64,000 nt of DNA from Paramecium tetraurelia (Eukaryota > Ciliophora > Oligohymenophorea > Peniculida > Parameciidae): positions 372,001 through 436,000 of the forward strand of contig NW_001799066.1 in assembly GCF_000165425.1 (NCBI RefSeq), given 5' to 3'. Positions 1 to 64,000 of the stretch are shown here, in pieces (the first letter of the stretch is position 1; every line of letters begins with the position of its first letter). The notes under the pieces are model-generated. The model saw only the letters and a program-made list of their open reading frames with translations, had not been told where the DNA came from and ran no database searches. Position numbers and translations under genes: made by a program.

Positions 1-541
1 TTTCAATTAAATATATTCTCAAAGAAAATTAATAAATCCTTGAAAATCTTATTAGTACTTTAAGCAAATAACATAACCCTTCAGGAGATATTGAAAAATT
101 CAGAATGCACAATGCCAATACTTTTAGAAATATTTATCAACACTTAGATTAAACAAATCTTAAGATTTATGAATAAAGTTTAACTGATTTAATCGAAATC
201 GAATGTAATATATCATCACTATAAAATAGAATCATGTAAAGTACTTTCCATTTTGCTTGAGTGTCTTTATATTTTAATCTAAAGATTCGCTGACTTAAAA
301 TACCTGCCATTGATTGAAATCAAATTGAAATAATGCTATGAATGTTCATGTTGGTAAAGTCTTAAATATTTAATGCTTTGTAAGTATCTCAATTAATATT
401 ATAGCTATTGCATTGATAAGTGAATAGGATGCAATGAAATCACTCAAGGAATCGAAGATTGGTTATTATCTTGAGCTCTTAAGTTAAAGTGGAAGCAAAC
501 AGATTCAAACTCTAGCTTGTAAATTATTAGAATAAATTTGA
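1..541 (+). CDS. 3' end of a helical-repeat-like protein (partial)
   Basis: Open from the left edge in the ciliate code; the start lies outside the window. A 25-nt GT..AG intron at 380-404 is needed to stay in frame, after which the exon runs to TGA at 539-541. About 170 residues are visible, Leu/Ile-rich and probably all helical, ending in QTLACKLLEQI. The spacing of hydrophobic residues recalls ARM/HEAT-type repeats, but no family-specific motif is present, so function is not assigned. PACRG begins 175 bp downstream on the same strand. Confidence 0.6.
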
Positions 542-716
542 TTTAATAAAATCTCTATAAGATTAAATGAAATGGCTAATCCAAATTTATTTTCTTTTCA
601 TTTACAACTTGAAATTGAGGATATATAGACAAATACTTCTTTTTTAGGATAGAAAGCATGCTTCTTATCAAGGAAGTAGCTTATTATTATTGTATAAATA
701 AAAATTAAATAATTAA

Positions 717-1846
717 ATGCTTCCAAAAATTTAAGGACAAACAGTTGGGAGAAAAGAGAATTTGGCTTCATAACAGATAGTAGAAGATCATCTTAAAAAC
801 ATTTTGAAAAAACAAGAAAACTAAGTAATACAATTATTGAATTATATACAGAATTATAAAGCTTGGAAAACCCCATATGCTCCAAAGAATCCTCATTCAC
901 CATTTGGAGATTTTCCAAGAGAATATTTGCCAAAAGAAAAGGCTAATTAATAAAAAGTAATTGAACCTGTTCACGAGACTTCCTAAAATGCTCTAATAAC
1001 AAGTAAAGGGTTGTTTGAGATTAAATAGATAAATATTAGGGGACTCATTAAGGAACAGGAGGAAGAACTAGTTCATAATTATAGAAGAAAGAAGAATACA
1101 GACCTGCACCACCGAAAGCAGGAGCATACGACTAGAGAACAATATCAGTTTCAGATTTCAGGAGATATTATGATCGAGGGGATTTACCCATTAAAGTTTC
1201 AATTTTCAAAATATCAATAGGTTGATCATTAAGGAAGTGTAAATAGAATTATATGGAAAATATCTCCAGAACAATTGGATTATCATCATTATTTGCCAAT
1301 CTTTTTTGATGGATTAAGAGTATTTTGATAAATTTAAAATAAGGAAAAAATGGATCCTTACAGATTCTTGGCAATCTTGGGAACATATGGATTACTCGAG
1401 AATGGAGGTAATAAGATATTACCAGTTATTCCATAATTGATTATTCCAATCAAAAGTAATATGCAGTTTTAGAATAATAGCAAATTTGAATACTAGAGAT
1501 CCAAGTATTATGGAAGTTCAATTAAAGGTATTACAAAAATTAGTGTTGAGTGGAGAAATGGTTGGGGAAGCATTAGGTAATACAGAAATCTCAAATTATT
1601 AGTACCATATTATAGACAATTATTGCCAATAATGAATTTATATAAAAACAGAAATTCTAATTTGGGTGATTTTATTGAGTACAACCAAAGAAAAAGAGTT
1701 AACGTTGGTGACTTGATCTAAGAAACATTAGAATTATTTGAATAAACAGGAGGAGAAGTAACACTTTTAGATTAATAAAATAATAGGATGCATATATAAA
1801 TATTAAATACATGATCCCAACTTATGAGAGTTGCATTTTAAATTGA
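717..1846 (+). CDS. PACRG: PACRG (Parkin co-regulated gene protein), axonemal microtubule inner protein
   Basis: Six introns (1003-1028, 1196-1220, 1320-1343, 1456-1480, 1577-1602, 1758-1786) leave 975 nt, exactly 325 codons, giving 324 residues. Diagnostic stretches of the family follow in order: [62 protein letters not shown] and the C-terminus [10 protein letters not shown]. The N-terminal ~110 residues are Q/K-rich and diverged. The family is known to form, with FAP20, the inner junction that joins A and B tubules of ciliary doublets. The start is the first ATG of the conserved frame after an A/T-rich leader. The third intron ends AAG rather than TAG, and the second starts GTTTCA. Confidence 0.95.
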
Positions 1847-2073
1847 AAAAGAATAATAATATATATATAAACATTAATAATTACACAAACAATTCTCATA
1901 ATATCACCAGATATTTAGTATTTAAACTAAAAGCTAACATTCACAAGAAAGAATAAAGCTAATTATTATGCCATAAAAATACATATATAAGATTAATACG
2001 ACTCTTCTTAATGAGATTGGTAAGAAATTAATTCAAAATTTTAAACATTATATAAAACTAAATTTATTTGTTA

Positions 2074-2705
2074 TCAAATTTCAATTATTTTCCAAAGTGT
2101 TTGATTGTCATTTGGCTTGCCACAATCTATCTATTATAATGAGACTTTTAATTGGCCTTCAAGATTACACTAATTTACATGAGTTTGTAAATAGTACCCA
2201 GTGTTTTAGTGTTTAATTTCTAACCAGGTTATAATTTTTAAATTTATTTACTTATATTATCACTTATTTTCTCTATGCTCCATTCATCACCTTCGTCGCT
2301 TCCTCCAACTTCAATCTACCCATTATTACTTCTTTTTTAGGCTTTCAAATAGTATTTAGTTAAAGGATGATATAACTAACAGTTAAATCAATATTTTAAT
2401 ACTTTAACTACATTTTCATTAATGTTTTCAAAAACCCAAGTATCATATTCATTATGACAATCCTAGCAACATAGAACTTCATTCAATCGAGAATTTTGAT
2501 GCCGTATCCTATGAGAATGGAGATATCTCTCAGAACTTACATTAATCAATTAAATTGTGTTATGATTAATACTGCTTTCCCCTAGGTTTTAGTTAGATGT
2601 GCACTAAGTAAACCTACTGTTTTTATGACCACTTTCTCTGATTTTTTGTATTTCAGTCTCTTTTCCTAATTCTTCTTTGATTATCAATCTACTTACACTA
2701 GGCAT
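2074..2705 (-). CDS. Small MIR-domain protein (SDF2 / IP3-receptor-type beta-trefoil repeats)
   Basis: With introns at 2376-2402 and 2220-2251 removed, the frame is 573 nt (190 residues). The first repeat reads TIQLINVSSERYLHSH then NEVLCCQDCHNEYDTW, the classic MIR pattern (YLHSH, then a Cys/Asp segment and Trp). Two more follow: VKLYHPLTKYYLKAQ with GDEWSIEKI, and IKIKHQNTGYYLQTH with SLQQIDCGKPNDNQTLWKI. MIR repeats occur in SDF2, protein O-mannosyltransferases and IP3/ryanodine receptors. There is no clear signal peptide or membrane segment here, so which of these it relates to is open. The N-terminus is uncertain: the chosen ATG may be an internal codon of a longer gene reaching into 2706-3262. 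Confidence 0.7.
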
Positions 2706-3262
2706 TAAGAGTGATTGTTATCGGTTGAATAAATATTTGTCAATTATGTTTTCTTTAATGTAAATTCCACTTCTTGGTTCAAAATAGATAGAAGATTGAT
2801 CAAAACAATTCGCATTTTATTCTTTCTTACACAAATTACCCATAAAATTTTAATTTAATTAGTAGAATTCATTCAAGACCAACAGAATTTGAATATAATT
2901 TTGTAGTAATTAAGTCAAAAATAATCAACTAACTAAGAACATCTAAATAGATTTTATTCTAATTTTAATAAGACCTTAAAGCCTTCATTCATCAATTAAT
3001 CTATAGGAGGACTTAAATTATAATCTTTATAAGGAATTTAGTCTAATCATGCATTTTAAAATTATTGAATAACTCTATATTAAATTAAGAAGATTCCAAA
3101 TTTATTTAATTTTTATAGATTATACATTCTTAGAAGTTAGAGAAAATCATAGAATCTTTTGGATTAAAATTATATCTAATCTTATTTAAAGATTATATTT
3201 TTAATATGTTGCATTTGATTAATTGTAGACAGATTATAATAAGATAGATTTAGAATTGAATT
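2706..3262 (-). other. Coding-like stretch, gene model unresolved
   Basis: On the minus strand this 557-bp interval holds short frames that look coding, for example an ATG-led piece beginning MQHIKNIIFKQDQ and, in the same frame after one TGA, PYKDYNLSPPIDQLMNEG. I could not place GT..AG introns that join them. It may be the 5' part of the MIR-domain gene, or a separate small gene. Confidence 0.35.
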
Positions 3263-3914
3263 TCATAAAAAAAATTGCTATTTAATATCATTTAGGCCTT
3301 CACTAATTGAATTTAATTACTATTTTAGTGATTTGTATTGAGGATCTATGGATAACAACTCTTTGTAAGATTTTAATAGGATTAACATATCATTATCTTG
3401 TTTTTTAATCTAAAAATAGAGGATTAAATACATGATTCTAAATTTCATCCAAATCTTCTTTTATGCTTTTGGATTGTTTTGCTAAGTGATTACTTTAATT
3501 TTCAAGAAAGTTAAATCTATCATTAAGGATAAGATCTAATTATTATGGGAATGTCGAAAAGTATTTGTCTAATGCTTATTGTTATATTTAACTCTTTTAA
3601 ACCTTCTCAATTAATTCTTCCTAAAGTGGAATTACTACTTAAGCTATTCTATTCACTACTTACTCTAAATCATTAAGCTTATTCTCGAATTCATTAAATG
3701 TCTTGAAATAACTAAAGATTTTTTCAAAGTCTTGTTATTTCACTTATATTTCTCTTAAAACTGACTATAATTGAGTAAAAAATAAATCCAAAACTTCATA
3801 TGTAACAAAGGAAGAAGGGTTTAAAGATTATAATTTTGTAACCATCTCCTTATTTAGATATGATTATTCACTAGAAGTGTCAACTCTTAAACTTTTGCTT
3901 CTCGGTTAATTCAT
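3263..3914 (-). CDS. Coiled-coil protein of unknown function
   Basis: ATG at 3912-3914, one 22-nt intron at 3410-3431, TGA at 3263-3265; 209 residues. The middle is a long run of charged and hydrophobic heptads (FNEFENKLNDLEQVVNRI, LQEELIEKVQKSQ), so it is very probably a coiled coil. There is no membrane segment and no recognised domain. A Ser/Thr-rich start (MNQPRSKSLRVDTSSE) precedes the helical part. Confidence 0.6.
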
Positions 3915-4270
3915 TACTAAAATTTAATAATAAAATAATATCGTAATACTATTATATTAAATCTATATATAATTTGTTTTTGAATTAAATATTCTTTTAT
4001 TCAAAACACAAGCTAATATGCAGATAAGACTCTAAAAATCTTAAATATATAAATAATAAACTAAGAGTTTTAACTGAATTTATATTTCTGTATTAATGTG
4101 TTAGTTGAAGTAAGTTCTTTCTTAAAAATAACGATATTTCAAAATAAGAATATGAAACTCTATTGAAAAAGAATCGTATTGGTGATGAATACAAATTTCT
4201 TAATTCTTAACACAAATTAGTTAATTAGTTCCCTTATATTAGATTTAGAATATAAAATATTAAATTTTCC

Positions 4271-4759
4271 ATGGGTACAGCATGTTCCTCTGATAAATTT
4301 AAGATTTCGCCAACTGCATCTACTTGTGAACTGTTAAATTGTGAGCACCCTCTCATTTTAGTTGCTCATCAATGCAATTAAAACATTGATCTTATAGGAT
4401 AATTAGAAGCTGCACCAATTATTGTTCAATAATATTGCAAGAAACTTAAAGATTCTAGTTAAGTGCTTAAACCTGCTTTGGAAAGGTTAGAAAATGAAGA
4501 GGAGAATTTCCTTAAGGTTTGGAATTTGATTGTTTCAATATTAAAAAATGTTTCGTCTCTTATAAAGAAAGCTTTGTAAGAACCTTAGTTTATTGAATAT
4601 TTACCCATTATCTCTTATAATCTTTAGGAATAGTAAAATGATTTGGAGATGCTGATAAACCAGAAGAAAGGTTAATAACAGATCAGGAGAGCTTAATCTC
4701 ATATTATATAGAGCAATGTCATCAGAATCAACAAAAGACATTAAACCGATAAAATTTGA
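4271..4759 (+). CDS. Small protein with N-myristoylation-type start, unknown function
   Basis: Intronless frame of 163 codons. It begins MGTACSS: Gly2 with a Cys at position 5 fits an N-myristoylation plus palmitoylation signal (inference), so the protein may be membrane-anchored. The remainder is mostly helical with several QQ pairs. The 3' end is in doubt because a second coding-like frame starts at 4716 inside it; the two may be exons of one gene whose intron I could not place. Confidence 0.5.
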
Positions 4760-5204
4760 ATATTTACATAATCAATATATCCTCAATATTCATTATTATG
4801 ATTGTTATGAGAGTTGCTTAATTGATTTTGGTTGATAAAATTTCAAAGCACCAGAATTAATTGAATATCTTAAAAATGTTGGTGGTGGTCCGTCTTTAGA
4901 AATTTATCCAAGATAAGATTAACAATTCATGCACTAGAGAGCTGAGTACCTCTTTATTGTTATAAAATTACAAATTTTTCTTTAGTCTCAATAATCTTCA
5001 CACTGTTTTTATGATGCTAAAAGAATGATGCATAACCTGTTTATGCCTAGTATTTAGTATCACTTTAAAATAATGTAATTTTGCAATGGTAACATTAATA
5101 AACACCTTATTATTCATGCTTGCAAATATGAAAAAAAATGTACATTGCAAAACTCTCCTGTGAATGGTCTTTCCATTCCTTTGCCAACAGCTATCCAATA
5201 ATGA
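4716..5204 (+). CDS. Hypothetical protein overlapping the previous ORF
   Basis: ATG at 4716 and TGA at 5202-5204. An 18-nt intron at 4831-4848 removes an in-frame TGA and leaves 157 codons. The product includes IKFEYLHNQYILNIHYYDCY and LKNVGGGPSLEIYP, and ends SIPLPTAIQQ. It looks globular and has no recognised domain. The 44-bp overlap with the preceding frame is unusual, so the start could be wrong and this could be the 3' half of a single gene beginning at 4271. Confidence 0.45.
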
Positions 5205-5741
5205 TGAGGATCCATAGATAATCTATCTAATCTAATTTCTATCTTTTTTTATGGTTTGATTAGGTTTTTATTTAATGCATCCAGAATTTTATTGAATAAA
5301 AACTTAATTTTCATTGTTTTTAATTTACCACATAAAAATACTTTATTAAGAAAATGAATTAATAAAGATTATAGTAAATAAATCAGGGAACCAAAAAATA
5401 TTAGTAGAGTAATATATCAATAACCAAAGCATAAAGCTTAAACGTTTGAGTATTCTTAAAAATTATTGATTATATTATAATAAAATTTTATTCATATACA
5501 ATAATAATATTTAAATCAAAAAAAAAATATTTCAAAATAAGATCAGCTACTGTGTAAACTTCATATGCTGTTTTGCAAATTTTTACAAACAATCTTATAA
5601 GAATGATACTTGTATTTATATATTTGGAGCTATAAATAACATCTATATTTATAGTGTTATTATTCTTTATAGTGTTGAAGTTATTTCTTACTTATTTAGA
5701 TCTCATTAATACGAAAACAAAATGGAGGTGTTTTATTTGTT
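5205..5741. other. A/T-rich spacer, no gene seen
   Basis: No sustained frame with plausible amino-acid composition on either strand. It presumably carries the promoter of the gene starting at 5742 and the 3' end of the previous one. No repeat or structured element is obvious. Confidence 0.4.
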
Positions 5742-6103
5742 ATGATTAGGTAACAAATATTTTGAAAAATATTGTTTATTTTAGGTACTTGTATAACTTA
5801 ACAGAAATTTTTCGGATTAGAGCAGTGCGTCTAAGAGCCTAAGGAATGTAGCAAGTAAATTTTAAATCCTTACCTTATAACATTCCATCAAGACTTAAAA
5901 TCACTTAAAAGAAGTAAATGACTTTGCAAAATGAAGTAAAGAAGATAAAATTCATGATGAATATAGAGGAAAATAAACAAAATAATAAATTATTTAGATT
6001 ATTACAGAAATAAAACTTTGATTAAAATAATTAATTCAATCATTAAAATTTTATCTCTATAAATATCTCATTATCCAAAAGGTTTATTGATTCTTCATTT
6101 TGA
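5742..6103 (+). CDS. Small basic protein of unknown function
   Basis: ATG at 5742, a 35-nt intron at 5750-5784 just after the second codon, TGA at 6101-6103; 327 coding nt, 108 residues. It begins MIRYLYNLTEIFRIRAVRLR and continues K/Q/N-rich. Nothing in it is recognised. Its stop lies inside the last codons of the minus-strand gene that ends at 6095, so the two genes overlap tail to tail by 9 bp. Confidence 0.5.
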
Positions 6104-6961
6104 TGATGTAGTTTATTTCTTGTCAATTAAATCTTAAATTCTCTTTACTTAATCTGTTGTTTGGATATTATTTAGTTATGTTGAAATTGATTTTAAAAGG
6201 ATAGCTGGCATTCTAGCTAAATGATGTTAAAGAGCATTTTCAATCCAATCCAAAGTTCTTAGTTTATGCAATAAAAATTCCACTTATGTAGAATCAAGTC
6301 TTTCAGTACACGGACCTGTTTTCATCATAGTTGATATAATTATTTAATCATCTAAAGACGTTAATGCAGTACAATAAGCTTCATTGATATTTTCTTTCTA
6401 AAATAACATATTAACATTACCTTCAATTGTTCCTCCACTCTTTACATTATCTTCTATTATTCTTTAATTTTTGGATCCTTAAGTTGAGGTTAAGGAGAAC
6501 TCTATTCCTTTGTATACTTGCTATCATTTGTTAAAATTGATTAATCTCGATTTCTTTATGGAGAAGCCTCTGAAGTAGATCTTTGATGATTTTCTCTTTC
6601 TTTGCAATCAGCTTCACTCATTTTTCTTGAATTAAATTCAAAATTTGATTCTCCCAATTTAGAGTCAGAAATTAATTCACATTTTTATCCAAAAAAAAAT
6701 AAATCTTTCATTTTTGAATTCTCTTATTATTCTTAGTTTGCTACATTTAATGAATCATAGATATGTTAATCTTTTTATTATTAATTTTCTTAATGAAGTA
6801 AACAAGGAATCATCTGATCTTCATAAATCTCAACAGGTTGTACTTTTTTCTTCAAACAAAGCAATTATTATTGTTATTATTATTGTTATTATTATTATTG
6901 TTATTATTATTATTATTATTATTACTACTATTATTATTATTATTAATTTTAGTATTATTAC

Positions 6962-6995
<34 letters not shown>

Positions 6996-8555
6996 ATTTC
7001 TTTTCTATTGTTTCATTCAACTTCTCTAATAGTAATTCTATTTTATCTATTCTATTATTAATTTTAGTAAATTCCTGCTTAGTTGTCTATTCAGACTCCT
7101 CAATTCTTTTAGCTATTATCTATTCATAATATGCTAACTATTTAGCTTTAGCAGTATCACACAATTTAATCAGATCTGTTTATTATTATTATTTTTTAGG
7201 CGTGGAACTTATTAATTGATTAGATGTTTAAATTTCTTAACTAAGATTGACTTATCGTTTCTTGGAACTAGATCCAAAACTATTTATTTTAAGATTGGAG
7301 TCCATCTGTTAAATTTATTCTTAATGAGGAGATGCTAATACATTTGATTCAGTCAAAATTTAAAAAGGCGATTATCTTTTTTCATTACTATAAAATCTTT
7401 CCCTTTTTAATTGGGGTTCATATCCTAAATTTTATTGTTTTTGTATTTCAACGTCTTTTGGCTTGTTTTCAACAATTTATATGTCATATTTTTTTTCAAA
7501 AAAACTTTTATTAGCATTTTATTTAAACACAGATTTATGTTCTCTTTATGATTATTATTATAAGATTGAAGACTCTTTTAGTGATGAGATAGCAATCGAA
7601 GCAGCATCTCTTACATGCTTGATTTTATCAAATCTTAATTCGCTAATCTTATTTGAGTACTATTAATTTGCCCTAAAATAATGTGGGAATATAACACTTA
7701 ATGTATACAATATATCCACTGCAAATTTACTAATCATAAAATAAATGATACCGTGAATTCCATTCAGATGATTATAGGCAATTACAAATTGTATTTAAAC
7801 AATCTTCCAAACATGGCTCAAAGATTTCTTCTACACTTAAGATTATACACAAAAGACTTTCTAATAAACCTTATTATGTTTAACAATGGGGTGATCTAAG
7901 TAGGACTCTAATTTTACTTCAATATTTCTAGAGTTCTTTAAGTATATTATTTGCAAACAAGCTCTAATAATTGAGATTTGCTAGTTTTGATAAGTCTACA
8001 TAGAGAGGCTGCACTTATCAACTAAGCTACTTTGTTATTATGAATAAAATTAGATTGCAGCAATTCAGTTATTTAGAAGAATAAATCGTACTAATTAGGA
8101 GATGTTTGAATTGTGAATTCATTAATATTCGCAAAGGTGTCTGAAATAACCTGTAAAAAAGAAGAGTCTCCTATTTGAAAATTGATTAAATATTTGTACC
8201 CTCTGAAATTCTTTTATTAATTATTTGAACTACTCTCGGTATTTATTCTTAGATATCATTACCTCTTATTTCAGATAAAAGCCCAAAGACTTTAATATAA
8301 TCTTTCTTTGCCTATTTAGATAGATCATTTGAATCAAGCAGATTTGTTAAAATTACGAATTAATTTTATGACAATTAGGCAATCAATTACCTCAATTCAC
8401 TAAATCCCGTCTAAGCAGTACTTTGGGAACTAAAATAGAAGTTTACAAGTGTACTGCAATTTAGCCAAAGAAGCCAAGAGGATAGTTCTTAATTATGAAT
8501 TTGAATCATAAGAACTTTGTTGTCTTCTGGATTTATTTAAAGCGCTACTATTCAT
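6095..8555 (-). CDS. TORTIFOLIA1/SPIRAL2-like microtubule-associated protein
   Basis: Start MNSSALNKSRRQQ at 8555. The N-terminal half is HEAT/TOG-like: a segment containing LTNLLDSNDLSKQAKKDYIK, then LRFDKIKHVRDAASIAI, which matches the RFDK-x-K-x-VRD signature of the plant TOR1/SPR2 family. A coiled coil (KINNRIDKIELLLEKLNE) and a long Gln tract follow. The C-terminus (AYCTALTSLDDQIIIS, MMKTGPCTERLD, LRTLDWIENALQ) matches the conserved TOR1 C-terminal region. The family binds microtubule lattices and minus ends. Introns are only partly placed; one is 23 nt, just upstream of the C-terminal domain. Joining the Gln tract to that domain needs one base fewer in the A9 run at 6691-6699. I first considered EDC4/Ge-1, but the RFDK-VRD motif favours TOR1. 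Confidence 0.65.
6871..7004 (-). repeat. Polyglutamine tract encoded by (TAA)n/(CAA)n
   Basis: About 45 triplets, mostly TAA on the minus strand with a few CAA, TAG and AAT. In the ciliate code the frame continuous with flanking coding sequence reads them as Gln. It lies between the coiled coil and the C-terminal domain of the TORTIFOLIA-like protein, so its length should vary between strains. Confidence 0.85.
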
Positions 8556-8600
8556 TTTAAATTTATTTATAATATAACTGCTCGACAATAAAAAAAGCTT

Positions 8601-9090
8601 TCATAAAATGTATTTTGTTGTAATCAATTTTACGAAGTCTTCATATCTGATTTCCAAATCTTTATCTGGATTTGCTTCTTTAATTAATTAATTTGCTTCT
8701 TCCTCAGTCAATCTTTCTCCCATAGATTTGACCATATGTCTTAACTCATTAGCATTTATTGTTCCTTTATTAGATTTATCCAATATTCTAAATGCATCCA
8801 TTAATTCCTCTTCTGGATCCACATCTCTATGTTTTCTTGCCATCAAACTCAGAAACTCAGGAAAATCAACCATTCCTGTAGAATCAGGATCCACATCGTT
8901 TTTCATTTCACTTATTTCTGCCTCTGTTGGATTTTAATTCAATGATCGGATTAATAAACCCAAGTCATCTACCTTTATAAAAATATAATTTAAGTTGATT
9001 TACTTTTATTTTATTATCACCATCTTTATCAAAGAGAGAGAAAGCTTCTTTATAATTGGCAATTTAATCTTCTGTTAATTATTGGTCCAT
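8601..9090 (-). CDS. Calmodulin-like four-EF-hand protein
   Basis: A 31-nt intron (8973-9003) removed gives 153 codons (152 residues), the length of calmodulin (148-149) plus a few. It starts [22 protein letters not shown]1 loop [12 protein letters not shown] is canonical apart from its last position, which is Asp. EF2 is [14 protein letters not shown]3 is [12 protein letters not shown], with Lys at loop position 5. EF4 is [12 protein letters not shown], which starts with Asn and lacks the loop Gly. Expect two or three working Ca2+ sites. Centrin is less likely because the N-terminal extension is missing. It shares a 16-bp promoter gap with SRP9. Confidence 0.85.
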
Positions 9091-9106
9091 TAATTTAAAT
9101 AATATA

Positions 9107-9403
9107 ATGTTAAAATCGTGGGATTCATTTATGACTGCAGCTTTGGATTTACTTATGGAATCCCCCTAAGCCAGAGCTAAAGTTAAATACTATAAAATCA
9201 AGCAATTAGCCTTACTCACCGTCACTGATGATAAAAAGCATTGCATCTTCAAATCAAGAAACGTGGATGAGATTGAGCAGTTTATAAAATTGACAAGTAA
9301 ACTAATGTTGAATGTTGATCCAACTGAAGTGAAAGAGGATCCTCAAGATGCAAAAACTGATAAAAAATAAGCCAAGAAAAAAGGAAAGGGAAATAAAAAA
9401 TGA
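9107..9403 (+). CDS. SRP9: Signal recognition particle 9 kDa subunit (SRP9)
   Basis: Intronless, 98 residues, typical SRP9 size. It starts MLKSWDSFMTAALDL (the family's Trp plus helix), then ARAKVKYYKIK, LLTVTDDKKHCIFKSRN and EIEQFIKLTSKLM, matching the beta strands and C-terminal helix of SRP9. A lysine-rich tail (KQAKKKGKGNKK) follows. In other eukaryotes SRP9 pairs with SRP14 on the Alu domain of SRP RNA and arrests translation elongation. The start codon is 16 bp from that of the divergent calmodulin-like gene. Confidence 0.85.
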
Positions 9404-9826
9404 GTTTTATATATATGTATAATTTTATTTTAAATTTTATTCATAATTCAATTATACACTAAGATGGAAAAATATAAATAATATTATCTGTTATATAAAG
9501 CCGAGCGATATTGAAAACGAGAGAGTTTAAGTATATTAAATTAATTACTTCATTTTATCAAATATGTCTCCCTTCATCTAATTTATTTTTTGTCTTTTTG
9601 TATTCAATCAATATCCATCGATTTTATTGAAAGTTCCTATAAAAAAGGAATTATTAGACATAAAAATATATATTAATTTTATTGTCATGTAAATAACTAT
9701 TTTTTTTAATTAATTCTTAATATATCTTTAGTAGGAATTATAGAATTCCAAACTCAGAATTTATCAATTTCAGGTAATATAAAACTTTTTTGTAATATTC
9801 TTAAAGCCATAAATAAATTTAGTTGA
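9404..9826. other. Intergenic, A/T-rich
   Basis: No convincing gene. A + frame from 9564 is open as far as the ABCG start and begins with a hydrophobic stretch, but composition and the lack of a stop before ABCG argue that it is chance. Confidence 0.4.
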
Positions 9827-11883
9827 ATGACAGATAAACTTTAGTCAATAGGTAACATGATTATAGATTTTAGCCAACAGAGAGGAACAACTTGTAAATA
9901 CTGATAATAGAGCTGAATTTTCACTTGGAAAATTTACACCTATTGAACTAGCTTGGGATAAACTTATAATAAATGCCACCATAAAAGTTGGGAAGGTAAT
10001 ACCTATTTATAAGTTAAGACTACCACCGAAAAATGCTTGCTTAATAATCTTTAAGGAGTGATGAAACCTGCTCACTTTACTGCTATTTTGGGTCCATCAG
10101 GATCAGGAAAGACTACTTTATTGAACTTTTTGTCAGGTCGTTTAATATCTGACAATCTAAAAATATCAGGAGAACTTTCTTTAAATGGAAAACGAATTAA
10201 TGACATTGATAAATTTAATGATTAAATGGCCTATGTCATGCAAGATGATATTTTACTAGCCACCTTCTCACCCAGAGGTATTACATTATATAATTGTATT
10301 AGAGGCATTTTATTTTTCAGCCAATATGAGATTGACAATCAGCGCAGAGGAAAAAGCATAAAGAGTAGAAGCTTTGATTAGAGAATTAGGAATAACAAAA
10401 TGTGCAGACACTAGAGTGGGAAATACATAAATTAGAGGCGTATCAGGAGGTGAAAGAAAGAGAGCAAGCATAGGAGTGGAATTATTAACAAATCCAAGTC
10501 TAATATTTCTAGATGAACCAACCACTGGCTTGGATTCATCAACTGCATTATAAGTGATTGATTTATTGAAGAAATTGGCCAAAAATGGTCGTACTATAGT
10601 TAGTACGATACATTAGCCTTCATCTGAAATTTTTAATAATTTTGATAGACTTATGCTATTGGTTAGAGGAAACATAATTTATCAAGGGGATGCAGAATAA
10701 GCCATTGATTACTTTGCTACTATGGGATACTAATGTCCTAATTTTTCTAATCCTTCAGATTACTTTATGAAATTGATGAATGAGGAAGGGCTACTAGTTG
10801 AAAAGATTCAAGCAGGAGAATCTGAAGATTTCGATGATGCTTAAATAAAGGCTGAATTTGAGTAAAGATTAGAAGGATTTATTGAAAACTACAAAAATTC
10901 AAATATGATTAAAGAATTGGATACACATGAAACAGCATTAATTAAAGAAAATGATGTTGGATTCCATATAGGATTTGTTTAATAATTTTTACTTATTTAT
11001 TAAAGATCATTTTTGAATGAAATTAGAAATCCAATGGATGTAAAATTGAAAATATTTTAATCTATTGTCAATGCTATTATGTTAATGCTCGTTTATTCAG
11101 ATGTATATTACATTATAAATTATTTAGTTGGGCAAATATAACGAAGGATTGTAAAATAGATTTGGTGCTTTGTTCTTTATTTGTACTGGTAATGCTTTTG
11201 GTGGAATCCAAGGAGCTTTACATACTTTTTCAATGGAAAGACCTCTGTTTTTAAGAGAAAGAATAAACAAAACCTATAGTGTTCATTCATTCTTTTGGGC
11301 AAGATCATTGGCTGAATTTCCATTCCAAATAATCTACCCTTCTCTTTGTGTTATAATAGTTTACTATGTAATAGGATTAAGTGATGAAAATGTAGGCAAA
11401 TTCTTTATGCTTATTCTCATCTAATTCTTAACATATTAATATGCAGTTTCATATGGATTGCTTTTATCAACCATTATTCCAAAGATTGAAGTGGCTACAG
11501 CACTAGTCCCTGCTTTGGTTATTCCATTTATGATTTTGGGAGGATTCTTCGTAAATTAAGATAATATTCCTTATATTTTCTACCCTTTCACCTACTTATC
11601 AATGTTCAAGTATGGATTTGAGGCAGCCGTTATTGTAAGATCTATTATTTAATTTTAGAATGAATTTGATAATATAAGTTACGAGTGCATGCCAGGTCAG
11701 CCATGTTAACCAGTAGAGATGTTATCAATTTCATTGACAAAATGGGAATGTTGCTATATCTTAATTGGATTAGCTATAGGGATTAGAATTTTCGCCTATC
11801 TGGCACTTCACTTAATATCAAGTCCTGAGAAACCAAAATTATAGCCTCCTGAAAGCATGCAAATAAATAATAAACCAAAATGA
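9827..11883 (+). CDS. ABCG-family (White-type) half transporter
   Basis: Four introns (9852-9873, 9996-10018, 10278-10302, 11103-11127) leave 654 codons, the usual length of an ABCG half transporter. The nucleotide-binding domain comes first: Walker [10 protein letters not shown], signature [12 protein letters not shown], Walker [17 protein letters not shown]-loop IHQPSSE. The membrane domain follows, with [15 protein letters not shown], then LREFxx-type [16 protein letters not shown], and about six hydrophobic helices, ending near residue 630. All ATPase motifs are intact. ABCG proteins dimerise to export lipids, sterols or drugs; the substrate cannot be told from sequence. Confidence 0.95.
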
Positions 11884-11917
11884 CTTTTAGTGTTTATATA
11901 ATTATTTATTTTTAAAT

Positions 11918-12600
11918 ATGATAAAAAAAAAGTAATTAGAAAGTTTTTTGCAATAAGTCCCTGACTTTGATGGAAAACCTAATTGGAACCTAGAATAACA
12001 TATGACTCCTCCTTCTTTTGCTAGCGAGATAATATAATTGATTCTTAATGAAGAGTCACTTGAAAATTTAGTATGTGCAGATTTTGGATGCGGAACAGGA
12101 ATGCTAACAGCTGGATTATTGTGTTGCAATGTAGCTCATGTTTTTGCTTATGAATTTGATGAAAATGTTGCTTAAGACACTTTATAAACTTTATAAGAGA
12201 TGCATGATGGAGCATTTGATTTGATTATAACAAATATTAAGCATCATAAATTTCCATCTCAAAAAGTTGACTTAATTTTAATGAATCCTCCATTTGGTAC
12301 AAAGGAAGCCAATATTGATACAGTATTTTTGTTATAAGCGTTCTAACATGCAAACGGTAATGTCTACTCAATACACAAATCTTCTACCAGGTAATATTTG
12401 GAGAAATTAGCAATAGAAAATAAAAGAACCTTTAAAGTACTTAAGGAATTTGAATTTCCATTACCTAAAAAATTTTCTAAATATCACAAAAAAGGTTTCA
12501 AGAATATTCTATTTTAGACCTTGCATTTACATAAGTAGATTTCATAAAGTTTGGCTATGTAAAGTAGTAAGAAGAGAAATAAGATATTTAATTAAATTGA
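11918..12600 (+). CDS. METTL5: METTL5-type RNA N6-adenine methyltransferase
   Basis: One 23-nt intron (12495-12517) gives 219 residues, close to human METTL5 (209). The SAM-binding motif is DFGCGTGMLTAG, the catalytic motif NPPFGTKEAN, and downstream VYSIHKSSTRQYLEK and KFSKYHKKD are the METTL5-specific C-terminal elements. The family methylates one adenosine of 18S rRNA with partner TRMT112. The NPPF motif and fold exclude protein methyltransferases. It starts 34 bp after the ABCG stop. Confidence 0.9.
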
Positions 12601-12792
12601 ATGGTTATATAGAAAAATCTGCTATTTTATTATAAATTTCTATTTTCTGATTTTGAACTAGATTGATTATGGGTAATATTCTTTACCGAATTTTATTTCT
12701 ATTTTCCTCTATAGATTAATTTAATTTTTGTTTTTATTAAGAAAAGATAAAAGGACGAATAACCCTGTATTGGTAAATTAAGTATCGATAAA

Positions 12793-13305
12793 ATGGATGA
12801 TTTAGAACAAGCCAACAATGAATAAATTCAAGATAGTTAGTTATTAATTTCTAATTATAAAATTTATTTGTTTTTGAAATATTAAAATCAAGTTTAGATG
12901 CTTTAAAATCTACAGATTATTTGCATTAATCCTATAAATAACTTCGATTGTTTTAATTATATAATTAAAATTTATTATGTAAACTTCAGTGACTTACTTT
13001 GAACTTTAGACTCTCATATTCTTGATCATTATTGGAATGATCTTGATTTCATTGAAATACTTTACAGATCCAAATCAAAAGGAATCAAAAGTATTTTTTG
13101 ATCAATTAATCAATAGTTAAAGCTTTGGAATCGAATGATTGTTAATTATGAAGGTATATAACTAAGCATTGATGAAGAATAACTTTTAAAATAAACTTTT
13201 AAGAACACTTTGAAAAATCGCAGAGTTGTAATCAATCCATCCATTCCAAGATAGATAAAAACTACAAAAAGGGTTAGCTTTTCTAATTTAGATGACTAAC
13301 TTTGA
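12793..13305 (+). CDS. Small single-pass membrane protein, unknown function
   Basis: Introns at 12979-13009 and 13091-13116 leave 152 codons. It starts MDDLEQANNEQIQDSQ. One strong membrane helix, TLIFLIIIGMILISLKYF, lies near the middle, followed by a basic hydrophilic tail (NRRVVINPSIPRQIKTTKRV). No family is recognised. The segment before the helix is low-complexity and may hide another small intron. Confidence 0.5.
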
Positions 13306-13417
13306 AATCTACCCTTTATTGATTTTTTTAATTTAGTATATTTACAATTATAGACATCATTGTTTTTATTTATTTTTAAATTAATAAGTCATATAAATTA
13401 TATTATCAATACTTCTT

Positions 13418-14952
13418 TCAGACGATATCTGCCATGAGTTCCTTGAAATTCCTATAAGTTAACTAATTATATTAATAATATTTTACATAGTCTTTTTGAT
13501 TTAATTCCATTAGAATTTCCATAAAGTATTCCTTTTCCAAAGAAAACTAAGTAGCCAAACTCTCGGCAGTAATAAAATTTTTTTTATTTTTCAATAATTT
13601 AAAGCTAGTATCCAAGACTTCTTCTTGAATCAGAGTCTTACGTTTGATGGCATAGAGTATGAATTCAGCAAAGGTGATTTTGCTATCTTTATCCATATCT
13701 ACTTTTTTAAATATATTCACACAAACTGATTTGGTTTTATCGTCATCTTATACAAAATCTGTGTATGAGGCCAAAAGTTCAGAGAGACTAAAAAATCCAT
13801 CATTATCAAGATCTAAAGATCTGAAGACAGAATAAATATCACGAAGCTTATCTGGAGGATAATTATTAATTATAAACTTCAAGATGTAAGCTTATAACAT
13901 ATTTAACTTTTTAGATTTTTATAATCTAAGCAAGGTTTCTCTAACTTGTTCTTCTCTCGATTAAACCTCTTATTTTAGTAACCATGGATGTTTTGTTATA
14001 TCCTTTAATTTAATTCTTTTTTTTGGATTTTTATCTAGTAATTATTACAATAATGAGATAGCCTCATTGGAGATTGATTATTCAAATTACATCTCTGAAA
14101 TTAAGATTTCTACTCTTAATTTATTAAATGATTTGGACTCATAAGGAGAAGTATGATAAAGTAATTAGTAAAGGATTATTCCCAAAGACCAAATATCTCT
14201 TTCTTCTGTATACTGTTGATTTTCAAAATATTCTGGAGGCAAATAATGTGATTCTTCAAAAGACGGTTTCTTTTTCATAAACAGGTGGAACAAATTATAT
14301 AATTTTATGTATTTATCTCCAAAAAGGGCAAATGAATCTATGGTTAGATGGCCATGAGTGAGTTATTAGTGATGGATATAGTCAATTGCTTCTACTATTT
14401 GGTTAAATACGAATGCAACATCTTGTTCAGTAATGAACATTTTTGAATTCAGAATTACTATCTCTTTGCTATTCTCCTCGGCCACATGATACTTTTATTG
14501 TTCTTCATATATTTCATATAATTGAATTAGATTAGGATGATGCTATTTAAAATTACGAATATAATTACAAGTTAATAATTGAGTAAGGAAGCAACATATT
14601 TTTCATCTGTAAGTTTGTATGATTTGATGATCCTAACTATTCCTGTATTGTTATGCTGGATGGTAGTAAATGGAAAATCTTTATCCTCTTTTCTCAACAA
14701 ACTATAATAAGTTGAGAAGTTAGTGCTTCTATAAACTAGTGTTTAATTTATATTTTGAAGACTTATTGATGTCAAACCTTACTCAACTACAGTCTAAGGG
14801 ATATTCTGAGTATTGCATCTTGTGTTTGGTCTTACAACTAATGGCTAAGTTGTCGACCTGTTTGGAGTTGTTGTCTAAGATTGTTTTTATTTTGCCTCTT
14901 GCAATTTGGCTTTCATTGTTTTTTTCATTTCTTATGAGGAACAAGAACCCAT
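13418..14952 (-). CDS. CDPK-like pseudokinase with EF hands
   Basis: One 26-nt intron (14543-14568) gives 502 residues. It starts MGSCSSQEM, a myristoyl/palmitoyl-type anchor as in many CDPKs. The kinase lobe is recognisable by HHPNLIQLYEIYEE, YLPPEYFE, ERDIWSLGIILYQLL and HPWLLKQE. The catalytic loop is HGHLTIDSF instead of HRDLKPEN, and where DFG is expected the sequence is KLYNLFH. So both the catalytic Asp and the Mg-binding Asp are gone. After the kinase come EF loops DLDNDGFFSLSE and DMDKDSKITFAE, both near-canonical. Domain order is that of CDPKs. Role, by inference: Ca2+-responsive, membrane-tethered scaffold. Confidence 0.85.
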
Positions 14953-14986
14953 CTTCTTACAATAATTTAATTTTTTTGGGTTAGAT

Positions 14987-15200
14987 TATGATAATGAGTT
15001 ATCAAACAAATAATTCACTGATCTGATAGATACGTACGTAATATATTGCAGATTATTATTTACTTAATTAAAGAACACATATTAATTAAATTCATTTTAG
15101 AAAAAAAATACATAAAAGTTAATTCAGACCAACTTTAAGAATATCTAGAACATGCAAAGATTGGTCAATCAACGCTAAATAATTTATAAGTATGTATATT
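14987..15200 (+). CDS. Possible small gene between divergent/convergent neighbours
   Basis: A + frame ends in a plausible helical segment (KVNSDQLQEYLEHAKIGQST, then LNNLQ) just before a GTATG that could open an intron. Upstream ATGs at 14987 and 14993 run into TGA within a few codons, so the 5' exon and introns are not resolved. It starts 35 bp from the pseudokinase start. Confidence 0.25.
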
Positions 15201-17032
15201 TATAATTTTATAAAGTAGGGAATAATCAATATTTATTTTATTGTTTATATTACAGGAAACCTAAATTATATATTAGTAATTACTTATTCCAGGTCTTAAG
15301 GATATTTTTTAAACATTTGTAATTTTTATTGGTAATTCATCTTTTACTTTTAAAAATTCAGTAAAGCTTGCAGTTCTTTATTTAAAGCTCTCATTCGATC
15401 TAATACTCTCAAGTATTCTGTTGGTCTATTCAGTACTTTGCTATATGGATATCGATTATTTTTAAAAAGAAGACGCCTATTATTAAGATAAACTAGATTT
15501 TTATAATAATTATTAGATCGATCGTTAATCAAATTGCGATTAATTTGAATACAGAGACTTTTAATTAAGCTCTTATTCGAAGGTTAATACTTATTACTTA
15601 CCTAAAAGTGAAGTTGGAGATTATACACATTCCTCTTGACTATTATTTACCTCTTGAAAAGTGATTAATTTAGTCTGGCATAGGGCTATGCTTTCTCTTT
15701 GACTTCCCATTATAGCGAAGTCACTGATATGGTTAAGCTCATTCATTTGAACAGACTTCTTTGTTTCTATTACAAAACTAGGTTCTCTACTTAATTTCCG
15801 AAGACTCTAAAAGTTTTGCATTAGTTGATCATATCTATTCGACTTATTTGAGAAAGCAGAAGGAGGTGGCACTTATTCAATCAGTTCTTACTATTGAACC
15901 AATTCTTACTCATCATTACTATATCTTTTTGCCGATGAAACCTTACCTTAACTATTATCTAATTAAACATATTTGACAGTTTCTTTCATAACCTGTTATT
16001 CACTAAATAATTCTGGTTCTACTTGCTTTGGGGATTTTATCAGAGACTCCAATTAAGAAGGACCAAAGGTTGTTCTACAATCATTTCCTTAGACCATCTC
16101 AAATTATAAATTAATGGGATTTTATTCCAAACTACTTTCAAAGGAGACATTAATTTTCTTATTTTAATTTGCTGACACTTCAACTGGAATAATTGATGAT
16201 AAGTTGCTTATTGTAAATTGTGATTTCCCATAAATATCCTCAATACTTTCATTCTGTTATTTTTTCATTTGATTATAAAAACTATTCAAATTTGTCTTGC
16301 TGTTTAAAACTGATACTTATTATTGTCTTAATGCTTCTTATTATTATTTTATAATTTCCAACTGCTACTATAAAATTTACGATTATTATTCTAGAAATTA
16401 TGATTTAATTTATGAGTTTTCCTCAGAATAGAAAATTTCTGGGTGTTTTATGCTCTTTTGGCTGGAATAGTCAAAATAAGGAACTTTTATCTAAGTTTCC
16501 TTATATTCTAATATATGCTTGATTTTTTGGTTTTATTTTTGGAGCATTTCCACAGGTTTAGGAGTATTGGATTGATACCTTTTAGTTACTTCTTATAAGT
16601 CTCTAAGAATATTTTATTTTAGATTATCAACCATATCCATAATTTAAGGGTCTTCAGGCTACTTAAATGCTGATTTATTTTGGCTTTTGGATGTCTGATT
16701 TTATTACACACATCTTAAAGGACTAACAGAACCTCTTCCTCTAGTATTAATTACAATTGGGCTCTTTTAAGCCATTGGTGTTTGTGATCTATTTTCTTAA
16801 TACAAATGTTTTTTGGATGGTTAATTTTCTTTGTTGTTTTTACAAGTGGAGTTATCGAAATAATTCCTAAGAGATTGTTATGAGTTGATTTCTCTGGTTG
16901 TATATATAATTTTCTCTTATTTATCAGTTTTCTCGCATTTTTATACCTCAGCTACTCTTTTGGTGGAGGGCTATATAGTGCTTTTTGTCCGACTAGCTTA
17001 AGTAACTAATTATGTTAACTATTAAATTGCAT
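15165..17032 (-). CDS. Gln/Ser-rich protein with coiled coil, unknown function
   Basis: Start MQFNSQHNQLLKL at 17032, then a 23-nt intron, then one open frame of over 550 codons. It is rich in Gln, Ser and Asn, with a short coiled coil (QQLEIIKQQQEALRQQQ) and Ser-Pro sites (SVSPLR, IKSPKQ) that could be kinase targets. No domain is recognised. The 3' end is uncertain: the frame passes TEFLKVKDELPIKI near 15320 and meets no TGA until about 15165, so a last intron or earlier end is possible. Confidence 0.55.
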
Positions 17033-17038
17033 TTATTT

Positions 17039-18203
17039 ATGGATTTCTAACAAGCTTTACAAAATTTTGACGATCGTTGGATAACATATAAATTTTTATT
17101 AATAAATTAATGAAACTAGTCCAATAAGAGTATTACTTCAGCAGACCCAAAATCAATAGTCTGTATTCACCTGATAGCAGATTTAAATCTATCTCTCATT
17201 ATTCTGATAAGTCTCTGGTTCAGAATATTGATACCCAAATCTAAATCAATTAAGTCATACAAAATATACAATACTTGAAGGGCAAGATAAATTATGAAAA
17301 GAGTTAATTGTAGCAGCTATCCTTTCTTAATAGCGATACTAATTTCTCATTTACATCTGTTCCTCTTAGCAAATTAGATCCAGAGTCTTATACTATGAAA
17401 TAAAAGATCGTATAACTTAAAGAGCAAGTATGAATGTAAAATATTAGTTAAAACAATTAGAGAACGAAGAGAAGCGAATTTAAATGATGAATTATTAGAG
17501 AATTGATCAAAATGAAGAATACGCCTTTAAAAATTATACTAGAATAATGATGATGAATAAATCTAAATAATAGCTCATTCAGCATAAAACTGGACTTATT
17601 AATTAGATCAAATAATTAAAACATGAAATTTATATAGACTAGATGGAGATTAATGTATAAGATCATCAAATTCTTGATTTAGAAACAAAAAATAAACAAT
17701 ATAAAATAAGATCATCCAAAGTTTCAGAATAGCTTAAGCAAATAAAAAAAAATCTCGCTAAGTATTAACAGTTTGATCTGAAAAAGTCTAGATAAATCAA
17801 AGATTTTATGAGTAAGTTAGGAGTAGGTGATTCTAAAGCAGACGATATGGATGAAGTACTTGAAAATTACAATAGAAAAATACTGAATAATCAAAAATCT
17901 ATTGATGAATTTCTATTAATAGCATAATAACGATCATATTATGCATTATCATAAATGTAAGATTTGGAATATCAAATCAAAAATTAAAAAGAAGTTAAAT
18001 CAGAAATCTTTTCATAAATTAGAGAATTAAAATTACTGATATCTAAATTCTCAAAAACTAGAAGTACCTCTTTAGAAAATAATTACAATAGAGATAATTT
18101 GAAAGAGGAAGAAAAAGTTGATTGGATTTTTAATAGTAGAGATTTAGATGAATTTCCATTAACTTAATCTAAAATCATAGATGATGTTGAATTCGATTAT
18201 TGA
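17039..18203 (+). CDS. Coiled-coil protein, unknown function
   Basis: ATG at 17039; introns at 17076-17119 (44 nt, long for this genome) and 17428-17447 (20 nt) leave 367 codons. The central 200 residues are a coiled coil (LKQLENEEKRIQMMNYQRID). The C-terminus is acidic, ending IIDDVEFDY. It may be a structural ciliary or cortical protein, which is inference from composition only. Its start codon is 6 bp from that of the minus-strand neighbour. Confidence 0.65.
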
Positions 18204-18737
18204 AAATTAATTATAATTAAAAAAAAACTACAAGTGTAAAAAAAGCCAATTTTTCTTTAATGCATATATTATAAGCTGATTAGAATAATTCTATTATTAT
18301 ATTTTGTTAGTAATAAAATTATACACTTCTTTTTCATTTTTTGAGGAATGAATTATTCATTTCAAAAAGCATTAAATCTATTTCAAATAATTTAAGATGT
18401 ATTTTAGTTTTTTCAATAAATTTAGTTTTTTCAATAAATTTAGTGTAAATTAGGTAAACTTATCTTTGTAATTCTTATTACTCCTATTATTAAATCAATT
18501 TTTAATCTTTAAATTTATTGACGAGTCAGGATAAAAAATCAAATCAAGTTATTGTGATCTTTGTTTAACCCAATATCAATTTTATTATTTCTATCATCCT
18601 TATATCTTAACTGATCTATTTCAAGAATCCCTTTAATTTATTATCACTAAAAATTTAAAGAAATTCCGATTCAAATTCATTATAAATATTTCTTTATATC
18701 TTTCAATTTAATCAATCATATTTATTTATTATTTTTA
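18204..18737. other. Intergenic region
   Basis: No gene seen on either strand. It contains an exact 18-bp tandem duplication at 18407-18442. Confidence 0.5.
18407..18442. repeat. Two-copy 18-bp tandem repeat
   Basis: The unit GTTTTTTCAATAAATTTA is present twice back to back without mismatch. It lies in the spacer upstream of the TAP42/IGBP1-like gene. No function is evident. Confidence 0.9.
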
Positions 18738-19806
18738 ATGAATAGTGGGGAAGAAATTCTTAAATAATTTGATACTTTGCTTAAATAAGTAGATAATTTT
18801 GAGGACTAAAGTCCTGATGATGAAAAATTGATGAACCTAATTGAGAAATTCTAATTAACTCAATAGGCAATTATTAAACTTTCACATTTTTTCTCCAAAT
18901 GAGGAATTCAATGAAATAAAAACAGAACATCTCAAATTTTTTTTTTGGCCATATTATGTTGGTTGGGCATTAACATAAGTGTAAAATGAAGATATTAGAT
19001 AATAGAATGTCGAAACCTCTAATTATTATGCGATGGAATTTTTAAAACTATTAAAACATTACGAAATCCTAAAAGGGAATCAATTAAAATAATTTAAATC
19101 CATGTTGGAAAATGATACTTTTTAAATTAATAGAGATTGTAAGATAGCCAACTAAAAAATGTTGAATAAAAAAATATAGGTATTTTTGGTAATAAAGACT
19201 TTAGAATTTATAAAAGTAGGATGATAATAAATTATCGAGAGAAATTATAAAATTGCAATTAAATTAAAAAATTATATCTTCACTTGATATATTGAATAAT
19301 AATTAATAGGAATTGGAGATACTAAATTTTAAATCACAATTGAAAAAAGATAAATAACTTCAATAGCAATATTAGGAGCAGTAAGAAAAGCCAATCCCAA
19401 AAATGAAAGTCTGGAATATTCAAGTAACAATTGATAATAACTATCTTTTAGAAACCCACTATGCAACCCTAATTCTTTGATCCACACTGTCAAAATTGCT
19501 AAACCGAAGCAGAGTTCAGGCAAAATCACGTTGCCGAAGTTTGGTAACCTAATGCAGCCAGACTTCCGAATATGACATTAGAAGAATTTGCTGATTCAGA
19601 GATGAAAGTAGTATTTTTAATAGATTCTAGTTTGCCAAAGATTAAGAAGTAAAAATGAAAAAAGCACAAGAAGAACAACTAAAATTAGAGTAGGATAAGG
19701 ATGATGATAAAGATTATTGGGCAGATTAGTAAACATCAAAAGATAGAAACTGGGATGATTGGAAAGATGACAATGAAAAGGAGCTGGTAATAAAATGGGT
19801 AGATGA
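18738..19806 (+). CDS. TAP42/IGBP1 (alpha4)-like PP2A-associated protein, with two one-base frame breaks
   Basis: The N-terminal helices match the family: IIKLSHF followed by SPNEEFNEIKTEHLKFF (family hallmark LSLFSxNE), then NYYAMEFLKLLKHYEI and INRDCKIANQKM. The C-terminal part has NMTLEEFADSEM and ends DRNWDDWKDDNEKGAGNKMG, the family's DDWKDD-x-GxGN tail. Three introns of 25, 28 and 23 nt. Two defects: at T6 18887-18892 one T too many leads to TGA at 18900, and at A4 19776-19779 one A too few puts the tail out of frame. They cancel in length, giving 330 residues if corrected. Family role: binds PP2A-type catalytic subunits (TOR signalling). Confidence 0.8.
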
Positions 19807-19817
19807 TATATAATACA

Positions 19818-20856
<1,039 letters not shown>

Positions 20857-20883
20857 AATATAAAGAACAAAAATTAATTATTA

Positions 20884-22479
20884 TCATTTTTATTAAGAGT
20901 TATTATTAACATTTTGTTATAATGCTTTCACTTACCAATGAATTAGATTATTAATTCTGCATCTCACTGTTAAAGGTTTTGGAGTCAATTGTTAAGCAGA
21001 ACTAGTTTAAGTCCTAAATGTTAAGCTAGTTTAAAGATTATTAAAATTATTAATTGTTTGCAGGTTTAATTTTGGAATATTTTTTTATGTTTTTTCTTTA
21101 TTAGAATTCTTTTCTAATTTGTAAATCATCAACTTTTTTAGATCATTTGCTTTTAATTTTGATTGCTGTTTATCTTTGCTTCTCTTTTATTCATAGGGAT
21201 TATTTGAGGATGAGATTGGATTTAAAACACTGTTAAAATTCGTTTGATTTTTGTAACAATCTAATTAGTTAGTTACTTTAATTGATCGATTAGAACAACT
21301 CTTTAGTAAGGAAGTTCTATTAATTTCTTTAAATGAATCTGCCTTATTAACTTTACTTAATATTTAATGCAATCCTTTGTTATTTTAGACACATTTATTC
21401 CTTTATGATTTTGGAGTGTTCTTTCCCATATCCTTGATTGATTTCATTATTTTAAGTTCTAGCTATTTCATTTCAGGTATTGAATTTTTGGTTTCTTTGG
21501 TTTAATCCACTTTATTTTCAAGTCTAGCTCTGCTTAATTTAGAATATTTATTAAACAATGAAATTAAGCTTTCCTTTTGAACATTATTTTCTTTAGTTCT
21601 CTCTTAAGATGTCTTAAGTACCTTACTGACGGAGTCTGTAGTAAATCTAGTTGATAAAGGAACTCTGATATCATTGCAACATTTACTTTAGGTCCTTGAT
21701 GATTGAGACAAAGCAAACTCGTCTAACTTTAGAGATTTTTTAAATAAAGGATTTTGCTTTTTAAATACTTGATACTTCTAAACATTTTTCTGATTGTTTA
21801 TTTATTGTGGATTGAAAGCTTTCAACATTTGAATAATCTCACTTTGCTAATCTTCTTGGATTTTCGAGATTTTACTAATTTCTTCTTAATTTAACTCTTC
21901 TTATTATTTTATATCTTGAAGAATGTTTTCAACATTGTTGTTAATAGTTGAATCATTACTGCTTTCGGATTACGGAGTTGTTTGGGTTTCAATTGGTTTA
22001 TCCCCCACTATACCTTTTGGAGGTCGATTTGGATTGTTTCGATTCTCATATTCAATCTATCTTTATATTTTGTAGTATTCAAGTTTTCGCTTTTTATCAT
22101 AATACAAATTCAATATTTGTATCAAATTCTTGTGAACAGTAAACCGAGGCAAATCGTTGTGATATTTGTAGAACTCTGTTAGTAATTTAATTTTAGCAAT
22201 ATATTCATTAATATAGTAATATCTCTTCATTCTTTCTCCTAATTCTTAAAATTGTGTATCATCCTTAATTTATCACTAATTGCTTACATAAAATTAAATA
22301 GTAGCAGGTGTTCTGTTCTTACCCAAAATATCATTGATTTCTCTTGTGAAGTAATAATTTTATGAGGCTGCATACTTATGATAAAGAGTATGGTTGATAA
22401 TGTTACTAGGAGCAGATTCTGATTGATAATTTCTAACATAGCCCAAGGTTTTTAATTAACATTTATGCTATTAATTCAT
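20884..22479 (-). CDS. Large protein of unknown function with conserved-looking N-terminus
   Basis: A 24-nt intron (22264-22287) gives 523 residues. The first ~160 residues look folded (YYFTREINDILGKNRTPATI, ERMKRYYYINEYIAKIKLL, HNDLPRFTVHKNLIQILN). The rest is Ser/Lys/Asn-rich and probably disordered, with a short coiled coil near residue 200. No family is recognised. The end is QQNVNNNSQQK before TGA at 20884-20886. Confidence 0.65.
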
Positions 22480-22497
22480 ATATAATTAAATAAGTAA

Positions 22498-22764
22498 ATG
22501 TCTGACGAATTAAATTCAAGTCTTGATTCCCTTGAATTGGATTTATACCACAAACCTAATCCTCGAATTAGAATGATCCTCAATTACCTCAGAGCCTAAA
22601 ATATCAAATTTTGCACAGACCCAAAGAAGAAAGAAGAAGACTACTATTTTAAAGGAGCTTCACCAGAGATCAATCCTGATCTTGATTTTGGAATGAGAAA
22701 AAATAGATTTTTAAAAAGAGGTCCCCAACGAAATGGTATCACTTTAGTTTCAAATACATCCTGA
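22498..22764 (+). CDS. Small hypothetical protein
   Basis: ATG at 22498, no intron needed, TGA at 22762-22764; 88 residues. It begins MSDELNSSLDSLELDLYHKP and is charged, without membrane segment or known motif. Its start is 18 bp from that of the divergent gene. A longer form spliced at a GTATC near 22735 cannot be excluded. Confidence 0.5.
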
Positions 22765-23216
22765 TTTACTATTATATATAATTTATTTTTTAGATTCAGT
22801 AAGCTTCTATATTGATATCTATTGGTCACTTAGATGTAGCATCATTCATGCTAGATCATTTATTTTCACTATGAACATTGAAATGAAGTTGCGATGAGCG
22901 AGATGTGTTTGATTTGAATCTTTGATTAATCAAATTTGATTTCGTTTTTAAAATGAAATTTGGGAGAGTATGATTTAATTATGAATTTCATAAAATATTG
23001 ACTTATATATCAAAATTTATTGTTAATATTAAAATTGTATAATAGTCAATTAACTTAAACTATTGCATGACATAAAAACTTGAACTCTTGAAATTTATAT
23101 TATAATGTTTATAATTTTATTATTCTAGACTATTTATTCATTGGGGCCAGCCAATTTTTTATGTGGATTGAGACTCTATTATGCCCAAGAATCATATTTC
23201 CTACTTGACTAATAGA
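22765..23216. other. Intergenic, no gene seen
   Basis: About 450 bp without a sustained frame. It probably contains the promoter of the gene at 23217. Confidence 0.4.
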
Positions 23217-25527
23217 ATGAGAAGTAAATTGTATTTATTATACTTGAGTACTATGCCATACATCCTTACAAGCAAATCTCCTCATTTTGCATTGGATGTT
23301 TAATAGAACTATTAATCAGCACATGGGATGAACAATAATTCATATTTTCTCATTAATTTCCCTGATGCTTACATATTTGCAGGAAATGCTAGTGATCTAT
23401 AATGGTTGTAAATTTAGGAATTCAAGGTAAAACAAAATTAAACTAAAGCTGACGTTTTAATCTATAATGATTATTATGGTTATTATGTAGATAAAGCAAA
23501 TCAAGGTGGTCATTTGTTAATTTCTAAACAAAATCTGATTAGAGAATTTACATTTGGTAAAACGGATGCAGTTGATAAATACCTCAAACCTGGATTTATT
23601 TATATTATTGCTTGGTCCTCGCAAGGAGATGTTAGTATGATATTCAAAAGGTTTATCTAATTCATTACTTAATCAGAAGGCATTAATTATTGCGAATTAA
23701 AGACTATAACGAATTCTTTAGATTAAATAAAATGTAATTTGGATTTTAATTTCGATCAATTAACTTTCCATACTCCGGATCTCTATCATCCACCAGTGCA
23801 TTATTATTTAGGGAATCAGACCATCAATGGTTCTCTTACAAACCAATACTTTACAAAAAATTATCCAGGATTATAAGTTTTTGTTGCTTAGAATTTAAGC
23901 GATACATTAGAAATTAGATTACCTATAAAAAACATGGAAACTCATTAAAATGCTGTTGAATCTCCTCTAAGTGGGTTAATCATTACGATTTAATAAGAAA
24001 ACAGAGGATTTATACATATATTAATCTTTGAAAGCGATGAGGGAATCATTATCAACTATAAAGAAGATGAAAATTTGGCTTATGTCACTATAGGAAAGAC
24101 AGATTCAAAAGTGTTTGTGTTTTCATTTGTTACCTCTTCTTTTACAAAATTTCCTTAAATAGAATTAATATAGCATGTATTTCAAGATTGCGTTACGATA
24201 ATTTAATAGCGTAATAATATTTGCGAAAAACCAAATAAAGAATGTTAAAGTCTTTCATATGATTATTTTCATTAATTTGATTTTAATTTAAATTTTGATT
24301 AATAAGTAACATTTAAAATCAATGGAGAATCATTTTAAGCTCCTTACATAGAATTGTATGATGATTTAAGTACAATTTAAAATGAATTTACTAATTTTAT
24401 ATCATCAACAATAAACAATAGGGAAATGAATCATGGGGGATATATTGGGTCATTTTTGAGAATTACTAATAAAAATCAAAGCATTAATTCATTAATAATC
24501 AATGAACAGAATGAAAAATTAGAGGTGTATTATAATATTAATGATAACATATGTATGTAATTTTATGCTATTCATAGATTCCCATTCAGTTTAAAATATT
24601 ATTGGAAGAACGTATGTTTTAGTATTTGTATCATAAAACGAATTAACAGATATGGAATGTCTATAAATTTTTAGAGAATTCATTCACCATATTCAAAAAA
24701 TCTTCATAATTGAATAATGTAAGCAATGATAAAATAATGATAGTGGAGTAAAGATGTGAAAGTTAAATCAACAATTTTGATGTGAAACCCATTCAGTATA
24801 AAGATATTCACAAATTAGTAAAGTAACCAACTGAATTGCTTTAGAAAACTCACTAATAAGATTTTGATAAGTAAAATGATTTTGAATATTCAACCAATGA
24901 GGATCCAGACGAAGATTTAGAATATTTGGATGAAGATGAACAAATGTACGCTATGGATTATGAAAATTAAGCATAATTTATGCCTGATAATTAAGAATAA
25001 TTTATGCCCCAAAATTAAGATTAATTTATGCCTTAAAATTAAGCTTAATTTATGCCTCAAAACTAAGGATAATTTATGCCACAAAATTAAGGCTAATTTA
25101 TGCCTTAAGATTAAGGTTAATTTATTCCTTAAGATTAAGGATAATTTATGCCTCAAATGTAAGGCTAATTTATGCCACAAATGTAAGGCTAATTTAATCC
25201 TAATGAAGATCCCTCAATGGAAATGTCTTAAGAATAATTTATGGAATATCAAAGAATGTTGGACATGGAGTAATAATAGCAATTTTAATAATAGTATTAA
25301 TAAGAATAATAACAACAACAATCTAGAAAAGTTGAGGAAATTCATTTTAACAATCCTGGAAATTAAAAAAAATAATAATAATAAATCCATAAAGTTGAAT
25401 AAAAAGTTTAAAAAAAGTAATAAAACTAAAAAACTGTATAAAAAAAATAAAATGTAAAACCACCTGAAAAGGTTCAATAGAATTTAAGATAAAATAAATA
25501 AAAAAATTTGTAATAATAATAACAATA

Positions 25528-25566
<39 letters not shown>

Positions 25567-25978
25567 TTAAAACTAATTGCCTTCTCATAATGAAGATTCA
25601 AAATATTAGCAAACGTTTCATTAAAAAGAAGAGTATTAGGATAAAAATGATAGGTATAGAAGAAGAGATTATAGAGAAAGAGGAGATTACCCTGGAAGGA
25701 GAGATGAATATTATGGCAGAAGGGAAGATTACGGCAGAAGGGATGATTATGGCAGAAGAGATGATTATGGAAGATCAGATGATTATTATGGTAGAAGGGA
25801 TGACCATTATGGAAGAAGAGATGATTATTATGGGAATGATTATGATAGGGAAGATGGTAGAAGAGGGCCTGCATTGACTGGTTAAACCATAATGGTTCCT
25901 AAAAATCCAAGTGATTAAGAACTAGGCAGATTCTTTAGAGAAGTAATAGGAAGATTATAAAATAAAGGAAAAAATTGA
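23217..25978 (+). CDS. Repeat-rich protein with signal-peptide-like start, unknown function
   Basis: Introns at 24589-24622 (34 nt) and 24719-24743 (25 nt) leave 901 codons. The start MRSKLYLLYLSTMPYILTS resembles a signal peptide. Residues ~20-480 look globular with several Cys and many possible N-glycosylation sites. They are followed by an acidic segment, ten tandem octapeptides of type NQGQFMPQ, a Gln-rich stretch with a (TAA)n Gln run, and an Arg/Asp/Tyr repeat region of GRRDDYYG type. The tail is SDQELGRFFREVIGRLQNKG. No domain is recognised. Secreted front and RNA-binding-like back are odd together, so two genes may be joined by the introns near 24.6 kb, although the frame closes perfectly as one. 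Confidence 0.65.
24965..25204 (+). repeat. Ten tandem 24-bp units encoding octapeptides
   Basis: Units read NQ[AEDG]QFMPQ in order, with later copies varying to DQGQFIPQ and MQGQFMPQ. Each is exactly 24 nt, so copy number can change without breaking the frame. Confidence 0.9.
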
Positions 25979-26157
25979 AAATATAAAATAATATACATCT
26001 TCAAAATTTTTACCATATTCCAAATATTGAAACAGATTTTTTATTATTAAATATTGCTTAAGATTTTATTATTATAATAATAGGTTTATTTAAGTTATTT
26101 AATTTTATTTATAACTAATCACTGCAATGAATATTTTTATTTAATTTATTAATCCAA

Positions 26158-26538
26158 ATGCAAGCTTCATAAGAGAAAATACCAAATTTAGATCTCAGCA
26201 ATAGAAGATCACAATCAATGGTCACTTCAGATCCAGCCATTAAGAAACTTAAATAAACATTGTAGGTTGATAATGAAACTAGCACTCGTTAATTGAAACG
26301 AAAGTAAGGCGATATTTTGGATTCAATTCTTGAGGATGCGAATTTGATACTAAGAAATAAACTTTTGGAAAAGAATATTTATTAACTGAAGGAATTAGGA
26401 TTACTTAAATAACATGATCCTACTATAGCAGTTCAATAAGGATTTAAAAAAAGTAATTATGTGATGAATGATTATCATAATAAAAGTACTACAAATGGAT
26501 ATGCCAGAAATTATGGAGGATTGTTTTATAATAGATGA
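26158..26538 (+). CDS. Small basic protein of unknown function
   Basis: Intronless, 126 residues. The middle is helical (ILDSILEDANLILRNKLLEK); the end is Asn/Tyr/Gly-rich (GYARNYGGLFYNR). No recognised motif. It converges on the PiggyMac-like gene with 81 bp between stops. Confidence 0.6.
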
Positions 26539-26619
26539 TTTATCTTAATAAAATTTAATAAACAATTAAAATACTACTTCTAAATAATATTCATGTAAAA
26601 ATATGGCCATTCTTAATTA

Positions 26620-28827
26620 TCATTATTCTTAATCTTCTAGTTTGGGTTGCTTATTAAGATTTTCCATAAACTTCTCTAACGGACTAATTGTCTTAGCATT
26701 TAATTCTAACTATTTATTCTTCTACATTTGTTTTAGAATTTTTTTGTTTTTTTTCGTTTCTTCCATATCAAATAAGGTTTAATTATCAGATATTTATAAG
26801 CCTGACTGGCCATATCGATTTAGATGTTTAATTAATTATATTTTAAATTTCTTTTTTTACTCATCTAACCTATTTTCTATTTCATTCAAATCATTTCTAT
26901 GTCCAAGCATAGGTTATTGTTATACAAATTAATCTTTTGTTATTATCGGTTGGAGTAAATTAGGAGAAGGAATCATAGATTGATATTTCCTGGATAATTC
27001 TTAAAACTCATAATTTGAGAAATCCTCCAAATTAGACTATCTATAGATTTCCTTGTTATAGGATGAATAATTTCTAAGGTTCTATTTTTCTTATTTCTTC
27101 TTCTTTAATGCATATTCATCATCTTAAGAATGATAATGATTTTAAGAATTCAAGTCATTTGAAAAATACACGCCATCACTTAATTATTCTATTATTTTGT
27201 TATCACATTCAATAAATTAACTAGGATTGCGATGAAATAATTCAAAGCATGGAAATGCACAGATAAATATTTTATTTTCATTGAGTAGTTTTTCACATAG
27301 TCTACATCTATAAAAAGGTTTAGTTAATTAATTGAATTTCATACAAACAACACAATACTTAAATGATTCCTCTTATTTTTAAGGGATTGGAGTATGATAT
27401 GATTCAGAGTATTATTTGCTTAGGCCAAACTCTAATGGCAATGTATTGGTAGTACATTCTTAAAATGTTGAATTCATTTTTTTTTTTGCTTTCTATAAAT
27501 TACTTTCTATTTGTTGCGCTTTCTCAAAAGTAAAGATTTTAGCTAAACTCAATCTAAAGTTGGATTATAGCATGTCCTCAATCAACAATGAAGTATTATA
27601 GATCATAACTTCAAAGTATTCTTCAAACTCTATTCTTAATTAATTGAATCCTTCGACACTGTTTAATTAGGAACATAAGTAAAAATTGCTTCTATATTGT
27701 AATAAATTCATGATTGAGTGTTCGTAGTATTGTTATTAAACATCCTTATAGACTTTAAGAAAACTTTGATTTGAGATTGATTGTTTTTAGGGGAATAAAT
27801 GTACTTAGTATTGATTTTTGATTAAATATAATTATTCTATTTAATATTCACCTGGCAATAAGTTTTAAATTGTTTGATGTAATCTTTTTTCATAAGTAAT
27901 AACAGGGTAGATATCTTAATCAGTTAATTGTATGATTCTTTCCAAGCTCAATTCAAACATGACATATAATATATGATTGTGATTAGAGTATTTGAAGAGC
28001 ATTCTCATAAGTCGATTAATCCTATCCTCTTATTGAATCCTATCAGAAACTACTATCAAATCTATAATGATAAGTCGTGAGAAATCAAAGAGATAGTATG
28101 CTGTATATGCCTTATAAATTTACTCAATAAGAATCAATTCTTATTCTGGTTAGCAAATAGATTTAACTTGTTTCTGAAATTATAGTACTTCATTTAGCAA
28201 TTTAGATTTAGCATTTTAGTTAAGGTACATAAATAAATGAGTGTCTAGAAATTTAAATCTGCCAATGGGCATCATGTATTCAATCCCGCATCTAAGCCAA
28301 GGTTCTGCATTCCAATAATCGTCAATGTAAGGAAATCTAAAAATTCCAAATAATATTTAGAGTCCAAAATAAAGTTGGATCTCTGTTTCTTTATATTTCT
28401 TTTTATTGTATTAAGATGCAATTTTAGAAGGTTGTTACTTTAAGTCTTCTTCTAGAATTGAAAACAAATATTGATTAACTAAATCAGTTAAAGTGACAAT
28501 GAGAGAAGTTGGGAAGAAGTGATCATATACATTTTATGGTGTTTGGAGTTAGACAATTTTCTTAGCATGATATTATGAATAATCCAAAATGTCAGAGGAT
28601 GTTGGTATGATTGCTTCAATGATTTTGAAAGTTCTTTCCAGATTTATTTAAGAGTTATATTCTCTTTCATCATCAGAACGTGGTTAAGTACAATATTCTT
28701 CACAATCACTAAGAGTAACTTCTTATTTCCAAAGGCAATTATATTTCCTAACTTTTTCTGAGATTTGTTATGTTTGGGGCAAGGAAGTCACAACTGTAGT
28801 AGAATTGATTATCACTTCTTGTTTCAT
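26620..28827 (-). CDS. PiggyBac-derived domesticated transposase, PiggyMac-like, catalytically impaired
   Basis: Single 735-codon frame without introns. Residues ~148-215 carry the start of a piggyBac DDE domain (DDE_Tnp_1_7): EIQLYFGLQILFGIFRFPYI, DDYWN, then MPIGRFKFLDTHLFMYLNQN. At ~230 the block that normally reads LTIDEQ with the first catalytic Asp is ELILIEQIYKAY, so the Asp is Ile. Residues 492-532 are the piggyBac Cys-rich domain: CVVC, 12 residues on CRLC, then CAFPCFELFH. The C-terminal 200 residues are Q/K-rich and disordered. Known: Paramecium needs the active PiggyMac plus several Pgm-like partners lacking the full triad to excise germline sequences. This gene fits a partner. 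It has no flanking inverted repeats or TTAA signature that I could see, as expected of a host gene. Confidence 0.85.
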
Positions 28828-29011
28828 AGTAATTATTAAATTAGCAGGTCTGATATGGGATTAGATAATTATCTTGGAAATAAAGAGATTTTTATTGATA
28901 TCCTTTTATTTTTTTAGAAATTGTAATTATATGCATATGTCTATATTTGCTTATTTAATATAGAGACAATATGAAAAGTTTAAATTAAATAATTTCTTAA
29001 TTTCTCTCTTA

Positions 29012-30783
29012 ATGCAACGCGAAAATTATAATGATAATAAAAGTAGAAGCAGAAGTCGCAGTAAGTCTAGCAAAAGGAACAATTAACATAACCAACCCTA
29101 AAATTAGAAATCTCAAAAAGAAGGAAATTGTTACTAAAATGATAATAAAGAATATATATCTCACAATTCTAGTCCAATTAGATTATAAGAAGAACATCAT
29201 ATTAGCGATGAACATACTAAGTAAATATTGTGATAATGCAGAGAAAGCAAAGAAGAATATAAGATCTTAGATTAGAATTAAAAGATCAATCTAGCGCCTA
29301 ATAATTAATTTTAAATACAGTGTGAAAATTTAGATTTGGGCAATAGACATTATACAACGATTCCTCTACCTTAGAAGGATCTTAATAGTAACATAAAGGA
29401 GTCCCTTGATAAATAGGTATATGAAATGATCACGATAAATGACAGTAGCCAAGAAGACAACCGAGATGCTGGCAGTATTGGAGATAAGACAGGGCATCAT
29501 CATGATATCGATTAAGTTGAGAATTCTAAAATGGATTCAACAAGAAATGGCCAACTAGGATAAAAAATACCAAAAATTTAGAAAACAAAAATAAAAAGAG
29601 AATCGTAATAACAAACTAAATAAACAAAATAATCTTTTGATTGTATAGATTTAACTAAGGATGATACTATCTTATCCTTTTTTGGACTTAATCATCCAAT
29701 GTTATAAAGTTCTTTGGAATACAATAAAAATGAATTATTCGAATTAGTGGAGCCTTATGAATATTAATGTGGAAATTTCATGATTAGTTTAGGAATACAA
29801 GGCCATTATACTGCTATTGTCACTCTGCCTAGTCTATCCTAAAAGAAGGCTGTTTATTATTTATTTATGAAGTTCCAATTTGATCAAAAAAACGTTTATT
29901 GCATGATCCCTGAAGATGACTAAACAATATTACTGGTTAATTCTAATATTTAAACACTTTATTATTACTGTAACTCAAATACTCAATAAAAGGGAAACCA
30001 TAAAACAACCTTCTAAGAAAGCATCCTGAAATACAAATTTCCATATATCTTTCCAACTCTAATCCGAAAATTTGTAGTTTCTTATTAAAAAAATGATTAA
30101 TAGATTCGATATCAAATCAATTATGATTCGCATGCTATTCAACTGGCAATTGAAGATTATTATTAGGATATTCCTGGGCATTTAATAACAGGTACTAGTC
30201 ATCCTATATTGAAAATTCTTTTTATTAAAACGCAAAATAATTAGATTCCTTAATTTTACTACAAGTTTTTAAGTGTTCCACTCTATGAAGGACAATTCAG
30301 TTTGAAGGCTTCACTTCTACAAAATTCCAATTTAATTGTTGTAGAGAGAAGGTTAATTACTAAATAAATTTTTAGGTTCTTAAGTCCCTTCTGTTATGGC
30401 ATCCATTCAATCAAAATCGAAGTCAATCGAATTACAAATGTTATTATAATGAAATAATCTGGAAAAGATTAAGAAATTCAATCAAAAAATATTCAATAAT
30501 TTTGGGATGAAGTCCATTAAAAATATCTTTAATTATATCCTTCGTATAATTTTAATTTATCTTTAGGAAATTGTTATATAATTACTTTGTAGAACTCATA
30601 AACTAGGATAGAAAAGTGTTAGAAAAGTATAAGAAATGGAATCAATTAAATGAGTACTTGAGTAAATCTCAGTAATTCAAACCTAATAAGTAGAATGAGA
30701 AGCCCATTATCCTCAATAATAAGGAATTCTTTTGTTTTTCTATAGAGGACATAAAAAATGGAAACAGAATTAAATATTAATGA
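29012..30783 (+). CDS. Unknown protein with RS-like start and SUMO-interaction-like motif
   Basis: Introns at 29221-29241 and 30589-30611 leave 576 codons. The N-terminus is Arg/Ser-rich (NKSRSRSRSKSSKRNN), followed by ~180 disordered residues, then FDCIDLTKDDTILSFFGL, where IDLT plus acidic residues fits a SUMO-interacting motif (inference). From there about 350 residues look folded (ISLGIQGHYTAIVTLPSL, HAIQLAIEDYYQDIPGHL). The family is not recognised. It is divergent from the PiggyMac-like gene, 184 bp between starts. The stop overlaps the next ORF in ATGA, so the true protein may be longer. Confidence 0.6.
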
Positions 30784-31083
30784 TAAATATGAATAAATTA
30801 TAGTTTGTCTTTAAATTTTCAAAAGTAAATCTATAAACTTGAGAATGCCCAAAAATACATCTCTGATTTAGTCTAAAAGACTGATTGGATCTGTTTTCCA
30901 ATATCTAGACATGTTTCTTAATAAGTGAAGTATTTATTAATAAACGAAAAAAGATAAGATTACTTGAACAATTTGTCTTCATGCAGCTGCAAAAATAACT
31001 CATTACAAAAATACCTATTTCAAAAAATGATAAACTAGCAAGTAATAAGTAGAGAAATCAGAATTTGCAAATATTGTATTTGA
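30780..31083 (+). CDS. Small ORF overlapping the stop of the upstream gene; possible 3' part of it
   Basis: ATG at 30780 overlaps the upstream TGA. A 19-nt intron gives 94 residues ending EIRICKYCI. Read in the upstream gene's own frame past its TGA codons, the sequence also makes good protein (KLENAQKYISDLVQKTDW), so these may be the last exons of the 29012 gene interrupted by a base error or a missed intron. Confidence 0.4.
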
Positions 31084-31271
31084 TAAGTCAATAATGATAA
31101 TAATCATTTTAGTATAGAATTGCTATATTGACAATTATAAATTGTTGGTATAATTCAATAATTATTACTAATTTTTAATAAGATTGTAAATTAATTTTAA
31201 ATTTACAATATATAGGGCTACTACTGCTGAAGCAAACAGATGATCACAATTTATATTGCTTTTATTTTTAA

Positions 31272-31851
31272 TGAGAATGGATATTGAAAGCCTAGATTCA
31301 AAATCATTAGCAGAGTTATGAGCATAAACAGTTGGCTATACAGAATATCAAAACTAGTGCCTTTGACACTTTAAGATTATAAAATTAAATTTACCATATG
31401 ATATGAAATTTAAACATAGTATAAATCTTCGATCACTTTGGGATAGAATTAAGGGTACTATTATAATAGATTTTCAAGGGGAACCTAAGGAAAAACTATT
31501 TGATGCAGTTTAGAAGAGGCTGCTTTCACTAGACCGCAATTAATCAAAAAGGCTTAATTTAAAGATAAAATTATAGATTAATCTTTTCAGAGCCTTTCTA
31601 CACTAATTCAAACTGAGCAATATTTAGAAGAACTCGAATTCTATTATGTTAAGATATTTGAAAAGCATAGTTCCATTTATATTAAAGCGATCAATCAAAA
31701 TTCATATGTATAGTTACCATTAACTTTGTTTAAAATAGCAGAAAATGAGATTTCTAAATAAAGATTACGAATCCTAATGAATATTTATTTATTGAAATTA
31801 AATTAATTTTATGAAAAAGTCATATTCATAAAATAATTCAGGACCTTTTGA
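31272..31851 (+). CDS. Small gene, exon structure unresolved
   Basis: Coding-like pieces in different frames: an ATG-led exon beginning MRMDIESLDSKSLA, a segment with INLRSLWDRIKGTIIIDF, and a well-formed C-terminal exon with EQYLEELEFYYVKIFEKH and LPLTLFKIAENEISKQ. I could not join them with acceptable introns. The last exon overlaps the next gene's start by 41 bp, so its true end is probably earlier. Family not recognised. Confidence 0.35.
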
Positions 31852-34544
31852 TTTTCCAGAAGTTAATAAACCCAGGTTCGAACCTTAACTTCATAAAATC
31901 AGTGCAAGCACTCAGTAAAAGGTTGTAATATAGAAATTGACTAATTCTCTCAATAATAATAAAATTGTTACACAATCAACAGAATTACCTCAGACAATTA
32001 GAAGTTAAATTTAAAAGCCTTTAATTAATTCAGAACGATTTATGTTTGATTTAGATGCTTCAATGGTTTATATTCATAGAGAAAAAATAAGTTAATTTGA
32101 AGAACTTGAACAATAAAGGATTCTATAATTATTAAAGGATGTGCAATCAAAAGTTCCTTAAGTAAATGATAAAGTAAATCATTTCATAGGATTAGCAGGA
32201 TAGTTCGAAAATGAAAAAGTCAATCCATTAGTGAATTAATTCATAAAAATAGTTGAATAATTATTGTAAATTTTGGATGAGAAAACAAAGGAAATGAAAG
32301 AATATTAATTTGCATTAAAGCAAAGCAGAGAGCAAGTGTAAAATAATAGTAGGTTGATTGAAGATTAATCACAGATGATAAAATATATGGAAAGTCAAAA
32401 TTAAAATGCTAAAAATGTGACCAGAACCTTTTAGAGATCTAATGAATTGGCTGTAATAAACGTTTAGCTTGAGAAGAAAGTTGAACTTTTGAATTAAAAT
32501 TTATAATTTTTAATGAATCAAAACAAAGATAGTTTAGCCACTCAATTATAATAGAAAATTGATTAACTAAATAAAACTATTGAGGAACAACAAAATAAAT
32601 TATATGATGATAACAATAAAGAGATTTAATTGTCACAATAAATATAGGCTCTCAAATCAACCGAATTTAAACATTAAATTCAACTTAAGAAATTAGAAGA
32701 TAAAATCTAAGATTATGAAATAAAACTAAAAGAGTTAACTTTTTAGGCTTCATACTCTAAAGAATAAAAGGATCAATATCGAGAACTATATTATATGACA
32801 TATGAAGATTTATAGATGAATAAATTGAATACTCAAATGGAAAGAAAACAAATGCAAAGGAGTTTTGAAAAAATTAGAATGCTATAAGATAGGATAGATG
32901 AAATGACAGTCAAAAGAAGTAAAGAAGTGGATGCTCCTTTTTAAAGCAGAGTTGAAGGTGATATGGTCTAATTATAAGCAATTACCAAGATTTTAGATGA
33001 AGATCACGTATTTTAAAGGTATATGATGAGTAGTTTCCTAAAGAATGTCCAAGAGTATGATTCAAAATTAGTAGATGCATATGTTGATGTGAAAAGGCTA
33101 GTTGTAGGCAGAGATGAAGAAGCAGAATTATAAACATTAAGATATAATTATCCACCATTCACTCTATTTCTGGAAAAGAGGATTGTCGATTAGGAAACTT
33201 AATATTTATAAATAAGACCAATCTCTAATAATTTTATGGGTCTACTTAGAGCTATTTTGGATGGCATGCACATTGAATTTCAAAAAAACACTTGCATTTC
33301 TTTTTAAAGTTATGTAATTTCTTGGTTAAGTACATTCACAATTGAGAATCATCAAGTTATAATATTTCCGGATGATACAAAAAGAGTATATTTATAAACT
33401 ATAAATTAAGGTCAAGATAGAAGAGTAATTGCACACTTTTTATCTAGATTTGATGGTACCTAGATTAGATAAAGTTTGGGAAGTAGTACAATTTAGACAT
33501 TTTTTAAATGACATCTATTCATTAGAGGAATTATATTTCTATCTTCATGCTCGCTTTCTGTTGAGAAGGGGACCTTGGATGGAAACCTTTGATGCAATAT
33601 ATGGTGTAGTCCATTATATGAAAGTACAATAAGCAGAATCCATAATACTCAGGTTTTTAGAATAATTTGATAAAATCAATTAAACTTTAGTAATAAGAGC
33701 AGTAAATGAGCGAATCGTAGAAGGAAAAAGTAATTTATATATTTTAATTAGATAAGAAGATAGAAAATTAATATAAACTGGCTTTGTATTATAGTTACTG
33801 TTGGAAATTTTCAGAATAGATCGAATGAATAGATACAAAATTCTATCTTTTGCGTTTCCAGCATAACCCATAACCTTTAAATAGTTTCATAAGTTTGTGA
33901 GGGGAAATTTTTCAAAATGTACTGAAGGCGAGACTGCTGATTTATGGAGGGAAGTCTATATGATTTCAAATGGTATTCCAAATTTGAATTCGTTTTTCAC
34001 TGCTGCTTAATCCCTATTTATCAAGTCTCTAATTCTCCCTGCAATATATACTCTTCCTCTTTTGGATTCTAATAAAAAATTAGCCTTTGATGAATTAAAC
34101 TTCACTACAATGAAAATCTAAGAATAAATGAAAGAACTTGCCGATTCTGAGTTGGATGTTCTCAAAACATTAATTCCTACAATTTATTAGGAAGAAATGC
34201 TCAGAATAATAAAATAATTATTACCAAAAAATTAAATTCAATTTGTTAATCCTCTAGAATATATATTTAAATTTATGAAGCTAATCCTCACATTGAAATA
34301 TAATACTATTCTAGCAGATGGTCTAGAAGAAGATGGTGTAAATAGAAAAGGTTTTATCACTGAAACATTTACTTAATTTATCACTTAAGAGATTAATGAT
34401 TTGAATAAAATTACTTATAAAAAGCAATCGTTTATGTCAGATTAAGAAATTAGAATATCCAGACTACAAAAATTTGCCAAGAAAAAAGTAAAAAAAATTT
34501 ATGTTATCATGTCATCTGTATTACAATCAAGAATTAAATAATGA
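31811..34544 (+). CDS. Large coiled-coil protein with conserved-looking C-terminal domain
   Basis: One intron of 37 nt at 33411-33447 gives 899 codons. After a disordered start, residues ~130-400 are an extended coiled coil (KVELLNQNLQFLMNQNKD, QRELYYMTYEDLQMNK). From ~410 a large folded helical region begins (PPFTLFLEKRIVD, FLNDIYSLEELYFYLHARF, RRGPWMETFDAIYGVV), ending with a basic tail. No family name comes to mind. The layout suggests a cytoskeletal or ciliary scaffold, which is inference only. Confidence 0.7.
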
Positions 34545-34551
34545 TATTATT

Positions 34552-37500
34552 TCACATATTATCAAAATCGTTGAAACTCTGTATCATTGCTCCTTAATTA
34601 ATATACTATCCAACGTCATCTACAACTTATTAAATTAGTTATGTTTGCTATGGTTGACCTTGTGCCTAAGAAGTTTAAGTTTATTATTATGGATCTTTTG
34701 GCTTAGCAGGCTTTCTTTTAGTAGCCCTGTAATCTTCAACAATTTTCTTTCCTTTCTCCAATTTAGTTTCTGAGGTTTCATTTATGAAATCGCCTTCATT
34801 TTATTCTTGTTGATCTTTCTCATACAATCTTATATACATATTATTTAATAATGGTATTAGAGAATCCTATTTAAATAGCTCAATAGTCCTTCTATAAGAT
34901 TCAGATTTCAATATTATGTCTCTAATTAAAATTTTATCATCAATCCTTTTACATTCGTCTAGCAATCCGATACAGGCCTAAAATAATCGAATATCGTAAG
35001 TTTTATGCAGTTTTTCAAAAAGTTAATAGATATCCTTGAATTTTTGCATTTTTAACAAAATTTTGATAATTAATTTGATTATTTTAGACTTTTAATAATT
35101 AAAGATGAGGTCTTATGAATAATAGTGACTGAGTACTTCATCTTTTTCACACTTGTATTTATCAATTTATAAGTAATAATACACAAGATCTCTACTGTTT
35201 GGTTGATAAATAGAAGATATTTATGCAAAAACTTAATCTATAGGGGCTTAACTGTTAAATTTTAAATGTGTTGCATAATAGAATGATTCAATAACATACC
35301 TTTAAGCCTTTTTCCTTACCAATTTTTGTGTATTCTCTATGAATATAGTTAAAAGGTTATTCAAAATTAAATTAACTTCTTATGTATTGTATTCAGTGTT
35401 CTCCTCTTATTCAAGTTGTTCTTAAGTAAAATTAGATATTTTGAATTTCCTATTGTCATATTAAAATTAAAATTATAGATCACTCTGATTTTAATTTAAT
35501 AAATAAGAATACTTTTCTTTGATTATTTAAACTAATTGATTTAATTGGTTGTAAAGTCTGTGCCTTAGAAACCTTCTGATAAATTTATAAATATTTATAT
35601 AAAGATCCTACTTCATTTCTTGTTCACCGTCATTGGATTGATAAAAATATTCAATTTCATATTCTTTCATTTACTTGATTAAATCAACAAGACTGCAAAT
35701 ATTATCTAAATTTTAACTAATTCTTTCAATTGGAATATTCCTATATTTTCTCATTACTTTTTTTTCATAAAGTTGTAAAACCCTGAAGTTGTTCTCTATT
35801 TCAAAAGCATCTTTTGGCAAATTGAATTATTTCTGATAAAGTGCCTAATATCCTTATTCTGTCTTTTTATACAACTATTCATTACTTGAATGTTAATATT
35901 CAACCTACCTTTGCATTAATTTGATAAGGTCCATAATATATCTATATTCATTTAAGTGATTTAATTGAGGATTCTTATTCACCAGTGCCTAAATCTTTTT
36001 CTAACTTAAAAACCAATCAATTTCAGTTTAATTCTTCTGCTTAAATTACTTTTGGGCTTATTCAAAAGTACCTTAATACAAATAATTCCATAAAAATGGT
36101 GATTCTTTATAAGCTAAAGCATAACAAATATTTTTAAAATCAATCTTTTGTTGACTTTCATTAAAATTCAGTTCTTCTGATTTTTGAATTTGATAATATA
36201 AGTTTGATTTGTAATCACACTACAAATTGTTCTGATGAATACATTCTTGAAATTCTTTAATTGATTAAACTTTTTATTTCTGCTTAGTAAATATTGATGA
36301 ATATAACCATTCAGCAAATTCCTAAATTTTAGTATCATTAAATTTTTGCAGAGACTTCTTAATGACATCAAGAATAAATTGATTTAATTATCTCTAATCT
36401 TAAAATAGCTTTGAAAAATGAGTTAAGAAATAACCCATGAACTGAAGCTCAATCTCAGATAAGTCTCTTGTAAATTCTTACAATAGATAATAACTTTTTA
36501 AGAATATGTACTAAAAGTTTTTGCTTAATTCTTTAGTACTTAATCCGAATTCAACTCTAATTTTCTCTTTAGCAAATCTCTTTATATGTTCAATAATTTT
36601 TGGATCTCCCATATTAATTTTGATAGTATGATTTTATAAGAATTCAACTGATTTAGTGGGGAACTAATAATTATACTTTCCTATCTTAAAGGCATTTTCT
36701 GTTTGTTCTTTTGTTAATTATAGATTTTAGTATGATTTCTAGAATATGTCATCCGATTCTACTTCATCCTCAGAAGCACTTGAAAATGATTCTGGCTAAG
36801 GGTATTTACTTTCAAATTTTTCAATTTCAATTTGCAACTCATTTTATTGGACCATAAATTAAGGTGTGTATTGGTCTTTTAAATCTAACAAATGAATCAA
36901 ATAATAACGAAGCTCTAAATCATTTTAAACACTGTTTTTATATTAATCTATTAATTGATTATATCTATCTTTCATTTATATTTTTGCTTTAATGAACTCT
37001 TGAAGGATGAGATCTATGTTTACATATGTGAAAAGCTTGTTTATATTTAGATGATGAAATCTTAGAATTTCCATCAAAATTAGATGCTTATTATAGCCAT
37101 TTGTTTGAGTTAAGAATATTTCAATAAATTTAGCCAAAAACTCACTTGAATCATATTCCATTAAAGAATAAATTATGGAAAATTTCAAGAATATAAAGCC
37201 AATTAAAAGATCAGGTTAATTGATATTCAAAAATTACTAAATTAATGGTTATACAAATCTATAAATTACTTTAAGTTCTTCCTTTTATTGTACAAAATAA
37301 AATTAATTAAGACAAATTATAGCTAACCTTTTGACTAAATCATAACTTTAATTCTATTATAGATAGTCTTACACATAATTGATTTAAGTTCTAATTTTCT
37401 CATTATCTTCTAATCTCTATTCTTTTTATTCCCATTAAGTAAGAATTTATTAAATTTATTAGGATTAATGTGGTGAGTTAGAAGAAATTTAAAATTATGC

Positions 37501-39167
37501 AGATTTTATCTTATCTCTAATTTCTTAAGTTATTTCTGGGTTATTTAATTCTAATACACACAATTTTGCTATTCTTCCTTAAAAAAAATTGATATCACTA
37601 TGTATCTAGGCCATGACTCTGTAATATTTTGATAAATATGATTAGATTTCTGCTTGATCATTTATTACTTAAGCGATATTTGTTTACAAAAGTTCTAATT
37701 TCATATTATTAATAAAAGTAATAAAATTTTTAATTTTGTTTTGTTGTTCTGGAGATTTTGGTTTCTTTTCTTTAAATCTCAAAGTTAATTCTTCATATGC
37801 AACTTCCAATAATCTCAATTTAATTTTAGGATTATCAGTAAATTTGTTCGTTGAGTATTAAGCCCAAACAATACAATTTATTAAACCTCTTAGAGCTTCG
37901 TGGTATGAAGAACTATTAGAATTTTTACTTTAGGGACTTTTTTATTGTTCACTTACCATATCCTATTATTAGGGAGGATTCTCATACAATTAATAGTCTT
38001 AACAAATTAATGTTATTAGACTTTGTAATAATTCAATTATTGTCAAGAACTATTTTTTGTTTAATTGTTCCAATAGAAATTTAGCTACAGGACACTCTTA
38101 CTTTTCATTTTATTCACTTGAAATTTTATTGTTATTATTATTAAGTTAGAATATTTCATTTCCATCAAATTACTTCATTAATTCTATTAATTTATTGTGA
38201 TTAGATTGAATAATTTAATCTAATACGAATTATTAATCTTATTGCTGCTTAGATTTTTTTGACTTCTATCTTTCGGATTATTTAACTGGCTGACTTTCCT
38301 TTGGCAACTCCTTTGAAACATCTTTGGAATTTTATTGTTGATCTTTGGAAATCACTATTATTTTAGTATTAGACATAAAGCATTTCTCATTCTAAATAAA
38401 ATCAAACTTTTTTGGTTCAAAATTGACATTTATTTATAAAATATTCTATATTTTTTTAAAGAATTTCTTTAAATCATAAGTATCTAATTTAATTTCAAAT
38501 TAGAATGTTTAATTAAAATATTCTAACTTCTAATTTGATTCAAAGGGAATCTTTTCTAATTGTTATTGAATTTAAGATTGTTCTTTCAAAAGCTCATTAA
38601 CAAAATCAGTAATATTATTTTTATCAATAAAGTATTTGTTCAATTCTGCAATTTTGTGCTTGAGATTATTATTATCAGCCATTTTATCAAAATATATTTG
38701 GAATTATTTTTAATCATCCATTAAAAAACAAATAGAACAGACTTGATAGAGTATGGCCTAGATGAGATTAGGTGAATTGCATAATTGTAGTCTATATAAA
38801 TCTAATTGAATTAATACGCTTTCAATATAACATTTAAGGCTCTAGGCATCATTCCTAATTGCCTAAATATTAAAGCCATTTTTCTTTGGGTTTGCCAGCA
38901 ATTATCTGAAATTAATGTACTTTGGTAATAATAATATAAAGCTTCGCATTTATTCTCTACACAATCACTTTAGGCTTGAATTTCAGCTAATGACATGTAG
39001 ATTCCATATAAAATCTTTTTATCATCTTGATTAATAATGGATTGATTCTGCATTAAATCCTTCAAAATTTGTATCCCTTTTGCTTCATTCCCATTTTCAA
39101 GCAGGTCAATAGCCTATTAGTATTACTAAAATAATTCGGACTCTAGCTTCTCTTGGTTTTGACTCAT
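34552..39167 (-). CDS. Very large TPR-containing protein, unknown function
   Basis: Almost intronless: 4616 nt, one base short of 1539 codons. The N-terminus is TPR-like (ENGNEAKGIQILKDLMQ, ALYYYYQSTLISDNCW, MALIFRQLG then NDAQSLKCYIESVLIQL). The two halves of that repeat are in different frames, and one extra base in the TT at 38852-38853 (+ strand) rejoins them perfectly. A Lys/Gln-rich linker precedes a long all-helical body (VNKNPQLNHLNEYRYIMDL, KESPFLWNYLYQGTFEQA), and the C-terminus is basic and disordered. Length and N-terminal TPRs resemble CABIN1/Hir3 of the HIRA complex, but I see no decisive motif. It converges on the upstream coiled-coil gene with 7 bp between stops. Confidence 0.7.
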
Positions 39168-39202
39168 TAATAAAATAAAATATTATGTAAAAAATAATAA
39201 AT

Positions 39203-42200
39203 TCATTCTTCCTAACTAAACACTAGATCATTGAGTTGTACAAAGAAAGTAGGTAATGTAATATCTTTAGAAGGAATATAAACATCCTTAGCATATTCAA
39301 ATTTGAAATCTTCATAAACACTCTCCACTAAATTTTTTGTATGTTCACTTACTAACATTTTGCCTTCCTAAAAAGAATAGAAACATAATAAATACAGAGC
39401 CTGATGATTCCATGAGATTAGCAATAGTCACATCTTCTCCATAGATATCATATCTGACAACATCTGTACCAACAACTCCCCCAAGGACTTTGCCTGTGTG
39501 TACTCCAATTCTCATATTAAGATGTTAATATTAGGGATCTTTATTGCAATCATTGATAATTTAAATCATTTTCAAACCAAAAACCAATACATTTTAAGCC
39601 TTAAATTAAGTGAATAATATACTTCTTCAGCAGGATCTCTTTAATTCAAATCCATAACTCCCATACAAACGTAACAGTCTCCTATTGTGAATAATTTATA
39701 CACCTAAGTCATTTAACAAAACTCATCAAAAGTTTAAAATAAGTTTCTAAGCATTTCAACAACTGTTTCTGGTTCCACAGAACTAGAATATTTTGTAAAT
39801 CCTGCGATATCTGCAAATAACACTGTTGCATTCTCTAATACATCAATAAAGGTTTCTGTGTTGTCTTAATCTGGTTACAATAGCCGTTTTAATGCATGTG
39901 GGGGCATCAAATATTATAACATGTTTTCATACTTTGCAATTTATATTTACAATTATTAACTTACCTTATAATTCTTCACTAATATTTAATTAATTTAATG
40001 TTAAGAATAGAAAGTAATTCCTATTATACTTAGTCCAAAAAATAGTATTTCTAGTATAAATTATTCATACACAGTGACCAAAACTATTAAAATAATGTAG
40101 GTTATCAATAATTTATATTTGTCTGGCACTATCAACATTTATAAGTAGAATAAATTAACATAAATTGATGTTATCTGACAAGTTTATAAGATTACTTAGT
40201 AATTTGTTGCTTCACTAAATTAAATCAAAAGAAGATTCAAGAGATTTGTAGTTATGAAATATATAAATCCTAAAGTCTTTATTTTTAAAATGTCTGATTA
40301 TTCCCTATACTTATAGATTGGGATTGCCAACCCCAAGCTTATTGAAATTTAACACAATACTGTTATTAATAGTTCAATTTGAGATTTTGAACTTAAGTTT
40401 TCTAATAAAAAGTATAACAGACTTTTAAAAATCATTAAGACTAATAAGAATGAAAAGGTTGATCTAAATTTAATCAATTCTTGATCTTTATATTCTTCAT
40501 AAATTTAATAGTATTATATTTGATCCTTACTATCATAATAGCTTTTAAATTATTCAGAATCATAATCCTTATCAAAGTCTAATTTGAATTTTTTGATGTT
40601 CTTCAATTTCATAAGATCTAATTTTTTCTAAAGCATGGAAATGCCCTATCTCTTATTAACTTCTAACTCCTCAAACTTTTCCAAGATGCTATCATACTTC
40701 TTAATTGCAGAATCCGATGGTTCCTATTAAATAGGCTTTATTGACTTTTATTTGATGATCTGCCTTCTTCCCACTTATTCAGCTTATTAATCATTATCAA
40801 TTTAAGCTATTTTAACCACCCTATCTTTATCCTTTTCTTCAGGAATCATTATTCTTGTATTTGATTTCATTAAACAACTTTTCTTTTATTGTACTAAATC
40901 TACCATAATTATTGTTCCTTTCTTTTTCAATTAAGGCCTTTAAATCTATTGCTGGACTTGCTATTAAGGAATTTAAACTTCATCTTCATTCTTCTCTTGC
41001 TATAAACTCTCTTTGCTTGGATGTTCAGCTATTAAAAGTAACTAATTTTAAGAAGCTTATTAAAATGAGTTAATTATAGGTTACTAATTGTTATTAGGAC
41101 TTTAATTGGTTTGGATATGAGATTAAATTAATTAGGGTTGGGTTTTCAAATCAATTTGTGAAAAGTGAGTCATCGATATTTATTATAAAGTTCCATTATT
41201 ATTATTATTATTAGTGCCATCTTCTGATTATCTAATTAATCTCCTATGTGTATTTATACTGTTTCTCATGGTACTGATTAAGGCTGGAGTTTTTGCCTTC
41301 TGATGAATTTATGACTAATTATCATTCTAAAATAACTATTATTTTTACATCTAGATTAGATCCTGATTTTGATTTTTAAGAATTCAATCTTTTTAAATCT
41401 AAATCTTTACAATCATGTTCAATAGATGACTTTTTCTTGATTATGACTGAAGGTTACTATTTATTTTTAATGTCTTTCGAGATCTATTTGAATAAAACTA
41501 AAGGTGCTTTTGTGTCATTAGGAATTCCTGTTTAATTCATTAAAGAAGTTCTTCTCAGTCCTCCTTTGAGGGGTGTTTTACTATTATCTGAATTTTTCAA
41601 TGGCATTATTTACACTTTACAATCTAATTCAAAGTTTTTGTCATTCTTATCTAAACAAGCCTTTGGAGTAATACTCTTGCTTGGGTCCTTCTCTTTAATG
41701 CATATTTTCAATCTAAAAGTTTCAAGAGTCCCTTTGCCTTTAGCAGCCACTGACTTTTATTCGAATTAATGTTTAGTAGTGTCTTTGATATGATTATAAG
41801 CAGATTCACTTAAAGTGATAAAACCAGCATCACTAGTACTGCATACTCTACTAGTAGTATTAACAGTATCTCCTATCAATGAAAATTACGGTTTATGAAA
41901 TCCTATCACACCAGCAATCACTCTTCCATAATGAATTCCTATTTTAAGTTTGACATCTTAGTTGTCTCCATACTTCATTGTCTTAACTGTTTCCATCATT
42001 GCAATTGCTGTCTCTAAAGCTCTTGTGGTGCTATTGGAATTTTTTTAATCTAATTAAATTATAAAGATACTTATAACTGCATCATAATCTTTGAGACCCC
42101 CAGCTGCCATATAAGTCTTACCTACAGTCTCAATCTTTTATAAATCATATGTTTAACAAAGTTAATCAAATGCTCTATAGAGAGTATCCAAAAAATCAAG

Positions 42201-45200
42201 GATGTTTTCTTATTGAAATTTAATCACCTTATCGAATTAATAGATATCACAAAATAACACAGTCACATCCCCTTGATCTTGAGATATTTGAATCTACCCC
42301 TTATTCATTCTCTCCTATATAAATCTTGGCATTAACAGTCCTAGAATGTTGTTGATCTTCTTCTTCTCATTATTTAATCTGTTTTAATAAATGTAAAAGG
42401 ATCTTTATAAAAAGTGAGTTTTTTGAACCATTTAAAAGACTGGATAAGATACTTCTAATAAGAGTAAACTATATTTAGCAATGCAAAATATCAGAACGGT
42501 ATAATCTGAATAGGTCATTGTAAATCCATCAGAGAGTAAATTGATCACGTAATTAATTAATTACAGTGTTACATATAACAATATAGGTATTTTAGGTTGG
42601 GTTGTCATTGAAAATGCCAATATAAATGAATAATTGAATATATATCCTACAAATGTTTACTCACTCTCAAAATAGAGAATGTCGATTATTATTTAAAATA
42701 GGAACCTTAGAATATAAGAGAGAATTTGTAAGTTTTGTTTGTTCTTTTTATCATTTATAACTCTGAATTATAAGAAGGCTATAAAAATTTGGATTACAAA
42801 TTATATTACCGTAGTTATGAGGATGGAGAACTAAAAAATATCTTCAGTAAATATTTAATAAAGATACATATTGATGATGCAGATATCATAAAAGATAAAT
42901 GCATAAACAATATTGAATCTATGATTGTTTTGTTCTCTAAAAAAATCTTAAAAAGATGACTCTGTTTTCTTATCTTAAAATCCATGGAGTTTATCCATTT
43001 CATCTATTAGAGACTAATCTCCTTTAATTTGTTTTATAATGCACTCTTCAATTATATCTTTATTATCAAATAATTAATCAGTTAATTGTTTTAATTTTTA
43101 ATTAAACACTCTTAATTTTTCATCCTCAAATTCACTAAGGGAATTTTAAGATGAGATATTGTCCCTCAATGATTTTATCTCTTGATAATTCTAATCAAAT
43201 GAATATAAGTCAGATGGAAGCACAAATTAAATTGAGAAAATTTACAAGATCTCATAGAAAATATATGAAAGACCAAGTACAAACACTGCTATAAAAATAA
43301 AAGCTACAAAATTCTCAAGATCAAATTCTTCTATTATCATTTGATCATCCTCAATTGTTTATATGATGTTATATATAATTATGAGTATTGTTACCATTAC
43401 AATGTTCAAGCATATTTGTATTATTTTTTGTTGGAGCTGAGTTGAGAGGGAGAAGATATAAAATATTATTTTAGATTTCTCCAAAATCTCCAAAGCTAAA
43501 TAAAGCAATATTATTTACTAAGTCTAATTAACCCTACCATTTAAAGATACGAAATTTAAAATAGAATTATGGATTAAAATCAATATAAAAAAATCGATTA
43601 TCGCTATTAGAATGATTTTTAAGGCTGACTTTAATAAAATCTTATTTTTTAAATTCTACAACAACCGTGCATAATTATTTGCATTCTTCAATTACTATTT
43701 AGTGTGTAACACAAACAAATAGTAATATTAGACACTTGACAGTAGATTGCTTGGTATTAAATAGAATAATAACAAGTAAAACATGTTAATATCGTTTAAT
43801 TCAAAATGACCAGCAAAAATGGTTAGTCCTATCAAAGTGCATCTATACAGTTAAACTTCTATAATTGCCAAGTAGTTTAACATTTGTTTTGGACAATAAA
43901 TGAATAACATTCTAAAAAGCTATTTCATGTTAGATGTGACAAATTTTGGGTGTAAAGTAGATACTAATGATTTATTTCTTAACAAACTGACTGAAACATC
44001 TGATTTTGAAAACATATACCCATTATCTAAAGAGTTCCCTACTGTCAGTATCTTTTTATCAGCCATTTTCAGCAATTTTATTAGTTTTCCTTTCTAGACA
44101 CTATTTAATTGGTAAGCCCCTAGTCCAAAAGAGAATTAAACAATAAATATAAAATGGTATTTTAGATAATCGTCTTTTATAATTGTGTTAAAAGCTTGAG
44201 AACTAACAATAATAAATTGTTCTTCATTTTAATTAGCATTTTAATTCTCTAATAAGGCTTAAATATGCTATTTGACTTTGAACTGTAATTGTTATTTATC
44301 TTTTTCCTTGAATTCTACTATCTATTCTCTAGAACGTATAATTTAAAAGCTTCTTAAGAATATTAATAGTTCATCATAACTATATTAGGTAATAAAGCAG
44401 GTTTTCAAATTGAAGTTATATAGATGCTAGAATATTTTGTCTTGATCTAAAATATCATAATTTAATTCTTAAGAAGAAAGTACTAAACAATTTGAATTGT
44501 GTGATTTGATCCCAATAGAAAACATAGGCTCACTTTATTACTCTAATTCAATAAACAATTTTTCAATTTCATGAGATCTATTACCATAAGTTTCATAAAT
44601 TGCCGAGAGTTTCTTTAAGAATTCATCAGTTTATGTTTAATCTAATTGTTTCTTTGTGTATAAAAAGGTCTTTTGTCCATCCCATGACATTTCAGATAAA
44701 AATTCATTGTACTTATTTTCCTATTAACTATAATTGCTAGTTTCGATGCGTGAATATAGTAATGCTCCTTCATCTAATAAAAAAGACTCTGGATCTCTCA
44801 CTAACACAGATAATGTATTTTTTCTATTTTCAGTTGGTTCTAAGAATGTCAATACATCAAATATTTTAGATATATTGGAAATGGTGATTACCTTTTTAAT
44901 AATAGTTTTCATATTGAATTCTGGTCTTGAATTTTCAATTTCAGTAGCACACACAAGACAATAATCAAATAGCTCAGTAAATTAAAGTATGGATTGATCA
45001 TATTTATTTTCAAAATTGAATTCTAATTTCTGTAACTTTTCATTATAAAGAGTCATAACACTATTTGTAATTAGCATCATTATTAAGATTTCATTATGAA
45101 TAGTGTCATCTTTACTATATAGTACATCTATGAAATCTTGTTCATTTAAGATATCGCCAATTAATCTATCTTAATTAGCTTCATTTAACTTTGATTGGGA

Positions 45201-47239
45201 ATTTTAAAATGATGATGAATTATTTTTAAATTAAGTTCCTTAACGATTGAATTAACTTTTTTATTTTAATATGGGTGGAGATTGAAAGGATTGTGAACCA
45301 TTATTATTGGATATATCTTTACTACTATCATGTGTATTTGATTAGTGATTAGATTTGGCAGCAAATGATTAATCGAAGATGAATCTAGAGCTCTTTTTCT
45401 TTCCAATTCCATTGGCTAATTTTGGTTCTTACTACTTGAAATCAGAAAGAGTGTCTTTTCTCATAAATTATAATTTCTTGATTTATTTTGTGGATACAAA
45501 TGACTCTTATGAGCTTCTTAAATCAGGTACTCTTTTTTCTTGGATTAGCATTTCAATATCCAAGGTTTTCATCTCATCTTATGTTTATTAACGATTAGTG
45601 TCAATTAACATTTTATCGCAATTAGTTTTATGTTAAGGGGAAGCCTTTGTGACAAGATCTTTCAGTTTATCATAATTGAATTGATAGTTCTTAAAGTTCT
45701 ACACCAATTAAACGACCTTTGGTGATTCTTTGAATAAATGCTAAGGATTTTCAAATACGATGATGTCTGTTTAAATTAGATCCAAAATGTTCTGAGGTGC
45801 TAAAGCCAAAAAGCCACTTATATTTTATTTGTTACTATTATGCTTCATTAGTCTTAATTAACTTGATGCTGGTATTAAATTCAAACTAAATTTCTTTTTT
45901 ATAGGCATTAATATCTTTCTTTCATTCTAAGATGTAATGGTTACATGATTATATTCAGTTTTTATTTTCTAATCAGTTTATTTTGAATCTTTTAATGCTT
46001 GTTAAATTTAGTGTTTTTCAAATAACTAATTGTTATACAATAATATACAAAAATACCATATTTTTTCTACCAATAATAGAGCTTATGGAAAGATCAATAA
46101 GCAATAGATTAAACTATCAAAAAAGTAATCAGTTTGAGTTAGAGATGAGTATATGATATTAGGAATAAAGCATATTGAAAATAATACTCCACATAGACAC
46201 ACGATTTAAGTGTGGAAGTCTCTTAACCAACTTTATGATTAAAAGCTTTGCTTATTAAGATTTGTTTATACATAACGGCAATCGTCGCCAACTCTTATAG
46301 CCAATCCAAAAATCCAATCTGCTCTGTCCATAATTTCACCTCTCATTATCATATTCTTTTTATTGAAAGAGGTGGCTTTGGGATCGTTTTTCAACTTAAT
46401 ACTTCCAGTAATACTTTCTTACACAGTGAAGGAGATGGAGCCATTTAATTTAGTTATGAAATCCATAATATTACCTTTAGAATTGTGATTCACATTCACA
46501 AAGGTACATGGACAAGGAATACGCAATTCATAATCAGCAAGCACTTATTCCTGACTTGAATCGAGAATCAAAAGATCAGCAGGACTTTGCTTTCCATGTT
46601 TTAAACAGACTATCTATCCAACTTGTAATTCACACCATTTTATTGTGAGATACGACTTAAATCTATTTAGTTGATATTTTTGTACTCAATATAATCTTAA
46701 TTATTTTCTTCCATCTTTTGGATTTCCTCATCTGAAATGTTGGGAAACTTTTGGAAAATGCGGCATTTGTTGTTGTTGATACTAGATTGTTATTTCCATC
46801 TTTAATAACTGATGAGCAAAAGATTAATTAAATATTGCAATTTATCCAACAAGTAACAAATTAAGGTGAATAAAACTATGATTTGTCCTGTTGAATCTTA
46901 GGTATATGTATTCCCAGCTAAGGCTATAATTAGAATTATCAAAATAATTAGATTCTCTGTTCTCAGGATTTTATCAACTAATTTCATTAAAATAAGATTA
47001 ACCTAAAAGAAATACAATCATCTTTACGCTGATTAGATTTAATTAATTATTTTAGATCTCAAAATTTACAAGCTTCTAGACTTCTCCATTCGAAAATTCA
47101 ATCTACTCTAAATTATAAACAATACTTTGAAAATCTATTCATTTTCTTGTTGTTAAAACAATGTTTTCTGAAGAGTCTTTTACAGTTTTTTAGGTAACCA
47201 TAAATAGCAGTAAGAGATAAGGCGATAAATAATTTTCAT
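39203..47239 (-). CDS. P4-ATPase-like/guanylyl cyclase fusion protein
   Basis: About 2,600 residues. The N-terminal half is P4-ATPase-like: GEVQKLVNFE, WCELQVGQIVCLKHGKQSPA with DLLILDSSQ, KKNMIMRGEIMD, then a degenerate hinge LTVGNSLDNGYMFSKSD for GDGANDxxMIxxAD, and ~4 helices. No DKTGT motif is seen, so it is probably a pseudo-ATPase. Next come a helix bundle and cyclase domain C1 (VTVLFCDIYQF; IETVGKTYMAAGG; FSLIGDTVNTTSR), a second bundle, and C2 (VLFADIAGFTKY; KLFTIGDCYVCMG; YDIYGEDVTIANLMES). C2 keeps both metal Asps; C1 lost the second (GK) but keeps the Asn/Arg pair. Glu and Ser at the base-contact sites indicate GTP. This is the known ciliate/apicomplexan architecture. Near T4 39358-39361 one base seems missing after an intron. 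Confidence 0.9.
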
Positions 47240-47268
47240 ATAATATAATTATTTTTATATTAAACAAT

Positions 47269-49077
47269 ATGTAATAAAATTAAGAAGGGGATAAACCACT
47301 AAAGGAACAATATTTGTAGGATCAGGTCGAAAAAGGTTTAGACGCTGATTTATGTGCCTAATTTCTAGTCTCTTTAAAACCTGAAGGTGGTGATGATATT
47401 GACAATTGGAGTCTAGACGAATTGAGTAAATTCTATATACTAACTAATTAGAGTCGGCTATTGAGTAATTTAAGGAATCTCAAAAATAAGCAGAAGAATA
47501 ATAACCCAATAATTCAGAAGATTAGGGCAATCTTTAATAAGCATAACCATAAGAATAGCCATAATAAAATTAATAGATAATTTAATAAAGCAATACTCCT
47601 GTTCTTGTGAATTGCTATTAAATTCTACCAAATGAACTATCAGGTGATAATGTCGCTGTTAAGATATTGACGTAATTCAATCACTTATTCGTAGATACAA
47701 AAAAGAGAGTGCCGGTTTCTTTTCCTCTTCATACATTGTATTCTAGATTGAAACACAACCTCAAGGATGGATTGTTTTTAGAAGATATTCAGATTTCGAA
47801 TGGCTAAGAGATTCATTGCAGAAATTCTATCCAGCTTTTGTTGTTCCACCAATTCATAAAAAGAGATCAAGGTCATTTGAGGATTCCTATCTTAATAAAA
47901 GGGTGATATTTTTACAAAGATTTCTGAATAGCATATTCAAATCCTATGAATTGAAAAGCAATGTAATTGTGAAGAACTTTTTGAGTTTAACACAAAATAA
48001 TGAATTCAAGAAATTCCAAGAAGTACAAATTTATTTATCCGCAAGAGTATTACTAAATCTGCTCCACCTTAAACAGTACAAAGAATGTTCTCAAAGGATG
48101 GCCAAGTCAATTGCGTTGCTCCCATTGAAATACATCAATATGCCCATCAAACTTAGGATTACTTCTATGAAATAGATGGAGTCTATAAAAAAATTAGAGT
48201 TTTAAGCAAAAGTCTAAAAGAAATTTAATTATAAAATTCATTGAAGATCTATTGTGTAGGAGAAATATTCGCTTCGCTATTTTAACACTTAAACAAATTA
48301 AATTCAATACTTCCAACTGGATAANNNNNNNNNNNNNNNNNNNNNNNNNNNNNNNNNNNNNNNNNNNNNNNNNNNNNNNNNNNNNNNNNNNNNNNNNNNN
48401 NNNNNNNNNNNNNNNNNNNNNNNNNNNNNNNNNNNNNNNNNNNNNNNNNNNNNNNNNNNNNNNNNNNNNNNNNNAGGTCTAGCTGCTACTTTCTTAAATT
48501 TAAATAATACTATGATTACATGGGGCAATATCATTGGAAAATAAATAGAATAAACAGAAGAGTATTTAAATAGCTTCTTTAAATATTAACAACATTATAA
48601 TTCATCCATTAAATAAATATATGAAACCAGAGCTGTCATCTAGTAAGATTTAGAAAAATTCAAGTCTAAATTACATTATAAGAAGGAAAGACTGTTTTAA
48701 TTAGGAGATGTATCAAAATGGGATCTAAGCAAAGATATTAAATTGAATCCCTAAGAATTGTTATAAAATAAAAAGGTTGCATTCCAACATATGTGTGATT
48801 AAGAAACCAAATAGGAGATGGGAATGGAAATGCTAGTGGGATATTATACAAACTAAATATTTTCACAAACTCAATAATTCTTTAAATAGCAATAACAAGA
48901 ATTAGTAGGGCATTTTATTAAATTTTGCTAAGTATAAGCTTTCAACATCACGGATGTAATTATTTATTTAAACTCAAGCATCATTAATTATGGGCTGATG
49001 CCATTACGAATCTACAAAATAATTTATTAATTCAATAGCGGTAGACGCAGAGAGTAGTTGTAGAAAGTATTGGTTGA
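47269..49077 (+). CDS. PX-BAR sorting nexin
   Basis: Introns at 47426-47451, 47715-47746, 48023-48045 and 48956-48978. After a Q-rich N-terminus, the PX domain reads IETQPQGWIVFRRYSDFEWL, FVVPPIHKK, NKRVIFLQRFLN, with the phosphoinositide-binding RRYSDF and the Pro-rich VPP present. A helical BAR-like region follows (GVYKKIRVLSKSLKEIQ; LFQHLNKLNSIL) and continues beyond the N gap (FLNLNNTMITWGNIIGKQIE) to NITDHHQLWADAITNLQNN and TGA at 49075-49077. Likely an endosomal coat or retrieval factor of the SNX4/7-like group (inference). About 50 residues are hidden in the gap. Its start is 29 bp from the guanylyl cyclase start. Confidence 0.85.
48325..48474. other. Assembly gap (150 N)
   Basis: It lies inside the BAR region of the sorting nexin. 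Counting 150 as exact leaves the downstream exon one base out of frame, so the true length differs or an intron is hidden. Confidence 0.99.
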
Positions 49078-49209
49078 TAAATTGAGAGAATTTATTAATA
49101 TTATTACAGTCATTCATCTATTTAAATTGTTAACATTAACTTAAACTCTTTTAATATCAATTAAAGATCCTCTCAATTTCGTTAAATATCTACTAATAAT
49201 TAAATAAAG

Positions 49210-49649
49210 TCAAAGCCTAAATTCTTCTTTAAACATTATTTTATTCCTAAAATAATTCATTAAAATATCTGGTCTTTTTGCAAAGTAATACTTGCTTAAT
49301 ACAGCTATATCAAGATTTAATTTATCATTTAATTGATGTACTATTTAAATTAGTTAAGTAATAACATTTATGTTCTACTTAATGATCCTTTTATTATAAT
49401 ATCTACTTGTGGAAAATTCTAATTATTCTATAAATTATATTAACATTTTACATTAGTTTCACATGATTAAAAGAAAGAATAGCTTACTTGTAAAAAGCTT
49501 ATCAAAATAATATCTAAACCTACTTGTGTGCCATTTCTAAAATTCATATAAACTGAATCATAACGAAAATTAATTCATTCAAAATCCAAAGTCTTCTCTA
49601 AAGTAACACTTGATATTGTGAAATAAATATCATCTGAAATTCTTTGCAT
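49210..49649 (-). CDS. Small gene, structure unresolved
   Basis: Minus-strand pieces that look coding: MQRISDDIYFTISSVTLEK at the start, INFRYDSVYMNFRNGTQV, and a C-terminal part with NDKLNLDIAVLSKYYFAKRP ending FKEEFRL before TGA at 49210-49212. Intron boundaries linking them are not clear. No recognised family. The + strand is also open here, but its composition looks like an antisense shadow. Confidence 0.35.
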
Positions 49650-49747
49650 TTATCTTCATATTAATTATGATTTTAGAATTTTTGAGTTGTTCAAATTAAA
49701 ATATACTCCTGTTTCAAATTTCCTATAATATTATAAAAATAAAGTTA

Positions 49748-50954
49748 ATGTAAGAGATCTATATTGGAGTTGATAACCCTAATTATCTAAAGTTTGATGA
49801 TGGAGAAGTATTGGGGGCTTATCCTTTTCCTCACATAATATCTAAAATTGATGTTGAATTCAACCAATCCCATGTTATTGGAGTAAATGTTACATACAAA
49901 GTTGGAAATGGATAATTTGTATTAATTAAATGTTATTAAGGTATCTGGTCAATCTAGTCTCAAGTTCAAGAACACTCCTGCCTATGTTAAGACATTTATA
50001 GTCCCAGAAGGTAGATAATTGTTTTTAAAATAGGCGATTTTTTATCTGAAATAAATGGATGTTTTGAAAATGTCATCAATTCCATAGGATTTGTTACTTA
50101 CAAAGGATATAAGGAGACTTTTGGAAATCCCATTGGGGTCTCATTTAGACACTTTTCACCGTAAAATACATTCACTGCTGCAAAAGGATCCTTCGACAAA
50201 TGGTTAAATTTTATTGCATTCAGAGTTGTACCACTTCCACCTTATGCTATGCAATAATTTGTAAGCTATTTATCAACTACAATCTAGTATCCAGGAACCA
50301 ACTAAAATTAATAGATGAATTAAGTTCCTCCATAATAACCCTTATAACAGTAGCCACCTCCATAATATCCTTATCCATCTAATAATTATCCACCATAGCA
50401 ACAATAACAACAATATCCACCTCAACCTCCCAATTAATAAGGATATGTGCCTCCACCTCCTCCTATGCAATAAGGTTATGTCCCACCACCTCCTCCTCCT
50501 ATGCAATAAGGTTATGTGCCTCCTCCTCCTCCTATGCAATAAGGCTATGTTCCACCACCTCCTCCTCCAGGTTAATAACCATATACTCCTTATCCTTCTA
50601 CATATACTCCCCCATATACAGGTTATCCAGGATAGTAACCATATCCTTATGTACCTATTTTCATTTATTTTAGCCAACTTATTAACCATACCCATAATAA
50701 AACTCCACAACCATAGTTGAGGTAATAGACACTAATCCTTATGGAGGTGGCTATAACTCAAGCTATAACAATTACTATAATTAAAGACCAGGGATGGGAG
50801 TTGGAGCAGCAATGGGTCTAGGAATGTTAACAGGAATGGCAGTGTCAGATTTGACTCATCATAATCATCATGGAGGAATTTATGATGTAAATATATTTGG
50901 TATAAATCATTACTTATCAAAGGAGGCCATCACCATCACCATCACAGATATTGA
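49748..50954 (+). CDS. Jacalin-like lectin domain protein with Pro/Gln repeats and His-rich tail
   Basis: Introns at 49919-49940, 50011-50033, 50651-50673 and 50900-50922 leave 372 codons; an optional 27-nt intron at 50261-50287 is also in phase. Residues ~10-150 form a jacalin-type beta-prism: LKFDDGEVLGAYPFPHIISK, VIGVNVTYKVGNGQ, then INSIGFVTYKGYKETFG and NTFTAAKGSFDKWL. The C-terminal half is low-complexity, with four GYVPPPPPPMQQ units, then Tyr/Pro-rich sequence, a small Gly/Met segment (GMGVGAAMGLGMLTG) and THHNHHGG to GGHHHHHHRY. There is no signal peptide. Jacalin domains bind sugars; the tail could bind metal (inference). Confidence 0.75.
50441..50575 (+). repeat. Tandem GYVPPPPPPMQQ-coding units
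   Basis: Four units of 33-36 bp rich in CCT/CCA and CAATAAGG, encoding PPPPPMQQGYV. Copies are near-identical, implying recent expansion. The reverse strand reads as a spurious Arg/Trp-rich frame. Confidence 0.85.
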
Positions 50955-51299
50955 TTTTGATATTATAAGATGGAAATTAAATTTAATAACGATAATTGTA
51001 AGCTTATTACATAATATCAATTTATATTTAATGGAAAGAATTTGAAACTGCTTTCTATAAATAAAATAAGATATATTCTTCACCCAAGAATATCAATTAC
51101 ATCACTAGCAACTATATCTTGGTCTTATCATCAAGTTTTCTATTAATAAATTAAGTTTGTTTTATGTTATTTTTCTACAATTGTCTGTAATTTGATATCT
51201 TACACAAATTTTAATCTTTACTATATCGAATATATGAAAAATAGATTAAATACATATTATTAATATATATAATTATTATAATAATAATAATATTAGAAA

Positions 51300-51594
51300 A
51301 TGTCTAAAGGGTTCAATCTTAATTTAAAAAATTCGAACGTGATGACTTTTGAATAAGAAAATGAATTATTTGCTGGACAAAGTATAAAAGTAAAGCAATT
51401 CTAATATCTAGCTAAATTTTAAATTGGGGGATAAGTAATTTGATTTGGAGGTAAACATTATTTTCTCATAACAAGTTAGTTTAAAGTAGGATAAGATGTG
51501 GAATGGGCTAAAAAATGTGTTGCAGAATAATTAGATTGCGGAAGAAATGACTTTGTAATATAATTTAAATAAGTAAATAGGACTTGATATTTGA
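51300..51594 (+). CDS. Small protein of unknown function
   Basis: A 22-nt intron at 51390-51411 joins exons into 90 residues: MSKGFNLNLKNSNVMTFEQE, then AGQSIK spliced to LNFKLGDKQFDLEVNIIF, and WNGLKNVLQNNQIAEEM. TGA is at 51592-51594. Unspliced, the frame hits TGA earlier. The alternation suggests a small beta sandwich, but no family is recognised. A further 3' exon beyond 51594 is possible. Confidence 0.55.
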
Positions 51595-52550
51595 GGAAAA
51601 GGTAATGCCAGAATTCTTTTCATTAAATGATATTCCCAATTTAAAGGATCAATCATCAATTTAAATAAGAATGAAGATATGATTCTATAAATATAATGTA
51701 TATACAAATAAATGAAATTGTTTCACTCAATTCTTTTATAAAAACTTTGAAATAAGTCCTACCTTATTTAATCTTATAATCGATAAACCCATATCAAATG
51801 TCTTAGATCTCCATATCACTTAATTAGTAGCCATATTAAACCTTAACACATACATTAATAACATAAAAGACAAGTTACAAGATAATATAGTTGATTTTTA
51901 TTGAATTATTTTAATTTATAGAAGTTTTAAACTATTGAACTAAAAAGGAGAGATTGCATAATTACATTTGTTTTTACTCTTGAAATTAATTAAAATATTA
52001 AGAAAATCAATTATTCTTAAATTTTATAGTATGCTAAGATTATTGAAGTCATAAGATATCTATAAATAAAAAGTATATTTTAATTTTCAAATTATGTTTT
52101 AATCACCTGATATGATAAACAAACTGAATAAGATAACTTAAACATCTACTTTTAATTACCACTAAATCTACAATCAATAGATATATTCTCTCTAAAGTTC
52201 ATTTATATTATTATTTTATTAGTAGACACTTTTCACTTAATTAATAATAAATTACTAAAATCATATTAATATTTTCTCATTAGTAAATTTATAAATTGAA
52301 AAATATACCCCATAACTAATGAAGAAACATCTTAAAAGATATATATTTATAAGGCACTCACTCTCATAGATTTTAGATTTATCTCCTTTCCATTCTCTTG
52401 GATAATTCTTTAAAGATTAACAGTAATAACGGGTAGTAAGTTATTTAGTTGAATTGTTTAAAGGAATCAAAACATCAACAATTTAATTAATTATCATATT
52501 TAATCTATAAATATCATTATATATATGCTTGAATTATAAGTCAAGTTTTA
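51595..52550. other. Long A/T-rich spacer, no gene seen
   Basis: Nearly 1 kb without a credible frame or structured RNA. It is the longest apparently empty stretch in an otherwise packed window, so a weakly coding gene could be missed. Confidence 0.4.
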
Positions 52551-53273
52551 TCATTTATATTTGAACAATTATGATTTCATACTATGATATTTTAAAATTG
52601 GCTTTTCAACTGGAAAGACATTATATTATGGACTGATTGGATGATATCCCTCATAAGGTTGAGCCTCAGAAACAATGGTTTTTGCTTTAGGTTCTTCACT
52701 TAAATAAAACCGTCCGTATTTCTATGAGGAGGGCAAGTAATCATCTAATTTATTATCACTTAAATTCATTGGATCTGATCTTAAGAGATATCTCTGGCTA
52801 TATTTTCCATATCTATTGATGTGAGCTAAATTAAAAATCACTATACCTTAAGTTGGAATGGGTTGAATAGGTTTGAAATCAGTAACTTGCTAGGATTACT
52901 ATAAAGATCTACCTTATGATGATATATTCTCGGTAAAACTAAACTTTAGGAATCTTTAATTAATTATTAATCACTTTCTTAATCTTTACACCCTTCTTAA
53001 TCTGCATTCTTCCAAGTCATATCAATCTAAACTTTATGATTTTAGTGCTCTCAATTTACTTAAAATAGATACCTTGATTCAATTTCTTTTGATAATTACC
53101 TTCGCCGTCATACATTATAAATTTTGCCATAGGTCTTGACTTAAGTTAATAATTATATATACCCCAAGAATTTTTGTTTTAAGTTCTTTATATGTTCCAT
53201 CATGCTTTTACTTATTTATTTCAAACTATTCAATGCATTTTCCACAATTCTTGTGTTTATCCAATTTATCCAT
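52551..53273 (-). CDS. Hypothetical protein with Zn-knuckle-like start
   Basis: Three introns, each exactly 23 nt (53140-53162, 53050-53072, 52890-52912), leave 218 codons. It starts MDKLDKHKNCGKCIEQFEI; the CGKC with nearby His could bind metal. Later stretches are AKFIMYDGEGNYQKKLNQ, then a Tyr/Pro-rich C-terminus (LPSSQKYGRFYLSEEP, YEGYHPISPQYNVF). No family is recognised. Confidence 0.65.
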
Positions 53274-53516
53274 TATTATTAAATAAATTATATATATAAT
53301 AGATTTATCTTAATGGATATGATTTAGAATATCAAAAAATGATGGAAATATCTTTAAATTTCAATTATGTTCATATCAAATAATTTATTACTATTTATTG
53401 AAACATAATATAAATTATAGAAATAATCTAATCTCAAATTGTAAAATTTAAAAAATAATAAATTAAAAGCATCTCTAATCATTTATATTTATTTTCAATA
53501 TATATCAACATTTTAT

Positions 53517-54767
53517 TCAAGCATCTGCTTTATTTTGGAAAATTTTATTTTTCTAAACTCTTTCTTAAAAATCTTATTACTTATTAGAACTCTTTTTATA
53601 TGTTTGAAATGCTTTTGGATCGAGACTACTATTCGTTTTTGTTTTTGCAGCATTACAAGTAACTATGCCTACTTGTTCATCAAAAATTGGACTTAAATAA
53701 TGATTCAATCTTACGTTATATTTGAAGAGTTTATTTATGTAGAGAGAATTGTAACAGAGAATCTTTTGTTTGATTTAAACTTGTTTTAAGAATACTAAAG
53801 TCTTAAATCACTTTAAAGATTAATGTCCTATTGAGTTGATGATCTTTTATCAGTTAAATAATTTTTAAATTCCATCATACTTTCTTATCTTCTATTTAAT
53901 AAACCCATTTTCTTATAATGTTTTCTAATTATTTGATCAAGATCCTAGAATTTTGGATTTTTTTAAATTTCTTTCCTATTTTAAGAACTGCTTTGATTCT
54001 ATTACATTTTTTTATCTTCATCATTTTGTATTGATGAGCATAGAGTTCTTCTTGATGTAATTGGTTTTTCCGAATATCCTAGAATCTCTTCATTTTCATC
54101 GATTTTATCAAACCTATCCAAATTTTTGAAACTCTATTTTTAATTAATTTCCTATTATTATTTCTTAATCTCCATTGTTTAAAGCTTTTCAATAATTTTC
54201 GAGTATAGATTTGATTTCATTTTTATTTTTTCCAATTCTTCTCTCTTATGTAAAATTGAATTGATACCTGCATATATTAATTTGAATTCTGCTCATTGAT
54301 TGATAATTCCTAGTTCTTTTCTTTGATTTGAAGTTTAATGTTCTCAATCAAAGGAATCATAGACTATTGAATCTTTTTACATGTTTACGAATAATTGAAT
54401 CTTTATAATAAAGTTATTAGTACTTACAATTTAAGGACTCGTCAAGTTCATATTAATAAGAGCATCTGTTCATTTCTTAATCAATTTTATTTTAAACTTC
54501 TTTAGACTTAGAAAGGGATAATAAAACTCTACTGAACTTTTTCCCTTTTTAGAATGTATTCAAAATTTTAATTGGACCATCTACAATCTGCTTTTATGCT
54601 ATTAAACGCCTTTGTAATTGCTCTAGTTTAGGTTTAAATTGATTGGTCAACTTAAGGAAATCTTAAGAATACTATTTTCTTCTTTAAGTGTAGAATTCAA
54701 TATTTTCGCTAGTTAATAACATAAATATTTAATTTTTGGAATAAATCAAAGCACTATTATTACTCAT
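53517..54767 (-). CDS. Coiled-coil protein of unknown function
   Basis: It starts MSNNSALIYSKNQIFMLL. A helical, Lys/Gln-rich body follows (LKLTNQFKPKLEQLQRRL, EKIKMKSNLYSKIIEKLQ), with a C-terminal SSNKQQDFQERVQKNK and TGA at 53517-53519. Three introns of 23-27 nt are needed. One junction near 54.42 kb is not fully settled, because total length is not a multiple of three with the introns I prefer. About 390 residues. Confidence 0.55.
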
Positions 54768-54844
54768 TTTCTTTATGTGTTTTCTATATTATTGTTTTAT
54801 AACCCACTCTGATTGAGATATTATACTAATTAGAGGTTGAAGAA

Positions 54845-55576
54845 ATGAATAAATAAGAACAGTATTATATACCAATGAATAGGATTCCTTTACAAAAACA
54901 AAAAAATAAAAATAAATAAGTTAATGATAATAATTATGGTAAGTATGAAATTAAAACCATAAAGGAACTTTATTGAACAAAGAAATGAAGGTATCAACCT
55001 ATAATTTGAGGTTCATAATAAATTTTGTGAATATCTGAATGAATTTACTTAATATATAAGCAATCAAAATTGTTAAGAGAGGGAGAAGTTAATGAATCAT
55101 AAATTAAGGAATATTTAAAAATCAAAGGAAGAATAAAATAGCAAAAGCAAGATTTCAATTAAATTTTCTCTTTGAAGGATATATCTAACTCTGAAGTTGA
55201 AGACACTTTTATTTTAGCATTAAATACACTTAAAGCTGACTTGGAAATACTTGATTTCAATAATTCTTTGATATAAGAGTATTTAATCTAAAGACAATTA
55301 TTTTCAGCGCAAATACAAATTTACTCAAAAAACATAAAGTAATTCCTATAATTGCATTTTGATTTAATTTACATAGAAATAATATTGCCTGTGAATATGA
55401 AAATTTTGATCTCATTCCCTAATAAATAAACAGTAGCGTTATCGAAGATTCAAGAATCCAATTACATTGGTTCACACAATTATAGTGATTTGTTTAATCA
55501 TTCTTATATCCTTACAGACAAATTAAGTAATATTTAAAAAAAGAATCTACCTAAAAATCACATTCTCATTTTCTGA
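54845..55576 (+). CDS. Hypothetical protein, mostly helical
   Basis: Introns of 26 and 20 nt near the start, plus a 17-nt one in mid-gene, give 223 codons. It begins MNKQEQYYIPMNRIPLQKQK. The second half reads EVEDTFILALNTLKADLEIL, FSAQIQIYSKNIKQFLQL, then IEIILPVNMKILISFPNK. Unusually for this gene set it ends with a beta-rich segment. No family recognised. It is divergent from the minus-strand coiled-coil gene (77 bp between starts). Confidence 0.55.
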
Positions 55577-55712
55577 ATTGAACAATATATGTCTATAATT
55601 ATTGATAGATTGGAATTATAATATTTTAGAAATATACTATATATTAATAGCAAAAATTGAAGTAGAATTAGTAATTTGATTTGAATTATAAGAATAATGA
55701 AAGAATTAAATA

Positions 55713-55720
55713 ACCCATAA
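55713..55720 (+). promoter_or_regulatory. PSE-like element ACCCATAA
   Basis: ACCCATAA lies ~60 bp upstream of the structured RNA candidate. From memory, Tetrahymena small-RNA genes carry a conserved CCCATAA element at about this distance; identity here is by resemblance only. Confidence 0.5.
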
Positions 55721-55744
55721 AATGATTATCAAATTAAATTCTAA

Positions 55745-55754
55745 TATATAAATA
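55745..55754 (+). promoter_or_regulatory. TATA box of the Pol III-type RNA gene
   Basis: TATATAAATA sits ~27 bp before the RNA start, the distance typical of U6-class Pol III promoters. In such A/T-rich DNA a TATA is weak evidence alone, but its spacing from the PSE-like box fits. Confidence 0.5.
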
Positions 55755-55771
55755 TTTAATTCAATAAACTG

Positions 55772-56050
55772 ATAAGGGAGTTGGGTACCAGTTCACCTTA
55801 AGGCACACATATTACGAAATTGCGCAAGCAATTATTCACAATGCCTGAGTAAGTTCTGAGATGCCGTTAATTCGAAAGAATATGAGACTTCCTCCAGAAA
55901 TCTATTTCGCTCTGACTTAGAGAAGAGGATTGTAAAATCTGATCGTTAGAGTGAAAGTGAGAAGGGGGTTTGGCATAGCATATTAAGTGCAATAGGTGAT
56001 ATCCAATTCAATTCAGGCTACTCGGTGCCTAATTCTCCCACACCCTTTTT
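55772..56050 (+). ncRNA. Structured Pol III-type RNA, possibly RNase P or RNase MRP RNA
   Basis: About 280 nt with clearly higher G+C than its surroundings and no ORF. The ends pair: GGGAG at 55776-55780 plus the following GGGTACC with GGTGCCT..CTCCC at 56024-56039 (P1-like). Near the 5' end GGCA..TGCC encloses a large internal loop and a hairpin AATTGC-GCAA-GCAATT with GNRA loop, the shape of the P3 domain of eukaryotic RNase P/MRP RNA. GCCTGA shortly after P3 can pair with TCAGGC near the 3' end, as P4 does. T5 at 56046-56050 is a Pol III terminator. The SRP RNA GGAA/GGAGCAG motif is missing. Identity within P/MRP is undecided. Confidence 0.6.
56046..56050 (+). terminator. Pol III T-run terminator
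   Basis: TTTTT directly after the closing stem of the RNA candidate. Confidence 0.55.
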
Positions 56051-56122
56051 ATGGTTTGTTAATTGTTTAATAATTTTAAAAATATTATTAATTAACAAAA
56101 AAACCAAATAAATATAGATAAT

Positions 56123-57575
56123 TCAACCTGTGGATTTTGAGACATTTCGAAATAAAAATTTTGAATCTGTGGATTAAGAATTTAAATTTTCTTGATATTA
56201 AGTAATTTTTTGTCCATTTTTATGATAATCTAAAAATACTGGAATTTGATTAATGGGAGGTAATTCATTATTGAAATACTCTACATGAATATCATCATCG
56301 CTAAGTAGTTGTTTTGTGTTCGATGTTTAAGTATGAAAACTAGCCCTCACTTGGGACAGTAAAAGAGGAATATTCCGAGTACTGATTCTAAAATTTTCTC
56401 TAAAGAAGTGATGTTATAAGGCAGATGTAGCTTTGATTCTCAATCGAGGATCTTCTTGCAACATTTCTGATAGTAAATTTTAAGCAGTTATTGGGATATG
56501 GATCAATGATAAATTTTAAATGTTACATAGGCATCTTCTATTAGCTGATAAGATTTCATTTTGAGTTTCCCCATAAAATAAATCCTTCCTCAACAGTCTT
56601 AAAAATGATAAGAAATTTAAATTTACAGTTTATAGAATACACATCCTACAGAAAAAATGTCGCTCTCTAAACCATATTTTCCATTTTTTAGATTTATTAT
56701 CTCAGGAGCCACATAACCTGGAGTTCCGCATTTCTTGAGTTCTTTATTGGGCTCTAGTTTTACAGAGAGACCAAAGTCGACTATTTTGAGATCTATTTTC
56801 TTTTCCTGAATATTTAATATAATATTCTCAGGTTTTATGTCACGATGAATTATATTTAGAGAATGCAGATAGGCAACACCCTGAAGTAATTCCCAAAGAA
56901 TATTCTAAATAATTCTTACATTTAATTAATGTTTTAATTCTTTAATGTATGAATTTAAACTTTGCCCCCTGCAATACTCTAAGACTATATAATAGGTGCC
57001 ATCACCAACATAGAACTCTTCAAAGCGAGGCAGATTAGGATGATTTAACTGTTTGAGGATATTTAATTCATCAAAAATTCCATTCTAATTAAATAACACT
57101 TCTGCTGTACCATTTTTTCAACCGAATTCTAAATTGCCTCTTTAGTAATACATTTCGTGACATAATTATCACTTTTATCACTTTTCCTCACAACTTAATA
57201 AACTTGACTGTTGCTGCCAGTCGCCAAATGTTCTGTAGCTTCATAAAAGTCTTATACTTTAGTGAAAGAAACAAACTTGGAAAGAATCTTCTTTAAAATG
57301 AGTAAGTCACTTTGTTTAACATGAAACCACTTAAATTTTTTGGGTGATGTCCAGAAGCCAAAAGCATTTTCTTTTGGTGTAAGTTGCCATGAAATTTAGG
57401 AGGACCAATTTAATGGGACGATGTACTTAGGAGTATCAGGTCTCTTGGGCTATAGAGATTTTAGATGATCATTTACATTTGTTAGTGTGAGAGCATTATC
57501 AGTGAATCTAATCTCATAAATCTGATCAGCAATAAGATGCTTACGATAACAAATGATGATTTCAAACATTTGCAT
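56123..57575 (-). CDS. Ser/Thr protein kinase with PH-like N-terminus
   Basis: One 29-nt intron (56598-56626); 474 residues if a missing base at T6 57113-57118 is restored. The N-terminal ~110 residues are a beta-rich module (YEIRFTDNALTLTN, AFGFWTSPKKFKWFHVK), plausibly PH-like. The kinase domain follows: LATGSNSQVYQVV, VTKCITKEA with the lysine, LNHPNLPRFEEFY, IIHRDIKPENIIL, VDFGLSVKL, CGTPGYVAPEII, GLESDIFSVGCVFYKL, DPRLRIKATSALQHHFF. All catalytic residues are intact, in contrast to the pseudokinase at 13.4 kb. The closest broad group is CAMK. The ~100-residue tail is disordered. Confidence 0.85.
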
Positions 57576-57609
57576 AATAAATAAATTAAAAATTCAGAAT
57601 CTATAACAT

Positions 57610-58066
57610 TCATTGAGATACGACTACACTTCTGTAAAGAAACGACTTTGGAGGGCTACATTCTACAGAATCTCTTACATTTATGTTCTTCCTCAAGTAC
57701 AACTAGTTCTTGATGTTATGTAATTATTTTAAGAGTCTTTTTTTACATATTTTTCTAATTTTTATCTTAATTATTCAACTACACAAACGCAAGTAACATT
57801 TTGTCAAAACTAAGTACTTCAGGTATGTTCTCTTTAAGTATTATTGTTTTAGGTGGTTTGGCTACATATTATTTTTTAGGTTCGAGGGTTCGGAGTTGCA
57901 ATTCTTTCCTCTGAACGAAAAGAGATTTTTCATAAAAGGAATCTGCTGATTGCTCAATCCTCCGTTCCATAGGTTAAGTAGAATTATATCTTCTCTTAAA
58001 TTTTCTAAATATATTTCGATTTTCCACTAACACAGGAAAGAAAGGCTCTTTTTCAGTTAGAAGCAT
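57610..58066 (-). CDS. Small basic protein of unknown function
   Basis: A 34-nt intron at 57755-57788 leaves 141 codons. It starts MLLTEKEPFFPVLVENRNIF, with Lys/Arg-rich segments (RKFKRRYNSTQPMERR) and the end SPPKSFLYRSVVVSQ. No domain. It lies between the kinase (35 bp) and NPHP4 (45 bp), all on the minus strand. Confidence 0.6.
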
Positions 58067-58111
58067 TATATTTATATTAAAATAATAAGAGGATATTAAT
58101 ATAAAGAAACT

Positions 58112-61100
58112 TCAATAAACATATTTGATATTGAGTGCAATGACATCAAATATTCTTTCATCAATGTCAGTAATGAAGATGCGTACTAGTTCTTCACTAC
58201 CCGGTAAGACTCTGATTTTGAACTGAACAATTTCATTAGGTCCTGTAGAGATATTTTGATCAATAATCTAATGGAACATACTAATAAATGATTACTTTCA
58301 CAAATTCACTTGAAGATACAATATTATATTAAGTAGTGTAATTAACTTAATTTTTGTAATTGACTTAATGACGAGATTCTCTTCCATCTATGCATCTAAA
58401 ACATTAATTAAAACATACCTCAAATCATAAGTAGCACTTGGGGGTTAAGGCTCGGCATGAACATTCACTAGCCAAGAATAAATTAGTTCTTGAGAGTGAA
58501 TGTCAACTCCATTCAATTTAATTAGATGTTTCCCATCCTATAGAGCCAAAATATTAATGGGAACTAAATTTATTTTGCCTGGTAACATCGTGATTTCAGA
58601 ATCAAAAGGTTTAACAAAAGATATCATTTTATTGGAAGATGTCATTTTAATAATACGAGTAATATCACAAGGAAATGTTATTTTAGTGCATACTTTTTAA
58701 CCCAATGGAACTTCAATGTCTATTGTGGATAAACTATAAACTTCTATCTTCCAATTGGCTATTATTTTATGCTGATATTAATCTTAATACAAAAGGATGT
58801 TGAATATCTTGACACTCTATGGTTCTCCTATCCTAAGATTCAATCTAATTGAATTAAAATCAGATGACCATTCAATCATGACATCAGGATCAGTGATATG
58901 TACATGAGGCTATTATTGTAAGGGTTAGTTGAATAATCTAGGTATTATAAGTCTAGTCTAACGATTCTCTCTTTCATAAAATCTAAGCACATGATCAATT
59001 GGCTATTAATGAGGCTCAACAATTATACGTAGTCCATCCATCATCTTACCATCTTGTTATAATAAAATCGTTATGTGACGAGATTACATATATTTTTTGA
59101 TATATTCAGGTGTTCTATCGTGATCATCAACTCTATAATCATATTACCTAAAACTTATAAATTTGAACAACAAAGTAACCTCCTAATTAGGATCTAATAT
59201 GAAATAATATTAAGTTTTCCCTTAATTTTCTTTCATTCTAATTAAATCATAATTTTCAGGTTCTGGGTATTTGTTATTAGTAACCCAATATTTCCATTCA
59301 GCTGGATTACCAATCAAAAAGAATTCTTAATATTCTAACATTCTGCTTTCTGGATCCTCTATATTTACAGTGAATTATTCTGGTTTTGGATGAGTATTCT
59401 TAAAATAAAGTGGAACTATTTCACATTTACCATAAAATGAATGAACTACTTTCTCATTTTATAAGAATCCTTACATAATTGTTTTTACTAATGATGGCTT
59501 TTTTATTTCTTTATATTTTAACACTTCATTTAATGATCTTTATTGGCTCTATTTATTTTTAATCATCTCTTATAAATTTTATTGTTTGATCTTTTTAATC
59601 CTATCTTAAATACTATTTCCATCAAAAGCTTAAGCAGGAACATCCATTCTATTCACTGGCTTCTCAGATACTAATTTCTTTTTCTATAATCCATTAAATG
59701 TGTTTTCCAAAGGAACGGTTTTACTCATGTCTTATTAACCAATTTTGCCGATATTTTTAATGACAATCTGTAATGTCCCTTTAGCCTTCTTCGATTGAGG
59801 ATCAAAAATTTCAACATCAGCCATTATTTAGGCATTTTGTTTACCTCCTCTCATTATGCCTCTCAATGGTATCCTAACACTACCAAATAAAAATAAACTC
59901 TCACTATCCCAAATATCCAAAATTAAGTTTTTATTGAATAAATATCTTGCAAAATCTTAATCCAAATTTGCATATCTTTATAAAGATGTTTCAATGTTAA
60001 ATTTACAACTGAAAATCTCATTATTATACAATAATCTTAAGGGATTACCATTCTCCAAATTATATTTAAAATTTCTTTCATCATTATAATATTCCAGATT
60101 TAAGAATGGTGATTTGAAGGTCTATAAATCATAGAATATAATTCCTATTTAAACTGATTTACAAATAGGATATGGTCCTAAAACTTATTTCATAGAAACT
60201 GGTTATATTACTATTATTTGGTCCTTCCTTTCATCTTACATTTCAAGTGCCATCAATCTATTTTCTTAATCCATAGATGTAGGATCATCAACTAAAGCAG
60301 TAACATCTGTGCGAGTTATAGGTTTCAATGTGGCTGAAGGTACAGGGTATGCATAAGAATCTATTGGTTTTATAACAGTATTTTAAGGTTTTGCCTCAGC
60401 CAAAACCACTGGAGGAGCAGCAGTCCTCTCAACTGTTTTCTAATCTTTAATCAATTTCTCAAGTCCTTCGAATTACCTAGCTTAAGTAAATTATAATAAT
60501 CTATTCTCTTCTCTTAATTTTTCAATTGCTTATAAGTATTCTTATTATTTTTGGGGATCCGAGGTTTGCTAAATTGCTAATCTTCTTAATCTTTCATTTT
60601 CCTCTTATAATCTCAATAATTATTATTCAAAATCCTTCAATTTTACTTATGTTCTTATATCAATATCTGATCCTCTTACCTATTCTTACTTATTTTAGTG
60701 TTATTATTAAACTGCTTAGTGTTAATTCAAATTAGTTTACTATTAGAATCCCTGCTAAGGAATTTATTAGTATCCATACTATTAAGGAGCTTATTACTAT
60801 TACTAGGCTGCTCCCATATATAAATCTTGAAATTAAAATCCACCTCCAGAAAGATTAAGACTACCTTTCAATTTAATCGATGAATCAGGGTTCTAAAATG
60901 ATACAAGTGGTCTACCATCCAACGTTTTCCCTGGTCCTATAATAAAGTCTTCCTCAATGAGTTCGTCAGCACCAAATTTATTATTAATGTAAATAGGAAT
61001 CCATCCGAGTGTCAATTACATAGTTTCCTTAGTTAGATTTGATACTAGGAACATAGCTTCATATTCTAATTAAGCTACAAGCATGCCTGAATTAACTGTA

Positions 61101-62109
61101 GGGTCAGTTGAGCAAACATTATTGATATCAATAACACCATGATATGCTAATTATTTGTATTGGATTTGTTTCTAATCGACAAATTCATTTACTAGCATTC
61201 TTGTTTCTCCAAGAGGCACAAAGTTATTTGTTCCTCTAGTATTTATAAATGTCCAGCCATTATGAAATGCTACAATCAATCTTTTATTTATAATCTAAAT
61301 GTCTCCTTTATAGTCATCAGGAGTTCTGTATTTATAAGTCCTATATCTCTATACTTATCTATATATATCTGCTTCCATAGTATCAGGAATCAGCACTTGT
61401 ATTTTACTCATGGAATACAACCATACCTTCGCGATAATTCAAAATCCCCAGCGACAAAACTCTTTTTAAGTCCTGGTAATTCATCCCCTAATCCACATAA
61501 TGCGTTTTCTGGAGCCAAATGCATACTTATTTGAAATTCTTCACTCTGCACAATATCACATGTTACATTGATACCAGAGGATTCAAAGTTCACCTATTAA
61601 CCCAATAATAAGATTCTTGGACTTCCCTTTCTGAAATTGAGCTTTGTTGATTATGTAGTAATGGTTAATGCTGCTAGTTCACACCAACCCAAATGCATGC
61701 GTTTTAACACTAAATCTTATTGAGATTCAAATGCTTATATTTCCAGAATTATCAACAAAGGCATATCCTTATTATTTAGAATTCTAGTATGGTAATAGAT
61801 CGGTATGATTGGATGTTCATAATTTACTCCATCAGGTCCAAATTCCACATTTAGACGTGGACTATTATATGTTCTTCCAAAAAAGCACTTTTCTCCTTGC
61901 GAGTTTTAAATAAAAAAGTTGGCAGCAACTGAGAATTGTAAATTCAGAACAGGATTCTAAGGACGTCTGAGTCCCCCTATTCGAGACACAATCAACTTAA
62001 AAGCTTTTGAATCTAAGCCCATTTAGATTGGGATTGAAGAGGGTAGACTCTTATGCATCTTCTAAAATTTTAGAAACTTCTTTATTGAGTTTATGTCTTC
62101 GGTTGACAT
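58112..62109 (-). CDS. NPHP4: Nephrocystin-4 (NPHP4), ciliary transition-zone protein
   Basis: About 4 kb, start MSTEDINSIKKFLKFQ. The N-terminal region has CFFGRTYNSPRLNVEF, matching RFFGRTW of human NPHP4, and further C2/Ig-like beta segments. A Gln/Tyr-rich stretch and coiled coil (near 60.4-60.8 kb) are followed by a second C2-like region. The C-terminal Ig-like repeats are diagnostic: TPEYIKKYVKSRHITILLQQ, PIDHVLRFYERENRQTRL, PHVHITDPDVMIEW, HIHSQELIYSWLVNVHAE-type, and the final IFITDIDERIFDVIALNIKY matching IYINDHEDKNEEAFCVKV. It has several small introns; the first, after FELSRR, is placed only approximately. NPHP4 gates protein entry at the ciliary base with NPHP1 and RPGRIP1L. Confidence 0.85.
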
Positions 62110-62283
62110 TAATATTATTGTTTGAAATAAAAAATATCATCTGTAAAATTATATTTATCATTCCTTATTGATACTTCTCATTTCTAAAGGTATATTGAAT
62201 GGTCCTTTGAATTTATGAAGAATGCAATTATGATAAGTTATACAATTTTTTATTAATTTAGTTCATCTATAATACTATATATA

Positions 62284-64000
62284 TCATTGTTTTGAATCTT
62301 CATTATCCCAGATGTTATCCCCTTCAAATACCTCTCCTTATTCTTAATTCTCCTCTTCCATAGCTAATCTAACATATTCCTGGTATGCAAATCTATCCCA
62401 ATCAGTAAAATCTGGATGATCAACTATGTCATTTCTTACTTGAAATGGGTCTCTATTTTCATAAGCAATTAATTTATTTAAATTGGTCAAGAAATTGAAG
62501 AACACTCCACAAACAGTCAGATTCTATTTGAAATGACTTAATTTAAAGAGGATATCATTTTCAGGATGTAGAAGATCAACCATTTAACAAACAAAATCAT
62601 GGAATAAAATAGGTTCATGATTTAAATAATCCATTCTCTATTTCAGTTCCTCATAAAAGTAATCCATCTCAAATCCTGTAATAATTCCATTGTCATCCAG
62701 ATCAATAATCTTGAACCAATATTCTATGGATTATATAGTAGTCTTATCTTCTTCACATAATATGAAGTAAATGAAATCCTCATAGGACATCTTCTAATCT
62801 ATTTAACTTCTGAATCTACGGAGGAATCTGATCAAATATTCTATCGACAACTTTACGACTTAGACCATGACTGGAATAACGAGAGAAGTCTTCCTTGCTG
62901 ATATGGAAATCGTGATCACCATCTAATTCCCAGAATTTGCAATAAATAACATAGAAATGTTCATATGAGAAATATTATCTGATCTAATATAGGAACTATG
63001 AAATAATACTTTGTTAATATCATCTTCCTTTCCCAATATATCCAAAATATCAAATAAGTTACTTGATTTGAAGTCACGCCATGTAATTTTATTGTTATCC
63101 TTTCGACATAAATGAAAGAATATTCTATGAATTACTGTGTCTGCATATCGTTCTTAAAATTCCGGTGTTGCTTACAAAAATTCCAACCCCGGATGCTATT
63201 CAAGTAAAACTATTTAGGAAAGAGAATGTAGTACTCTTCATGAAAGGTTTGAAATCATCAAATTAAATGAAGTCATTCTTTGGTTTTTTGAGAATATGAA
63301 AACACCTCTGTTTTGGTTCTTTTTATGCTAATTGCTAATTCCAATACTTGATAAAAGCGGTTTTACTAATTTTGTTGCCTGTACCTTCTACTGCTGTCAT
63401 TAGAATTCTTGTTAAGTATTTGCATAGACCACATAAATTTGTAGTGATCTGCTCAAAATGACTAGCGTCGATTTGTTCAGCTTTACCAAATATTTCGTAA
63501 ATAATTTTCTAAAACCCTATAAACATATGGATTATACATTCTATTCTTATTGTAATTATAAATTGATCTCTTATGTGGGGAAATAGAATTGTGGAACCAA
63601 ATCGTAATTTTATACCTCCTCTACATGAAGCTTTTTCTATATTATTTACGATTAGGTCAATGATTATGATAAATCATCTGGAATACGCTATTTAATTTCA
63701 TGAAATGAGTCTGCACGAGGAGGAGTTGAAGGACCTTAGCTTTTTTTGTTAGGTGAGCTTAAGAGTGCACTTTGTGACATCCCAGACATAGTCATCTTAT
63801 TTGTGAAAAATGCATTAGGTTGAGTAATTAGATTATTTTACTTTCCTTCCCGCACATCCTTTATCAGTTGATGTACTAACTTTTAAGTTTAAGGTAGAGT
63901 TAGCCATTTAATGAAGAGATCATCAACTCGAGTTTTGGCCAATTAATATCTAATATTCTAAGTAAGTGGGAAACCTGCTCCAACTCCTTCAGAATACGAT
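62284..64000 (-). CDS. PP2A regulatory subunit B'' (PPP2R3-type), 5' end beyond window
   Basis: Runs from the right edge to TGA at 62284-62286; start not included. From the N-terminal side: [23 protein letters not shown] (family P-x-FYFP), a helical region, EF hand [15 protein letters not shown] in an [16 protein letters not shown] context, then [20 protein letters not shown] with the second EF hand, FYEELKQRM and [16 protein letters not shown], and an acidic C-terminus ([10 protein letters not shown]). Both Ca2+ loops look functional. Introns of 23-29 nt. Joining KLNR to [16 protein letters not shown] needs one base fewer at 62796-62797. B'' subunits target PP2A; FASS/TON2 and Rcn relatives organise microtubules and centrosomes. 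Confidence 0.85.

Follow-up and report, generated by a model that had tools for sequence, protein, structure and literature searches.

The gene at positions 26620..28827 of the window (the whole 64,000-nt stretch of Paramecium tetraurelia DNA, to which all coordinates below refer) is most likely PGML3c as described by Bischerour et al. (2018, PMC6143343). Its product is, with a probability of about 0.7, a domesticated piggyBac protein with a dead catalytic triad that serves as a minor, partly redundant architectural subunit of the Pgm/PgmL excision complex. The gene, the core fold, the loss of at least two triad aspartates, the paralog identity and continued constraint were all supported in the present analysis. 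Counting against this explanation are the null result of PGML3c knockdown, the lowest expression of its group and a faster protein change than in PgmL3a/b. A preliminary description of the sequence had proposed a piggyBac protein of the Pgm/PgmL kind that is domesticated and no longer catalytic; the domains, the triad loss and the PgmL3 identity agree with this. It had left open which partner this was, or whether it was a new one, and the analysis settles this as the published PGML3c.

The finding is already known and falls inside a published system, since architectural PgmLs lacking the triad are reported in the available text of PMC6143343. In the open-access literature, outside of which most subscription journals lie, PGML3c was found by name only in that paper, and no later study was recognized from titles and the start of abstracts. 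What the present analysis adds is a rate of protein change about 1.6-2.2 times that of PgmL3a/b, combined with an equally invariant Cys/His-rich domain (CRD).

Gene structure and domain organization

The following features were recognized in the window:

26620..28827, reverse strand: coding sequence of PGML3c, a single open frame of 735 aa and a stop in the ciliate code (table 6)
28153..28545, reverse strand: N-lobe of DDE_Tnp_1_7 (Pfam PF13843), residues 95-225, domain edges rounded
27463..28152, reverse strand: RNase-H-like core without an intact DDD triad, residues 226-455
28120..28137, reverse strand: LILIEQ, residues 231-236, I234 opposite the first Asp of piggyBat
27193..27405, reverse strand: CRD with predicted zinc ligands, residues 475-545
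26623..27192, reverse strand: C-terminal extension (residues 546-735); a conserved SPLEKFME block lies close to its end
26158..26538, forward strand: convergent neighbor of PGML3c, a 126-aa frame whose paralogs adjoin PgmL3 at loci C2 and C211

Read with table 6, the coding frame runs from an ATG start to a TGA stop and contains 52 reassigned TAA/TAG codons. The protein aligned end to end with three predicted orthologous proteins, that of P. sonneborni showing an 8-residue gap. Its architecture, with a C-terminal extension of 190 residues and no N-terminal extension, matches the PgmL3 group. A simple heptad score gave no clear signal of a coiled coil in the extension. Elsewhere in the window, a 475-aa frame (24551-25978, forward strand) encodes tandem QFMPQNQ-like repeats, poly-Q and RRDDYGR-type repeats, and its product is possibly RNA-binding.

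Identity among the PgmL loci

Nine loci of the genome could be assigned to the nine published PgmLs: C14 (PgmL1), C164 (PgmL2), C2, C211 and C108 (PgmL3), C160 and C175 (PgmL4), and C179 and C186 (PgmL5). Locus C14 encodes 578 aa, the published minimum PgmL length (PMC6143343), and was assigned to PgmL1. C160 allows a reading of 1085 aa, which together with the 578 aa of C14 gives the published length range; in this reading it has D619 and D785, the residue numbers published for PgmL4 (PMC6143343). The fit was partly chosen, as it depends on a 22-nt intron, one among six candidates, and on a start placed 40 codons into the open frame. C175, a relative matching C160 at 84%, was assigned to the other PgmL4. 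The assignment of C179 and C186 to PgmL5 followed from architecture and CRD position, and that of C164 to PgmL2 from elimination and CRD position. PgmL1, 2, 4 and 5 were thus rejected as identities of the window gene, each being assigned to another locus.

The window protein combines a DDE_Tnp_1_7 domain, a CRD with Pgm-type zinc ligands and an incomplete DDD triad, the features by which PgmLs are recognized. C2 and C211 were 90% identical to each other over their shared length and 52-53% identical to the window protein. The tree and the identities placed the window protein with three others in a PgmL3c clade, with four a/b sequences at 49-53% identity to it. The window gene therefore lies outside the recent whole-genome-duplication pair a/b, the position that distinguishes copy c. 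Only residues up to 616 of the C211 paralog, where its frame breaks, entered the analysis; a good match continues in another frame from near residue 617 (C211:473079), which may reflect an assembly error or a real shift.

The flanking genes common to C2 and C211 were 86-92% identical. The convergent 126-aa neighbor of PGML3c was 75% and 74% identical to its counterparts at these loci (blastp with 26131-26535, the open stretch around that frame). Upstream of the C2 copy lies a gene that matched window positions 34555-38964 (reverse strand) at 55% over 420 residues, although this match is not immediately adjacent to PGML3c; the neighbor comparison covered only about 6 kb around each paralog. These common neighbors point to a paralogon, formed by a segmental (whole-genome) duplication that predates the C2/C211 pair, as published for PGML3c. 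The identification as PGML3c rests on this shared paralogon and on the gene being a third PgmL3, about 52% identical to the recent-duplication pair. The published description (PMC6143343) has the same features: a third PgmL3 outside the recent pair, aligned sites that lack the triad Asp, a C-terminal but no N-terminal extension, and relatives in other aurelia species. No difference between it and the window gene was found in the available text. A new, unpublished PgmL group was rejected, as identity, neighbors and architecture all match PgmL3c.

piggyBac domains and fold

The piggyBac N-lobe signature, on which the preliminary description had relied, was recovered when residues 91-400 were searched as a 310-aa piece: PF13843 (DDE_Tnp_1_7) matched with E 8.6e-13 and 48.7 bits against a cut-off of 22.4, over profile positions 1-133. 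The domain was also matched at the PGML3c locus in a six-frame genome search (E 5.9e-10) and in the full-length P. octaurelia protein, 91% identical to PgmL3c, at 51 bits. Hmmscan of full-length PgmL3c did not report it even at E 1. This miss is probably a filter effect, because both the piece and the full-length P. octaurelia protein match. The absence of a DDE_Tnp_1_7 match, named in the preliminary description as grounds for refutation, therefore does not apply. Misses of this sort may leave other ciliate proteins with a biased composition under-annotated.

In full-length PgmL3c, zf-Tnp_2 stayed below threshold (hmmscan, E 0.0069, 17.4 bits against 24). The CAFPCFELFH block noticed earlier starts at residue 523, and all eight predicted zinc ligands of the CRD (H478, C492, C495, C508, C511, C523, C527 and H532) are present and invariant in 8 of 8 PgmL3 sequences.

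The best Foldseek match of the core model was piggyBac 6x67 with an E value of 2.5e-07, but with a TM score of 0.32 and an rmsd of 21.1. The mean pLDDT of this model was 52.7, and it can be relied on only within part of the RNase-H region. In VIA-align, the Tn5 and HIV integrase cores scored as highly as piggyBac against it; therefore, the model speaks for membership of the DDE/RNase-H class rather more than for the family. AlphaFold prediction of the full-length protein from 7 sequences gave a poor model (mean pLDDT 33.7), which was kept out of all fold searches. piggyBac 6x67 and piggyBat 9c0f share the N-lobe and the RNase-H-like fold with PgmL3c. Both piggyBac and piggyBat are DDD enzymes of mobile elements.

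Loss of catalytic triad residues

The reading LILIEQ in place of LTIDEQ was located at residues 231-236. A profile of 7 PgmL3 sequences aligned I234 opposite D243 of the piggyBat chain 9c0f_C (E 0.0045). A wider profile including PgmL1, PgmL2 and PgmL5 (E 1.1e-06), which reaches the fourth strand, placed M290, in a Met/Leu column, opposite D315 of the same chain. We take D243 and D315 to be catalytic residues, consistent with the motif positions. Residue 234 is Ile in all four PgmL3c and Val in all four PgmL3a/b sequences, and residue 290 is Met or Leu across the 8 PgmL3 sequences. The loss of the first catalytic aspartate, as originally claimed, is borne out by I234, but the claim understated the loss, as the second site is affected too. 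At least two of the three triad aspartates are thus gone.

The third position could not be placed by aligning PgmL3 profiles with piggyBat; in the models, it is expected downstream of a long helix starting at 353-354. Within residues 226-455, the only Asp columns common to all 8 PgmL3 sequences are 248, 256, 268 and 303, none of which falls at the two aligned sites or near the expected third site. The third aspartate is probably absent as well, judging from the lack of a suitable conserved Asp, the site itself being unaligned. E392, invariant in 8 of 8 PgmL3 sequences, is a candidate equivalent of the third catalytic residue and no more. PgmL3c hence does not carry the complete DDD triad of an active piggyBac transposase, and the available text of PMC6143343 likewise gives PgmL3 as having no conserved triad Asp. 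Pgm shares with PgmL3c the piggyBac core and a CRD of the His-Cys2-His and Cys4 kind, but it keeps D401, D491 and D609 and is the catalytic subunit (PMC8086355).

Conservation and rate of change

The window protein was 91, 85 and 73% identical to its orthologs from P. octaurelia, P. primaurelia and P. sonneborni, respectively; these are predicted proteins and were compared at the protein level. On the same columns, PgmL3c changes about 1.6-2.2 times faster than PgmL3a/b. The comparison used the 545 columns at which all of seven specified sequences have a residue, so that the start and most of the C-terminal extension lie outside it, and the a/b sequences entered it without an ortholog assignment within their clade. 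Sequence P0006 has a late start and a divergent end. Between P. tetraurelia and P. sonneborni, 143 differences were counted for 3c versus 86 or 87 for a/b. With two different partner species, 74 differences separated P. tetraurelia from P. primaurelia (3c) versus 34 from P. pentaurelia (a/b). The discordant columns favored a faster 3c, with p between 1e-5 and 1e-4.

The change was uneven along the protein. Invariant CRD columns numbered 59 of 71 both in PgmL3c and in a/b, whereas 48 (3c) versus 73 (a/b) of the 94 N-terminal columns were invariant. Identity to the C2 paralog was 73% in the CRD, 40% in the C-terminal extension and 39% in the N-terminal 94 residues. dS was saturated between PgmL3c and its own paralogs. 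Over the 616 aa that precede the frame break in C211, the C2/C211 pair gave a dN of 0.048, a dS of 1.24 and a ratio of 0.039. For piggyBac orthologs of P. tetraurelia and P. octaurelia as a set, a dN/dS of 0.02-0.11 has been reported (PMC9942806). From the ortholog identities, the relative rates, the region-wise invariance and the dN/dS of the recent pair, PGML3c seems to remain under constraint, though less so than its paralogs and not evenly along the protein.

Possible role in the excision complex

In the published model, Pgm cuts, and PgmLs, which lack a complete triad, hold and position it (PMC6143343). Every PgmL tested binds Pgm, the PgmL3 group having been tested through PgmL3a, and all PGMLs are induced in autogamy (PMC6143343). 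Double knockdown of PGML3a and b leaves no sexual progeny, and the pair is required for efficient and accurate excision; when PgmL1 or PgmL3a+b is lost, partial internal excision errors arise that are displaced by roughly one helical turn (PMC6143343). PGML3c, the least expressed of its group, gave no post-autogamous phenotype when knocked down alone or with 3a or 3b, and the authors could not confirm an important function for it (PMC6143343). Neither a test of PgmL3c binding to Pgm nor a triple PGML3a+b+c knockdown was found in the available published text.

PgmL3c most likely joins the Pgm/PgmL complex, which removes internal eliminated sequences (IESs) while the macronucleus develops. As a minor and partly redundant member, it would occupy the slot of PgmL3a and PgmL3b. 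Its transposase core may pack against other subunits such that Pgm is positioned on the TA ends, and its zinc finger may touch the histone H3 tail. The preliminary description had considered the CRD a DNA-binding domain. This does not hold for purified P. tetraurelia PgmL CRDs, including that of PgmL3a, which bound no DNA and interacted with the H3(1-19) tail, unlike the CRD of piggyBac, which binds DNA (PMC8086355). The structural subunit proposed earlier is supported for the PgmL3 group but not for the PgmL3c copy, because PGML3c knockdown was negative and that of 3a+b left no sexual progeny. The RNAi and expression check that had been suggested is in part already in print: PGML3c knockdown was negative, although all PGMLs are induced in autogamy (PMC6143343).

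PgmL3a and PgmL3b (C2 and C211, which is which being unassigned) have the same architecture as PgmL3c, C211 up to residue 616, together with the similar CRD, M or L at the second site and E392; the first site is V. They differ in their 48-53% identity to PgmL3c, their slower change and the loss of sexual progeny on double knockdown (PMC6143343). PgmL3c could alternatively have become a specialised subunit after the older genome duplication, acting on a subset of IESs, at another stage or in a modulating role missed by bulk survival tests. Consistent with this, full-length proteins are predicted in four species, the CRD is as invariant as in a/b despite the faster change, and at 110 columns the four 3c sequences show a fixed difference from the a/b sequences (three or four of them), 36 of these columns lying in the C-terminal extension. 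The Ku80 paralogs provide a precedent for duplicate specialisation in the excision machinery (PMC7161955). However, relaxed constraint predicts faster change equally well, and the published knockdowns showed no phenotype (PMC6143343), so that we consider specialisation unlikely. Similarly doubtful is a distinct subunit of an alternative excision complex, with a constant CRD and rewired N- and C-terminal contacts, serving an IES subset or tuning assembly; its effect would be visible only at particular IESs or with PgmL3a/b limiting. That PgmL3c is a redundant duplicate heading to loss, retained by chance or dosage only, would fit its low expression, the null knockdowns (PMC6143343) and its faster change. 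This appears quite improbable given an undisrupted frame in the window copy, eight retained zinc ligands, the ortholog identities at a time when the recent pair has already reached a dS of 1.24, and the low dN/dS range of the piggyBac ortholog set (PMC9942806).

An active or recently active piggyBac element is scarcely credible. The transposase fold and CRD would be expected of one, and an imperfect inverted repeat of 25 nt, 72% complementary, brackets the gene (arms 25921-25945 and 29809-29833). It is one of 24 inverted repeats recognized in 25300-30000, none of them perfect; it had no chance control, and its arms sit inside the frames of neighboring genes. The genome yielded only three PgmL3 loci, as a lower bound; they are diverged and share a paralogon, and at least two of the three triad aspartates are missing, which on the alignments used rules out an active transposon as far as catalysis is concerned. 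What remains of narrow interest is that PGML3c has come through the time after an old duplication intact and conserved, although no role for it emerged from the published knockdowns (PMC6143343). Its faster, uneven change together with an equally invariant zinc domain makes redundancy versus specialisation testable.

Other proteins with a PgmL-type CRD

The catalytic Pgm locus was not recognized in the P. tetraurelia assembly with PF13843, PF13842, PgmL3c, PgmL4, PgmL2 and a small CRD protein (C64) as queries, owing to an assembly gap or a search miss. The searches also revealed a family of small proteins with a PgmL-type CRD, about 360-380 aa where complete (C64:106515-107666, C229:148572-149676 and C10:139715-140776), with shorter matches at C211:105948-106115 and C2:176792-176920. 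They lie outside the nine loci assigned to the published PgmLs, which had themselves been identified by searching with DDE_Tnp_1_7 alone (PMC6143343). zf-Tnp_2 was above the cut-off at C10 and C229, and the genome search gave no DDE_Tnp_1_7 match for the family. In the profile comparison with PgmL3 only the CRD was matched, and no homology to PgmLs outside it was found by pairwise score. Relatives occur in P. octaurelia, P. sonneborni and P. primaurelia, and two members, one each from P. tetraurelia and P. octaurelia, are named as piggyBac-derived in UniRef. These small CRD proteins are candidates for extra components of the excision machinery.
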